This document shows positions 1-54,330 of a stretch of DNA of 54,330 bases, piece after piece (the stretch's first letter is position 1; every line of letters begins with the position of its first letter). Source of the DNA: Legionella adelaidensis (lineage in GTDB: Bacteria > Pseudomonadota > Gammaproteobacteria > Legionellales > Legionellaceae); contig NZ_LR134414.1 in assembly GCF_900637865.1 (NCBI RefSeq), forward strand, positions 1 through 54,330. The letters run 5' to 3'. A program made the position numbers and the translations under genes. The notes under the pieces are model-generated. The model was not told the origin of the DNA, ran no database searches, and saw only the letters and a list, made by a program, of their open reading frames with translations.

Positions 1-271
1 CTTTTGGAATAATACCTTCAAAGCTTCCATATTCTATGGGGTGGTCTTCCACGTGCATTGCCAAGCGTTTTACACTGGGATCAAGGCAGGGTCCTTTGGG
101 TACAGCCCAACTTAATAAAACGCCGTTTAATTCCAAACGAAAATCGTAATGAAGATGACTGGCAGCATGCTTTTGGATAATAAATAAAAAATTATTTTCT
201 GGGGAGACCTGTCCTCTCGGTTCCTTCGTCTTAGTAAAGTCTCTTTTCTGATAATATTTTTCCAACCCCAT
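1..271 (-). CDS. ligD: DNA ligase D, N-terminal phosphoesterase domain (partial, C-terminus outside window)
   Basis: Reading leftward from an ATG at 271, about 90 codons stay open to the window edge, so this is the N-terminus of a longer protein. Motifs such as [18 protein letters not shown] and [11 protein letters not shown] match the 3'-phosphoesterase domain of LigD, the bacterial non-homologous end-joining ligase; the conserved His and Asp of the HLHYDFRLE segment are present. A purine-rich GGAAGGGAT lies just upstream of the ATG and supports this start. The 182-aa orphan 33 bp upstream reads the same way and may share a transcript. Whether ligase and polymerase domains follow cannot be seen; a stand-alone phosphoesterase is the alternative. 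No Ku gene is visible. Confidence 0.85.
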
Positions 272-304
272 AACGGCATCCCTTCCTTTTTTTAAAAGTA
301 TAGC

Positions 305-853
305 TTAAAGCAGGGAGTAAAATTCGGCGTACTTCTCGCTGAGCTCCTTATTTAAGCGCTTTATACCATAACGACTTTTCCATATTTTTTTAATGGCTTC
401 GTCTACTTGTTTTCTGGTAGCTTTCAAACCAATGGTCCATAAATGCGCAATGAATGCGTTACCTTTTGCTTTGCAATCAATATCCATTAAATAAAGTGCG
501 TTTTTAAATTTTTTTAACTGCTCTTTCTTTAGTAGGGAAACCGTACGATTATTAATTTTTGTTAATCCTTTTCTTCGTAAAATCTTTTTAATTAAACGAT
601 GAAATTTAAGCGAATCACTTCTGTGCATGCCATAACTAACGGTTATGGATTTGTAATAAACTTCTAATGGTTCTGCAGCAATTACATTCTCAATTTCAAA
701 AAAGATTTTATAGATATCTTTTTTAAGATTAATCACTTCAATTTCTTTTGGATAAATTAAATACTCCAACTGATCATCTAACAGCATATATTGAATAACC
801 GGTGGCTTTAATTTCCCACGAGGAAGCCAGCGCAGCGCTGCAATATTTTTCAT
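305..853 (-). CDS. Hypothetical basic protein, 182 aa
   Basis: I do not recognise this protein. It is lysine-rich, probably cytosolic, has no signal peptide or membrane segment, and its C-terminal half (about residues 80-175) looks helical and basic. A short segment near residues 135-150 (HLWTIGLKATRKQVDEAIKK) could be a small helical bundle. There is no convincing Shine-Dalgarno sequence before the ATG, so the start is uncertain. It lies 33 bp upstream of the ligD-like gene on the same strand; co-transcription is possible, but a role in DNA repair would be speculation. Confidence 0.6.
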   Translation of the reverse strand: MKNIAALRWLPRGKLKPPVIQYMLLDDQLEYLIYPKEIEVINLKKDIYKIFFEIENVIAAEPLEVYYKSITVSYGMHRSDSLKFHRLIKKILRRKGLTKINNRTVSLLKKEQLKKFKNALYLMDIDCKAKGNAFIAHLWTIGLKATRKQVDEAIKKIWKSRYGIKRLNKELSEKYAEFYSLL

Positions 854-1202
854 AAACTTTAATGGTTATTTAAATATATTAATTGTAGCTTTTTTAAACA
901 TAGTCTTGATGTAAGTAAATTTATGAAATCACCCAGCATAGAGTCTTACATGAACAAATAGGGCAGGCGCCCCTATTGTATTAGCATAGAATAACGATAA
1001 TTTATACGAGCAAAAATGATATCGATAAATTATTTGAAGCTCTTATCTAACTTTCCTTCAACTCGCATCGACTTAAAGAATAGGTGGAATTACAATATTA
1101 GGTACAGAATGTTTAACAAAACATTGTGAGCGCGTAATTTCTGATAATAAAATTATATAAAAAGAAAGAATTTCTGTCGAAAACCTTCCTACTATTTTAA
1201 GG
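854..1202. other. Intergenic region with one short hairpin
   Basis: This 349-bp AT-rich stretch separates two leftward genes. No open frame, tRNA or strong sigma70 promoter was found. The only structure noted is a hairpin at 957-977: AATAGGG pairs with CCCTATT around a 7-nt loop. It has no following T-run, so it is not a clear terminator. The part next to 853 presumably holds the promoter of the 182-aa gene. Confidence 0.4.
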
Positions 1203-4007
1203 CTACCCAGCCAAACCGAAAGTCTCATCTGGTGCTGCCATGGGCTCTGCAGATTTCATCTCGCTAAAAAATTGATAATATTTTTTGCTTTTGTTTTGTG
1301 GGTAACGGTTGATTAGTACATGTTGATCACTCGTTGTACTTTGATCAAATTGTCTTTCGACAAAACCAAGAAGATGTTTCTGCTTAAACGTACTAAATGG
1401 TTTACTCTTTTGTTTATCGGGACTCACTTGTGCCGATTCTTCAATTGCAGCGGCTTCAATTATTGAAGTGGGCGCTGTTTTATAAAGCCAGGCCGGAGGT
1501 AGGAAAGGTAACACGGTCACACTAGTTTTAGCTGGAGTGGACTTTTCTGGCGTAAGAAAATGGAGTTCTTGTCCTGGAGAGGGAATTCTTAGAAAATCCT
1601 TTAACAGAAGTACACAATTTATTAGACTTCTTAGGGACCAATCCTGGCTTTCTATATTTTGAATATCAAATTCAAAATAAGGTACACATAGCTCAACTTC
1701 TAAACCACTTTGTTGAAGTAAATGATAAATATCTTCGATATCCAAATCTTCTTCTGTTAGTTTGGTCTTAACAAAGCAGCCTTCTTTTGTCATTCCCACT
1801 TGAAATGGATCTAGAACGTAGCAATAAATTTTACTTGCAACTTTTTCCAAAACCAGGGATAAAACTTGCCCATCTTTCCCCAACCAAATAACTCCTAACT
1901 TAGCGTCTTCCAATGCTTCTTTAAAATGTATCACTTCTTGCTGCAAAGCATCGATGCCTTCTAGGCAAATCATATCCAGTTGGTATTTATCCCGGTAATA
2001 TTTCAAGAAATCTTTAATATGTGAACTGTTTGGATACAACTGGACTACAGGCTCCAGTTCAAAACTCAATAACATACGGCTTTCTGCATAGATTATCTCC
2101 TTTCTAAATTGCTTGTTATTTTCCTGAAGAGTTTGAAAAAGTCGGGAATTCATAGGAATAAGAGGGAACGGATAACTCACAAAAATTTTGAAATAGCGCG
2201 GGTTGTAACTCAAATGCCACCAGATGTCTCTATACGATAGGATTAGAAGGAGTTGATCGGGAGTATGAGTTGGTACTTCCGTACAGGTAATACCCATAGA
2301 CGCCAAATTTTGCTTGATCTCTTTATTGCGTGCTTCATTTGTTCCCTGAATATGTACATTAATGGTAGATAAGTTAAATAAATTATATTGGAGCTCCAAT
2401 ACTAATTGCTCTCCCAAAAGAACATGCAACATATTTTGAAAATACGGTAAAGGCGAAGGGAAAATAGTACGTACATGAGCGCCCGATTTTTGCAAATTAA
2501 GGCCATCACTCTGAATGTGAAAAGCTAATGTTTGACTATGTTCATAGACTGAGACACTCTGAATTTCATCCAGTTGAGCATAGATTAAACTTATAAAATA
2601 GGCATGAGTCTGTGTATATTTTGAGGTGTTTTTATCCAATTTAATATAGCTTGAACCATCCATTAGTTGATAAACAGTAGCACCATCAACACAAAAATCT
2701 GGAGCAGTAATAGGAGCACACATTGGGAAATGCTCATAACCTAATCTAAGCACTTGTAACAGTGCGCTTGGATCCAATTGACCTTGTGGCATAAAAACAG
2801 AATCCTCTGGAAGAGAAATGGATCGAATTTTTTGATAAATATCTGGAACAGCAAGGGATCTATTACAGTACAGCTCATACAAATAAAATTGAGGTAGAGA
2901 TAAATCCAGAATTTCCTGAATTTCCTTCTCCCCTATCTGACCTGCATATATTCTTCTTGCAACATCTGATAACCACAAATTAGTAGATTGACCTTGGGGA
3001 GTATAAGCTTCTAACTCCTGTTGAGCTTTTTCCAAATCAATTTCAGCGAAATATAAGGTATAGTTTTGAGCAAATTCTTCAATATCCGGCGTTAGAAGGG
3101 CAACAATATCGACGGTTAAATCGGCTGGATCGGGGGGTAAACAAAGTGAATGTGCTGCAGCCACAGCTTGCACACACAAATTGCTAATAGAGCCTCCACC
3201 TCGTAGAGCAGGAGTTGTTTGGCTGATAAACCAATGTAACCGGCCGAGATTATATAGGAATTTTTGTGGATCCCCCTTTAATGCAGCGATAAAAGAATCG
3301 TTAGCCGCTTGCAAGGTAGATTGAATTTGGCAAGGCTCGGTATGGACGGTAATTATTTGTAAAGCGGGCTTTATTTGAAAAGGAAACCATTGACCTTGAT
3401 TAATTAATGAGAGAAACGCTTCATCTGGGTTAATAATATGCGTCGTTAAGTTCATACCATTGTATTTTACTTGAACTTGTTGTGGATCGAATTGAATTAA
3501 TTGCTCATAGAGCTCTTCTTCTTGATTTTCGGGAAAACATCTTCTAATCGTATCTGAGATATCGCTAGGTAATGATGATTTATTTTGAATGCTTTCTAAT
3601 CTTTCAATATATTCGCGTAATTTAGGAAAACCACTAGCTCCGATATAGCAACTTACTTCCCCTAATAAAGTAACTGGTCTTACTGGAATTTCCTTTCTAG
3701 AAATCCCAAACTTCAGTTTCTGAGCTTGATTTTTGGATACAGAACTAAACAATTTTTGATAGTGTGAATCATGATTGAGTATGATGGCAATTAGTAATCT
3801 TAGCCGAAGAGCTTCTTCTACAAGTGATTCGGCACAAGAAATAGCCCCGCTATTTATTTTTTTTGCCATTGATTCCACGGCTGCCGTACAAAGTTTTGAC
3901 CAAATATATTGTTTTCCATCACTTCCTGCGATGTGCGTCTTAATCGCCTCATTTCGTGGTAGAAAAGCAAACTGTCTTAAGAGTGGGGGAAGAAAATTAA
4001 ATTTCAT
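1203..4007 (-). CDS. Large orphan protein, 934 aa, candidate secreted effector
   Basis: I recognise no catalytic domain. The protein has no signal peptide and no clear membrane segment, and looks like a multi-domain soluble protein. Residues about 238-290 contain L-H-W, then P-x-x-R-G-G-x-S-I, then A-H-S-L. From memory, a similar segment recurs in several very large bacterial effector proteins of unknown fold; this is a resemblance, not a search result. The tail (about 870-934) is polar and Lys/Ser/Gln-rich and ends with small residues, compatible with a Dot/Icm C-terminal signal but not proof. No good ribosome site precedes the ATG. A possible promoter lies upstream (TTGTTG, 18 bp, TAAAAT on the minus strand). 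Confidence 0.6.
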   Translation of the reverse strand: MKFNFLPPLLRQFAFLPRNEAIKTHIAGSDGKQYIWSKLCTAAVESMAKKINSGAISCAESLVEEALRLRLLIAIILNHDSHYQKLFSSVSKNQAQKLKFGISRKEIPVRPVTLLGEVSCYIGASGFPKLREYIERLESIQNKSSLPSDISDTIRRCFPENQEEELYEQLIQFDPQQVQVKYNGMNLTTHIINPDEAFLSLINQGQWFPFQIKPALQIITVHTEPCQIQSTLQAANDSFIAALKGDPQKFLYNLGRLHWFISQTTPALRGGGSISNLCVQAVAAAHSLCLPPDPADLTVDIVALLTPDIEEFAQNYTLYFAEIDLEKAQQELEAYTPQGQSTNLWLSDVARRIYAGQIGEKEIQEILDLSLPQFYLYELYCNRSLAVPDIYQKIRSISLPEDSVFMPQGQLDPSALLQVLRLGYEHFPMCAPITAPDFCVDGATVYQLMDGSSYIKLDKNTSKYTQTHAYFISLIYAQLDEIQSVSVYEHSQTLAFHIQSDGLNLQKSGAHVRTIFPSPLPYFQNMLHVLLGEQLVLELQYNLFNLSTINVHIQGTNEARNKEIKQNLASMGITCTEVPTHTPDQLLLILSYRDIWWHLSYNPRYFKIFVSYPFPLIPMNSRLFQTLQENNKQFRKEIIYAESRMLLSFELEPVVQLYPNSSHIKDFLKYYRDKYQLDMICLEGIDALQQEVIHFKEALEDAKLGVIWLGKDGQVLSLVLEKVASKIYCYVLDPFQVGMTKEGCFVKTKLTEEDLDIEDIYHLLQQSGLEVELCVPYFEFDIQNIESQDWSLRSLINCVLLLKDFLRIPSPGQELHFLTPEKSTPAKTSVTVLPFLPPAWLYKTAPTSIIEAAAIEESAQVSPDKQKSKPFSTFKQKHLLGFVERQFDQSTTSDQHVLINRYPQNKSKKYYQFFSEMKSAEPMAAPDETFGLAG

Positions 4008-4073
4008 AAATAACTAAAAAAACAAGATGGACTATATTTTACCATAAAGTTATAAATTGCAACAACAAGACAT

Positions 4074-4235
4074 TTATGGATTGTTTCGGTTCAGCGCCTC
4101 TAATTCAAAGCTGGCAATATCATTTAATTCAATAAGGGTTCTTAGTAACACTACATTAAAACGCTTTCTTATGAGTGAGGTATCCATACCTAATTCCCTG
4201 GGAAATCTGTTAAACAGAGTACTTGTCTTTTTTAA
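4074..4235 (-). pseudogene. Possible gene remnant running into direct repeat copy 1
   Basis: On the minus strand 53 codons are open between a TAG at 4236-4238 and a TAA at 4074-4076. The downstream part (from the Met near 4181) reads like protein, for example LIRKRFNVVLLRTLIELND. The frame enters the 63-bp direct repeat at 4209 and stops soon after. That fits the 3' end of a gene interrupted by whatever placed the repeat here. A short ORF on the plus strand over the same bases looks less protein-like. Very tentative; it may be chance. Confidence 0.2.
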
Positions 4236-4271
4236 CTATTTCGTATCAATATATCTACAGTAAAATCAGCT
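4209..4271 (+). repeat. 63-bp direct repeat, copy 1
   Basis: This segment begins GTTAAACAGAGTACTTGTCT and ends CTACAGTAAAATCAGCT. It is repeated in the same orientation at 7087-7150, where the only difference I see is one extra A in the run near the end. Similarity stops abruptly on both sides. The copy sits just downstream of the LysR gene stop, outside coding sequence. Together the copies bracket about 2.8 kb. Confidence 0.9.
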
Positions 4272-4289
4272 GTTGTGTTTAATTCGCTG

Positions 4290-5150
4290 CTACTTAATAG
4301 CATCGATAATCTCGGAAAAATATTTAGGCGGTTCTGGTCTTTCAAACCAAGCTAAATAATGTTCAATTTCCAACGCTTTTCCTTCATTTAAAATACATAG
4401 TTGTTTATCACGGACATAAGGTAGAGCAAACTCTTTAGAAAGCACAGTATACCCAAGTTCAGCACTTACCAGTTGCGCTAGATTATTAGTATTATTAGCA
4501 AAATAACGATTGCGATTTGGACATTTAAAGCCATATTTTTGCAAATAATTAAAAGTGAACAAATCGTCGTGATTAAAGTCAATGATCCTTTCATTTTGTA
4601 TTATTTCTTCCAAATCACGATTCGCCCATGCATAGCTACATACTAATACATATTCCTCTGGCATCAATTCTTTATAACGCATTTCTTGCGTAATCGTTTC
4701 TTTATTTAATATTGCAAAATCACACAAGCCGGATTTTAATTGCAAATGCCTTTTTTCTTGATCAGCCAACTTGAAATTGATCAGAAGGTTTTTGTATTTA
4801 TGCAAAATAGGAATGATTTTTGGAATAATTCGGGAGCGCATTAAACTGGTGGGAGATAAAATTGTTAACTCTATTTCCAATTCTTCGTCAAGGCCCTGTA
4901 GTTTTGCCAGTACTTCCCCTTCCAAGTTTTTTATATTTTGACAATATCTTAATAGCACCTCCCCTTCGAGAGTTAAATTCATCCCTTTTTTAGTTCTAAT
5001 AAACAACGTTGTTTTTAATGAACGCTCCAGTGCTCGAATTCTTTGAGTCACCGCTGTTTGTGTAATATGAATTTGCCGCGCAGCACCATGAACCGTTTTA
5101 CATTGGGCTACTGTAAAAAACGCAATTAACCGTGGACTCAATAAACTCAT
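4290..5150 (-). CDS. LysR-family transcriptional regulator
   Basis: The 286-aa length is normal for the family. Residues about 3-62 form the N-terminal winged helix-turn-helix, with AARQIHITQTAVTQRIRALE as its core and the linker helix following. The rest is the effector-binding domain (about 90-286). The T-A-V-T-Q-R-I recognition helix recalls the ArgP/LysG branch, which senses basic amino acids, but this is only a resemblance. The gene is divergent from the unknown / DapF-like pair at 5252-7028, the usual arrangement for a LysR regulator and its target. A palindrome of LysR type (5186-5200) lies between them. The whole unit sits between two direct repeats. Confidence 0.92.
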   Translation of the reverse strand: MSLLSPRLIAFFTVAQCKTVHGAARQIHITQTAVTQRIRALERSLKTTLFIRTKKGMNLTLEGEVLLRYCQNIKNLEGEVLAKLQGLDEELEIELTILSPTSLMRSRIIPKIIPILHKYKNLLINFKLADQEKRHLQLKSGLCDFAILNKETITQEMRYKELMPEEYVLVCSYAWANRDLEEIIQNERIIDFNHDDLFTFNYLQKYGFKCPNRNRYFANNTNNLAQLVSAELGYTVLSKEFALPYVRDKQLCILNEGKALEIEHYLAWFERPEPPKYFSEIIDAIK

Positions 5151-5185
5151 TTTTTTTCATCAGTAAATTAAAATAATGAATTTTA

Positions 5186-5200
5186 TTTATAGTAGATAAA
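5186..5200. promoter_or_regulatory. Candidate LysR operator (T-N11-A palindrome)
   Basis: TTTAT-agtag-ATAAA is a perfect 5-bp inverted repeat containing the T-N11-A spacing typical of LysR-type binding sites. It lies in the short divergent region between the lysR gene (ATG at 5150) and the operon beginning near 5252. The surroundings are AT-rich, so chance occurrence is possible. Confidence 0.45.
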
Positions 5201-5251
5201 CACACTAAAATCCATATGTTTAAATTTGAAACAAACGATGAGGGGATAGTG

Positions 5252-6151
5252 ATGTTGCCGTTATACAAAAAGCTTACATTTCAAGTGGAGCCCTGCAAAA
5301 ACAAGACCCAAAAGCTGGAAAAAGTAGATGCCTATAAAGTAGCGTTATTAACAGAAAGCAGTGAACCAGATCTTTTCTGGGGTACGAAGCTAAAATTTTT
5401 TCCTAAACCTCATAGTATTGATGAAGCAACGTCCGTTGTAGATATCTATTCTTTAAATTACGAAGTTTCTATGCAAGAAAATAGCTCGCTTGTCGACAAG
5501 AGAAAAGTTAAAAAAATTAATAGAGATTTAAGCAGCCTAACTTGCATGCCCCCATCTTCTGCAAAACATATACATGCCCAGGTCGTGCTCGTGCTCGATA
5601 TTAAAACGAAAGAAGAGGGCTACAATAATAAGGGAATAATCCAGACAAAAGAGCAGGAGTTTTTATCTTTATTTAATCAAACCCCGTCCATCTCATTTAT
5701 TGATACATTGCAAAAAGCAGGACTGCAATACGTTATTTTGGAAGGTAGTTTAAAGGCCGACCTTTTAGGAAAAAATCTATTCGAAGAAACACATGAAAAA
5801 CATCTGCAGTCGACATCTGAGGATTTTTGCCAATTGGTTGAGTTTATGATTAACGCTTTCAAACGCGGTGAGACGGTAGTCATTAAAAATAAATCCCATG
5901 GCGTTGAATATACTTTTAATGCAGCAGACTACCTCAAAAAAATTTCGCCCGACATGCCAGATTATCAACCAGCAAATATGAGCGTCACAGTATATCCCAA
6001 GCAATATTATAGCATAGCCACGCAGGGGACTTACACCAAAGCAATGCAAGCCTCAGGGTTGTTTAAGTTATCCACCGTAGCAAACGACGAAACGGGAATC
6101 GTACAAATGACAACTGAGAAGATAATACATCAGAAGATGGTAGGGTGTTAA
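5252..6151 (+). CDS. Unknown protein in the LysR/DapF-like operon
   Basis: I do not recognise this protein. The frame is open from an ATG at 5216 (311 aa), but the ATG at 5252 has GAGGGG six bases upstream and the earlier one has no ribosome site, so I choose 5252 (299 aa). It appears soluble and cytosolic, with no signal peptide, no membrane segment and little Cys. The stop is one base before the ATG of the DapF-like gene, so the two are almost certainly translated together. It could be a partner enzyme or a substrate-handling protein of that epimerase. There is no visible ATP-grasp, PLP, Rossmann or methyltransferase motif. The divergent LysR protein probably controls it. Confidence 0.7.
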   Translation: MLPLYKKLTFQVEPCKNKTQKLEKVDAYKVALLTESSEPDLFWGTKLKFFPKPHSIDEATSVVDIYSLNYEVSMQENSSLVDKRKVKKINRDLSSLTCMPPSSAKHIHAQVVLVLDIKTKEEGYNNKGIIQTKEQEFLSLFNQTPSISFIDTLQKAGLQYVILEGSLKADLLGKNLFEETHEKHLQSTSEDFCQLVEFMINAFKRGETVVIKNKSHGVEYTFNAADYLKKISPDMPDYQPANMSVTVYPKQYYSIATQGTYTKAMQASGLFKLSTVANDETGIVQMTTEKIIHQKMVGC

Positions 6152-6152
6152 A

Positions 6153-7028
6153 ATGAGACACACAATTTATCTCGCAGAAGCGTGCCAAAATACTTTTATT
6201 ATTGTGGACTGTCTCCAAAGCTCTTCGCTAGATTCTGAGGATGTAGATTATATTCATGCTGCTCTTTTGGAATCAAAACGCGATGATGCCTTGATACTAA
6301 TTAATTCATATAAAATGAATTCTTCATTGAGTATAGAAATGCGGGTCTTAGGAGTGGATAAACGTTTTGCGGATTTTTGCGGAAATGGTTCCAGAGCGTG
6401 TGCTGCCTATTTATACGCACACTATCCTCAGTATAAGCAGTTTTTTATACGAGCAAAGAAAAAAAACCACTTACTTACACACCATGGTGAGAATGAGTAC
6501 TCTACAGAATTACCTCCGGTTAATTTTCATCCCGACCCGAAATTTATCGCCAAAGAAGACGCATTTCAAAAAGACGATGAGGGATATTTTATGTATTTTT
6601 ATCATAAAAAATTTTATTACACGGATATTATGGAGCCCCATCTTATCCTGAATGAACGCCTAAGCCTGGAAGAAACTTATAAATTTGGCGCAAGGCTTAA
6701 TCAAGAAAAAGCGTTATTTCCTGCGGGTATAAATTTGACGGTTTTTCATTATGGCTTGTCTATGCAACATTTATTCGCAGTAACTTTTGAGCGTGGTATT
6801 CAAAATTTATCCCAATCTTGTGGCAGTGGAGCCTGCTGCGCAGGTGCCTTTTACTTGAAGGAAAAAGTGGGCCAAATCAAAGTTAAAAATCCCGGAGGTC
6901 TTCTCACTATCTTTAACTACAAAAATGGCATTACATTAAAAGGGCCAAGTATAATTACGGGATTGTATCAACAACCCGTTCGAGAAAATATTCGATTAGA
7001 TTTAGCTTCATCGCTATATATTGCCTGA
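6153..7028 (+). CDS. DapF-fold amino-acid epimerase/racemase
   Basis: This 291-aa protein has the full motif order of the PLP-independent diaminopimelate epimerase family. N-terminal QNTFIIVD stands for GNDFVVID. DFCGNGSRA holds the first catalytic Cys (C76), EPH near 161 and FPAGIN near 189-194 follow, and SCGSGACCAG holds the second Cys (C223), then NPGG at 246-249. Both catalytic cysteines are kept. The signatures are not canonical: CGNGSRA instead of CGNGARC, and SCGSGACC instead of ACGTGACA, and the protein is longer than housekeeping DapF (about 275 aa). I infer a paralogue with another substrate, as histidine racemases of metallophore pathways are. It is coupled to the upstream unknown gene and sits just before a CBS-type enzyme. 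Confidence 0.85.
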   Translation: MRHTIYLAEACQNTFIIVDCLQSSSLDSEDVDYIHAALLESKRDDALILINSYKMNSSLSIEMRVLGVDKRFADFCGNGSRACAAYLYAHYPQYKQFFIRAKKKNHLLTHHGENEYSTELPPVNFHPDPKFIAKEDAFQKDDEGYFMYFYHKKFYYTDIMEPHLILNERLSLEETYKFGARLNQEKALFPAGINLTVFHYGLSMQHLFAVTFERGIQNLSQSCGSGACCAGAFYLKEKVGQIKVKNPGGLLTIFNYKNGITLKGPSIITGLYQQPVRENIRLDLASSLYIA

Positions 7029-7086
7029 CGAAATTGTGGGGGGACGGTTTTATTATATGCATAAATAGTAGAAACGCTATTATCCA

Positions 7087-7150
7087 GTTAAACAGAGTAC
7101 TTGTCTTTTTTAACTATTTCGTATCAATATATCTACAGTAAAAATCAGCT
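7087..7150 (+). repeat. 64-bp direct repeat, copy 2
   Basis: This is the second copy of the element at 4209-4271, with one additional A near the 3' end. It lies 11 bp upstream of the CBS-type gene and so forms its immediate leader. Within it TTGTCT and CAATAT are separated by 18 bp and could act as a weak promoter reading rightward. If recombination between the copies removed the intervening 2.8 kb, the CBS-type gene would keep the same upstream sequence. Confidence 0.9.
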
Positions 7151-7161
7151 AAGGAATAGTT

Positions 7162-8112
7162 ATGATTTATAAAAATATATTAGAGACCATCGGCAAAACT
7201 CCTATAGTAAAAATCAATCGGATTGGCTCTGATTTACCCTGTGAGATATATGCCAAATGTGAATTTTTAAATCCAGGGGGCTCAGTTAAAGACAGAATTG
7301 GGTACGCTATGGTCGAGCAAGCGCAAAAAGAAGGGAAAATTAAGCCAGGTGATACTTTAATCGAGCCTACCTCAGGGAATACTGGTATTGGCATAGCGTT
7401 AGCCGGTGCGGTTTTAGGATATAAGGTAGTCATTACCATGCCTAATAAAATGAGCCAAGAAAAACAAGTCGTTTTAGAGCGCTTGGGCGCCACCATTTAT
7501 CGGACCCCGACAGAAGCAGCTTGGGACGACCCAGATAGCCATATTTCTCTGGCTAAAAAATTACAAAAAGAAATACCGAATTCTTACATATTAGATCAAT
7601 ATGCTAATCCAAATAACCCAGGCGCCCATTACTCAGGCACCGCCCAAGAAATTCTTGATGACTTCCATACTGACTTACAGATGGTAGTAATGGGGGTTGG
7701 TACAGGCGGAACCATAACCGGAATTGCGAGAAAACTGAAAGAAAAGATTCCTTCTATAAAAGTGATAGGCGTCGATCCGGTAGGTTCTATTTTAGGAGGC
7801 GGCAGCGAGGTTAAACCATACCATGTAGAGGGAATTGGTTATGATTTTTTCCCCGAGGTGCTTGATAATACCTTAGTGGATGCATATGTAAAAATAAAAG
7901 ATGATGATTCTTTTCGCATGGCCAGACGTTTAATTAAAGAAGAGGGGTTGCTTGTTGGTGGCTCTAGTGGTGGCGCAATGTGGGCTGCACTACAGGCGGC
8001 AAAAAATCTACAGCCAGGGGATAAATGTCTTGTAATCCTTCCTGATTCAATCCGCAATTATATGTCGAAATTTGCAAACGATGAATGGATGAAGGAGCAA
8101 GGTTTTCTATAG
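7162..8112 (+). CDS. Cystathionine beta-synthase-type PLP enzyme (catalytic core only)
   Basis: This is a fold-type II PLP enzyme of 316 aa. [12 protein letters not shown] supplies the PLP lysine (K43), TSGNTGIG binds the substrate carboxylate, and [16 protein letters not shown] binds the phosphate. Several stretches follow animal CBS rather than bacterial Cys[10 protein letters not shown] followed by [34 protein letters not shown], and the C-terminal [18 protein letters not shown] and QGFL. The heme-binding N-terminal segment and C-terminal Bateman (CBS-pair) domain of the animal enzyme are absent. Known chemistry is Ser or O-acetylserine plus homocysteine or Cys, giving cystathionine or lanthionine. 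A plain cysteine synthase remains possible. AAGGAATAGTT precedes the ATG. It lies outside the repeat-bracketed segment but next to it. Confidence 0.88.
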
Positions 8113-8155
8113 TATCACTTTAAATAGTGACAGGGCTTACTCTCTTTCCATTGAC

Positions 8156-8195
8156 ATAAGTAGGTTACAGAGTGGAGGGCTGATAACCTACTTAT
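8156..8195. terminator. Bidirectional terminator-like hairpin
   Basis: A 12-bp perfect inverted repeat, ATAAGTAGGTTA / TAACCTACTTAT with a 16-nt loop, lies between the convergent CBS-type and OTU genes. There is no long T-run, so it may act as a transcript-end stem rather than a classical intrinsic terminator. A smaller palindrome (TCACT...AGTGA) lies just upstream near 8116-8131. Confidence 0.55.
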
Positions 8196-8210
8196 TAACG
8201 GAAATTAAAC

Positions 8211-9350
8211 TTAACGATAAACCGCTGAAACGGCTTCTTCTTGGTCAAATTGAGCAAAGACATCATTGGTATTCATTTGGCCAATACTGATAGCCCTGGC
8301 AATACCATGAATTAAGGCGTCTACCACTTGACGGTCATAAGAGCCCGCTTTTGCAGCAACCACACCTTCACTTTGTGCGGTCAAGAGTGTGTTAAAAAAT
8401 TGTTGATTTCCATGCTCAAGCCCAACATATTTTGTTCGCCCACGTAAGTAATCACTGTTTCTCATGCCATCAACATATAAATTCAATAAATCTTTTTTAC
8501 TCAGCTCACCGGCGCTTACCATAGTAGTCAAACGGTTTTTATGTGCTTGGAACTCTGCATGAATTCTTTTATCTTCGCTAGCAATTAGCTTAAGAATTTC
8601 TTCCATGCTGGGTTCTTCATTAGCAAGATTAACTGGAGAAATTGCGCGTGACGCTTGCAATCCCACAGTAGTAAAGCGTTTTACATCTACCACTTTGGGA
8701 ACATAATGATGATTCTGTAACTGAACAACAATTGCTGGATTTTCTCCTTCTGCATTGTATTTTAACTTTAAAGGTAGCTCTTTTTCCGCTTCAACTACTT
8801 TTACTTCAATAGGTGTATTTAAAACTTCGGCTAAAGCCGCTATTGCAGTTTCATCAATGTATGTATGAATTTGACGCATTTGGGCGGGATGAGTGGCTTC
8901 GGTATCATTTACGAAAGCGCCCCTATATTTATTCGGATGCACCACAAATTCATCAACAGCCAACTGACGTAGGGTATAACCCAAAGTTTGGACTAACTCT
9001 GACAAAGTTACTTTATTAATAACTTGTTGCATAATTTCTGCCGGGGTATGAAGCTCACCTTTTAGTGTGCCTCTTTGCGGACGGTGGTGAGGGAAATACT
9101 GAAAATGACGGTTTAGGACTTTCGTGATTACATCATTCCTCACGCGATTTCTTGCCAGAATATTATCTAAAAAACCAGCTGCCACAGAGCGAAACCCGCA
9201 ATCGCCTCTTCCACCAACGTTTACAAATGCACCCACCTTAGCGGGTTCCTTGACACTTTTTACGCCAGTGACAGGATGTTTAAAAAAGCTTTGCATTGTA
9301 GTGAATTGAGTAGGCATAACTTTTCTCGCTCTTTCAATGGATAGTTCCAT
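8211..9350 (-). CDS. OTU-family cysteine protease, probable deubiquitinase effector
   Basis: RGDCGFRSVAAGF (residues 48-60) is the OTU nucleophile motif, with C51. Residues about 168-184 (ETAIAALAEVLNTPIEVKV) match the conserved OTU helix-strand, and QNHHYVP gives the catalytic His at H215. Together these define the OTU fold. The position three before the Cys, usually Asp, is Arg here. About 110 residues lie between the Cys motif and the conserved helix, like the enlarged helical lobe known in Legionella OTU enzymes (LotA, LotB, LotC). Those are Dot/Icm effectors that remove host ubiquitin; that this one is too is inference. The C-terminal 130 residues are helical. The frame opens at 9350, but Met12 (ATG at 9317) is an alternative start and fits the PmrA-like box better. 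Confidence 0.88.
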   Translation of the reverse strand: MELSIERARKVMPTQFTTMQSFFKHPVTGVKSVKEPAKVGAFVNVGGRGDCGFRSVAAGFLDNILARNRVRNDVITKVLNRHFQYFPHHRPQRGTLKGELHTPAEIMQQVINKVTLSELVQTLGYTLRQLAVDEFVVHPNKYRGAFVNDTEATHPAQMRQIHTYIDETAIAALAEVLNTPIEVKVVEAEKELPLKLKYNAEGENPAIVVQLQNHHYVPKVVDVKRFTTVGLQASRAISPVNLANEEPSMEEILKLIASEDKRIHAEFQAHKNRLTTMVSAGELSKKDLLNLYVDGMRNSDYLRGRTKYVGLEHGNQQFFNTLLTAQSEGVVAAKAGSYDRQVVDALIHGIARAISIGQMNTNDVFAQFDQEEAVSAVYR

Positions 9351-9364
9351 TTTAAAAAATAAAG

Positions 9365-9381
9365 ATTAAGGAAATATTAAC
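9365..9381 (-). promoter_or_regulatory. PmrA-like box upstream of the OTU gene
   Basis: On the minus strand the sequence is GTTAAT-atttc-CTTAAT: two half-sites five bases apart, matching the YTTAAK-N5-YTTAAK pattern of PmrA boxes (first base G in the upstream half). A TAAAAT hexamer follows ten bases later (9349-9354). PmrA is a known regulator of many Legionella Dot/Icm effector genes. The box is only 14 bp from the ATG at 9350, which suggests translation starts at Met12 (9317). Confidence 0.5.
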
Positions 9382-9384
9382 TTT

Positions 9385-10182
9385 TTATTTACAGTATGAA
9401 GTTAAAAAATTAATCACCTGGGGTACAAAATCCGGCATCTGCCATAAATTGTTATGGCCGGCGTAAGAAAATGCAGCTAATTTCTTTGGCTCATTGGCCT
9501 TGTTATACATCTGCCACCCTTGAGAAAAGGGAACAATTTGATCCATTTTGCCATGAAGAATTAAGAGAGCCGCTTTTATATGCGCCATTTTATCAAGGGA
9601 TTCATAGCGATCGCGAGGCTTTATCCAAACCCACGGGTAATGGTATCTGGCTAAATCAGTAAAAGAAGTATAAGGCGATTGAAGAACCAACGCGCACACA
9701 GGATATTCATTAGCTAATTGAACGGCTACTCCCGTACCTAACGACTCACCAAAAAAAACAATTTTTTGTCCTTCGATACCGTGCTGATGAAGAAAGGAAA
9801 TAGCTGCTCTACCGTCCGCATAAAGTCCCAATTCGGTGGGAGAACCCTCATTAGGCCCATATCCTCTATACTCTAAAAGCAATACACCGTACCCTGCCTC
9901 TAAAAACTTTCGCACCAGGGGCATCCGATACCCAATGTTTCCGGCGTTGCCATGAAAATATAATATGGTGGGCTTATTTTCCACAGCCGGTTTATACCAT
10001 GCTAATAAATTTAAACCATCTTTTGTTTTCAGGGTAATCTCCTGCATATCACTTGCAGTAAATTCTTGTAAAGGTATGGGCCCTTTGGCCGGGAAATATA
10101 TTAAATGCCGCTGCCAAAAATAAATAAATACGAAGACAAACAAGAAAAATAAAACAGTTATGACTATTAAATGTTTAATCAT
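9385..10182 (-). CDS. Membrane-anchored alpha/beta hydrolase (YfhR/ABHD13-like)
   Basis: The protein (265 aa from the ATG at 10182) starts with one hydrophobic helix (about residues 4-24), so the enzyme is probably tethered to the inner membrane. YFHGNAGN forms the oxyanion region, GESLGTG carries the nucleophile S147, HGKMDQIVP the acid D214 and AGHNNLW the catalytic H243. This is a complete triad in alpha/beta hydrolase order. The frame extends upstream to a TTG at 10224, but the ATG at 10182 has AAGG six bases before it and is preferred. The substrate is unknown; relatives are poorly characterised serine hydrolases. The OTU gene follows 34 bp downstream on the same strand, but with its own regulatory box. 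Confidence 0.88.
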   Translation of the reverse strand: MIKHLIVITVLFFLFVFVFIYFWQRHLIYFPAKGPIPLQEFTASDMQEITLKTKDGLNLLAWYKPAVENKPTILYFHGNAGNIGYRMPLVRKFLEAGYGVLLLEYRGYGPNEGSPTELGLYADGRAAISFLHQHGIEGQKIVFFGESLGTGVAVQLANEYPVCALVLQSPYTSFTDLARYHYPWVWIKPRDRYESLDKMAHIKAALLILHGKMDQIVPFSQGWQMYNKANEPKKLAAFSYAGHNNLWQMPDFVPQVINFLTSYCK

Positions 10183-10346
10183 TGCAAACCTTGGCTGCGT
10201 TGGCCATAAAACAATCTCTCGCAAAGTAGTTTAAAAAGAAGATATAATGAATTTACAGAGTTGGTGCAAGTACTTATGCATTGAAACCTTAAACCTAAAT
10301 TCGGGATGGATCTAGGTTAAAGCAGGAAGCAGCCAAGGAGCTCAGT

Positions 10347-11081
10347 ATGGAGCACATTGCAGAAAAGGATTTACTCAAAGTAAAAGATTTACTCCGACGT
10401 ACTGGCGAATTCATAGCGTATTTTGAGATTGCTGAAGCCAAAATGATCGAATGGCGCCAAGCAGTAGAACTACACGCGCGTGATCACCAACAGCAATTTA
10501 ATCAACAATTTCAAGCACTCCGGACTGAGATGGAAGCCTTGCAAGAGTTATTGACGGAAGCAGGGTTGGCCAGATTTCGTCTTTCTGCTGATAGTGCCCT
10601 GCGGCAAGGCAAAGAATATTTAGAATCGATGCAGAAAACAGAACAACAATTCTTAAAACATTTGACTACTCATCAGCGCGACTTGTCTATTCTGACTAAA
10701 CAGGCAATTGAGCAAATTGCTTTTCAAACTAACGAATCACTGCAAAAAGTAAGTGAATATTTTGCACATTATGACGTACAACACTTTAACCGTATTGCCA
10801 ATGAAAGCTGCGAACAAGTAGAGCGCTCCGCTTCACATGTGATTAATAAATGCGGAAAGATTTTACGTATATTTCAATGGCGCTCCGTCACCCTCACTTT
10901 ATTAATTACTGTAGTTACTGCTTTTGTGATGGGTCTTTATATGAGTAATGAGTATCCCTGGGAAATCCATGAACGCGCAATGAATGAGCGTGGTGCAGGA
11001 AAAATGTTAATAAACGCTTGGCCTAAATTATCTTACCACGAAAAGATTAAGATATTAGGCGAGCAAAGTAAGTCCAGTTGA
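10347..11081 (+). CDS. Coiled-coil protein with a C-terminal membrane helix, unknown function
   Basis: I do not recognise this 244-aa protein. Residues about 5-170 are strongly helical, rich in Gln, Glu and Leu, and look like coiled coil. One membrane segment follows near residues 180-200 (TLLITVVTAFVMGLYM), then a short polar tail. The likely topology is a cytoplasmic coiled coil anchored in the inner membrane. GGAG-like purines (aaggagctcagt) precede the ATG. An imperfect inverted repeat (10289-10297 with 10313-10320) lies in the leader. Its stop codon directly abuts the ATG of the DOT1-like gene, so the two are translationally coupled. Confidence 0.75.
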   Translation: MEHIAEKDLLKVKDLLRRTGEFIAYFEIAEAKMIEWRQAVELHARDHQQQFNQQFQALRTEMEALQELLTEAGLARFRLSADSALRQGKEYLESMQKTEQQFLKHLTTHQRDLSILTKQAIEQIAFQTNESLQKVSEYFAHYDVQHFNRIANESCEQVERSASHVINKCGKILRIFQWRSVTLTLLITVVTAFVMGLYMSNEYPWEIHERAMNERGAGKMLINAWPKLSYHEKIKILGEQSKSS

Positions 11082-11777
11082 ATGGAATTTTTATTTCTTA
11101 GTGGGTTAGTTATTATTGCCACGTTTGCGTTTCTTTATCCCTGGATTACTAAAAGGAAAGTTCGAAAGTGGTATAAGCACAATCATATAAAAAAATACGA
11201 GCAGGTATTTAACCATTTATACGCCAACATAAATGGTTTTATTCTTTCAAAAAAAGCAAGAGACGAAAAGGATGCATTGGAGTATCTATATGGTGAAATT
11301 GATTTCGTTTCATTTATTGCCCTCCTGTCTAATGTCACCGTTGATGAAAGTACGGTTTTCTATGATCTGGGAAGCGGGATAGGTAAAGCAGTTATCGCGT
11401 GCTCCATGGTCTATCCAGTTAAAAAGAGTTGCGGCATAGAAATTTTTGCGCTTTTGCATAATGCAGCGGTTCTTCAGAGGGAGAAACTAGGGCAGATAGA
11501 GGGCTTTAGTGAAAAAGCTGCGCGCATCCAATTTAGTAATACGGATTTTTTGCAGGCAAATTTACAAGAAGCGACACTAATTTTTATTAATGCCACTGCG
11601 TTTATTAATCCACTATGGGATAAACTTGTCCACAGATTGGAACACGCATCCACCGCCAAAATAATTATTACAACAAGCAAATCTATAAAATCAGATCATT
11701 TTACTTTATTAAAAAAAACGCGTGTAGCGGTGAGCTGGGGGGTTATTCCGGCATTTATTTATGTACGCAAAATGTAA
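11082..11777 (+). CDS. DOT1-like SAM-dependent methyltransferase with N-terminal membrane helix
   Basis: Residues 1-20 form one hydrophobic helix. The catalytic region begins near 55. FYDLGSGIGKAVIA (93-106) is motif I, CGIEI (117-121) the acidic motif II, and NTDFL (153-157) followed by FINATAF (168-174) resemble the DFL and NNxxF blocks of the DOT1 family. DOT1 enzymes methylate histone H3 lysine 79 in eukaryotes; bacterial relatives exist, mostly of unknown substrate. The family resemblance is what I see; a host or protein substrate is inference. The membrane helix argues against simple secretion as a nuclear effector and suggests it acts at the membrane with the coupled coiled-coil protein. 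A generic methyltransferase of other specificity is the alternative. Confidence 0.7.
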   Translation: MEFLFLSGLVIIATFAFLYPWITKRKVRKWYKHNHIKKYEQVFNHLYANINGFILSKKARDEKDALEYLYGEIDFVSFIALLSNVTVDESTVFYDLGSGIGKAVIACSMVYPVKKSCGIEIFALLHNAAVLQREKLGQIEGFSEKAARIQFSNTDFLQANLQEATLIFINATAFINPLWDKLVHRLEHASTAKIIITTSKSIKSDHFTLLKKTRVAVSWGVIPAFIYVRKM

Positions 11778-11937
11778 TGTGATTGATAACATTGAATAAT
11801 TTTCTTTGCTGTCTATACTAATATCATATGGTGCAAAAAGTTTAATTACTCCCGATGTGATGAAATCGCTATTATGCGACTCAAAGGAGTGACTGCCAGG
11901 GACTGGACAGATAATCGTATAAGCCTTAGGGGTGGGT

Positions 11938-12243
11938 ATGATAAAATCGGAGCTAATTGAAAATCTTGCTGCTAAAATGACACATTTGCCAGAAAAGCAA
12001 GTTACGGAAAGCATTAATCAAATTTTAGAGTTAATGAGTGATGCTCTAATACAAGGGAAACGCATAGAAATTCGGGGGTTTGGCAGTTTTACATTACATT
12101 ATCGACCGCCACGAAATGCGCATAACCCAAAAACAGGCGAAAAAGTAATTACGGAAGCCAAATATAGTCCTCACTTTAAGCCGGGGAAAGAGTTACGCGA
12201 ACGAGTGGATGCTTCACGTGATAAAACATCCATCGAGGGCTAA
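11938..12243 (+). CDS. ihfB: Integration host factor subunit beta
   Basis: A complete HU/IHF-family DNA-bending protein of 101 aa. The N-terminal helices ([20 protein letters not shown]) and the beta-arm region with [21 protein letters not shown], containing the intercalating proline in the arm ([10 protein letters not shown]), are typical of IHF-beta rather than HU or IHF-alpha. IHF is a heterodimer with IhfA and shapes promoters and recombination sites. The frame could begin at GTG 11932, but AGGGG at 11928-11932 is best spaced for the ATG at 11938. It is not next to rpsA, its common neighbour in gammaproteobacteria. It converges on dcd with only 5 bp between stops. Confidence 0.93.
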
Positions 12244-12248
12244 AGTCG

Positions 12249-12815
12249 TTAGGTTTTGGGTAATGTAACCCCTGTTTGCCCTTGATATTTTCCCCCACGA
12301 TCGCGATAAGAAACCTGGCAAACTTCATTGGCCTCTAAAAATAGCATTTGCGCCACCCCTTCATGCGCATAAATTTTAGCTGGCAATGGGGTTGTATTTG
12401 AAAACTCAAGGGTAACATGTCCTTCCCACTCAGGCTCTAAAGGCGTCACATTTACAATAATGCCACAACGCGCATAGGTTGATTTTCCCAAGCAGATTGT
12501 AAGGATGTTTCTTGGTATACGAAAATATTCGACTGTACGCGCGAGTGCAAAAGAGTTTGGGGGGATAATACATATGTCTGATTCAACATCAACAAAACTA
12601 TTTTGGTCAAATGCTTTAGGATCAACAATAGCGGAATTAATGTTAGTGAAAACTTTAAACTCTCTCGAACAACGGACATCATAACCGTAACTGGAAACAC
12701 CATAGGAAATAATACGCCCGGATTCATTTTCTCGTACTTGCCCTTTTTGGAAAGGACTAATCATCCCATGCTCCAAAGCCATTTTTTCTATCCACTGGTC
12801 GGATTTAATTGTCAT
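12249..12815 (-). CDS. dcd: dCTP deaminase
   Basis: The 188-aa protein has the trimeric dUTPase-like fold. [13 protein letters not shown] is the typical early motif, GKSTYARCG the subunit-interface and substrate loop, and [17 protein letters not shown] contains the catalytic glutamate. It converts dCTP to dUTP, feeding dTMP synthesis. The frame extends to 12848, but the ATG at 12815 has AGAGGAAAAAT in front and matches the usual family start (MTIKSDQWI), so it is chosen. The stop lies 5 bp from the stop of ihfB, with no terminator between. Confidence 0.96.
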
Positions 12816-12892
12816 ATTTTTCCTCTGCTCACAGAACAATAGGAGCATCTTCTATCATAAATAAACAGGAAGTGGAAGCTTTGCGATGGTCT

Positions 12893-12921
12893 TTTACACT
12901 TGGCATTTTTTGCAGTGTAAT
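12893..12921 (+). promoter_or_regulatory. Sigma70-type promoter for the NfeD-slipin pair
   Basis: TTTACA and TGTAAT are separated by exactly 17 bp. Transcription would start near 12928, leaving a leader of about 110 nt before the ATG at 13041. No open frame of better quality lies in that leader. Confidence 0.55.
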
Positions 12922-13040
12922 TTTTGTGCTATCTTTAAAAAAAGGATTTTATTCATAGGACGTGCTGATGCCGCTCTCTCTTATCTACATATCACTCTTC
13001 TCTTTAAGCCCGTCTTTATTATTCGTTTCTGGAGACTCAC

Positions 13041-13253
13041 ATGGATAAAGTTAGACCTCAAGATGCCGATTTGCTCGGTAAACACGGTCAAGCGGTGGGC
13101 CCTATTGCTGAAACAGGACAAGTCTTGCTGCTGGGTAAACTTTGGCAGGCCTATTCTTTAAAAAAAATTGCGGCTAATAGTCCTGTGAAAATAACAGGGG
13201 TAGGGGAAAAAGGGTTAGAGGTAGAAGAAATCCGCGATGAAGAAGAGGAGTAA
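13041..13253 (+). CDS. Minimal NfeD-like protein (OB-fold domain only)
   Basis: This 70-aa protein corresponds to the C-terminal OB-fold domain of NfeD: a Gly-rich strand ([10 protein letters not shown]), then [14 protein letters not shown], then [16 protein letters not shown]. Full-length NfeD has membrane helices, and the long form a ClpP-like protease, before this domain; neither is present upstream in any frame. TCTGGAGACTCAC gives a ribosome site before the ATG at 13041, so it looks like a genuine small gene and not a broken fragment. It ends 8 bp before a slipin gene, the standard NfeD partner. Probably a soluble partner of that membrane slipin. Confidence 0.75.
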
Positions 13254-13261
13254 TATACCGT

Positions 13262-14014
13262 ATGTTTTCGTTTACCGGCTTTCTTATTATTGGTGTAATA
13301 GCTTTTTTAATGGCATCGCTGCGAGTTTTGCGTGAATACGAGCGAGGAGTGGTATTTATGCTAGGCCGATTTTGGCGCGTTAAAGGACCTGGGCTTATAA
13401 TAATTATTCCCGTGTTGCAGCAAATGGTTAGAGTAGATTTACGCACCGTGGTATTGGATGTCCCAAGCCAGGACGTCATCTCACGAGACAATGTCTCCGT
13501 ACGTGTTAATGCTGTTTTGTATTTTCGTGTTCTCGACCCGCAAAATGCAATTATTAAAGTAGAGAATTACTATGAGGCAACTAGCCAACTTGCACAAACA
13601 ACCTTACGTTCTGTTTTAGGGAGACACGAGCTTGATGAAATGTTAGCTGAGCGAGAACGTCTAAACACTGACATACAGAGGATTTTGGAAGAGCTGACTT
13701 TTGAATGGGGAATCAAGGTCTCCAATGTGGAAATTAAACGGGTGGATTTAGACGAAAGTATGGTACGGGCGATTGCCAAACAAGCAGAAGCTGAGCGCGA
13801 TCGGCGAGCCAAGGTTATTCTCGCGGAAGGGGAACTGCAGGCGTCCGAAAAATTACTGCAAGCGGCAGATGTGCTTGCAAAAACCCCTCAAGCTATGCAA
13901 TTACGTTACTTACAAACACTCACCTCGATGTCGGGCAACGGCAATACATCAACTATAGTGTTTCCAATGCCTGTTGACCTTTCGATTTTGCTACAAAATA
14001 TATTGAAAAAGTAG
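13262..14014 (+). CDS. Slipin (stomatin/SPFH-domain membrane protein)
   Basis: A 250-aa protein with an N-terminal hydrophobic hairpin (residues 1-20), then the SPFH/Band 7 domain: [37 protein letters not shown], and the C-terminal coiled coil with [20 protein letters not shown]. It is a typical bacterial slipin forming oligomers on the inner membrane. In many prokaryotes slipin and NfeD are adjacent and interact; here the partner is only the OB domain 8 bp upstream. The biological role of the pair is not settled; membrane organisation or protease scaffolding are proposed. Confidence 0.93.
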
Positions 14015-14064
14015 GTTGGGCCCAAAGACCCAGGCATCCCCGCGCTGGCTTTCCTCTACTTCGA

Positions 14065-15660
14065 CTAGAAATAGACCCCAATTTGCGCTAGCAAGGTATC
14101 TGCGGTACCCCCTGTGCCAACCGTATTTAAATTGGTAAAGTCAGGAGCTTCTGCACCATTTGCATATTGGGAACGCTTATAATCCATATCGTGTCTATAT
14201 TCCAATGACTCGACCGTGTCTTTCCAAATTGAAATATTAAACACACCGCTAATTCTTTGTGCCGGAAGATTTAATGCCAGAGCTTGTTTACTCCATTGAT
14301 AACCTAAGGCAAAGGAGGAGGGGCGATTAAATGCCATAAAAGTGACTCCACCTTCCACTTGACCTGCTTGGGGTCTCGCGCCTCTACCATTAAAACTTAA
14401 ATCTTGCGCACGAAAACGGCTAGAAGCACCCACCCATTCGGCAGTGAAGTTATAGCGATCGAAACTCATATTATAGTGAGCACCAACTCCCGGTATTTTA
14501 CGCACGGCTTCATTACCGTTTGTAAGTGATGCAAATCCGCCAAAAGTAGTTCCCGGCTGTGAACCTGTATCTTGCATACCTGTGGAATCATCTATTGAAC
14601 TGATAACGCTTGCTCCAATTTCACCGGTAAGATCGTTATGTCCAAAAATATAGCCTAAGTTAACACCACCTGCGGCGGAAGAGCCTAAAGTAGTATCGCT
14701 GTTAAAACCATAAACTGCCGCAAAGGGGCCTGTTTCGTGTTGGGATTTATATCCTAATATAAAAGGACGTGATTTCGTACGTGCTAAACGCATCGTTAAA
14801 GGAGCGCTAACCATTGCCGATGAGAAGCGGCCAAAAGGTACATATAATTGCCCTGCGGTGAGATAAAAAGGAGATTCGTCCAAATCACCAATATTAACAA
14901 AACCCATATTAAGACCGAAGCCGGAATTGGCTATACGTTGACCCCAATCATCAGGGGGCGCATCATCATAAGCAATTCCAATATAGGCCTCTACTTTATC
15001 ATTAAGCACAGCTGCCACATCCAATTCACTTGATCCCAAGTTAAGATCACCTGAATTTTTTCCTAAATAGGGTCGATTTACTGTAGCTATAGGCTCTACT
15101 TTACCGCTAAGTGCAATAATTGGCACATGAGGTGATGCATACCCTATACTTTCGTAGGCTCGATATAGACGTCTTCTTTGCTGCATTAACCGTATATCGC
15201 GATTAATACTGGAAATATTAACAATATAATCAGAACCGTCGAATGCAGGTCGACTACCTAAATAAGGAGACGCAACAACCGGAGTTCCTGCAATATAAGT
15301 AACTACATGTTCATCTGCAACCAGGGCAGTTGGATAAAATTCGAGAGACTCTGGGTGAGCATCGGGGGCATGAACTGTTATAGAACTAGTATGAAACGAT
15401 TGGACTGGTTCATCTGTTTTTTTACTTACCACCGCTTCATTTTTACTCTGAGTTTCTGTTTTTCTCACAACTTTAGTTACCGTAGGGCGGGGAGAAGGCT
15501 TCGCATCCAATTTTTTTTGCAGTTGAGTGAGCTTAGTCTGAAGTGCTTGTGTCTGCTTTTGTAAAATTTCGATTTCTTTTCTTAGCTGCTCGCTTTCAGT
15601 TGCTGCCCACAAAGGGGAGGAACATAAAGCCATGGCCACAATAAGCGCCCTGTGTTTCAT
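14065..15660 (-). CDS. DUF3573-like outer-membrane protein
   Basis: From the ATG at 15660 (GGAGTG upstream) the 531-aa protein begins with a clear signal peptide ending at LWAA. A coiled-coil segment follows (about residues 22-55, SEQLRKEIEILQKQTQALQ). The rest is rich in Gly, Asn, Ser and aromatic residues in alternating strands, and ends in a terminal aromatic (VYF), as outer-membrane barrels do. Coiled coil plus barrel matches DUF3573 proteins known in Legionella and Francisella. Start codons further upstream in the frame would hide the signal peptide and are rejected. It has its own promoter (15698-15726). A role as porin or transporter is inference. Confidence 0.8.
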   Translation of the reverse strand: MKHRALIVAMALCSSPLWAATESEQLRKEIEILQKQTQALQTKLTQLQKKLDAKPSPRPTVTKVVRKTETQSKNEAVVSKKTDEPVQSFHTSSITVHAPDAHPESLEFYPTALVADEHVVTYIAGTPVVASPYLGSRPAFDGSDYIVNISSINRDIRLMQQRRRLYRAYESIGYASPHVPIIALSGKVEPIATVNRPYLGKNSGDLNLGSSELDVAAVLNDKVEAYIGIAYDDAPPDDWGQRIANSGFGLNMGFVNIGDLDESPFYLTAGQLYVPFGRFSSAMVSAPLTMRLARTKSRPFILGYKSQHETGPFAAVYGFNSDTTLGSSAAGGVNLGYIFGHNDLTGEIGASVISSIDDSTGMQDTGSQPGTTFGGFASLTNGNEAVRKIPGVGAHYNMSFDRYNFTAEWVGASSRFRAQDLSFNGRGARPQAGQVEGGVTFMAFNRPSSFALGYQWSKQALALNLPAQRISGVFNISIWKDTVESLEYRHDMDYKRSQYANGAEAPDFTNLNTVGTGGTADTLLAQIGVYF

Positions 15661-15697
15661 TTGCAGACACTCCTTATTATTTTTATACTTTGAGCCG

Positions 15698-15726
15698 ATT
15701 ATATCGTGCACATTTAAAAGGGTAAA
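15698..15726 (-). promoter_or_regulatory. Sigma70-type promoter of the DUF3573-like gene
   Basis: On the minus strand TTTACC and a perfect TATAAT are separated by exactly 17 bp. The start of transcription would fall about 30 bp before the ATG at 15660. This also supports the choice of that start codon. Confidence 0.75.
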
Positions 15727-15809
15727 CTCGAAAAGAAACATTTTGAAAATAAATTTGATTACATCTGTACTCAAAAACCGTTTTAAAAAACTGTGCCTCT
15801 CATAAAAAC

Positions 15810-15838
15810 AAAAAACCCATCACAAGGATGGGTTTTTT
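15810..15838 (-). terminator. Rho-independent terminator of the major outer membrane protein gene
   Basis: The stem AAAAAACCCAT / ATGGGTTTTTT with a 7-nt loop begins 14 bp downstream of the stop codon at 15853. On the minus strand the stem ends in a T-run, the classical form. The A-run on the other arm makes it potentially bidirectional. Confidence 0.85.
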
Positions 15839-15852
15839 AAGGAAGGTTCTTA

Positions 15853-16857
15853 TTAAACTACAGAACCAATCCATTTCAAGCCGATGTAAGGACCGCTTAC
15901 GCCGAAGTCGCTTTCGCCAGGAACTGAACCAGTAACAGTTGTAGCACCTACTGGAACAGAGATAGTAGCAGCGCCGTCTAAAGCGTTGAAGTAGTTTACC
16001 CACATCCAACCAGCGTCAAGCATTAAATCGCCTTGAGCCATTGCATAAGTGTAAGTAATACCTAACTTAGCTTCAACTTCAGGAACGATTGTATCTCTAT
16101 CGCCGTATACAGAAAGACCAGTAGCAGTACTTAGAGTATCAATTCCAGAGAATTTAGTACGACCTACTAAAACAGCTGCAGCAGGTTTAGCATAAATTCC
16201 GATACCATTGCCCCAATCAAACGACATATCAGCACCAGCACGTGGACCAAAACCGTTGAAACGTGCAGTTTGATAAGCAGAGCCTAAGAAAGCAACGCCA
16301 GTTGTATCAACTCCAGTTATAGTAGTATTGGTACGAATGCGAGCGTATTGAACACCGCCATGGAAACGAATGTTTTTGAACTCACCGAAATCAACGTGTT
16401 GGCCAAACTCAAGATTTACAGCATCCCAACGTGGGTCTGCATCAAAAGTGTAAGTACCTGCACCAGCAAGAGGATCGAAGAATACAGTATCAGCACCAAC
16501 CAAGAAAGTCTCATCGCTGTCATGGCTGAAGTGTGTCCAGTTTAAGTTTAAGTCATTACCAGTTAAGAAATGGTAAGCTGCTTCCAAACGGAATCCCCAA
16601 CCAGCATCCATATCAGTATCTACGAAAGTGGTAGTTGATGGAAGACCTGCAGGAGCTACAGTAGTTGCAGCAACCCAAGAGAAGTCATTGTTGTAGTGCG
16701 CTTTTAGGTAAAGAGCATAAATACCAAATTCCCATGCATTTCTTTCGCAAGGAACAGTTACGTTTCCAGCTGTGCAAACAGGTCCCATTGTACCTGCAAA
16801 CGCAGCACTGCTACCTAAAGCAAGAACAGCTACGGCTGTTTTTTTCAGATTTAACAT
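15853..16857 (-). CDS. Legionella major outer membrane protein family, beta-barrel porin
   Basis: The 334-aa protein has a signal peptide (MLNLKKTAVAVLALGSSAAFA), a short cysteine-containing N-terminus (GPVCTAGNVTVPCERN), and alternating aromatic/Gly strands to the end. The start NAWEFGIYALYLK and the length fit the Legionella MOMP family, which forms abundant porins; L. pneumophila MOMP also binds complement. The ATG at 16857 has GTGGAGAAAAG upstream and is chosen over a longer frame. A consensus promoter (16968-16996), a leader of about 100 nt and a strong terminator imply high expression. Several paralogues per genome are usual in the genus. Confidence 0.93.
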   Translation of the reverse strand: MLNLKKTAVAVLALGSSAAFAGTMGPVCTAGNVTVPCERNAWEFGIYALYLKAHYNNDFSWVAATTVAPAGLPSTTTFVDTDMDAGWGFRLEAAYHFLTGNDLNLNWTHFSHDSDETFLVGADTVFFDPLAGAGTYTFDADPRWDAVNLEFGQHVDFGEFKNIRFHGGVQYARIRTNTTITGVDTTGVAFLGSAYQTARFNGFGPRAGADMSFDWGNGIGIYAKPAAAVLVGRTKFSGIDTLSTATGLSVYGDRDTIVPEVEAKLGITYTYAMAQGDLMLDAGWMWVNYFNALDGAATISVPVGATTVTGSVPGESDFGVSGPYIGLKWIGSVV

Positions 16858-17233
16858 ACTTTTCTCCACTTTTTTATTATTAATTTCCGTTTTTTCGTCA
16901 AGCCACAACTTTGTATTTGACTACAGTACGCAATCATCGCTCTAATCCGAAAACGTACATGGGAACGATTATCCAGCCTCATTTTCCCAATGTCAACAAT
17001 ATTGCACTATTTTTAATAAATTTTATCCAAATCAATTGGTTAAACTTTAAAAACCAGTGGTTTTTTAAAGCAGCGCTAATAATAACCCGCTCTTATCTTA
17101 TTTCGCAAGTACTTCGTTTGATTTGCAAGGAATTGTAGAGGGAATGCTGCCAATACTACGCTGGTTGCCCATTTCAAGTCCTGGATACGGCGCTCCCAGA
17201 CATGCTATTCTATTTTTATTTATATTGATCTGT
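16858..17233. other. Divergent regulatory region between the porin gene and pyrC
   Basis: This 376-bp stretch holds the porin leader and promoter on the minus strand. On the plus side the pyrC frame is open upstream to 17123, but that part does not resemble any dihydroorotase. No clear promoter for pyrC was identified. A weak open frame at 16911-17138 does not look like protein. Confidence 0.5.
16968..16996 (-). promoter_or_regulatory. Near-consensus sigma70 promoter of the porin gene
   Basis: On the minus strand a perfect TTGACA and GATAAT are exactly 17 bp apart. Transcription would begin near 16961, giving a leader of about 100 nt before the ATG at 16857. The leader could carry regulatory structure. 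Confidence 0.8.
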
Positions 17234-18262
17234 ATGAAAAGCATTCAAATAACCCGCCCAGATGATTGGCATGTTCATTTTCGTGACGGGAAGCTATTAG
17301 AAAATACAGTGCCCGCTACGGCTAACCACTTTGGCCGTGCCTTGGTAATGCCAAATCTTACCCCTCCTTTAATAAGGTTACACGATATTCTGGAATATCA
17401 TCGACGTATTTTAAACGCTTCTCCCAAAAAAGATTTTATCCCTTTTATGACTTTTTTTCTCCATGAAAACATGAATCCTGCGGAGTTTGAGCAAGCAAAA
17501 AGATACCCTTTTATCGTAGGTGCAAAATTATATCCAGCCGGCGTAACCACTAACTCAGACCAAGGTATTCAATCATTTAAATCGATTTATCCTTTATTGG
17601 CAACAATGGAGGAAAATAATCTGGTTTTACAAGTACATGGGGAAGTCACACACAGTGATATCTTTGACCGTGAACGCTTATTTTTAGAGGAAGTTTTGCG
17701 CATTATTGTTGAGGATTTCCCTAAACTGCGGGTGGTGTTAGAACATATTTCGACTAAAAGCGCCGTCGACTATGTAAAAGATGCTCCGCAAACAGTAAGT
17801 GCGACAATAACACCGCATCATCTACTTTATAATCGCAATCATTTGTTAGCTGGTGGTGTTAAACCCCATTACTATTGTCTGCCTATTTTAAAGAAAAAAA
17901 GTGACCAAATTGCTTTGCAAGAAGCAGCCACTTCTGGCAATCCAAAATTTTTTGCAGGTACAGACAGCGCGCCCCATGCACAAAATAAAAAAGAAGCTTC
18001 TTGTGGTTGCGCAGGTATTTACTCCGCTCCTTTTGCCATTTCCATGTATGCAGAAATTTTTGCTGCATTAAATAAACTGCCCCAATTAAATCATTTTTTA
18101 GGGCATTTTGGGGCACAGTTCTACGGTTTTGCTCCTAACTCGAGCAGAATTGAGCTGATTGAAAAACCTTTTATCATTCCTGATGCTTTACCTCTTGGCA
18201 ATGAAGTGGTAATTCCAGCTGGTGCGCAAACAACTTTACACTGGAGTATAAATGAAGCCTAG
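17234..18262 (+). CDS. pyrC: Dihydroorotase
   Basis: The 342-aa class II (E. coli-type) zinc amidohydrolase closes carbamoyl-aspartate to dihydroorotate in pyrimidine synthesis. DWHVHFRDG gives metal ligands H13 and H15, GAKLYPAG the carboxylated lysine K98, QVHGE H135, LEHISTK H171 and GTDSAPH the catalytic Asp D244. Length and motif order match E. coli PyrC (348 aa). The frame opens at 17123, but homologues begin at the ATG at 17234 (MKSIQITRPDDWH). The last 11 bp overlap rnt, so the two genes form an operon. Confidence 0.97.
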   Translation: MKSIQITRPDDWHVHFRDGKLLENTVPATANHFGRALVMPNLTPPLIRLHDILEYHRRILNASPKKDFIPFMTFFLHENMNPAEFEQAKRYPFIVGAKLYPAGVTTNSDQGIQSFKSIYPLLATMEENNLVLQVHGEVTHSDIFDRERLFLEEVLRIIVEDFPKLRVVLEHISTKSAVDYVKDAPQTVSATITPHHLLYNRNHLLAGGVKPHYYCLPILKKKSDQIALQEAATSGNPKFFAGTDSAPHAQNKKEASCGCAGIYSAPFAISMYAEIFAALNKLPQLNHFLGHFGAQFYGFAPNSSRIELIEKPFIIPDALPLGNEVVIPAGAQTTLHWSINEA

Positions 18263-18881
18263 TCCAGCTATTATGCATATGAAAAAGCGCTTTCGCGGGT
18301 TTCTGCCAGTGGTGGTTGATCTTGAAACCGCAGGAATTGACCCACAAAAAAATGCACTGCTGGAGATGTGTATTGTTCTCTTGAATATGGATGAGAACGG
18401 ATATTTTTCCCCGGGGGAATATTATTTTGAACATATATTACCATTTGAAAATGCAGAACTTGATCAAAAATCCTTAGATTTTATTCAAGTAGATCCTTAC
18501 CAACCGTTACGTTATGCCATCGATGAGAAAAAAGCTTTAGAGCAACTATTCGCACCCATTCATAAGGCGTTAGCAGAGAACCATTGCCAAAGGGCGGTTT
18601 TGGTCGGCCATAATGCCTGGTTTGATTTGCTCTTTATAAAAGAAGCAACTAAGAGACACGGTTTAAAATGTCCTTTTCACGCCTTTACTTGTTTTGATAC
18701 CGCCACTTTATCCGGCTTGGCTTATGGGCAAACCGTTTTAGCTTTAGCCGCTAAGGCTGCAGGGATTTCTTTTGATGTGAATGAAGCCCATTCCGCTATC
18801 TATGATGCACAAAAAGCTGCGGAATTATTTTGTGCAATTGTAAATTTGTGGGAGAAACAAAGTAAGAAGTTTAATCTGTAA
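18252..18881 (+). CDS. rnt: Ribonuclease T
   Basis: A 209-aa DEDDh 3'-5' exoribonuclease that trims tRNA CCA ends and stable RNA 3' ends. VVVDLETAG provides D23 and E25, VGHNAWFDLLF provides D125, and HSAIYDA provides H180 and D185, so all five catalytic residues are present. It begins inside the last codons of pyrC (11-bp overlap), implying coupled translation. A hairpin-containing repeat follows the stop. Confidence 0.96.
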   Translation: MKPSPAIMHMKKRFRGFLPVVVDLETAGIDPQKNALLEMCIVLLNMDENGYFSPGEYYFEHILPFENAELDQKSLDFIQVDPYQPLRYAIDEKKALEQLFAPIHKALAENHCQRAVLVGHNAWFDLLFIKEATKRHGLKCPFHAFTCFDTATLSGLAYGQTVLALAAKAAGISFDVNEAHSAIYDAQKAAELFCAIVNLWEKQSKKFNL

Positions 18882-18897
18882 CTTAGAAAGGAACAGC

Positions 18898-18990
18898 CGT
18901 CATTGCGAGTGTAGCGAAAAAAACCTTGATTACGCTATACGCTGCATCAAGGTTATATCTTTACCTACGGTTCACAATAACGACATTTGT
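18898..18990. repeat. Intergenic repeat-like element with hairpin
   Basis: Between the convergent rnt and peroxiredoxin genes lies CGTCATTGCGAGTGTAGCGA, a sequence start I recall as a common intergenic repeat in Legionella and other bacteria. The core is a 9-bp perfect stem, AACCTTGAT / ATCAAGGTT (18922-18930 and 18946-18954). The far end, CAATAACGACAT, is an imperfect inverted match to the beginning. It may serve as a bidirectional terminator. The repeat assignment is from memory. Confidence 0.5.
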
Positions 18991-19000
18991 CTTAGATCTA

Positions 19001-19606
19001 TTATAATTTTTCAGAGTGTTCAGATAAGTATTCAGCAACGCCTTGTGGCGAAGCTTTCATACCTGCTTTTCCTTTTTCCCATCCTGCCGGGCACACTTCC
19101 CCGTTCTCTTCGAAGAATTGTACTGCATCGATAATTCTTAAAATTTCATCCACATTACGACCAATTGGTAAATCGTTAACTATTTGTGACCGTACTACGC
19201 CATTTTTATCAATTACAAAAGCGCCGCGGAAAGCAACACCTGCAACAGGGTGCTCTACACCATAAGATTGACAAATAGTGTGAGTAATATCTGCAGCCAG
19301 AGTATATTTTACATGGCCAATACCACCCGCTTTTACAGAAGTATTACGATAGGCATTGTGGGTAAATTGTGAATCAATAGAAACAGCTACCACCTCTACA
19401 TCGCGGTTTTTGAATTCATCCATGCGATGATCAAGAGCAATTAACTCAGAGGGGCAAACAAAGGTGAAGTCTAATGGATAGAAAAAGACTAATCCGTATT
19501 TATTTTTTAAAGCCTCATGTAAATTAAATTTTTCTACAATTTCTCCAGAAGCCAATACAGCTGGAACAGTAAAATCTGGAGCCTTGCGCCCTACTAGAAC
19601 ACTCAT
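19001..19606 (-). CDS. 2-Cys peroxiredoxin (AhpC/TSA family)
   Basis: This 201-aa thiol peroxidase reduces hydrogen peroxide and organic peroxides. DFTFVCPSE carries the peroxidatic Cys C51, and GEVCPAGW near the C-terminus the resolving Cys C172, the typical 2-Cys arrangement. It follows a monothiol glutaredoxin gene by 19 bp on the same strand, with GGAGATAAAT before the ATG. That order makes a small redox operon whose electron donor could be thioredoxin or glutaredoxin. No ahpF-like reductase is adjacent. Confidence 0.95.
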   Translation of the reverse strand: MSVLVGRKAPDFTVPAVLASGEIVEKFNLHEALKNKYGLVFFYPLDFTFVCPSELIALDHRMDEFKNRDVEVVAVSIDSQFTHNAYRNTSVKAGGIGHVKYTLAADITHTICQSYGVEHPVAGVAFRGAFVIDKNGVVRSQIVNDLPIGRNVDEILRIIDAVQFFEENGEVCPAGWEKGKAGMKASPQGVAEYLSEHSEKL

Positions 19607-19625
19607 ATTTATCTCCGAAAGTTAT

Positions 19626-19943
19626 TTAGGCAGCGGTAGCTTCGCGTAGCAACAATTCAAGCTCACCTTGCTCATACATCTCCGCAATAATATCAGCTCC
19701 ACCAATTAATTCACCTTTTACATATAACTGGGGAAATGTAGGCCAGTCTGCATATTGAGGCAACGTTTGGCGAATATCGGGATTAGCCAATACATCCACA
19801 TAAGCGAAATCCACTCCACATGCATCAATACATTGGACCGCACGCGCAGAAAACCCGCATTGGGGCATTTTAGGACTACCTTTCATGTATAAAAGGATTT
19901 TGTTTTCAGCAATTTGCTTTTTAATTTTTTCAATTGTATCCAC
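19626..19943 (-). CDS. grxD: Monothiol glutaredoxin (Grx4 type)
   Basis: A 105-aa protein with the CGFS active site (C29 in MPQCGFSARA), the WPTFPQLYVKGELIGGAD loop and a C-terminal helix, typical of monothiol glutaredoxins that carry [2Fe-2S] clusters. The frame opens at 20003, but homologues begin at DTIEKIKKQI. A GTG at 19943 with TAGGTGA upstream is the likely start. A promoter with 17-bp spacing lies 31 bp upstream (19975-20003). Its stop is 19 bp before the peroxiredoxin ATG. Confidence 0.95.
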   Translation of the reverse strand: MDTIEKIKKQIAENKILLYMKGSPKMPQCGFSARAVQCIDACGVDFAYVDVLANPDIRQTLPQYADWPTFPQLYVKGELIGGADIIAEMYEQGELELLLREATAA

Positions 19944-19974
19944 GTGGTCACCTAGATTATGGGTATAAGTTATA

Positions 19975-20003
19975 ATTATGGCGAAATTCCGACCACATCG
20001 CAA
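19975..20003 (-). promoter_or_regulatory. Sigma70-type promoter of grxD-peroxiredoxin
   Basis: On the minus strand TTGCGA and CATAAT are exactly 17 bp apart. The predicted transcript starts near 19968, about 25 nt before the GTG start at 19943, which supports that start over the longer frame. Confidence 0.5.
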
Positions 20004-20201
20004 CTTTATTCAATTCATGTAAGTTGACACAAGGCCCTACTCTACAGGGGGATTTATTTGAGTCTTTGCTGCCAACCACCATTTATCTTACATAAATTCC
20101 TACTTTCTTACACGTAAGGCACTCCAAAATACTAGGTTTTGAAGAATCTTAGGTATAAACTGCTAAACTTAAACACTTACGCAAAAAGCATGGAGGAAAA
20201 G

Positions 20202-20780
20202 ATGCCATTCACTTTACCAAAATTACCATATGATAAAAGTGCTTTAGCTCCTCATATATCAGAGGAAACATTGGAATATCATTATGGTAAGCATCATCAG
20301 GCTTATGTAAATAACTTGAATAAATTAATCGTTGATACCAAATTTGCAGATATGAGTCTTGAGGAAATTATTAAAGAATCAAGCGGTGGTATTTTCAACA
20401 ATGCTGCCCAAGTTTGGAATCACACATTTTACTGGCATTGCATGGATCCCAAAGGAGGTAATGAACCCACAGGTAAAGTAGCAGACGCCATTAATAAGGC
20501 GTTCGGTTCTTTTGAGAAATTTAAGGAACAATTTAATCAAACAGCTATTTCAACATTTGGGTCAGGCTGGGCATGGTTAGTGAAAGACAATAATGATCAA
20601 TTAAAAATTATTAGTACTAGTAATGCGGGCACCCCTATGACTGAAAATTTAAGAGCCTTATTAACATGTGATGTATGGGAACATGCCTATTACATTGATT
20701 ACAGGAATGCTCGCCCAGAATATGTAAATGCATTTTGGAATGTTGTTAACTGGGACTTTGTTAGCGAAAACATGGGTTAA
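20202..20780 (+). CDS. sodB: Iron superoxide dismutase
   Basis: The 192-residue protein has all four metal ligands: H27 (EYHYGKHH), H74 (VWNHTFYW), D157 and H161 ([11 protein letters not shown]). Gln70 in the N-terminal part (NNAAQVWNH) is the signature of the iron enzyme. It lacks a signal peptide and is cytosolic. The ATG at 20202 has GGAGG ten bases upstream; codons before it in the same frame (from 20139) are not part of the family. argD follows 15 bp downstream on the same strand. Confidence 0.97.
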
Positions 20781-20795
20781 AATTACGGAGAAATT

Positions 20796-21965
20796 ATGCC
20801 ACTTGTGACTACATACAACCCTCTACCCGTTTCATTTTCACATGGTAAAGGAGTATGGCTCTATGATGAACACAATAAAGCCTATTTAGACAGTTTTAGT
20901 GGCATAGCCGTTTGTGGCTTGGGACATGCACATCCTGAAGTGACGAAGACCATTCAAAAACAAGCAGCACAATTAATCCACACCTCTAATGTTTTTAAAA
21001 TAAAAGAACAGCAGGAACTCGCTGAGAAATTAATCCAACTAACCGGAATGAACCAAGTCTTTTTTGCGAACTCTGGGGCTGAAGCGAACGAAGCAGCCAT
21101 TAAACTTACACGTTTGTTTGGTCACAAAAAAGAAATTGAAAGCCCTGCTATTATTGTAATGGAAGGCGCTTTTCACGGCCGTACAATGGCTACGCTCACC
21201 GCCTCAGGTAGCAGGAAGGTACAAGCAGGATTTGAACCATTAGTACCCGGTTTTATCCGTGCACCCTTTAATGACCTGGAGGCTATCAACACGATTGCAA
21301 AAAACCGCGACGATATTGTTGCCGTTATGCTCGAGCCTATTCAAGGCGAGGGAGGGATATTTGTCGCAGATGATTCTTATCTACGAAATTTAGAAAAAAC
21401 CTGCGAAAAAAATAATTGGTTGTTAATTCTGGATGAAATCCAAACTGGGAATGGTCGTACAGGTAAACTATTTTCTTATATGGATGCTGGTATTAAGCCC
21501 GATATTGTCACTACCGCCAAAGGGTTAGGTAACGGCTTTCCTATTGGGGCGTGCCTCATGGGGGAAAAAGCGAGCGATCTTTTTAAACCAGGTAATCATG
21601 GGTCCACTTTTGGGGGCAATCCCTTAGCCTGTGCAACCGCGTTAACGGTACTTGAGGTTATAGAAAAAGATAAAATTTGTGAGCAGGTCACGCAAAATAG
21701 TATTTTTTTGCGTGACCAATTAATTAGTGCTTTAAGTGATCACCCTAATGTAAAAGCTATTCGGGGGAAAGGGTTCATGTTTGGTATTGAAATAGACAGG
21801 CCCGCAAATGATTTGAAGCTTATAGGATTGGAACACGGAATTTTAATTAATATCACTGCAGAATCTGTTATACGTTTACTCCCCGCATTAATCATTTCAA
21901 AAGAGGAAATTGAAGAAATGGTTAAACGATTGACGCGCTGTATTAATCAGTTCGTGGGCTTATAG
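20796..21965 (+). CDS. argD: Acetylornithine aminotransferase
   Basis: A 389-aa class III PLP aminotransferase. ANSGAEANEAAIK and FHGRT bind PLP, LDEIQTG supplies the Asp that pairs with the pyridine nitrogen (D213), and TTAKGLGNG carries the Schiff-base lysine K242. Length and motifs fit ArgD, which converts acetylglutamate semialdehyde to acetylornithine; it often also acts on succinyl-DAP. The ATG has GGAGAAATT upstream. The gene follows sodB by 15 bp and may share its transcript, an unusual pairing. Other omega-aminotransferases of this class are the alternative. Confidence 0.88.
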   Translation: MPLVTTYNPLPVSFSHGKGVWLYDEHNKAYLDSFSGIAVCGLGHAHPEVTKTIQKQAAQLIHTSNVFKIKEQQELAEKLIQLTGMNQVFFANSGAEANEAAIKLTRLFGHKKEIESPAIIVMEGAFHGRTMATLTASGSRKVQAGFEPLVPGFIRAPFNDLEAINTIAKNRDDIVAVMLEPIQGEGGIFVADDSYLRNLEKTCEKNNWLLILDEIQTGNGRTGKLFSYMDAGIKPDIVTTAKGLGNGFPIGACLMGEKASDLFKPGNHGSTFGGNPLACATALTVLEVIEKDKICEQVTQNSIFLRDQLISALSDHPNVKAIRGKGFMFGIEIDRPANDLKLIGLEHGILINITAESVIRLLPALIISKEEIEEMVKRLTRCINQFVGL

Positions 21966-21998
21966 GTTGATGCAATTAATTTAGATTGTTGCCTTCCG

Positions 21999-22745
21999 CT
22001 AACTATATCCGGTTCGGTTTCTTACCACCTCGAATAAACTTATGCCGGTGGCAACGGATACATTTAAGCTCGATACACTGCCTAACATAGGAATAGAAAA
22101 TAATTCATCGCATTTTTCCCGGGTTAAACGGCGCATCCCTTCTCCTTCTGCACCCATCACAATTGCAATACCCGCTTTGAAATCCATTTCAAACAAACTT
22201 TTTTTGGCTTCTCCGGCTGCGCCATAGACCCAGATCCCTTCTTTTTTTAAAAGATCGATACTTCTTGCCAAATTAGTAACACGAACAAATGGAATAGACT
22301 CCAAAGCACCACTTGCGACTTTGCTAACTACCGGGGTTATACTCGCATTCTTATCCTTGGGGATAACCACAAAATCAACTCCTGCCGCATCCGCCGATCG
22401 TAAGCATGCACCTAAATTATGCGGATCTGTCACCCCATCTAAAATTAAGACAAAAGGGGGTTGCTTGCTTAAAGACAAAAGCTGCGGTAAATCATTTTCA
22501 TAATATTCGGGGATTTTACTAGCAAGTGCGATGATCCCTTGATGGATAACATTTGGAAATTGTTGATTTAATTTTTGTAGAGGTAATTTTTCAATATTGA
22601 TGTGTTTTTTTTCTGCTATCTCCAAAATTTCTGCAAGCCGTTGATCAAGACGTTCTTTATTCACATAAATTTTTTTTACACTGCGATGAGTATTGTTTAG
22701 CAATGCTTTAACGGCATGTATTCCACATACTAAACTTTCACTCAT
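21999..22745 (-). CDS. rlmB: 23S rRNA 2'-O-methyltransferase (G2251)
   Basis: A 248-aa SpoU-family enzyme. An N-terminal substrate-binding domain (about 1-75) precedes the knotted methyltransferase domain with LDGVTDPHNLGACLRSADA, VMGAEGEGMRRLT and SSLNVSVATGISLFE, the three SPOUT motifs. It methylates G2251 in the peptidyl-transferase loop. The ATG at 22745 overlaps the end of rnr by 8 bp, the same rnr-rlmB order as in E. coli, so translation is coupled. A longer frame to 22790 overlaps more of rnr and is rejected. Confidence 0.96.
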   Translation of the reverse strand: MSESLVCGIHAVKALLNNTHRSVKKIYVNKERLDQRLAEILEIAEKKHINIEKLPLQKLNQQFPNVIHQGIIALASKIPEYYENDLPQLLSLSKQPPFVLILDGVTDPHNLGACLRSADAAGVDFVVIPKDKNASITPVVSKVASGALESIPFVRVTNLARSIDLLKKEGIWVYGAAGEAKKSLFEMDFKAGIAIVMGAEGEGMRRLTREKCDELFSIPMLGSVSSLNVSVATGISLFEVVRNRTGYS

Positions 22746-24936
22746 CTCCAACCTCGTCTTCAACCGGTTCAAAATCAATCTTTCGTTCATCGAGATCTAC
22801 ACGGGCTACTAAAACCGTCATTTTATCCCCTAAGCGATAAACACGGCCGCTTCGTTCCCCTACTAAACGGTGTTTAGTGCTATCAAACGTATAATAATCA
22901 CTTTTTAAAGAAGTTACATGAACTAATCCTTCTACAAAAATCTCGTCTAATTCCACAAAAATACCAAAACCCGTCACTGCAGAGATACGCCCACGAAATA
23001 CCTGGCCTAACTTGTCCTGCATAAATTCACATTTTAACCAGGCAACTACTTCTCTAGTTGCTTCATCCGCTCTTCTTTCTGTACTAGAACAATGTTTACC
23101 AAAACGAGACATATCTTCTTCGTTATATTCAAAATTTTCGAGTTGGTCATGATCTATTAAATGTCCCATAGCCCGGTGAATTAATAAGTCAGGATATCTT
23201 CTTATTGGAGAGGTAAAGTGCGTATAAGCCGAATATGCCAAGCCAAAGTGTCCATCATTAGATTCCACATAATGGGCTTGTTTTAAAGAGCGCAACATTA
23301 CTGTTTCAATCAAATGTTTTTCTGGTCTATTTCCCACCTGGGCAAGGGTACGTTGAAAATCCTTAGGATGAGGATTTTTCCCTCCTCCTAACATTAAACC
23401 AAATTCACCTAAAAATTTTCTTAAAGCAAGGACTTTGTCTTCTTCTGGTGGCGGGTGGACTCGATACAGAGTAGGTATCTTAGCTTTTTGCAAAAATTTA
23501 GCGGTGGACATATTAGCTGCTAACATACATTCTTCAATTAAGCGGTGCGCGTCATTTCGAATTACTGGATGGATGTGCTTTATCTTTCTAAACTCGTCAA
23601 ATTCAATTTTAGTTTCAGTCGTTTCAAAATCCATTGCCCCTCTATTTTTTCTTGTCTCATTGAGAACTTGAAAAAGGGAATGAAGTGATTGAATAGCTGG
23701 CCAAATATGTTCGTAATCTTTGTCAATTTTATTTTGGAGAACCCATTCGTTCACTTTTGTATAAGTAAGTCTTGCTTGCGAATGAATAACGCCGCGATAA
23801 AAATTAGCGCGTGTTATCTTTCCTGTAGGACTTATTGCCATCTCGGCAACCATACACAGACGATCGGTTTTGGGATTTAGAGAGCAAATTCCATTGGAAA
23901 GTGCTTCCGGTAACATAGGCACCACTTTTCCCGGAAAGTATACGGAGTTACCTCGCTTGGCAGCTTCAATATCCAATGCAGAGTTCTCTTTTACATAATG
24001 ACTTACATCAGCAATAGCAACATACAATTGGAAGCCGCCTTTTGCTTTCTCATAACAATAAACCGCGTCATCAAAATCTTTGGCATCTTCACCATCAATG
24101 GTTACGAAAGGCAAATGACGTAAATCAGTTCTCCCTCTTAATTGGTCTTCAGTAACATGCATGGGAACATTAGCCACTTCTTGTAATACTTCCTCAGGCC
24201 ATTCTGAAGGGATCCCGTGCGCTAATATTGAGACTTCAATTTCCATACCCGGGGCCATATGCTCACCCAAAATATGAATAACTTTCCCCACCGCTTGCGT
24301 TCTTTTGCTTGGATAGGCAAGAATCTCTACAAGGACAATTTGCCCATCTTTAGCGCCTAATGTTTGCTCAGGAGTAATAGAAATATCATGGATAAGCCGT
24401 TTGTTATCCGGTATAACCGAGAACACGCCATGTTCAGAAAAAAAGCGACCAACCACGTTTGTGTTTGCGTGCTCAATTACCTCATGAATTTTTCCTTCTA
24501 ATCTTCCTCGTCTATCAACACCGGTTTGATAAGCGAGAACCACGTCCCCATGCATCACTCCCCGCATTTCCATCGCCGAGAGAACCATGTCATCGGAATC
24601 ATCATCAGGAATAAAAAAACCAAACCCATCGGGGTGTCCTTGTATCGTTCCTCTTTTTAAATTAATCCGGCGCAGTAAACAAAAACGTCCGCGTCTATCC
24701 TGCATGATCTGTCCATCACGCACCATAGCGCGCAGACGAAAGCCTAGTGACTCTTGTTTATTGTCTTCATTAATTTCTAAAGTGCTAATGAGTTGATTTC
24801 GAGACATTGGACGACCGTAATCCTCCAAGACTTGCAGAATTAGCTCTCTGCTTGGGATAGGTTCTGAATATTTTTCACTTTCACGTTCAAAATAGGGGTC
24901 TTTTTTATAAAACGAGTTTTTGGTTTTTTTCTTCAC
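22738..24936 (-). CDS. rnr: Ribonuclease R
   Basis: A 732-aa RNase II/RNB-family 3'-5' exoribonuclease that degrades structured RNA. The order is an N-terminal helix-turn-helix (about 25-75), cold-shock domains (about 75-240), the RNB domain beginning near 270 with DGEDAKDFDDAVY (the Mg-binding Asp cluster) and TSPIRRYPDLLIHR, and a C-terminal S1 domain (about 640-720, GISAVTGFGIFVELDE-like strand). The basic tail of the E. coli protein (813 aa) is shorter here. The likely start is a GTG. It follows a small exported protein by 11 bp and overlaps rlmB. Confidence 0.96.
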   Translation of the reverse strand: MKKKTKNSFYKKDPYFERESEKYSEPIPSRELILQVLEDYGRPMSRNQLISTLEINEDNKQESLGFRLRAMVRDGQIMQDRRGRFCLLRRINLKRGTIQGHPDGFGFFIPDDDSDDMVLSAMEMRGVMHGDVVLAYQTGVDRRGRLEGKIHEVIEHANTNVVGRFFSEHGVFSVIPDNKRLIHDISITPEQTLGAKDGQIVLVEILAYPSKRTQAVGKVIHILGEHMAPGMEIEVSILAHGIPSEWPEEVLQEVANVPMHVTEDQLRGRTDLRHLPFVTIDGEDAKDFDDAVYCYEKAKGGFQLYVAIADVSHYVKENSALDIEAAKRGNSVYFPGKVVPMLPEALSNGICSLNPKTDRLCMVAEMAISPTGKITRANFYRGVIHSQARLTYTKVNEWVLQNKIDKDYEHIWPAIQSLHSLFQVLNETRKNRGAMDFETTETKIEFDEFRKIKHIHPVIRNDAHRLIEECMLAANMSTAKFLQKAKIPTLYRVHPPPEEDKVLALRKFLGEFGLMLGGGKNPHPKDFQRTLAQVGNRPEKHLIETVMLRSLKQAHYVESNDGHFGLAYSAYTHFTSPIRRYPDLLIHRAMGHLIDHDQLENFEYNEEDMSRFGKHCSSTERRADEATREVVAWLKCEFMQDKLGQVFRGRISAVTGFGIFVELDEIFVEGLVHVTSLKSDYYTFDSTKHRLVGERSGRVYRLGDKMTVLVARVDLDERKIDFEPVEDEVGDE

Positions 24937-24947
24937 GGGTATTCTTT

Positions 24948-25424
24948 CTAATTAGATTTAATATTCTCAACAGGTAATGTGAACCCCCGTTGGGCAATTT
25001 GTACATTTATAGCAGAAAGGTCCAAGTTTTCTGCAATCCAAAAGGTGCTAGTAGCGGGCTCTGTAGATTTTACATTTACATAATGACAAACCCCTAACAC
25101 GCTTGCGCAAGGCACCTGTTGTTCGTGTCCGGGCTTTGATTCCACACATGAGATTTCAAAACCCTTCTCGTTTAACGCGAGGGCTGACCAGTTGGCGGGT
25201 TGAAGACGACTGCTCCAACCAGCGCTAGCGCTCGCTTCAGCCACCGGGTGGGTAACCCAAATATCGGAGTTTGAAATATTATGCAATATTACTATGGTAG
25301 GTTTATCCGCCGATAAAATCAGTGAGTGATCTCTTATGGGTATTACACTACATCCATTTGGAAAAGACTGCGCCCATACAATTTTTATAAAAAACAGAGA
25401 GAGCAATAAACCAATATACTTCAT
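24948..25424 (-). CDS. Exported small protein, unknown function
   Basis: A 158-aa protein with a signal peptide (MKYIGLLLSLFFIKIVWA), so probably periplasmic or surface-exposed. Four cysteines remain in the mature part (near 25, 93, 105 and 112), suggesting disulfides. The mature region is Ser/Ala-rich with beta-strand character. I do not recognise the family. It reads into rnr with an 11-bp gap, but a functional link to RNA decay is unlikely; it may simply share the promoter. Confidence 0.75.
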   Translation of the reverse strand: MKYIGLLLSLFFIKIVWAQSFPNGCSVIPIRDHSLILSADKPTIVILHNISNSDIWVTHPVAEASASAGWSSRLQPANWSALALNEKGFEISCVESKPGHEQQVPCASVLGVCHYVNVKSTEPATSTFWIAENLDLSAINVQIAQRGFTLPVENIKSN

Positions 25425-25522
25425 AAAATTTTTCCCTTTTTTTAAAGCAGCTTAGCATGAATAACCATTGGCAATAAACACCAAACTAATCTACGATTAC
25501 AATAAAAAGTAGGATTTCACTT

Positions 25523-26257
25523 ATGGTATGGATACGATTTTGCTTCTTATTATTTTTTTTATTTCATTCTACAGTATATGCAAAACCATTACTAATTGGG
25601 ATCCCTCCTTTCGCTCCACCTTTTGTTATGCAGCTCGATAGCAAAACGCAATTCGTTGGCTTTGATATTGATATAATGAATGAAATTTGTAAGCGATTAG
25701 AAGTTCAATGCCAATATTTACCTTATAGTTTCAATGATATTTTCACAAACCTGGATGCAAAAAATATTGATTTGGGGATTGGAGATATAACAATTACTTC
25801 CCAACGCATGAGTGAGTATCTTTTTAGTTTGCCTTACATGGAAAGCTATGCCCAATTCATCACCACCAAATCCAGTAAAATTATTACAACAGATCAATTA
25901 AAGGGTAAAAAAATTGGTATAGCCCATGAAGCACTTTTTGGACCTTTGGTTCTGGAAGTATTAGATGGAAAGGTTGATTTTGTTGAGTTCCATTATATTT
26001 CTGACATGATTGTAGGCTTAACTGCGGGTGACGTCGATGGGATTATTATGGACGCAGCTACCGCCCAGAGTTTGTATGCTAATAATGATAATTTAGCTTT
26101 AGTGGGAGACCGCTTACCTTTGGGATTAGGGTATGGGATTGTTACCATTAAAGAAAATGAAGATTTAATGTATAAAATTAATCAAGCATTATTAGAAATG
26201 GAAGCTGACGGTACTTACATAAGTATATATAATATCTATTTTGCGGGCTTCAATTAA
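25523..26257 (+). CDS. Periplasmic amino-acid-binding protein (SBP family 3)
   Basis: The 244-aa protein has a signal peptide ending near VYAK. The mature protein follows the family 3 solute-binding pattern: IPPFAPPFVM, FVGFDIDIMNEICKRL, DLGIGDITITSQRM, FSLPYMES, then LKGKKIGIAHEALFG and the second lobe. It should capture a polar amino acid for an ABC importer. No permease or ATPase gene is adjacent, so it is an orphan in this window; a sensory role or a distant transporter is possible. AGGATTTCACTT precedes the ATG. The DUF4254-like gene follows after 15 bp. Confidence 0.9.
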   Translation: MVWIRFCFLLFFLFHSTVYAKPLLIGIPPFAPPFVMQLDSKTQFVGFDIDIMNEICKRLEVQCQYLPYSFNDIFTNLDAKNIDLGIGDITITSQRMSEYLFSLPYMESYAQFITTKSSKIITTDQLKGKKIGIAHEALFGPLVLEVLDGKVDFVEFHYISDMIVGLTAGDVDGIIMDAATAQSLYANNDNLALVGDRLPLGLGYGIVTIKENEDLMYKINQALLEMEADGTYISIYNIYFAGFN

Positions 26258-26272
26258 TATTTATTGGAAATT

Positions 26273-26860
26273 ATGTTTTATTTAGATTATCCCACGTATA
26301 TCACAGAACTTCAGCTACGCTGCCTTACAGAATGGGAAAAAGACAAGATATCTTTGCATGAAGAAGGTTTTTTTCGAATTGTGGAAGAAAATCACGCTTT
26401 TAATTTTCAATTATGGAATGCAGAAGACAGGGCACGCCGCGATGATCAGGGGCATGAATTTGTTTATGTTGCAAAAAGGGAAATTGACCATTGCAATCAG
26501 CAACGCAATAATCGTATGGAGGCAATGGACGAGTGGTTATTTAATGCTCTAGCTCCAAGCACAGACAGTATTTGTCCGGTACATTCTGAAACACCCGGAA
26601 TGATGATCGACAGGCTCTCCATTCTTACCTTAAAAAGCTTTCATATGGAGATTCAAGCTAATCGTCAGGACGTGAGCCAAGACCATATAATTAAGTGTAG
26701 AAATAAGCTTGCTATTTTACTGGCGCAAAAAGACCAATTAGAAAAGTGTCTTCATGACTTATTTGATGATATTTTGAATAAAAAAAGAACTTTTCGCGTG
26801 TATCATCAGTTTAAAATGTACAATGATCCTACGCTAAATCCCGAACTATACCGAAATTAA
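26273..26860 (+). CDS. DUF4254-like protein
   Basis: A 195-aa cytosolic, helical protein. NFQLWNAEDRARRDD followed by AKREIDHCNQQRNNRMEAMDEW matches my recollection of the DUF4254 pattern (Leu-Trp-x-x-Glu-Asp-x-Ala-Arg, then Lys-Arg-x-Ile-Asp-x-x-Asn-Gln-x-Arg). PGMMIDRLSILTLK follows. Its function is unknown. The TTG at 26264 is in frame, but the ATG at 26273, after TTGGAAATT, is preferred. Its last 32 bases overlap the convergent 745-aa membrane-protein gene, so the 3' ends are interlocked. Confidence 0.75.
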   Translation: MFYLDYPTYITELQLRCLTEWEKDKISLHEEGFFRIVEENHAFNFQLWNAEDRARRDDQGHEFVYVAKREIDHCNQQRNNRMEAMDEWLFNALAPSTDSICPVHSETPGMMIDRLSILTLKSFHMEIQANRQDVSQDHIIKCRNKLAILLAQKDQLEKCLHDLFDDILNKKRTFRVYHQFKMYNDPTLNPELYRN

Positions 26861-29066
26861 AGAGAGGGGAAGATAAATCAGATTCACTGTGTCTTCTGGG
26901 AAGGGAGTCAGGCGGTCTTCTAGCAGGAGGGGGAGAGAAGAATCTAGGTGCCTCTACACGACGCTCCATTTGGGTATCGGGACGTGAAGAAGGGCTCGAA
27001 AGCTTATCTTCCAAAATAGGAGATAAGCCACCGCTCTTATTTTTAAATCTTTCCACAGCGGACGCGTCTCCTTCACTCACTCGGCGTGCCTTGAGAAAAA
27101 ATGTGGGAGAAGACGCATTTTTGCCGAATTGGCTTGAAGGGCTAACTCCTGCACTTACCGTACCTAGCGTGGGGTCCAGGAGAGCTATTCTTGGCTCCGA
27201 GCTACAAGTCCGTAAGTTAGGACCAGGACTACCACTTGGACCTTTAGGTGGCGATGGGGGCTCTTCATCTTCTATTAGTTGTTCCGCTTCTTCTATTACA
27301 TCGTCTAGTTCTTCTTGATTATTTTTAATTAAAGACTCCCTGCCAAAACCTTTGGCCAGCGCCCTTAAAGCTAAACCTATCGCATAGAAAAAGGAGCTCA
27401 GCATTGTGAGCATAAGCATGATGTTCGTATCATGGTAATGTCCTTTTTCATCCGGTTCCTGGAGAGGGTTCAATGTATAATCTACAGATTTTTGCCCTTT
27501 GGCCACCCCAGAGAAAAAAGAACGTACAATTTCGAAAACCTCTAGAAAATAAAATTGCGGTGAAGGGTCCGTAGCCCAACCAATGCGAATTATTTTCTCA
27601 ATTTTTTCATTTTTAAGGGCCGCTACTTGTTCTTTTTTTGACTTAACATCTGCTATAAACTCAGCGAGCGTTTGGATTTTATTTCCGGCTTTTGCTTGTG
27701 CTTTATGATGATAATAATTAACTATTAAAGCATGCGCTAAAAATACAACAACAGATGCCGCGCCCAGAGCGACTGTGCCTATTACCAAACCAGGGGAGAT
27801 TGGCATTAAAAGCATGGTATTGATAGTGACAATGGCAAACAGCGCACTAGAAATGGCACTGTAGGCTCCAAGACCACTTCTGATGCCTGCCAGAGCCGCC
27901 TCAGTGTAAGAAAGGGCCATAGTAGAACGCAGCTTCGACTTTTGTTTTTCAAATTCATCACATTTTATATCTAAAAAGGTGCCTAATTGTGCATAAGCAC
28001 GTGAAAGTCTCTCTATATCTAACACTCGATTTGAAATAAGAGACTGCTCAAAAAGTAAAGATTCCGCGTTGAGTACAACTTCATCTTTAATTTGAGTAAG
28101 ACCTTCAATCTCCTCACCAATACTTTTTGCCTGTAACACCAGCGTTTGTATCTCTTTTCCAATGATTGCTAACTTGATTCTTTCCTGAGTGACCACCAAT
28201 TGCTTTTGAAAATCATGCTCTTCATACATCCGCGTCGCAATACAGCCTACTGTAAATAACATAGAGCAAATACTTAATGCCAAATAAACGTGAGGAGCAA
28301 ACACCGAAATTGTTACTACCCCCATATAGAGGTACATGCCATCAACAATTCCTCCATAAGCTGCTCCCGTTAGCCCTTTATTACGTAAATAATTTGATTG
28401 GCTACGAATGCGGCCCATAATATTTGTAATTTCATCACTTGAAATTTGAGATTTCGCTTTCACTTCCTCTAACAAATTATCATTTTCCGTCATCATTTTT
28501 TTGCGCTCAGAAATCATTTTGCGCATCCACATTCGATTAAGCGCTGAAAAGACACCGAGTAAAAGGCCAACTGGTACAATCATTTGATGCGTGTTAGCAA
28601 TGCCTAATGCTTCTGCGATTTGAAAAGTACTACGTATGCCTTTATATGCATTTTTTAGACCTTTCATGGAATCGCGACAATAAGGCCAGGAGAGTGCCAA
28701 AAATTTTTTCCACTGGCTTTTCTCATCAGATTTACAGATATTGCCAAAATAAGAAAAAGTAATAATGAAAAAAGATTCTGAAGTGATTGCAGCAACGCCC
28801 TGGGGCGTCATCATCCAATCATGCATTGCATCGGTAGAAAGGGTATCGGTATTGGTACAAAGCATGTCAAACACATACTTGATCATGCTATAAGATAAGC
28901 TCATCCCATCAAGAAGAGCGTACCACACATAAACGTCGCCGGCGTTGTGTAAATCTTTTGCAAGCTGTTTGCCTTCATTTTTTAACTTTTGAACGACCGA
29001 TAGAGAAGAGCGTCGTTTATCTATACTCTCTTTGGCGGACATGGCAGAATCGATTTCGGTCGACAT
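26829..29066 (-). CDS. Polytopic membrane protein with Pro/Ser-rich acidic tail, candidate effector
   Basis: I do not recognise this 745-aa protein. It has no signal peptide. Hydrophobic pairs lie near residues 160-180, 240-285, 400-455 and 545-570, separated by long helical, coiled-coil-like stretches (about 180-235 and 290-390). From about 580 the protein is hydrophilic: an acidic run (EELDDVIEEAEQLIEDEEPP), then 150 residues rich in Pro, Ser and Arg. A soluble start, internal membrane hairpins and a disordered tail are common in Dot/Icm effectors that target host membranes; this is inference. The ATG at 29066 is preferred to a GTG nine bases earlier. A promoter with 17-bp spacing lies at 29099-29127. 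Confidence 0.65.
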   Translation of the reverse strand: MSTEIDSAMSAKESIDKRRSSLSVVQKLKNEGKQLAKDLHNAGDVYVWYALLDGMSLSYSMIKYVFDMLCTNTDTLSTDAMHDWMMTPQGVAAITSESFFIITFSYFGNICKSDEKSQWKKFLALSWPYCRDSMKGLKNAYKGIRSTFQIAEALGIANTHQMIVPVGLLLGVFSALNRMWMRKMISERKKMMTENDNLLEEVKAKSQISSDEITNIMGRIRSQSNYLRNKGLTGAAYGGIVDGMYLYMGVVTISVFAPHVYLALSICSMLFTVGCIATRMYEEHDFQKQLVVTQERIKLAIIGKEIQTLVLQAKSIGEEIEGLTQIKDEVVLNAESLLFEQSLISNRVLDIERLSRAYAQLGTFLDIKCDEFEKQKSKLRSTMALSYTEAALAGIRSGLGAYSAISSALFAIVTINTMLLMPISPGLVIGTVALGAASVVVFLAHALIVNYYHHKAQAKAGNKIQTLAEFIADVKSKKEQVAALKNEKIEKIIRIGWATDPSPQFYFLEVFEIVRSFFSGVAKGQKSVDYTLNPLQEPDEKGHYHDTNIMLMLTMLSSFFYAIGLALRALAKGFGRESLIKNNQEELDDVIEEAEQLIEDEEPPSPPKGPSGSPGPNLRTCSSEPRIALLDPTLGTVSAGVSPSSQFGKNASSPTFFLKARRVSEGDASAVERFKNKSGGLSPILEDKLSSPSSRPDTQMERRVEAPRFFSPPPARRPPDSLPRRHSESDLSSPLFNFGIVRDLA

Positions 29067-29098
29067 GCGTCTCACAAGCGGCGGCTAAGATGACGCAA

Positions 29099-29127
29099 AT
29101 TGTACATACTCAGGCACTAAATGGCAA
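29099..29127 (-). promoter_or_regulatory. Sigma70-type promoter of the 745-aa membrane protein gene
   Basis: On the minus strand TTGCCA and TACAAT are exactly 17 bp apart. Transcription would begin near 29092, about 26 nt before the ATG at 29066. The remaining intergenic bases to 29327 show no gene. Confidence 0.5.
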
Positions 29128-29327
29128 GTAAAATTTCAAAATGGTTCAAAATGCATCAAAAAATAGTAGCCCATCGACAATTATATCATAGGGTGTTAGA
29201 AAAGATAAAAGAGCTTTTTCTTGAAAATATGTAAGCTTTTTTCTGCATTTTTCTACGAATCGCATAAGAAGATAGCATCTAGTGTGAACAAACGGTATAT
29301 TACTCTGTTTTATTATTGGGAGATTAG

Positions 29328-29840
29328 ATGCGGTTAGTTTTATTTTTCATTTTTTCTTGGACTTTTTTATGTGGAAGTACCATGGCAAATAACGAAAAAA
29401 TAATCTATGGATTTATCGAAAAGGCAACGCTAGTTGATAAAAATTTAACGTTATCAGCAAAATTAGATACAGGTGCTAAATCCGCATCTCTAAATGCCAC
29501 TCACATTACTGAAACAGAAGTTGATGGAAAACCGTATCTAAGCTTTATAGTACCTTCGAAAGAAGGCGACGTTTTTTTTCAATGTGAGTATGTGGGTGAT
29601 GTTAATATAAAAATACGGGCCGGAGAGAGACAAGCAAAGTCCTTAGTCCATAAGTCTATTCAACGTCCTGTAGTATTAATGAAAATTAAATTAGCTGATA
29701 AGGAAAGAGTTATCAGAGTTAATCTGACAAATAGAAAACGATTTATTTATCCCCTTCTTTTAGGTCGACAAGCAATTATTGCTTTTGATGGGATAATTGA
29801 TCCGAGTAAAAAATATCTTGTTAAAACTGAGAATGTCTAA
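29328..29840 (+). CDS. Retropepsin-like aspartic protease family (ATP-dependent Zn protease/DUF785)
   Basis: The 170-aa protein has a signal peptide (residues 1-20) and is probably periplasmic. AKLDTGAKSASLNA (about 44-57) is the D-T-G-A motif of single-domain retropepsin-like proteins, and FIYPLLLGRQAI the matching C-terminal strand. The family is often labelled ATP-dependent zinc protease, though no zinc motif is visible. A GGGAGATTAG ribosome site precedes the ATG. It heads a three-gene operon with a transglutaminase-7TM protein and an ATP-grasp ligase, a set known from several proteobacteria and thought to make and process a peptide tag. Confidence 0.88.
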   Translation: MRLVLFFIFSWTFLCGSTMANNEKIIYGFIEKATLVDKNLTLSAKLDTGAKSASLNATHITETEVDGKPYLSFIVPSKEGDVFFQCEYVGDVNIKIRAGERQAKSLVHKSIQRPVVLMKIKLADKERVIRVNLTNRKRFIYPLLLGRQAIIAFDGIIDPSKKYLVKTENV

Positions 29841-29842
29841 AG

Positions 29843-31369
29843 ATGCAATCGAATAAGCGCCATGTTTATGGCCTCATAATAACCTTGTTTTTGGTGGGAA
29901 TCGGTTTGTTTTTATATCGGCACTTTGCGTTAGATGTGCCGCTTACTGATACGGAAAATGTCAACAGTTGGATGGTAGAAGCCAACCTGCGCTTCAATGC
30001 GGATCCCCATGTTCCCGTAAAGGCCAGTTTTTCTATTCCGTATATGTCACCATATTTTAGCATTTTAGATGAATATTTTGTCGCTCAAAATTATGGAGTA
30101 ACCACTCATTTAGACGGGTATAATCGTCAAGCTATTTGGTCATTACGCCGTGGTCATGGCCCACAATCCCTCTATTACCGTGCTATTTTTCGCGAAACTG
30201 ATATTAATGAAACAAATCTTCCTAAACCGCATCGCTTTAAAACCGAAATTCTTCCTGAAAACCAAAAAGCGGCAGTGGACGCTATCATTCTTCAGGCGAG
30301 ACAATCATCAGCCGACATTCAAACATTTGCACAAAGTACTATTAAAGAGCTTAATAAGAATGAGGGAAATTCAAGGTTGATAATAGGTAATGACGTTAGT
30401 GAGTTGAGTATAGTTAATGCAGCGGTGTTAGTTTTAAATAATGCCAAAATCGCTGCTATGCCTGTGCAGGGAATTTATTTAGAGCAATACCATAAAACAG
30501 ATTTAACGTTTTATTTAGCAGTTTATAACGATAAGGAGTGGGTTTTTATTAATCCCAAAACGGGCGTGGCTGGGCTCCCGGCTAACTTATTAATATGGCA
30601 ATATGGTAGTGAGCCTATTTTTTCGGTATTAGGCGGCAAAAAGCCACAATTTTCCCTCTCCGTTTCTGCTGCCCCTATGAATGCATTGACCATCGCTAAA
30701 GCAAGGGGACTGCAGACTGAATCTGAATTATTACGCTTTTCTTTATTACAATTACCTGTAGAAGTACAAGAGACCTATAAAATTTTACTTACCGTGCCCA
30801 TAGGTGCTTTCATTATTTTATTGTTGCGGAATTTTATTGGTTTAAGCACTTTTGGGACATTTATGCCTGTCCTTATAGCGCTTGCTTTTAGAGAAACGCA
30901 TGTGGTTTGGGGAATTATTTTATTTACCCTTATCGTTTCTTTCGGACTTTTAGCCCGTTTTTATCTTGATCAATTACGTTTACTGCTCGTCCCCCGCTTA
31001 GCTTCAATTTTAACTATTGTTATCCTGTTAATGATTTTTTTAAGTGTTATTTGCCAAAATTTAGGTTTGGATTCCGGATTGTCTGTAGCATTATTCCCCA
31101 TGGTTATTTTAACTATGACCATTGAACGGATGTGCATTACCTGGGATGAACGGGGTGCGGGTGAAGCTTTAAGCGCTGGTGCAGGTAGCATGTTAGCAGC
31201 TGTTATTTGCTATGGCGCAATGAATTATGCACCCATGCAATATTTGATTTTTGCTTTCCCGGAATTATTATTAGTCCTTTTGGCATTATTACTATGGTTT
31301 GGTCAATATAGAGGCTATCGTTTGTTAGAGCTTGTCCGCTTTAATGTATTAGCCAAGGCTCGGTCATGA
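29843..31369 (+). CDS. Inactive-transglutaminase-like protein fused to seven membrane helices
   Basis: A 508-aa protein. One membrane helix near residues 8-26 is followed by a periplasmic region (about 60-290) related to transglutaminase-like domains but without a visible Cys-His-Asp triad, then about seven membrane helices (305-500). The helical part includes RNFIGLSTFGTFMPVLIALAF and a GAGEALSAGAGSMLAA loop. This matches the family annotated as an inactive transglutaminase with a 7TM domain. It starts two bases after the retropepsin-like stop and overlaps the ligase gene by 4 bp (ATGA), so the operon is tightly coupled. It may anchor or export the product of the ligase. Confidence 0.88.
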   Translation: MQSNKRHVYGLIITLFLVGIGLFLYRHFALDVPLTDTENVNSWMVEANLRFNADPHVPVKASFSIPYMSPYFSILDEYFVAQNYGVTTHLDGYNRQAIWSLRRGHGPQSLYYRAIFRETDINETNLPKPHRFKTEILPENQKAAVDAIILQARQSSADIQTFAQSTIKELNKNEGNSRLIIGNDVSELSIVNAAVLVLNNAKIAAMPVQGIYLEQYHKTDLTFYLAVYNDKEWVFINPKTGVAGLPANLLIWQYGSEPIFSVLGGKKPQFSLSVSAAPMNALTIAKARGLQTESELLRFSLLQLPVEVQETYKILLTVPIGAFIILLLRNFIGLSTFGTFMPVLIALAFRETHVVWGIILFTLIVSFGLLARFYLDQLRLLLVPRLASILTIVILLMIFLSVICQNLGLDSGLSVALFPMVILTMTIERMCITWDERGAGEALSAGAGSMLAAVICYGAMNYAPMQYLIFAFPELLLVLLALLLWFGQYRGYRLLELVRFNVLAKARS

Positions 31370-32310
31370 TAAAGACCTATTTACGTTTACGTAAAAATGG
31401 CATTCTAAGCATCAATCAAAGGAATAGTGATTATGTATTACGTTATAATAAACGTAGACTTTTTCCTTTGGTAGATGACAAGTTAAAAACCAAACGTCTC
31501 GCTTTACAAGCAGGTATCGCAGTTCCCGCGCTTTACGAACTTATTGAAACAGAACATCAAATAAAAAAAATTGATCAACTTCTACAACCTTATACAGACT
31601 TTGTAATTAAGCCTGCACGTGGCGCAGGTGGTGATGGTATCCTGGTAATTACTGGACAAGTTCATGGACGCTACCGACAAATCAATGGCAAGCTACTTAC
31701 CAAACAAGAACTCAGTTACCATTTATCTTGTTTATTATCAGGTGCATATAGTCTTGGCGGACACTCTGATTACGCGATTATAGAGCGACGAGTCATTGTG
31801 GACCCCGTCTTTGCCGAAGTCAGCCATGAAGGCATCCCGGATATTAGAATTATTACTTTATTAGGTTATCCGGCTATGGCGATGTTACGCCTTCCTACCC
31901 GTTCTTCCGGGGGAAAAGCTAACCTTCACCAGGGGGCAATAGGAACCGGAGTAAACTTATCTAACGGTAAAACGCTAGGGGGGGTAAGCAATAATGATAC
32001 CATTGATTATCATCCCGACACTTTAAATTCAATTGTCGATATTGAAATCCCTTATTGGGATAAAATATTGGAAATTGCTGCTAGTTCCTACGAATTAACT
32101 GGTTTAGGCTATCTTGGCGTAGACGTTGTTATCGATAAAGAAAAAGGCCCTATGATGCTGGAACTGAATGCGCGGCCCGGGCTGAATATTCAAATAGCTA
32201 ACAGAGAAGGCGGTTTAAATCGTTATAAACTTATTGAAAAAAGAGCCTCACTGGGACGAGAACCCATCCCAGCAAGAATTCAATTTAGTAAAGAAATGTT
32301 TGCCCGCTAG
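31366..32310 (+). CDS. RimK-related ATP-grasp amino-acid ligase (alpha-L-glutamate ligase-like)
   Basis: A 314-aa cytosolic ATP-grasp enzyme. DFVIKPARGAGGDGILVI is the ATP-binding lysine and glycine loop, and MMLELNARPGLNIQIAN holds the Mg-binding Glu and Asn of the second lobe. It belongs to the RimK-like ligases that add glutamate or other amino acids to a carboxylate. It overlaps the 7TM gene by 4 bp. The three-gene set (retropepsin, transglutaminase-7TM, ligase) recurs in proteobacteria and was described in comparative work on amidoligases; the product is not established. The convergent papain-like gene overlaps its last 4 bases. Confidence 0.9.
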   Translation: MIKTYLRLRKNGILSINQRNSDYVLRYNKRRLFPLVDDKLKTKRLALQAGIAVPALYELIETEHQIKKIDQLLQPYTDFVIKPARGAGGDGILVITGQVHGRYRQINGKLLTKQELSYHLSCLLSGAYSLGGHSDYAIIERRVIVDPVFAEVSHEGIPDIRIITLLGYPAMAMLRLPTRSSGGKANLHQGAIGTGVNLSNGKTLGGVSNNDTIDYHPDTLNSIVDIEIPYWDKILEIAASSYELTGLGYLGVDVVIDKEKGPMMLELNARPGLNIQIANREGGLNRYKLIEKRASLGREPIPARIQFSKEMFAR

Positions 32311-33395
32311 CTAACGGCCTCAACGTCCTTATCTTTATCTTTTTGCAAGGATCTAATCTCTTGCGCTTCGATTACCAAAGCCTTGAAGTAATCATACGAC
32401 ATATAGAAATCTCCGTGATCGCCGATTGATTCACCCCAGGAATTACGCAGCGTTAACAACCCTCTATGTTGTATGCCATTTTTATCAACAGCAATGGCAT
32501 TGTCATCATATCCAGTAATTACCATCTCATGACCTGCTTGAATCATTGATTGGTATAAATCACGAATAATTTCATCACTTAAGACCCACGTATCATTTTG
32601 AGCATGGTAAGAGCCCACGGCTCCGGCAACTCCTAATTCAAGATCAGGTAACAGCACACCGAAGGTAACTCGCTCCTCTTTATTTAATGATTCTTTTACT
32701 TGCTGCAACACGCTAATGATATTTACTTTATCATTAAAGGCTTGATACACATCTAAAATGTTACTCCAACCAATTTTATCGGATAAAGGCTCGCTCAATT
32801 TATGAAATTCTTGTGGAGAAAGTTCTTCACCTAACTCTGCCGAATCAACAGGATATTGAGTCATACCACCACAGCCATACATTTCCTGTTGATCTTTGCT
32901 AACAATTCCAAAGGAATCCATTTGGCTGAGCACAGTTTTCCCCAATGTGCCGTTCCAGCCACTAGGGATGTATCCATTATTTTCCAGAAAGCTGCCCAGC
33001 TCTAATTGACATAACTGACTAATGTAATCGCCTAGATTTAGAGTAGCGTTAACTGCAGCAGTATTAGCAAAAGTAGCACAGGTGCCGTGCATCCCCTGAT
33101 CGAGAACCGGAACATTCCCCATACCCAGCTGGACCTTAGAGGGTAATTTTCCTGCTGATAAGAGAGTATGCGCTTGCTTTACTGAGTTCGTGCGTGCCTT
33201 AATCGCTGACTGAGCTTGCTCCGACAATTGCACTTTCATTAAAGTAATTCTTTTTAAAGGCTGAGCCTTCAAGCTTGTGGCTTTGGTAACGGGAACAGAT
33301 AGTGGGTGGGTAATTTTGCCCACAACTTGAAAATCTTGAGCAAAAACCGACCCGGCGGCGAAGAGGGATACATACACAAAACGTGCAATTTTCAT
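32307..33395 (-). CDS. Secreted papain-like (C1) cysteine protease, copy A
   Basis: A 362-aa protein with a signal peptide ending at FAQD. A region of about 75 residues precedes the catalytic core. VLDQGMHGTCATFAN holds the oxyanion Q100 and nucleophile C106, AGHEMVITGYDD the catalytic H289, and TLRNSWGE N318, the complete C1 order. Extra cysteines (C129, C175) may form disulfides. It resembles the L. pneumophila C1 protein Lpg2622, whose structure is known. The substrate is unknown. The ATG at 33395 has GGAG upstream. It has its own promoter (33437-33465) and is clearly paralogous to the next gene upstream. Confidence 0.92.
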   Translation of the reverse strand: MKIARFVYVSLFAAGSVFAQDFQVVGKITHPLSVPVTKATSLKAQPLKRITLMKVQLSEQAQSAIKARTNSVKQAHTLLSAGKLPSKVQLGMGNVPVLDQGMHGTCATFANTAAVNATLNLGDYISQLCQLELGSFLENNGYIPSGWNGTLGKTVLSQMDSFGIVSKDQQEMYGCGGMTQYPVDSAELGEELSPQEFHKLSEPLSDKIGWSNILDVYQAFNDKVNIISVLQQVKESLNKEERVTFGVLLPDLELGVAGAVGSYHAQNDTWVLSDEIIRDLYQSMIQAGHEMVITGYDDNAIAVDKNGIQHRGLLTLRNSWGESIGDHGDFYMSYDYFKALVIEAQEIRSLQKDKDKDVEAVS

Positions 33396-33436
33396 GAACA
33401 ATTCTCCAATTTATGGTCGAGAAGACGCAGGAGTGT

Positions 33437-33465
33437 ATCATAAACATGCAAATTGTTCATGTAAA
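33437..33465 (-). promoter_or_regulatory. Sigma70-type promoter of protease copy A
   Basis: On the minus strand TTTACA and TATGAT are exactly 17 bp apart. The start of transcription would be near 33430, some 35 nt before the ATG at 33395. The promoter lies between the two protease paralogues, so copy A can be expressed independently of copy B. Confidence 0.6.
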
Positions 33466-33535
33466 TTTAGTATTATTTAGCTATTAAGACTATGTCGATA
33501 CTTTTACTGTAAGTACCTCAGTTAATACTAAATTT

Positions 33536-34603
33536 CTAATAATTTTTCCGTATTTTAATTCGCTGTGCTTCAATAACTTGTGTTTTAAAATAATCATAAG
33601 ACATGTAAAAATCGCCACCATCCCCCAGTTTGTCGCCCCAGGAGTTACGGAGCTTGAATAACCCTTGGTGTCTGATTTTTTCATCTCCATATTCATAAGC
33701 AACTGCGTCGTCATCATATCCGGTAACAATCATTTCATGACCGGCCAGAGAGGCAGTCTGTTTGTACAGATCAACGAGCATTTCATGGGTTAACACCCAT
33801 GTATCATTTTCATTTTTATATTTTCCAACAGCCCCAACTGTACCTAACTCAAAATCGACTAATGCAACACCAATAGTTACCCTGTCACCTGAAACTAAAG
33901 CATTTCTCACATCCTGGAAGGTAATATTTTTATCAACTTTTGTATATTCTGCGATATCTAAAATGGGGGACCAACCAGCAATTCGTCTGAGTGCATCACT
34001 ATTTTCATGATAATCCGCCAAGGAGATACCTGAAGTTGGGCCTGTACCATCGGTAGGATATTCTTTTAAGCCACCACACCCATAGATTTTTTGATTTTGT
34101 TTGCTAACCACGCCAAAAGTGTCAATCGTTTTTAATACAATCGGGCCAAGAGTTCCCGACCAACCGCTAGGTGTCCAGGCTAATTTTTCACTTTCAAGAG
34201 TTAAGCCAAGTTGTAATAAACATAGCTGGCTAATATAGTCTCCTTGGCCAAGGCCTGCATCAATAGCGGCGGTATTAGCAAAAGTAGCACATGTTGCATG
34301 ACTCCCTTGATCTAAAACGGGGATATTATTCATCCCCAGTTGGATACTGCGAGGACCATCACAGGATTCGGTTTTATTATCGTTGGCTAAAATAAAACTA
34401 GCGCGCTTGCTCATAGTTTCCAAAGCAGTATCACTGAATTTCAGTTTCAATAAAGAAATATCTCGATTGAGAGGGATAGAGTTAGCCAGTTTATTGGAAG
34501 GGAGGGTAATAGTTTGGTTTAACTCTCCTATTAACTTAACGTCAGGGCGAGAGACGGCCACCCCATTAAGCAAAACAGATATAAAAATAATGAAAAATTT
34601 CAT
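33536..34603 (-). CDS. Secreted papain-like (C1) cysteine protease, copy B
   Basis: A 355-aa paralogue of the downstream gene with the same plan: signal peptide (MKFFIIFISVLLNGVAVS), an N-terminal region of about 75 residues, and the core with Q99/C105 (VLDQGSHATCATFAN), H289 (AGHEMIVTGYDD) and N320 (KLRNSWGD). Identity is highest around the Cys motif (ATFANTAA, GDYISQLC) and the C-terminus (GDFYMSYDYFK), and low in the first 80 residues. This points to an old tandem duplication with divergence of the N-terminal part. AAGGAG precedes the ATG at 34603; the longer frame to 34666 would mask the signal peptide. Confidence 0.92.
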   Translation of the reverse strand: MKFFIIFISVLLNGVAVSRPDVKLIGELNQTITLPSNKLANSIPLNRDISLLKLKFSDTALETMSKRASFILANDNKTESCDGPRSIQLGMNNIPVLDQGSHATCATFANTAAIDAGLGQGDYISQLCLLQLGLTLESEKLAWTPSGWSGTLGPIVLKTIDTFGVVSKQNQKIYGCGGLKEYPTDGTGPTSGISLADYHENSDALRRIAGWSPILDIAEYTKVDKNITFQDVRNALVSGDRVTIGVALVDFELGTVGAVGKYKNENDTWVLTHEMLVDLYKQTASLAGHEMIVTGYDDDAVAYEYGDEKIRHQGLFKLRNSWGDKLGDGGDFYMSYDYFKTQVIEAQRIKIRKNY

Positions 34604-34684
34604 TGGCTTCTCCTTGTAGCTTAAGGTGGTGAGAAAGTGTATCACACACATAGTACTATTAGTCATTGGCTTGCTTTTAACGCG

Positions 34685-35830
34685 TCATCCCGCAGCCTGA
34701 ATAAAAAATCGTTTAACGAAGTCCAGTTGATTAATACAATTTAGTCCCACACTTCGAATCCCTGTAAGTAAAGGATTGGCAAAAATACCTTTGAGCGTTT
34801 GCATAGCTGCAATAATTTGCCAAACTTCATATTTTCTTTGTCGTTGGTAAGATCCTAATAATTTTCGCGAATGCAAATTTTTTTTATCTTCAAATAAGCG
34901 GCTAAAATTTTGCACATCTGCTAACCCAACATTCAAGCCCAGCCCGGCAAGAGGATGAATAGTATGTGCGGCATCGCCTAATAATAACCAATAATCGCCG
35001 GTATATCTTTTTGCATGCCTCATTGTTAGTGGAAATGAATGGCGCTTGCCTAGAAGATTTACATTACCAAGCTTCTTGGCAAATGCCTCTTGTAAGTGTT
35101 TACAAAATTCCTCTTCCCCCATTGCCATTAAACTTTCTGCTCTTGCGGGTGGTAAGGACCACACTATAGAGCATTGATTTTGATTGGCTAAGGGTAAGAA
35201 AGCCAGTGGGCCGCTGGGATTAAACACTTGGTACGCCGTCTTTTCGTGGGAATGCTGCGTCTCAACATTTGCTACCAGTGCGGTTTGATGATATGACCAT
35301 TGATTTATCGAAACTCCCAATAAATCGCGAGTATGCGAATTAGCACCATCTGCAACCATCAATAATTTGCTCTTCCAGGTATTTTCTCCACACTGCAAAT
35401 GCATCGTCTGATTTATAAGACTTACTCCCGACACTTTATTTTCAGAAAGCAAATGTATGCCTGACTCGCGTGCTTTTTGTAGTAAAGCAACTTTTAATAC
35501 AGACTCTTCTACAATAGTCCCCAGCTTGTCTTTGGCAATCATCCGCGCGTCGAAATCAATTGTTGCATTGGAAGCCGCATCCCAAATATGCATATGAGCA
35601 TAAGGGGATAACCTCTTCTGCTCTAATAAATCCCAAACTTCTAGCTCACGGAATAATGCCTCAGAAGATTGATTAATGGCATATACACGTACATCCGGTG
35701 TATCGGGTATAGTAGCGGTTAAACCACCCGCATCGATTAGGGAAACAGTAAAATTATGCTTGCTCATCGCAATAGCAGCACTCAAACCCACTATACCGCC
35801 ACCTATTACGATAATGTCATAACTTTCCAT
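34685..35830 (-). CDS. ubiI: Ubiquinone FAD-dependent hydroxylase, UbiI type
   Basis: A 381-aa flavoprotein monooxygenase. IIVIGGGIVGLSAAIAM binds FAD at the N-terminus, LLMVADGANS is the middle DG motif, and GDAAHTIHPLAGLGLNVGLAD the second FAD motif. Family members hydroxylate the ubiquinone ring. I assign UbiI (C5 hydroxylase) because it follows ubiH in the ygfB-pepP-ubiH-ubiI order of E. coli; UbiF or a broad-range UbiM cannot be excluded from sequence alone. The ATG at 35830 lies inside the end of ubiH (14-bp overlap). Confidence 0.85.
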   Translation of the reverse strand: MESYDIIVIGGGIVGLSAAIAMSKHNFTVSLIDAGGLTATIPDTPDVRVYAINQSSEALFRELEVWDLLEQKRLSPYAHMHIWDAASNATIDFDARMIAKDKLGTIVEESVLKVALLQKARESGIHLLSENKVSGVSLINQTMHLQCGENTWKSKLLMVADGANSHTRDLLGVSINQWSYHQTALVANVETQHSHEKTAYQVFNPSGPLAFLPLANQNQCSIVWSLPPARAESLMAMGEEEFCKHLQEAFAKKLGNVNLLGKRHSFPLTMRHAKRYTGDYWLLLGDAAHTIHPLAGLGLNVGLADVQNFSRLFEDKKNLHSRKLLGSYQRQRKYEVWQIIAAMQTLKGIFANPLLTGIRSVGLNCINQLDFVKRFFIQAAG

Positions 35831-37013
35831 AAGAGACCTTGTGTTGTATCGGTATACCACAGACTAAATCGGGCGTTATTCCCGCAAACCCGCGAGTGTA
35901 ATACCCCACAATTTTTTTGAATAGCGGCAGGTTTTCAAGCGCTAGTAAGCCCAAACCTCGAGCAGCGTGTAAGCCTGGCAATTTATTGGTGAATAACTCT
36001 ACCAGATTATCGGTTAACCATGTAATTGCTTTTTGATCATGTATTCGTTGCTGCTGATACATTTCTAACATCTGTGAGTTTAGGCCCTTGCCCGCTATGC
36101 ATTGCACTAACGTGGCTACATCGCGCAGCCCTAAATTAAAACCTTGGCCGGCGACAGGATGTAAAGTATGCGCTGCATTACCAATGAAAACAAAAGGCCA
36201 AGAAATCGTTTGCGTCATAATTGATTGTTTTAAAGGAAATAAAGTTCTTTTTCCTGCTTTGACCAATTTGCCTAGTCGATATCCAAAGAGCTGATGAACT
36301 TTTTTTAAAAATTCGGCATCGCTTAACTCCATTACTTTTTTGGCCTCCCCATAAGGGAGAGACCATACCAATGCCGAGCGCATTCGCGTCATGGGTAAAA
36401 GGGCTAGCGGCCCATCAGCAGTGAATCGTTCGTAAGCGCAGTAATTATGAGAGCGCCCTAAGCCAATGTTGGCAACAATAGCTACATGATCATAGACCTT
36501 TTCACTTACATTTAAACCCTTACAAAACTCTCTTAAATGAGAACCTGCACCATCGGCAGCAACTATGAGTTGTGCAATAACAGTAATCTGTTCACCCTCT
36601 TTTTCAATAACCGCGACTTTCTTTTCTCTATCATAATTAATAAGACGGGCAGAATTTAATATTTTTTCTGAAGAAAGTTTTTTATGAAAAATTTTTTGTA
36701 AGTGCTGCATTTCTACTACATAGCCTAAAGGTTCCTTTTCACTTTTAAGGGTCGCCAAACCAAAAGAGGCCTTCTGGGAGATGTGTATCATATTAATGGG
36801 AGTAATATCCGGCTCAAGCTCCTCCCAGAGATGGATACACTTTAGAATTCGCATACTGGAGGGAGAGAGTGCTAATGTCCGCGCATCAAAATCTTCCTCT
36901 TTTTCATAGGTTAATTTAGATTCGATTAATAGCGTAGATACCCCCGAATTTTTCAGAGCAAGCATAAGACTTGCACCAATAAGCCCGCCCCCGACAATTA
37001 ATATATCCACGTT
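35817..37013 (-). CDS. ubiH: Ubiquinone FAD-dependent hydroxylase, UbiH type
   Basis: A flavoprotein monooxygenase of about 398 aa, paralogous to the next gene. ILIVGGGLIGASLMLAL, IVAADGAGSHLR and GNAAHTLHPVAGQGFNLGLRD are the three FAD motifs. UbiH adds the C6 hydroxyl in aerobic ubiquinone synthesis. The start is uncertain: no ATG precedes the FAD motif. A GTG at 37013 gives the normal family N-terminus, while a TTG at 37061 would overlap pepP by 41 bp. The neighbouring order ygfB-pepP-ubiH-ubiI supports the call. Confidence 0.88.
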   Translation of the reverse strand, partial: NVDILIVGGGLIGASLMLALKNSGVSTLLIESKLTYEKEEDFDARTLALSPSSMRILKCIHLWEELEPDITPINMIHISQKASFGLATLKSEKEPLGYVVEMQHLQKIFHKKLSSEKILNSARLINYDREKKVAVIEKEGEQITVIAQLIVAADGAGSHLREFCKGLNVSEKVYDHVAIVANIGLGRSHNYCAYERFTADGPLALLPMTRMRSALVWSLPYGEAKKVMELSDAEFLKKVHQLFGYRLGKLVKAGKRTLFPLKQSIMTQTISWPFVFIGNAAHTLHPVAGQGFNLGLRDVATLVQCIAGKGLNSQMLEMYQQQRIHDQKAITWLTDNLVELFTNKLPGLHAARGLGLLALENLPLFKKIVGYYTRGFAGITPDLVCGIPIQHKVSYGKL

Positions 37014-37020
37014 TAGTTTT

Positions 37021-38322
37021 TTAGGCTCCACGAACAATAGCCTCAATTTCAGATGACTCAACGGCTAATTTACCTGTTAAGTTTTTATTTCCTGTGGAGG
37101 TTACTACTATGTCATCCTCAATACGAACGCCTATACCACGAAAAGCTTCTGGAACATTCAAGGCATCTTCTTTTATATATAACCCAGGCTCTACAGTAAG
37201 CACCATGCCTTCTTCCAATGGCCTCCACTGTCGATTTATCTTATAGGATCCTACATCATGCACATCTAAACCTAACCAATGCCCGGAGTTATGCATATAA
37301 AATTGCTTATACTCCTCTTTTTCTAAACTATTTGGCTTTAGAATCCCTAGCTCAAGAAGACCCGTGGTTAATACCTCCACTATTATTTTTTGAATTTCAT
37401 CCCATAGCACTCCGGGACGAACTTTTTCTATGCCTGCTCTTTGGGCTTGTAAAACTAAATCATAAACAGCTTTTTGTTCAGAGCTAAATTTTCCATTTTT
37501 GGGGAAAGTACGCGTAATGTCAGCAGCATATCCTGCATACTCACCACCTGCATCAATCAATACGAGCTCTCCATCTCTAAGAGCTTTGTCATTTTGCGTA
37601 TAATGTAGGATACACGCATTGGCTCCAGCTGCGACGATCGGATCATAAGCAACACTACGACAACCGCCTTGGGTAAAACGATAAATTAACTCAGCCTCCA
37701 ATTCATATTCAAATTGGGCCACTTTCGCCTTTTGCATCGCGCGCAAATGTCCTTCAACAGATATATCTGCAGCTTTTTGCATTAAGGCAATTTCTGATTC
37801 GCTTTTAAAAAGACGCATTTCCCCAAGGATAGGTTGCAAATCCATAAAGGAGTCAGGAGCCGCAATTCCTTTTCTACTCTGCATTTTTACTTCTTGCCAA
37901 GCAGCGAATATTTTCTTTTCCCATGCTTGGTAACGGCCTATCGGATAAAAAATAGCTTTTTTATCTTGTACTATTTCGGGAAGTTTTTTCTCTATTTCAT
38001 TAAGGGAAAACGCCTCGTTCACACCCAGCTCTTTTAAAGCCTGCTCCTGCCCCAGGCGTATACCTGTCCATAGTTCTTGCACGGGGTCTTTAGCAAGATT
38101 AAATAAATACGCCTTGCAGTTATTGCCGGAGGTGAGTATGAGTAAAGCATCGGGTTCATTAAAACCTGTTAGGTAATAAAAGTCGCTGTCTTGGCGGAAA
38201 CGGTAAGTTGTATCGCCACTTCTTGTAACTTCGCTAGCGGCAGGGATAATTGCTAACGAGTCGGGCGGAAGCTTTGATGCCAATTTCTTTCTACGTTCTA
38301 CATATTCTTTCTGTGTGATCAT
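37021..38322 (-). CDS. pepP: Xaa-Pro aminopeptidase II
   Basis: A 433-aa M24 metallopeptidase that releases N-terminal residues before proline. An N-terminal creatinase-like domain (about 1-165) precedes the pita-bread domain. LVLIDAGGEYAGYAADITRTF gives two Asp ligands, HNSGHWLGLDVHD the His, VLTVEPGLYI and RIEDDIVV the two Glu ligands, so the dimetal site is complete. The ATG at 38322 matches the family start; a GTG at 38343 overlapping ygfB is also in frame. The stop is a few bases upstream of ubiH. Confidence 0.95.
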   Translation of the reverse strand: MITQKEYVERRKKLASKLPPDSLAIIPAASEVTRSGDTTYRFRQDSDFYYLTGFNEPDALLILTSGNNCKAYLFNLAKDPVQELWTGIRLGQEQALKELGVNEAFSLNEIEKKLPEIVQDKKAIFYPIGRYQAWEKKIFAAWQEVKMQSRKGIAAPDSFMDLQPILGEMRLFKSESEIALMQKAADISVEGHLRAMQKAKVAQFEYELEAELIYRFTQGGCRSVAYDPIVAAGANACILHYTQNDKALRDGELVLIDAGGEYAGYAADITRTFPKNGKFSSEQKAVYDLVLQAQRAGIEKVRPGVLWDEIQKIIVEVLTTGLLELGILKPNSLEKEEYKQFYMHNSGHWLGLDVHDVGSYKINRQWRPLEEGMVLTVEPGLYIKEDALNVPEAFRGIGVRIEDDIVVTSTGNKNLTGKLAVESSEIEAIVRGA

Positions 38323-38326
38323 ATGA

Positions 38327-38899
38327 TTAATGTGAGTTTTCACTGTTAGGGGTTAGCGTATTTTTTATATCATTAAAAATTTGTAATACCGCCAAGCGGG
38401 TATATTCACTGACTTCCAACAACGCTTTCTCATCATCTTCACTTACATCTAAAGATTCATAATCAAGCTCGGCAAACTCAGAGATATGGCGAAGGGCTTC
38501 CACTGCTTCTTCCTCACTTAATTGTGAAGCAGTAAATCCGGATAAAGCAACTCCCTGGGTAAAACCTTGGCACCACTCACTAAATGCTTGTGCTCTTGCA
38601 ACCAAAGGATATCCTTCATCCGGTAGTAATAATTCAAATTCAAAATCAAAGTTTATTAATTGCTGGTAACTAATAGCATATACCGAAAATAAAGCCATTA
38701 GCGCTTCTTTTTTTGTGCTGTTTTTTGTGTTGTTTACTAAGGCGCGAATGTAATTTTCTCCTTCATTGCTCGCCCCCGTACATAAGTATCCACACATTAC
38801 GCCATGGACCTCACTTCCTGAATAAGGAAGGTCCAACCCATCAATATGGGTTAAAAATTCTTCGTAATTCGGTAAATGTTCTGGGATGATGTTTGACAT
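38327..38899 (-). CDS. ygfB: YgfB/UPF0149-family protein
   Basis: A 190-aa acidic, helical protein. GSEVHGVMCGYLCTGA near the N-terminus and AFSEWCQGFTQGVALSG in the middle are the conserved UPF0149 blocks. YgfB homologues are small cytosolic proteins; the Pseudomonas one influences beta-lactam resistance through control of ampDh3. It heads the ygfB-pepP-ubiH-ubiI operon, divergent from zapA as in E. coli. The frame opens at 38965, but the ATG at 38899, after GAGATAGCT, fits the family start better. Confidence 0.9.
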   Translation of the reverse strand: MSNIIPEHLPNYEEFLTHIDGLDLPYSGSEVHGVMCGYLCTGASNEGENYIRALVNNTKNSTKKEALMALFSVYAISYQQLINFDFEFELLLPDEGYPLVARAQAFSEWCQGFTQGVALSGFTASQLSEEEAVEALRHISEFAELDYESLDVSEDDEKALLEVSEYTRLAVLQIFNDIKNTLTPNSENSH

Positions 38900-38999
38900 A
38901 GCTATCTCATTACTAAATTTTCCAATAATAACTGATTTGCTCGGGTAATCCAAAATTGCTACCATTTGGACAGCGCTGTATCAAATAGAAGGGGCCAAA

Positions 39000-39302
39000 A
39001 TGGCAAAAACAAAAACATGCACTATCCGCCTATGCAATAAAACTTATGAGCTTAAATGCAATGAAGATGAAGTTGACATGTTACACATGGCTGCCCAAAG
39101 ATTAAATGAACACCTAATAAAAAAGAAAAGCGCTTATAAATCACTAGATGAATATCAAATTTTACTATTATCCGCGTTACAAATAAGCCATGAATTAATT
39201 CAGTGCCAAAATCAACAAGAAAAGAAGAGAAAGCAATTGACAGAATTTATTGCCTCTCTTGAGCATAAAATAAGTCAAGCAGCCGAAGGCATTTTACCTT
39301 AA
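39000..39302 (+). CDS. zapA: Cell division protein ZapA
   Basis: A 100-aa protein with an N-terminal beta-alpha-beta head (TCTIRLCNKTYELKCNEDE), the HMAAQRLNEHL helix and a C-terminal coiled coil (about 55-95). ZapA crosslinks FtsZ filaments at the division ring. Its position divergent from ygfB is the conserved gammaproteobacterial arrangement. In E. coli the 6S RNA gene follows zapA; the 157 bp that follow here are too short and lack recognisable 6S features. Confidence 0.92.
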   Translation: MAKTKTCTIRLCNKTYELKCNEDEVDMLHMAAQRLNEHLIKKKSAYKSLDEYQILLLSALQISHELIQCQNQQEKKRKQLTEFIASLEHKISQAAEGILP

Positions 39303-39330
39303 CGAATAATAATTATACCCAAGAATCTTA

Positions 39331-39360
39331 CTTGGCTAATCCTAACCAAGGGATTTTGTT
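39331..39360 (+). terminator. Weak terminator-like hairpin after zapA
   Basis: CTTGG and CCAAG form a short stem with possible extension by TA pairs, followed by GGGATTTTGTTT. It lies 29 bp after the zapA stop. The stem is short, so this is only suggestive. Confidence 0.3.
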
Positions 39361-39459
39361 TCCAGAGTAAAAAGAAGAGACAGAAACACTTACTGCGAAA
39401 TTTATTACTTTCCGAAGCACAAACGAAAAAAAAATCGCTTTTTAAAGGATATTGCGGAC

Positions 39460-40230
39460 ATGGAATTAAAGAATAAAACTGTATTGATTACCGGCGCTTC
39501 TAGCGGAATCGGCAAAGCATGCGCAGAGTTATTTGCCCAAAAAAGTGCCAATTTATTGTTGTGTGCTCGCAGGCAAGAGCGTCTCCAGGAATTAAAAAGT
39601 ACACTCCAGGAAAAATATAAGATTGATGTCCACACTTTTGCATTAGATGTTAGAAATAAAAATAAAGTTTTTACCGCCTTTAAGAGCCTGCCAGGAAATT
39701 GGCAAAATATTGATGTTTTAATCAATAATGCAGGATTGGCAGCCGGCTTGGAAAATTTTCAAGAAGCGGATATAGAAGATTGGGAAGCAATGATAGACAC
39801 AAACGTGAAAGGGCTTTTATATGTTAGTAAAGCGGTCCTTCCTCAAATGCTTGAGCGCAATACAGGTCATATTATTAATTTAGGCTCAATCGCCGGTCAC
39901 CAAGTTTATCCAAAAGGCTCTGTTTACTGTGCCTCGAAACACGCCGTAAAAGCGATTTCTCAGGGCTTACGCATGGATCTATTGGGTACCAAAATTCGCG
40001 TTAGCAGTATCGATCCGGGAGCTGTCGAAACGGAATTTAGCCTGGTTCGTTTTAAAGGTGATCAACAACGTGCGGATAATGTTTACCAAGGAATGACTCC
40101 ACTTAATCCAGAAGATATTGCCCAAGCCATTTATTTTTGTGTAAGTTGTCCGGCGCATGTGAACATTAGCGAGATGATCATAATGCCTACAGACCAGGCT
40201 GCAGCTGGAATGACTCACAGAAAGAAGTAG
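39460..40230 (+). CDS. Short-chain dehydrogenase, YdfG-like
   Basis: A 256-aa classical SDR. TGASSGIGKA is the cofactor loop, CARRQERL (Arg after the second strand) indicates NADP(H), NNAG follows, NLGSIAG carries the catalytic Ser, and YCASKHAVK the Tyr and Lys. DPGAVETEFS and the C-terminus are close to E. coli YdfG, which oxidises 3-hydroxy acids and reduces malonic semialdehyde. The substrate here is inferred from that resemblance. A terminator-like hairpin follows. No operon partner is evident. Confidence 0.88.
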   Translation: MELKNKTVLITGASSGIGKACAELFAQKSANLLLCARRQERLQELKSTLQEKYKIDVHTFALDVRNKNKVFTAFKSLPGNWQNIDVLINNAGLAAGLENFQEADIEDWEAMIDTNVKGLLYVSKAVLPQMLERNTGHIINLGSIAGHQVYPKGSVYCASKHAVKAISQGLRMDLLGTKIRVSSIDPGAVETEFSLVRFKGDQQRADNVYQGMTPLNPEDIAQAIYFCVSCPAHVNISEMIIMPTDQAAAGMTHRKK

Positions 40231-40235
40231 GTGGT

Positions 40236-40268
40236 GCCGCAAGATTAAAAGAGAGGGGGCCTTGCGGC
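40236..40268. terminator. Hairpin between the SDR gene and parC
   Basis: GCCGCAAG / CTTGCGGC is an 8-bp perfect stem with a 17-nt loop, placed six bases after the SDR stop and before the convergent parC stop. A short CTCTTTT follows ten bases downstream. It could end transcripts from either side. Confidence 0.4.
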
Positions 40269-40319
40269 TCCAACAGCTCTTTTGCATTAGGTGTCTTTAA
40301 ACAATATAACAAAAATTGC

Positions 40320-42557
40320 CTACTCCTTGGAAATTGCTAAAGCGCTCACATTTTGTAGCCCCCGCGGCAGGCGATTTCCTCTTCTGCCTCGTTCTCCCTG
40401 ATATGGCTGTAAATCATTGCCTTTTAATGTGAAATGCCTTTTTCCGGCATGAACAGTTAAAGAGGAATCCGCTGAAAATACTTGTAAGTCTACGATAAAT
40501 TCTTCGCGCTGCTGTGCTTTTACAGCGGGTATATTAATCAGCTTATTCCCCTTTCCACGGGATAGAATGGGTAAGTCTTTTACAGGAAAAAGTAATAATC
40601 GGCCGGTATTTGTTGCGCATGCAATTAAATCGTTTTCTTTATCACTGATAAATCTTGGCGTTAACACTTGACTATTAACGGGTAACTTTAAGCATGCTTT
40701 TCCATTGCGATTTTTAACATAAAGCTCTTTAACTTGGGTAATGAATCCATACCCCGCATCATTTGCTAACAATACCCAGTCTTCTGGTTCCCCTCCTAAT
40801 AAAGCAGTAAATAACATTCCTTCCGCAGGATTTAATTTTCCAGTTAAAGGTTCACCTTGTCCTCTTGCTGATGGTAGCACATGGCCAGGAAGATTATAGA
40901 CTTTCCCTTCACTATCAAAAAATAGAATTTGCTGATTGGTACGCGCATTGGTTTGCGCTTTAAATTCATCGCCCGCCTTATAACTAATATCACGTCCATT
41001 CACATCATAGCCTTTGGCTGCTCTCACCCACCCTTTTTGAGAAAGAATAACGGTAATAGGCTCATTTGGTAGTATGTCTTCTTCACGTAAAGCTTGAGAA
41101 TCCTGACGCTCCATAATAGGAGAGCGTCTAGCGTCACCATATAGGTCACGATCGATTTGGATCTCACTTTTTACCAAATTGCGAAGCTCGGCATCACTGG
41201 CAAGAATTTTTTGGATGGAGTCGCGTTCATTGCTTAACTCATCACTTTCGGCACGTAATTTCATTTCTTCCAATTTTGCTAAGTGACGTAGTTTTAAATC
41301 GAGAATAGCTTCGGCCTGACGCTCACTTAGAGTAAAGCGTGCCATTAACTCCTGTTTGGGATTTTCACTTTCTCGGATAATTGCAATTACTTCATCAATA
41401 TTGAGGAATGCAATAATTAAGCCTTCCAAAACATGTAACCTATCAAGAATTTTTTCCAGACGATAATGAAGTCGTCTCTTCACGGTTTGCAGTCTATATG
41501 TTAGCCATTCGTTAAGAATTTCTAGTAAATTCTTAACTTGCGGTTTTCCATTGAGGCCGATCATATTGAAATTTACACGGTAACTGCGTTCTAAATCGGT
41601 TGTAGCAAATAAATGCAGCATCAAACCTTCCTCATCTATGCGATTTGAGCGAGGAATAATTACTATACGGGTAGGATTTTCATGATCAGATTCATCCCGA
41701 ATGTCGTCCACCATAGGTAATTTTTTTTGTTGCATTTGCTGGGCAATTTGCTCAACCACTTTAGCACCGGAAACTTGATAAGGAAGCGCCGTAATAACGA
41801 TATGATGTTTTTCTATATGATAAACAGCGCGCATTTTTATAGAGCCGTTACCGGTGGCATATATATTACGGATGACCTCAGGAGAAGAAATAATTTCTGC
41901 AGCGGTAGGGAAATCAGGCCCTTTTATGTAACGTAATACCTCGGTTAGCGTGGCTTCGGGTTTATCAAGCAGACGGATGCAAGCATTGGCTACTTCTTTC
42001 AAATTATGAGGAAGTATGTCAGAAGACATACCCACCGCAATGCCTGTCGCCCCATTTAAAAGAACATTCGGGAGCCTCGCAGGTAGTAAGGATGGTTCTT
42101 GTAAAGTAGCATCAAAGTTATCTACCCAATTCACCGTACCCTGCTGTAATTCTGACAAAAGAACTTCAGCATAGGGCGATAATCGCGCTTCCGTATAACG
42201 CATGGCGGCAAAAGACTTAGGATCATCCGGCGAACCCCAGTTACCTTGCCCATCCACGAAAGGGTAGCGATAAGAAAAAGGTTGCGCCATCAGCACCATC
42301 GCTTCATAACAAGCTTGATCACCATGAGGGTGGAACTTACCTAAAACATCCCCAACAGTACGCGCTGATTTTTTATATTTTGCAGTTGCTTTGAGTCCTA
42401 ACTCGGACATGGCATAAATTATTCGTCTTTGTACAGGTTTAAAGCCATCGGCAATATGGGGAAGTGCACGATCAAGAATCACATACATAGAATAATCTAA
42501 GTATGCTTTTTCCGTAAATTCGGTAATCGGTTTGCGCTCAATCAAGTCAGTTGTCAT
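40320..42557 (-). CDS. parC: DNA topoisomerase IV subunit A
   Basis: A 745-aa type IIA topoisomerase subunit that, with ParE, decatenates replicated chromosomes. The active-site Tyr is Y121 in [10 protein letters not shown]. The N-terminal breakage-reunion domain (about 1-470) carries the HPHGD helix, and the C-terminal part has a five- or six-bladed DNA-wrapping domain. Length is near E. coli ParC (752) and shorter than GyrA, and the GyrA-box (QRRGGKG) is absent. The residue equivalent to E. coli Ser80 in the quinolone region is Gln ([10 protein letters not shown]). parE is not in the window. Confidence 0.96.
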
Positions 42558-42792
42558 ATTTTAGTTCGAGGTAGTACTTTTTTTAAAAAGATAGTGTAAC
42601 AGAAAATGCAAGGGTACTGATACTAAACAAGTTGTTACATGTGAATAACTTTGCTGCTTTTTTGTATTATTTGCGCCCTCATTCGCAACCTATTGATTAT
42701 TATATAATTTTATTTTTGACCAAAATTTATCTCTGTGGATAACTTTGTGAATGCTTAGGTATAACTTTTTAAGATATTGAAAATAGAGAATT

Positions 42793-44904
42793 TTAGTTAG
42801 GAATCTTTTTTATAGTAAAGCATTGGTGAATCCGAGAATTCCTTTTAAAATCCACATCAATCGTTTCTGAACTTATATCTTTCACTTCGTAATTTTCTTT
42901 TATCTGGGGCGAGAGTTTAAATTGCCTTAAATTGGTAGAAAAATAAAGTATCCCATCGGCCGTCAAAATACGCATGGCTGCATCGATCAAAGCAACATGA
43001 TCCCGTTGAATATCTAGAGTCGTGTTCATACGCTTAGAATTTGAAAAACTAGGCGGGTCGAGAAAAATAACATTAAATCGGTCATGGGTTGTTTTTAACC
43101 ACTTAATACAATCATATTGAATAAACTGATGCTTGTTTATAGGCAGATTATTTAATTTAAAATTTTCTTCGGCCCATTGGAGATACGTGTTGGATAAATC
43201 AACATTGGTAGTAAAAGCACCTGCAAGCGCAGCATGTACACTAGCCGTCGCAGTATAGCAAAAACAATTTAAAAAACGCGTCCCACTAGGCAGCTCCGCA
43301 AAGCGAAGACGAAGCGGTCTGTGGTCTAAAAACAACCCCGTATCTAAATAATCATACAAGTTCACTTTTATTTTTGCCTGGCCTTCCTGAACTATGAGGG
43401 AATGTTTGGTTTTATTAAGCTTTTGATATTGGCTCGTTCCCTTTTGCTGTTTTCGCTGTTTAACAACTAAATTCTCGGGAGGAATACGTAAGACCGAAGG
43501 GGTTATTTGAATAACATCTAAACTGCGTTGCTCCACTTTATGCTGTGGAATGCTAGAGGGCGCCGTATATTCTTGTAATACTGCATGATCATTATAAATA
43601 TCAATAGCAAATGCATATTCTGGCAAATCGGCATCATAGACACGGTAACAACTTATATGGTTTTTTTTGGCCCATTTACTAAGATGAGAAAAGTTTTTCT
43701 CTAATCGATTGGCGAACATTTCACCACCCGCTGACAATTTGCCGCTACGTGTGCCGCGTAGCTCATTTCCCTCCAGATTTAATGTATATAATTTACACTC
43801 AATAGGACCATTAAAAAGCGTATATTGTTTCTCAGCCCGAAGGCCTGTAGCTTTAGCTAACAACGGATTGGAGGTGATAAAAGCAGCGCGCCACCCTTGA
43901 AAATGCGTATGCATTATACTGCCTAACTGTTGATAAACAGGAACTAGCTGGGTGGCATCCCCTAAACGCTCACCATAGGGTGGATTAGCTATCAATAATC
44001 CTTTTGGAGCAAGTGGTTTTGCATCTTTTAAATAACCAACATCAAACTCAACTAGCCGCGCAACGCCCGCACGCGAAGCATTTTCGTTAGCAATTTTAAT
44101 CATTCTGACGTCACTATCAGTGCCGTAAAATTTTTGCGTAACGGGTCTCACTTGTTGTAAAGCCTGTGCACGCAATTTTTCCCACAGTGAGGGCTGGTGC
44201 AAAACCCAGTGATGCAAAGATTGATCGTCTCGTAAAAGTCCGGGCGCTATCTGTGCAGCGATCATGGCACCTTCTATAATCAATGTTCCCGCACCACAAA
44301 AGGGATCATATAAAGTATATCCTTGTGAAGCCAAATGGGGCCAATTAGCACGAATAAGCATACTTGCAGCTACATTTTCTTTTAAAGGCGCGGCGCCTGC
44401 GTGACTTCGGTATCCTCTTTGATGAAGGCTATAGCCGGTTAAATCAAAACTCACGGTTACTATGTCATTCTTTAAATGAACGTGTATAAGAATTTCCGGT
44501 TTTTCTTTATTTATGGCCGGTCGCACGCCTTGAAGACGGCGAAAATGATCGACTATCGCATCTTTGACTACCTGCGCACCGAACATAGAATTTCTAATTT
44601 GTGGATTTGAACCATGAAACTCAATAGCAAATGTCTTATTAGCGGAAAAAACCGTTTGCCAGGCAAATTGGTTGCAGAGGCCATAAAGGGTCTGCTCATT
44701 ATGAGCTTGGCCATTGAACAATAATAATTGAATGCGGTTGGCTATTCTGGACCACAAGCACAATTGATAAATGATTTGTATAGTGGCCTCACCGAAAACA
44801 CCTTGAGGACTAACACGAGTCACCCTTAAGCCTAACGCTTTTAACTCGTCCTCCAATAAATATTCCAATCCTTTAGGACAACTAACAAATACGTTATGTA
44901 TCAT
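42793..44904 (-). CDS. rlmL: Bifunctional 23S rRNA methyltransferase RlmKL
   Basis: A 703-aa fusion enzyme making m2G2445 and m7G2069. A THUMP RNA-binding domain (about 45-155) is followed by the RlmL methyltransferase domain with DPFCGAGTLIIEGA and ANPPYGERLG, then a linker, and the RlmK domain with FLNCFCYTATASVHAALAG and FLDPPSFSNSKRM. Both catalytic domains look intact. The ATG at 44904 overlaps the darP stop (ATGA), so the two are coupled. A 235-bp AT-rich gap with no gene separates it from parC. Confidence 0.96.
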   Translation of the reverse strand: MIHNVFVSCPKGLEYLLEDELKALGLRVTRVSPQGVFGEATIQIIYQLCLWSRIANRIQLLLFNGQAHNEQTLYGLCNQFAWQTVFSANKTFAIEFHGSNPQIRNSMFGAQVVKDAIVDHFRRLQGVRPAINKEKPEILIHVHLKNDIVTVSFDLTGYSLHQRGYRSHAGAAPLKENVAASMLIRANWPHLASQGYTLYDPFCGAGTLIIEGAMIAAQIAPGLLRDDQSLHHWVLHQPSLWEKLRAQALQQVRPVTQKFYGTDSDVRMIKIANENASRAGVARLVEFDVGYLKDAKPLAPKGLLIANPPYGERLGDATQLVPVYQQLGSIMHTHFQGWRAAFITSNPLLAKATGLRAEKQYTLFNGPIECKLYTLNLEGNELRGTRSGKLSAGGEMFANRLEKNFSHLSKWAKKNHISCYRVYDADLPEYAFAIDIYNDHAVLQEYTAPSSIPQHKVEQRSLDVIQITPSVLRIPPENLVVKQRKQQKGTSQYQKLNKTKHSLIVQEGQAKIKVNLYDYLDTGLFLDHRPLRLRFAELPSGTRFLNCFCYTATASVHAALAGAFTTNVDLSNTYLQWAEENFKLNNLPINKHQFIQYDCIKWLKTTHDRFNVIFLDPPSFSNSKRMNTTLDIQRDHVALIDAAMRILTADGILYFSTNLRQFKLSPQIKENYEVKDISSETIDVDFKRNSRIHQCFTIKKIPN

Positions 44905-45380
44905 TCTACACAAGACCTTAAAAAACGAAACAATGCTCTGGCTGCACCTTTATTCTGTTGCTTTTGCTGCTCTTCTATTGCCTTCTTTACAAGCTGCCTG
45001 AGTTGTTGCACATCTTGTGGATGATAAGCATCTATAAAAGCGGTTAGTGCATCTTTACCTTCATTTATTAAACGATCGCGCCATTGTTCCAGCTCATGAA
45101 ATGCAGCCGTTTGCGCCCTCTCTTTAGCCAAAAGCCCTTCATACGCGTCAATAATCGCTGCACTATCATCAGCTCGCATGAGCTTCCCAATAAGTTGCGA
45201 TTGGCGCCTGATAGCCCCATGACTTTTTATTTTTTTAGCATCCAAGATAGCTTGTTTAAGCGGCGGAGAAAGAGGCAAGGTATCTAATTTCTCCTTGCTT
45301 AAATCGATTAATTTTACTCCAATTTTTTGCAAAACATCTGCTTCGCGCTTTTTTTGCGATTTACTTTTTATATCTTCCAT
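44901..45380 (-). CDS. darP: Ribosome-associated protein DarP (YjgA, UPF0307)
   Basis: A 159-aa helical, charged protein. SKSQKKREADVLQKIGVKL near the N-terminus, LDTLPLSPPLKQAI, RRQSQLIGKLMR and the C-terminal RALFRFLR are the conserved UPF0307 blocks. DarP associates with late 50S ribosomal precursors, which fits its coupling to the rRNA methyltransferase gene rlmL. The ATG at 45380 is preferred to a GTG nine bases earlier. Confidence 0.92.
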   Translation of the reverse strand: MEDIKSKSQKKREADVLQKIGVKLIDLSKEKLDTLPLSPPLKQAILDAKKIKSHGAIRRQSQLIGKLMRADDSAAIIDAYEGLLAKERAQTAAFHELEQWRDRLINEGKDALTAFIDAYHPQDVQQLRQLVKKAIEEQQKQQNKGAARALFRFLRSCVE

Positions 45381-45445
45381 TAATATCACGCGTTATAAAT
45401 ATTGGTATTCATTATAGGCGGGGCAGGGATATTTGGCGAATACCG

Positions 45446-46360
45446 TTAAACGTTATTCGCTTTATTTTCCAAAGAATAATCCCAGTCGCTTTTAACAGGA
45501 CGCGCACGGAAATAAGAACGTCCAATAGCAATTAAATTATAAATTACAATTGCTAAAAGTAATGAGTGCAGCCAAGTTACTGTAAGATGGGCAAAGAGGG
45601 GAAGCGTTATAAACACACCCAAGCATCCGGAAAAACTAAGTATTAAGGTTTTTTTCAATGGAATTTTATCGTGTTTTAAAAATACCAAAGTCGTTAAGGG
45701 TTGTTGCATGGCACCGGCTGTGGTCATAATAGGAAAGGCAACTAAAGGGGACACATTTAATAAAAACAATACCCCTTGCACCATAACAAACAATCCAATC
45801 CCAACTGAAGTTAAAGCGCCGCAAACAATCATTGCCAGAAAGCCCACTATTAACTTCCATGAATGGAGCTCAGAAACATCGCCGCCCACTGGCAATACAT
45901 GAAATTGATGGGCTAATAGCAAAAAGATAATTAATACAAAACAGCACATCATAGCCAAGCGAATGGCTTGTTTGCTCAGTCGGCTTACAACCGCTCCCCC
46001 TAATAAACCACCAATACAAGTTCCCGCAACGAGTGTTACCAGGGTAGTCAGATCTACATTAATAATTTGCATGAAGAATAAAGACTCAATGGTTCCAGGT
46101 ATTACCTGGGCACCATTGTTAACGGCAGGAAGCTCGTCATCCGCGAAGGTATTTAACAATTTTGCCAGTGCAACGTTAACTGCAAAACTCCCCACACCCA
46201 AGGTGTCAGAAATAAAAGCGATAACGCCGCTTATTCCTAATTTTAAATATTCAACTGGGGAAATCTTTACTGAAGGTTGTTTTCTTAGTTTATAAAACAT
46301 TACAAACGCGCAAATTAAACTAAGAAGCAATATAAAGGCAGTAATGAGATAAATAACCAT
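45446..46360 (-). CDS. TauE/SafE-family (TSUP) membrane permease
   Basis: A 304-aa polytopic membrane protein with about eight helices. GISGVIAFISDTLGVGSFAVNVAL and GTCIGGLLGGAVVSRLSKQAIRLAM, followed later by GALTSVGIGLFVMVQG, form the two glycine-rich half-repeats typical of TSUP transporters. The family moves sulfite, sulfoacetate and other small organic anions; the substrate here cannot be read from sequence. It stands alone, 65 bp upstream of darP on the same strand. Confidence 0.88.
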   Translation of the reverse strand: MVIYLITAFILLLSLICAFVMFYKLRKQPSVKISPVEYLKLGISGVIAFISDTLGVGSFAVNVALAKLLNTFADDELPAVNNGAQVIPGTIESLFFMQIINVDLTTLVTLVAGTCIGGLLGGAVVSRLSKQAIRLAMMCCFVLIIFLLLAHQFHVLPVGGDVSELHSWKLIVGFLAMIVCGALTSVGIGLFVMVQGVLFLLNVSPLVAFPIMTTAGAMQQPLTTLVFLKHDKIPLKKTLILSFSGCLGVFITLPLFAHLTVTWLHSLLLAIVIYNLIAIGRSYFRARPVKSDWDYSLENKANNV

Positions 46361-46461
46361 CAGCAGCTCAACTCCATTAACTTCGTCTTATTTACAACAC
46401 AAAAAGAGACCATTTTAAACTGGGAACATTAAGGAATTATTAAGACGAAGGCAAGAAGATT

Positions 46462-47211
46462 TTAAACCGTGCACACTTTGTTTAATTTCAACTTAAACCT
46501 ATGGATAATTTTTCGCACGGTTATGTAGGAGAAATTACAAACGATATCCACCATTCCATAAAGTCCAGCAACACCAGAAGGGAAAATAGTCGTCGATGGA
46601 TATTCCGGATGATTATTTAATTGCCCATACCATACCCACGTAGACAAGGCAGTACCTGATATCTCAACAAAATACACTATGAAAAACATACATAAATAAA
46701 ATAAAGGTTTTTTTCGCGTCGCTAAAAGAATTAAAAAAATTAAATAGCATAAGAAACCACCTACATCATTTAAGAAAACCAAAGAAAAAAAACACACAAA
46801 GAAAGCGATACATTTTAAATTCTTTTCAATAGGCTTTCGAAAACGCCACACGATGGAATGTCTACACAATTGATAAGCCGTAGTGTAAATTACTGCATGC
46901 CCCAAAGGGATATAAATAGGAATATTATCTAAGCGATAACGATACGCCGTTATAATATACGTACCAATAATTTCGGCGCCTAAACTGCAAATGGTCATTA
47001 ACAAGATTAACCAATATAATTTTCGCTCGGATATGATAAGAAGCCATGTGTAAAAAACAAGCATTACCGTGTTGCTTACGTTTTGATCATAAGAAAAATA
47101 AGAAGTAAGAAAAGGGCTGTCTAACAGCGCAAAAAAAGGGATGCCTCCCAAAATAACAAGCAATTGAATGGTAGTAGCCCAGGGTAGATCGATAGTCTTT
47201 GCTTTTTCCAT
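46462..47211 (-). CDS. Polytopic membrane protein with internal repeat, unknown function
   Basis: A 249-aa protein with about seven hydrophobic helices. I do not recognise the family. Two regions look alike: GAEIIGTYIITAYRY then PIYIPLGHAVIY (about 75-115), and VEISGTALSTWVWYG then PSTTIFPSGVAGLYG (about 180-222). Each has Glu-Ile-x-Gly-Thr, an aromatic pair, a Pro-rich loop and Gly-x-Ala, suggesting an internal duplication with conserved Glu residues in the membrane. It is divergent from a small glycine-zipper protein; the two ATGs are only 46 bp apart. Confidence 0.75.
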   Translation of the reverse strand: MEKAKTIDLPWATTIQLLVILGGIPFFALLDSPFLTSYFSYDQNVSNTVMLVFYTWLLIISERKLYWLILLMTICSLGAEIIGTYIITAYRYRLDNIPIYIPLGHAVIYTTAYQLCRHSIVWRFRKPIEKNLKCIAFFVCFFSLVFLNDVGGFLCYLIFLILLATRKKPLFYLCMFFIVYFVEISGTALSTWVWYGQLNNHPEYPSTTIFPSGVAGLYGMVDIVCNFSYITVRKIIHRFKLKLNKVCTV

Positions 47212-47257
47212 TAAAAAATCTCAAGATACAGCTTTAACGGCTTTAGAGGTAAATATT

Positions 47258-47737
47258 ATGAATATCAAAGAAGCACTTGTAAATTTAATTCAAAATCCTA
47301 GCGCATATATTGCTGCAGTAATAGGAACCCCTGTTGGTGGCGCCAGCGGCGCGCTCATTGGAGCAGCAGCCTGTTCTTTTATACTATCCTCTTATGGCAT
47401 ATGTCCAGAATGCAAGGATCCTTATTTCCATTTAGATATTGGGATAAGCATGGGCGTTCTTATAGGCTTAATCATTGGTTCTATCATCGGTGGGGGAACA
47501 TCTCTCTTCTATACTGTCTATAAAATTCATCAAAAAACATTCCGCACCAAAGAAATTGCACAAAATAATATCGCAGATATTGTCCTCTACTCCTTAGGCT
47601 ACAGCGCGGAGTTAGCAGTCTCCATGATATTGGGTGCAATTATTGGCAGTTTAAAATCCCTCGGTTATGGCACGGCTATTGGCGGGGTAATTGGGATTGT
47701 ATTATTGTTGATTATTAAACAATTTGAAAAACGTTAA
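47258..47737 (+). CDS. Small glycine-rich membrane protein
   Basis: A 159-aa protein with about four hydrophobic segments rich in Gly and Ala (VIGTPVGGASGALIGAAA, MGVLIGLIIGSIIGGGTS, SMILGAIIGSL, GTAIGGVIGIVLLLI). Such G-x-x-x-G zipper segments pack tightly in membranes and also occur in effectors and pore-forming proteins. CPEC, a short cysteine pair, lies between the first two segments. The ATG at 47258 has TTAGAGGT upstream; the longer frame from 47168 overlaps the divergent gene. I do not recognise the family. Confidence 0.7.
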   Translation: MNIKEALVNLIQNPSAYIAAVIGTPVGGASGALIGAAACSFILSSYGICPECKDPYFHLDIGISMGVLIGLIIGSIIGGGTSLFYTVYKIHQKTFRTKEIAQNNIADIVLYSLGYSAELAVSMILGAIIGSLKSLGYGTAIGGVIGIVLLLIIKQFEKR

Positions 47738-47776
47738 TATAAGTCCTTTCGCATGTACCCTCCTATAGGCTGGGTG

Positions 47777-50700
47777 TTAGATTGAGGTTGAAAGAATATT
47801 GGTTATCTCCATCGCCAATGATTTCACATTCGGCTGGAATAACATAGTTTCATGATTTCCGGGAATAAGTAGTTTATTAATTTTTCCATCAATATATGTT
47901 GACCATCCATTTACTGGGTGGTCTATAGGAATAAAATCATTCCATAACTCTGAAGCTTTGAATAAAAAAGGATCGAGCTTTAATTTAGGAAACCTATATT
48001 TTTGTAAAAGTTCTTTCCTATATTCCTCTAAATTTGCTAAATATTCTTTTTTATCCCCAGATATTTTTTTGTCGTGGTTAATAAGAAGCTTTGTTGTATT
48101 CTCTTTCATCATATTATCAGGATAATGAGCCCAGCCATCTATTAATCCTAAAAAACCGACTTTTTTATTTAAAGCTTGTAATTGATTGGCCATTTCAAAA
48201 GCTACAGTAGCGCCAAAAGAAGCACCTGCCAGATAAAAACATTCTTTTTTATAAATTTTTTGAATCTCTTGTAGATAATAACTTGCCATATCTTCTAAGC
48301 TTTTAAAACGAAGGGAATGACCATCTATACTTGGGTCTTGAATTCCATAAACCGTGAATCTTTTTGAGAGAAGTGAAGCCAAATGCTTGTACCAAAAAAT
48401 TGAACCTCCAACTGGATGAACAAGAAACAACGGGATTGCGTGCTCCCCTTTTGCTAATTTTAATAGGGTTACAGGACCAGCGTTTTCTCTTTTATTTAGC
48501 TGCTTTTCTATTTGTGCTGTTAATTTTGCTATTGTGGGATATTCAAATAAGTAAGAAAGTGGAATTTCTTTTTTAAAGTATTGTTTTATTTCGAGCATAA
48601 TTTGTAGGGCTAACAAAGAATCTCCACCTAGATCAAAAAAATCTGCATGATGATCAATAGCTCTAATATGAAATGCTCGCTGCCAAATACCAATAATTAT
48701 TTTTTCATTCTCTGAAAGTTCCTCATTTACCTGATCTTCGTAAGTAAGCATTTGAAAAGATTGTTTTTTTAGTGCCACCAGATCAATTTTTTCATTATCT
48801 CTTAAAGGGATTTTATCAGTTAAACAAAATTCTTTAGGAATCATGTAGGAAGGAAAATGCGCAGCTAGAAATTTCTTTATATCTACTATAGAAATATCTT
48901 TATTATTGCTAACCATATAAGCTCGTAAATATTTTTCCTTTACCGCCCCTTTTTGTACCAGAACTACAGCTTGCTCAATTTCTGGAATTTTTAAAAGTAC
49001 TGACTCAATGGCCGGTAATTCAATCCGATATCCTTGAATTTTTACTTGAAAATCATTTCGGCCAAAAAATTGTAAATACCCCCCAGGTAACCAGGCCGCC
49101 AAGTCCCCAGTTCTATACAAAACTTCTTCTTTATCTTCAATGGTTAAACGCACGAATTTTTCCTGCGTCATATGAGGCTTATTTAAATATCCTTCGGCTA
49201 CTTGAGAACCACCAATAAATAACTCACCCTTCATCCCAATAGGACACAAATTTTTATACTTATCAAAAATGTAGGCACTGGAATTAAAAGCAGGTCTTCC
49301 GATTGGAACGCTCGCTTCATTGAAAAAGTCTTTTTCATCAATAAAAAAAGAAGTAACAGAGACGGTTGCTTCTGTTGGGCCATACTCATTGACAATTCGG
49401 TGATGGGGAGCTAGCTTCTTCCATTTCACTACTTCTTCAGTGTGGACCACATCCGCTCCAAGCATCATGTATCTTAAATCCTTTAAATTTTTTACTAACG
49501 ACGGGTAATGTAAAAGCATTTCAACATAACCTGGTGTTAATTCTACATGAGTTACTTTTTGCTTTTTTAAATATTTTAGATAAAGCTTGGGGTTGGTTTT
49601 TTCTTCGACAGAGCAAATGGCAACGCATCCGCCTCTAATTAGAGGGGCTATTGTACAAGGGACGGATAAATCAAAGGCGATCGAAGACGAAAAATCGATA
49701 ATGGAGTTTTCATTAAATTCAGTGGTGGCAAGAAACCAATAACAATAATTAAGAACGTTCTTTTGGGAAATCATAACTCCTTTAGGAGTACCGGTAGTCC
49801 CGGAGGTAAACATAACATAAGCCAAGCTATCAAAGGATGGCTGATTTATCTCCTTATTTTCTGCTAAATTTTTATCTAGAATTTTTTCAATTGGATGAAT
49901 TTTGAGGTTTATATTTTTACTAAAATGTGTTTTTAGATTTTCTTTTAGCGGGATAGTTGTAAATAAATAGTTAAATTTTGACTCTTCAATAATAGTTTCA
50001 ATTTTTAAAAAAGGGTAGCGCGTGTCTAAAGGAACATAGATGCAGTTTGCTTTTAAAATTCCTAAGATAACTCCTAACATTTCTGGACTTCTTTGGAGAT
50101 ATACCCCAACTAATGACTGTGATGGAAGGTTTTTCTCACGGATAAATGCGGCCACTTTGCAAGCCATTTCATCGAGCTCTAAGTATGTAACTGTTTGCTC
50201 TCCAAAAATAATAGCGGTTTTGTGGGGAAAGTTTTTAACATTTTCAGAAAATATTTGATATATTGATTTTTGTGGTATAGCAACTGTTTCCCCTTTACCC
50301 CAATTGTTAACTAAAGTTTTTGACTCATCAGTGGTTAAAAAATCAAAATGAGCAGCTTTTGTATGAGGCTCTTCAATTAAAAGTTTAAAAATGTTTAATA
50401 TATGATTTGCTAAATTGTTCAACAGAACATTTAAGAGACCACAGTGATATTGTGGATCTATAGATTCATAAATTTTTAAAGTTTTTGAACTATTACACCA
50501 GTCAAAATAGAGAAGGGTCTTCTCCGGTAATTTATCTATAAAAGATATACCCGTTGTATTAATTACAATTCCTGTATTTAAGTCTTTCCCTTCTAACACG
50601 GAATGACGCGCAGCAATATCTGTGAAAAAAGTTTGGTATTTTTTTTGGACCAGAACGCTATTTTTTATTATTTCGGCAATGGAGCCCAAGGTCTCTTTGC

Positions 50701-51952
50701 TATCCCAGTTTGTAGATACAGGAATAAATTTAGAATAAATATTCTCAACGTGGCCAGAAAAATTTCCGTCATCGATAGCAAATGAAACTGTTGTGTTTTC
50801 AAAATTATTTAAGCGATAAAGATAAATAAGAATGGCAGAAAGAACATTATTTAATAATTCTTGGCTTTTAACTATAAAAGGCTCAAAAGAGATAGTATCT
50901 AATACACGCAATTTATGTTCGTTTTTAAGGCTAGTGGGGAAAGTCGTGTGCTCATTTAAATTTTTTAATTCAGATAACCAGTAACTTTCATGTTTAATAG
51001 TTTGCGCATAGAATTTTTTTTCTGCCGCAGATATTTCATTAAAAACGGGAAGTTGATCCCCCACCTTTAAACCATAATGACGCATGACCTCCGGAGGGGA
51101 GAGCGTCTTCCCTTGTTTTGAAACAATATTTTTAACTTTTATTGCTTTGGATATGGTTGAAATCTCTAAAAAATCCTCGGTAAAATCTAAAATGAGTCCC
51201 GGGCCAAAGTTCGAGGCTATCTCAGATATTTCAACTTCCTTGATTAATATATAGTCGTTAGCTAAATATAATTTTAACGAGCCAATATTATTATTGTAAT
51301 GCCCTAAGGTAGTCGCTTTGCAAAATAGCTTAATGTATTCTCCCGAAAATTTTTCCCAATCAATAAATCCAAAATTAGGTAAAATTGCACTTACCCCGAA
51401 ATAACTACGCTGAGTTAAATCTTGTTTCTGTAATTTGACATTTTCGTTAACAAGCTCGACTAAAAGATCCTTAAACGACTGCACTGCGTATTCATAGCAA
51501 CGTAGGTTTAGTGAAAATGCGGTATCTTCAGGGAGAATAGGAAATTTTACCTGCTTAAGAAGATCCCCCTCATCGATTCCTGCATCGATTAAATGCCAAC
51601 TAACTCCATGTTCGCGTTCTTCGCTTAGTAGCGCCCACGTAGTAGCGTTTACTCCAGCATATTTAGGTAGTATGGAATCATGATAATTAATAGAGCCTTT
51701 TCTTGCGAACTTTAAAACTGAATGTGAAAGAATATAGCTATTTACGATACTAAAAATGTAATCTACATTGCGAGGAGAACTCTCTTGAAAATCATTTAAA
51801 GAAGGGAAACAAGGGATGTCCTGTTTTTTTGCCCACGTTTGTACGCTTAAGAGAGGAGAAACAATCGCTTCAATTTTGCAGCTTTGTTCCAACAATAATT
51901 TACCACATTGAATAAGTAAACTATCTTCACCGATCAAAAAACAAGAAAACAT
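47777..51952 (-). CDS. Single-module NRPS: formyltransferase, half condensation domain, adenylation, carrier, thioesterase
   Basis: A 1391-aa one-protein assembly line. Residues 1-205 are a formyltransferase (INYHDSILPKYAG with N89 and H91; DAGIDEGD with the catalytic Asp); about 205-300 resemble the C-terminal formyltransferase domain. Residues about 310-550 match only the second half of a condensation domain; no HHxxxDG is present. Adenylation spans about 562-1070 (FTSGTTGTPKGV, NEYGPTE, YRTGD, lysine K1055). The carrier has GGDSLLAL with S1112. The thioesterase (about 1165-1391) has S1245, D1272 and H1367. Expected product: an N-formylated amino acid or short conjugate released by the thioesterase. 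The formyl donor would be 10-formyl-tetrahydrofolate. No phosphopantetheinyl transferase gene or exporter is adjacent. A hybrid kinase is divergent, 106 bp away. Confidence 0.9.
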   Translation of the reverse strand: MFSCFLIGEDSLLIQCGKLLLEQSCKIEAIVSPLLSVQTWAKKQDIPCFPSLNDFQESSPRNVDYIFSIVNSYILSHSVLKFARKGSINYHDSILPKYAGVNATTWALLSEEREHGVSWHLIDAGIDEGDLLKQVKFPILPEDTAFSLNLRCYEYAVQSFKDLLVELVNENVKLQKQDLTQRSYFGVSAILPNFGFIDWEKFSGEYIKLFCKATTLGHYNNNIGSLKLYLANDYILIKEVEISEIASNFGPGLILDFTEDFLEISTISKAIKVKNIVSKQGKTLSPPEVMRHYGLKVGDQLPVFNEISAAEKKFYAQTIKHESYWLSELKNLNEHTTFPTSLKNEHKLRVLDTISFEPFIVKSQELLNNVLSAILIYLYRLNNFENTTVSFAIDDGNFSGHVENIYSKFIPVSTNWDSKETLGSIAEIIKNSVLVQKKYQTFFTDIAARHSVLEGKDLNTGIVINTTGISFIDKLPEKTLLYFDWCNSSKTLKIYESIDPQYHCGLLNVLLNNLANHILNIFKLLIEEPHTKAAHFDFLTTDESKTLVNNWGKGETVAIPQKSIYQIFSENVKNFPHKTAIIFGEQTVTYLELDEMACKVAAFIREKNLPSQSLVGVYLQRSPEMLGVILGILKANCIYVPLDTRYPFLKIETIIEESKFNYLFTTIPLKENLKTHFSKNINLKIHPIEKILDKNLAENKEINQPSFDSLAYVMFTSGTTGTPKGVMISQKNVLNYCYWFLATTEFNENSIIDFSSSIAFDLSVPCTIAPLIRGGCVAICSVEEKTNPKLYLKYLKKQKVTHVELTPGYVEMLLHYPSLVKNLKDLRYMMLGADVVHTEEVVKWKKLAPHHRIVNEYGPTEATVSVTSFFIDEKDFFNEASVPIGRPAFNSSAYIFDKYKNLCPIGMKGELFIGGSQVAEGYLNKPHMTQEKFVRLTIEDKEEVLYRTGDLAAWLPGGYLQFFGRNDFQVKIQGYRIELPAIESVLLKIPEIEQAVVLVQKGAVKEKYLRAYMVSNNKDISIVDIKKFLAAHFPSYMIPKEFCLTDKIPLRDNEKIDLVALKKQSFQMLTYEDQVNEELSENEKIIIGIWQRAFHIRAIDHHADFFDLGGDSLLALQIMLEIKQYFKKEIPLSYLFEYPTIAKLTAQIEKQLNKRENAGPVTLLKLAKGEHAIPLFLVHPVGGSIFWYKHLASLLSKRFTVYGIQDPSIDGHSLRFKSLEDMASYYLQEIQKIYKKECFYLAGASFGATVAFEMANQLQALNKKVGFLGLIDGWAHYPDNMMKENTTKLLINHDKKISGDKKEYLANLEEYRKELLQKYRFPKLKLDPFLFKASELWNDFIPIDHPVNGWSTYIDGKINKLLIPGNHETMLFQPNVKSLAMEITNILSTSI

Positions 51953-52058
51953 TTTAAAATTCCATACTATACTTAGTGAAATTCCACCCGAAAAAATTAA
52001 ACAATTGATTTTACCAGGAAAACAAAAGAACCAACTGGTAGTATAATAACATAAAAGT

Positions 52059-54330
52059 ATGAATATTATCCACCACCCCTTAATTCGCTCACTTTTAAAT
52101 AGCTCTTCTGAGGCTATGTTAATATTTGATGAAAAACTCAGGCTGCTGGATATTAATGAAACGGCAAAACAACTGTATTTGAACGATTTGTTACTTCAGA
52201 AAGAAATAAAAAACGCTTTTGAATTTTACATTACAGACCCCACTACTCAATTTCCTCAAAAGAAATCACTCTTAATTAACAATCAAGAAATCGAATGGCA
52301 GATAGAAAAAATTGATGATGCTCATAACATTTTTTATCTCATTCACTCCATAGAGTTAAAGCCAAAATTAGCTTCGAATGAAATTTTTCAATTAGAGACT
52401 CTTATTGAGAATATGCCTTGCAATGTTTATTGGGTGGATCGCGACTGTAAAATGATCAATTGCAATCAAAATGTTTTAAACATGTTAAATATGACCCGAG
52501 AAGATTTTAAAGGAAAAACTTACGAAGAATTAGCAGAAATTTGTGCCTGGCCGGAGGGGCTTTGCCAAAAATTAAAAAATGATGATCTTACAGTAATGGA
52601 GTCGGGAGTGCCTATCTTTGGAGTAGAAGATCCCCCCGTTCCTCATGCCGATGGGACTTTTTCAAACTTCTTATCAAATAGAGTTCCTTTGCGAAACAAA
52701 GACGGAGAAGTTGTAGGTATTGCGGGTATTTCAGTAGAAATTACGGCACTAAAGGAAGCAAGAGCAAATGCTGAATTAGCTAGCTTAGCTAAAACAGAAT
52801 TCATTGCAAATATGAGCCACGACATACGCACCCCACTAAGTGGGATCGTTGGCTTATCGGAGCTTCTCGAAGAACTTGCTGCAGACGAAGAACAAAAGCA
52901 ATTCTCCGAATCCATTAATCAGTGTGCAGAGCAACTATTAGGCCTTTTAAATGGTATCTTAGATGTGGTCTCTGCAGATAATGTAAATGAACATGATCTG
53001 CATTTTGAAGATTTTGAGTTAAGGCATTGTTTACAGAGTTTAGTTGATTTAGAGCGTCCTTCGACAAAATTAAAAGGTCTCTCTCTATTATTAGATATTG
53101 AAGAGAATGTTCCTCTTTATTTATTTAATGACCGTACAAAAATCCATCGAATTTTATTAAATCTTTTAGGTAACGCTATAAAATTTACAAAAGAAGGCTC
53201 GGTCACTATAAAAGTTAATTGTGTTTCTAATTGTGGAGACCAAACGAAATTACGATTTGAAGTGATAGACACAGGCATTGGTATCGCTAAAGACAAGTTA
53301 AACAAAGTTTTTGAACGCTTTTATAGAATAAGTCCTTCATACAAAGGCGTTTATACAGGACACGGTTTAGGACTGCATATCGCTCAAGAATACGCAAATT
53401 TGTTAGAGACCGCTATACATGTTACTAGCGAAGAAGGAAAAGGGACTACTTTTTACTTTGACCTAACCTCCAAAATAGGAAGGAAACCTACTAAAAAATT
53501 TGAGGACAATAGACTTAAAGATAAAAAAGAAAAGGTATTTTCTAAGCCGTCATTAAAAAAAACTTCCCAGCCAACTGCCTCTATTAACGCACCGAAGGTA
53601 TTACTGATAGAAGATAATACTATCGCTTTAAAAATGGCCGAAACATTTGCTTTGCGTGCAGGGCTTCAATACCAATCTGCTATTGATGGCGAAAGCGGGT
53701 TAGAGCTGGCCAAAAACCATCCTTTCGATCTGATTGTCAGTGACATTGGGCTACCGGGAATATCTGGCATACAGTTCACTAAGCTATTTCGCGAGTGGGA
53801 AGCTGCTGAAAATAAAAAACCCATACCGATTGTTGCTTTAACTGCCCATGTTCGCGACGAAGCAAAGCTGGAATGTTTGCAAGCTGGAATTACTGAGGTT
53901 TTTACAAAACCGGTTAGTTTGGAAATTATGAAGACAGCTGTATCTTTAATTAGACCCGGTATAAACGGTCTTAATGATCATATACTAGAGGAAAATACCC
54001 CAAAAACAACAAACTCATTGGGGGTCGATTTACCTGATACAGAGGATGAGCTTTTCACCTTGGATCAATATTCTATTCTAGATAAAAATTTAGGCATCCA
54101 AAATTCCGGTAGTGAAGAATTACTCTTACAAATGTTAGACCTCATGGCGAATCAAGAACTCCCTAAAGATATAGAAGCTATTAAAAAGGCACATGAAAGT
54201 CAGGATTGGACCGCTGTTGAAAAATTGGCTCACAAAATGAAAGGCGGTGCGGTCTACCTGGGTACCGTACGCATGAAATATGCTTGCCAGTATCTAGAAC
54301 GATATATAAAAGCAGGGCATTCTAATTATG
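52059..54330 (+). CDS. Hybrid sensor histidine kinase PAS-HisKA-HATPase-REC-Hpt (partial, 3' end outside window)
   Basis: The frame is open from the ATG at 52059 to the window edge (757 codons). There is no membrane segment, so the sensor is cytosolic. A PAS domain (about 115-235, [20 protein letters not shown]) is followed by the H-box [13 protein letters not shown] (H254), the ATPase N-box LLGNAIKFT (near 370), [10 protein letters not shown] and [10 protein letters not shown], then a receiver (VLLIEDN, phospho-acceptor D562 in SDIGLPG, Lys in TKPVS) and an Hpt domain (LAHKMKGG, H725). The order is ArcB-like, giving a His-Asp-His relay to an unseen response regulator. TATAAT lies at 52042-52047, without a clear -35. 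It is divergent from the NRPS. Confidence 0.93.

What the first reader, a model, noticed from the sequence alone, without database searches (positions are those of the whole stretch)
47777..51952. Formylating one-module NRPS carrying only half a condensation domain
The protein starts with a complete formyltransferase (N89, H91, Asp in DAGIDEGD) fused to a segment matching only the C-terminal lobe of a condensation domain, then complete adenylation, carrier and thioesterase domains. HHxxxDG is missing because the lobe that carries it is missing. Formylation domains are known at the start of linear gramicidin and a few other assembly lines, usually F-A-T followed by more modules. Here one chain could load, formylate and release a single residue. 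The half condensation domain could be a structural linker. The product is unknown.
Basis: partly seen in the sequence, partly recalled or inferred. Interest (0 to 1): 0.85.

Follow-up and report, generated by a model that had tools for sequence, protein, structure and literature searches.

The report
Formyl-amino-acid synthetase paired with sensor kinase
A one-module enzyme that probably formylates and releases a single amino acid sits beside its own sensor kinase, and the way the two change together across species suggests that they make and detect a private chemical signal, although no product has been seen.

Summary
In detail: ORF 51952-47777 (-) encodes formyltransferase (F), the C-lobe of a condensation domain, adenylation, carrier and thioesterase domains. 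The missing N-lobe is not decay: the segment is 261-282 aa in all 43 releasing Legionellaceae homologues found.

The larger finding lies next door. Gene 52059-54329 (+, cut by the contig end) is a soluble PAS-PAS hybrid histidine kinase. Of 56 F-type hits in 143 Legionellaceae genomes, 43 end in a thioesterase or reductase, and 43 of 43 have such a kinase as next gene, against 13 of 400 other genes nearby. Of 21 synthetases without F, 4 also have one. One gammaproteobacterial homologue is a synthetase-kinase fusion. The sensor half of the kinase follows the synthetase's substrate code; the kinase body does so far less. The nearest solved relative of the second PAS is VqmA, a quorum-sensing receptor.

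Best reading: one-residue N-formyl signals, each with its own receptor kinase. Product, ligand and output are not shown. Tobias et al. 2016 predicted such products in Legionella and suggested signalling for some clusters.

The parts
47777..51952 (-). F - half C - A - T - TE synthetase, 1391 aa
51068..51952 (-). formyltransferase domain (about residues 1-295) with N89, H91, D127
   Evidence: Pfam Formyl_trans_N 1.8e-19; conservation; model aligns with LgrA from residue 1
50285..51055 (-). condensation-domain C-lobe only (about residues 300-556)
   Evidence: model versus EntF, Txo1, SrfA-C; partial PF00668 matches in relatives
48743..50272 (-). adenylation domain (residues 561-1070), ten-residue code DLPEMGEVSK
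48488..48727 (-). carrier domain (residues 1076-1155), LGGDSL
47780..48457 (-). thioesterase (residues 1166-1391), GASFG
51953..52058 (.). 106-base gap between the two divergent genes
52059..54329 (+). hybrid histidine kinase, 757 aa visible, cut off by the contig end
   Evidence: contig G000:C5 is 54330 bases
52077..52352 (+). first PAS domain of the kinase (about residues 7-98)
   Evidence: PAS_8 1e-10; model
52407..52754 (+). second PAS domain (residues 117-232), VqmA-like, follows the synthetase's code class
52788..53465 (+). HisKA and HATPase_c
53598..53942 (+). receiver domain
54153..54317 (+). Hpt domain

Best explanation
The two divergent genes form a signal synthase and its receptor kinase. 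The synthetase activates one amino acid (A), loads it on the carrier (T), formylates its amino group from 10-formyl-tetrahydrofolate (F) and lets the thioesterase release it as an N-formyl amino acid or, if the side chain permits, a ring. The condensation C-lobe cannot form a peptide bond; it most likely holds F next to the A domain through the ordinary C-A interface. The product leaves the cell or builds up in it and binds the second, VqmA-like PAS domain of the soluble hybrid kinase, which passes phosphate through receiver and Hpt to an unknown output. Related pairs with other substrate codes and with a reductase instead of the thioesterase would be dialects of the same system. Shown here: anatomy, pairing, fusion, sensor-code match, VqmA relation. 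Inferred: every chemical step, ligand binding, export and output.
Against: No product, ligand or regulated gene is known. The sensor end of the kinase is physically nearest the synthetase in both common layouts, so linkage plus gene conversion in the well conserved kinase part could give the same tracking without ligand matching. Within each code class the kinase half also tracks the synthetase (r 0.64-0.84), and its overall correlation, though low, is beyond chance. Kinase pairing is not special to F: 4 of 21 control NRPS ORFs without F have one next door, and so does the A-PKS-TE gene of the window's own genome; 0 of 14 in the first set. Many relatives outside Legionellaceae have no such kinase nearby: a kinase-family cluster is present in 29 of 80 named loci, mostly Legionella. 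In L150 the formyltransferase residues are lost although code and pair persist. PAS domains bind many things, and phytochrome rows tie with VqmA by fold. The window's code matches none that I recall; the specificity readings of codes are recalled.
Confidence: 0.6

Rival explanations
1. The kinase is a regulator of an ordinary secondary metabolite: it senses a host or environmental cue and switches the synthetase on, and the product acts elsewhere (chelator, inhibitor, toxin-like molecule).
For: Clusters often carry a linked regulator. The kinase has no DNA-binding output and could feed any response. VqmA-like PAS domains also sit in kinases not next to an F gene (20 such kinases fetched).
Against: The sensor, not the body, follows the substrate code, in and outside the family; a pure regulator would not need a sensor matched to the product. 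A synthetase-kinase fusion is odd for a regulator. Apart from FadL in 5 of 43, no other gene family recurs beside the 43 pairs.
Confidence: 0.25
2. The tracking of sensor and code is only physical linkage: synthetase and sensor end move as one block while the conserved kinase part is overwritten by gene conversion inside each genome.
For: The sensor lies nearest the synthetase in both common layouts; same-genome kinases of different class can be much alike in the kinase half (77% in G062, 72% in G087) while sensors are 29-31%.
Against: It explains the tracking but not why the kinase is retained in 43 of 43 through different layouts, nor the fusion. Sensors still group by class after the orientation change of L162 and L170.
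Confidence: 0.1
3. The half condensation domain is a relic in a decaying gene and the protein makes nothing.
For: No catalytic histidines and no N-lobe; some family members are broken or truncated (L131, L144, L177-L181).
Against: The same segment length is kept in 43 of 43 and 230-289 aa in 57 aligned sequences from many phyla; all other active-site residues checked are intact.
Confidence: 0.03

Closest known systems
Linear gramicidin synthetase LgrA initiation module (F-A-T)
   Same: N-terminal formyltransferase acting on a carrier-bound amino acid; the model aligns with LgrA from residue 1.
   Different: In LgrA the A domain begins near residue 202 with no C-lobe between, and more modules follow. 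Here a C-lobe lies between F and A and the chain ends in TE. A 2022 review counts only three formylated peptides made by F domains, always in initiation modules (PMC8949500, passages).
Legionella clusters C, G and I of Tobias et al. 2016 (PMC5126622)
   Same: Single-module NRPS predicted to give N-formyl amino acids, ending in a reductase (C) or TE (G, I); for clusters B-D a linked transcriptional regulator led the authors to suggest signalling (passages). Very probably the same gene family.
   Different: 'histidine kinase' and 'two-component' occur 0 times in the main text. The C-lobe, the pairing count, the fusion, the sensor-code match and the VqmA relation are not in the passages seen; supplements were not seen.
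Vfm quorum sensing of Dickeya (PMC9306890)
   Same: A signal made through amino-acid activating domains whose ten-residue codes differ between strains, with linkage between code variants and a candidate receptor used as the test (passages).
   Different: Vfm is a 26-gene type II system. There the kinase VfmI did not follow the codes and a permease did; here the kinase's sensor does.
VqmA-DPO receptor of Vibrio cholerae
   Same: PAS domain of the same family, nearest among solved structures; DPO is a small quorum-sensing autoinducer.
   Different: VqmA is a DNA-binding regulator, not a kinase; 19% identity to 6ugl over the PAS.
LqsA-LqsS / CqsA-CqsS (PMC3376566, abstract)
   Same: Synthase and sensor kinase as a genetic pair, kinase feeding a phosphorelay.
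   Different: Alpha-hydroxyketone signals and trans-membrane sensor kinases; here an NRPS and a kinase without a likely membrane segment.
Valdiazen / Pvf signals (PMC5878181 abstract; PMC10194917 listing)
   Same: NRPS-related genes that make a small cell-to-cell signal.
   Different: Diazeniumdiolate chemistry; no paired hybrid kinase in what I saw.

Membership tests
F-A-T initiation module (LgrA type) | complete formyltransferase with N, H, D | tested here: met
F-A-T initiation module (LgrA type) | F joined directly to A | tested here: not met
   about 265 residues of C-lobe and linker between
F-A-T initiation module (LgrA type) | followed by elongation modules | tested here: not met
   T-TE ends the chain
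Condensation domain | N-lobe with HHxxxDG | tested here: not met
   absent in 57 of 57 segments; model aligns only from chain residue about 175
Condensation domain | C-lobe fold packed on the A domain | tested here: met
   one superposition of C-lobe and A, 3.1-3.2 A over 636-732 residues; predicted model
Synthase plus sensor-kinase signalling pair | stable genetic pairing | tested here: met
   43 of 43
Synthase plus sensor-kinase signalling pair | receptor varies with the signal | tested here: met
   linkage is a possible confounder
Synthase plus sensor-kinase signalling pair | product binds the sensor and changes gene expression | not testable with these tools
   no chemistry available
Lqs/Cqs system | trans-membrane sensor kinase | tested here: not met
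   highest 19-residue hydropathy 1.07 in the window kinase; 3 of 39 pairs exceed 1.6, a crude test
VqmA family | VqmA-type PAS domain | tested here: met
VqmA family | DNA-binding output domain | tested here: not met
   HisKA, HATPase, receiver, Hpt instead

The most novel reading that the evidence does not exclude
Legionellaceae and a few other gammaproteobacteria use a family of one-residue nonribosomal signals. Each dialect is set by the adenylation code (DLPE, DAWQ, DAFW and others) and by TE or reductase release, and is read by a dedicated soluble PAS hybrid kinase whose sensor is kept matched to the code while kinase bodies are exchanged between pairs. F-type synthetases are one branch; the A-PKS-TE synthetase-kinase pair of the same genome is another.
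Probability: 0.45. Interest if true: 0.9.

Novelty: new variant of a known kind. Interest (0 to 1): 0.8.

Why it matters
If true it gives a second chemical language for a family in which the alpha-hydroxyketone (Lqs) system is the one I found reviewed, links formylation by an NRPS to signalling, and offers a sequence-readable match between a synthetase code and a receptor, so that ligand and receptor of each dialect can be predicted and tested together. It also gives the condensation C-lobe a plain role as a docking part of F-type modules.

Tried and rejected
Decay or frameshift as the cause of the half domain: rejected, since the segment is conserved in length in every aligned relative. A first tree of whole kinases did not separate the classes (22 changes); only after splitting sensor from body did the pattern appear, so the split was made after seeing the first result, although the breakpoint (just before the H-box) was set by domain limits. 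Fold rank alone is not taken as proof of a VqmA relation, because phytochrome rows tie. The 'order' search returned the same 143 genomes as the 'family' search and added nothing; a spread sample of the class gave 12 of 369 genomes at E 1e-30 or better, two of them Legionellaceae. Of the 13 F hits outside the 43: five truncated-A genes (L129, L130, L134, L135, L146) and one F-A-T gene (L176) have no kinase as next gene (L146 has one three genes on), fragments L131 and L144 have kinase pieces next door, L177, L178, L179 and L181 are fragments without, and L180, which the search shows with stops inside, gave no row. Of the 43 kinases, 39 are at least 600 aa; L172 and L173 are cut by contig ends, L141 and L159 are split into several ORFs. 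A search for a paper on a half condensation domain in the penicillin tripeptide synthetase, which I recall, found none among the listings. No MbtH-like gene in the genome. Substrate: the window code DLPEMGEVSK shares with the recalled Asn code DLTKLGEVGK six of ten letters, and its Glu at the fourth place with the recalled Orn code DVGEIGSIDK; I make no firm call. DAFWLGGTFK is one letter from the recalled Val code DAFWIGGTFK.

Statements about print rest on ten searches of the open library; subscription papers and supplements were not seen.
Full report
What is there. The ORF at 51952-47777 (-) is 1391 aa without interruption. Its domains are formyltransferase, adenylation, carrier and thioesterase by Pfam. 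Residues 300-556 match no Pfam model in this protein, but relatives match only the later part of the Condensation model, and the AlphaFold model (pLDDT 90.9) superposes this segment together with the A domain on EntF, Txo1 and SrfA-C from about chain residue 175 of EntF and 179 of SrfA-C onwards. So the N-lobe with HHxxxDG is absent and the C-lobe sits on the A domain as in complete modules. This is a prediction, but a confident one.

How widespread. A scan of genome contigs found 237 relatives of the F and C-lobe region and kept the best 80, from Legionella and related MAGs, Photorhabdus, cyanobacteria, Chloroflexi, Acidobacteria, Rickettsiales and others; no title names L. pneumophila among those 80. 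In 57 aligned sequences the stretch from the end of F to the A domain is 230-289 aa, the formyltransferase N/H/D set is intact in 56, and HHxxxDG is absent in all. The query contained the C-lobe, so relatives lacking it are under-represented. In Legionellaceae 36 of 143 genomes have a hit at E 1e-30 or better.

The neighbour. The gene at 52059-54329 (+), 106 bases away and divergent, has PAS, PAS, HisKA, HATPase, receiver and Hpt domains, no likely membrane segment, and runs to the contig end, so its last residues are not visible. All 56 F hits of at least 140 bits in Legionellaceae were examined, the 55 others in stretches of up to 20 kb. Forty-three ORFs end in a thioesterase (30) or reductase (13). 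All 43 have a kinase homologue as next gene: 15 TE types divergent, 15 TE types downstream, 11 R types downstream, 2 R types divergent. Among 400 other genes in the same stretches 13 have a kinase next door, and 0 of 14 other NRPS-cluster ORFs. A second control of 21 NRPS ORFs without F, fetched on purpose, gave 4 with an adjacent kinase and 17 without, 8 of the 21 lacking a neighbour on at least one side because of a contig edge. Of those four, L234 is an A-PKS-TE gene and L233 an acyl-CoA-dehydrogenase-A-T gene by Pfam; L227 and L232 are of similar length to L234 but were not scanned. So pairing is universal among the releasing F-type genes found but not confined to them. The window's own genome has a second pair of the A-PKS-TE kind with kinase and separate Hpt gene.

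Fusion. In L048, a gammaproteobacterial MAG, synthetase and kinase are one open frame of 2182 aa. Its code is DLPELGEVAK, and its second PAS scores 216.8 bits with the DLPE-class model built from Legionellaceae, against 103.9 or less with the other three.

Code and sensor. Ten code positions were read by alignment to motifs; the scheme is recalled from GrsA. Divergent TE synthetases: DLPE[LM]GEVSK in 15 of 15. Downstream TE: DAWQFGLI[DE]K in 14 of 15, the exception being the two-module L167. R: DAFWLGGTFK in 8 of 13, DVYYLGGVCK in 2, three others once each. For 39 kinases of at least 600 aa, separate quick trees were made of sensor, kinase and receiver-Hpt. On the sensor tree each of the four named classes is one branch and the labels need 4 changes, the least possible; on the kinase tree 13, on the receiver-Hpt tree 14, shuffled about 20.7. 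Distances give the same picture: correlation with the synthetase 0.945, 0.34 and 0.44; all three exceed chance, and within classes the kinase half also tracks at 0.64-0.84. Of 11 same-genome comparisons of different class, kinase halves reach 77% and 72% identity in G062 and G087, where sensors are 29% and 31%; in others they are as low as 33-40%. The second PAS alone names the class in 34 of 34 leave-one-out tests. Of five pairs outside Legionellaceae, the three whose code belongs to a class (L048, L102, L050) get the matching class; L098 and L103, whose codes belong to none, score low everywhere. In L098 one gene, and in L102 a small ORF, lies between kinase and synthetase. The caution is that the sensor end is nearest the synthetase in both common layouts, so block inheritance with conversion of the kinase part is a real alternative for this pattern alone.

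Mechanism and limits. Shown: domain anatomy, pairing, fusion, class matching, VqmA relation, and one PPTase over the cut-off. Inferred: loading of one residue, formylation, release, sensing and phosphorelay. A FadL/TodX-type gene beside 5 of 43 pairs (Pfam run on two of the five) fits uptake of a released molecule but is a minority feature. The pair L150 has lost the formyltransferase residues, so formylation may not be needed everywhere.

What is known. Tobias et al. 2016 (PMC5126622; passages seen) listed single-module formylating NRPS of Legionella ending in a reductase or TE and suggested signalling for clusters B-D because of a linked transcriptional regulator. Their main text does not mention histidine kinases. 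The Vfm work (PMC9306890; passages) set the precedent of asking which protein varies with the code, and there the kinase did not. The review PMC8949500 (passages) counts three formylated peptides from F domains. I therefore file this as a new variant of a known kind, NRPS-made signals, with a strong but unproven receptor assignment.

Noticed in passing
L237:8184-17733 (G000:C13, own genome): A 2315-aa A-T-KS-AT-KR-ACP-TE synthetase is followed within about 30 bases by a PAS hybrid kinase and then a separate Hpt gene: a second synthetase-kinase pair in the same genome.
   Followed up: partly
L129, L130, L134, L135 (Legionellaceae): F-C-lobe genes whose A domain stops early (about 820-870 aa), in a conserved cluster; in L039, the named copy of one of them, Pfam finds a SnoaL-like protein, an FAD oxidoreductase and a short-chain dehydrogenase beside it. 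Another NRPS gene lies near; no adjacent kinase.
   Followed up: partly
L052, L054, L065, L075, L085, L105: In MAGs titled Paracaedibacteraceae, Caedibacter, Rickettsiales, Rickettsiaceae, Alphaproteobacteria and Holosporales the F-type gene lies near a gene of one family; three of the six members were scanned and are CmlA-type diiron beta-hydroxylases.
   Followed up: partly
window 42796-46360 and L166: RlmL, DarP and TauE family genes lie near the window's pair and, by sequence cluster, near a different, reductase-type pair in G085, which hints at a shared insertion site.
   Followed up: no
L197-L205: Nine kinases not next to an F gene have a second PAS that scores best with the DLPE-class model (120-149 bits) but below true pairs: possible solo receptors.
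   Followed up: partly
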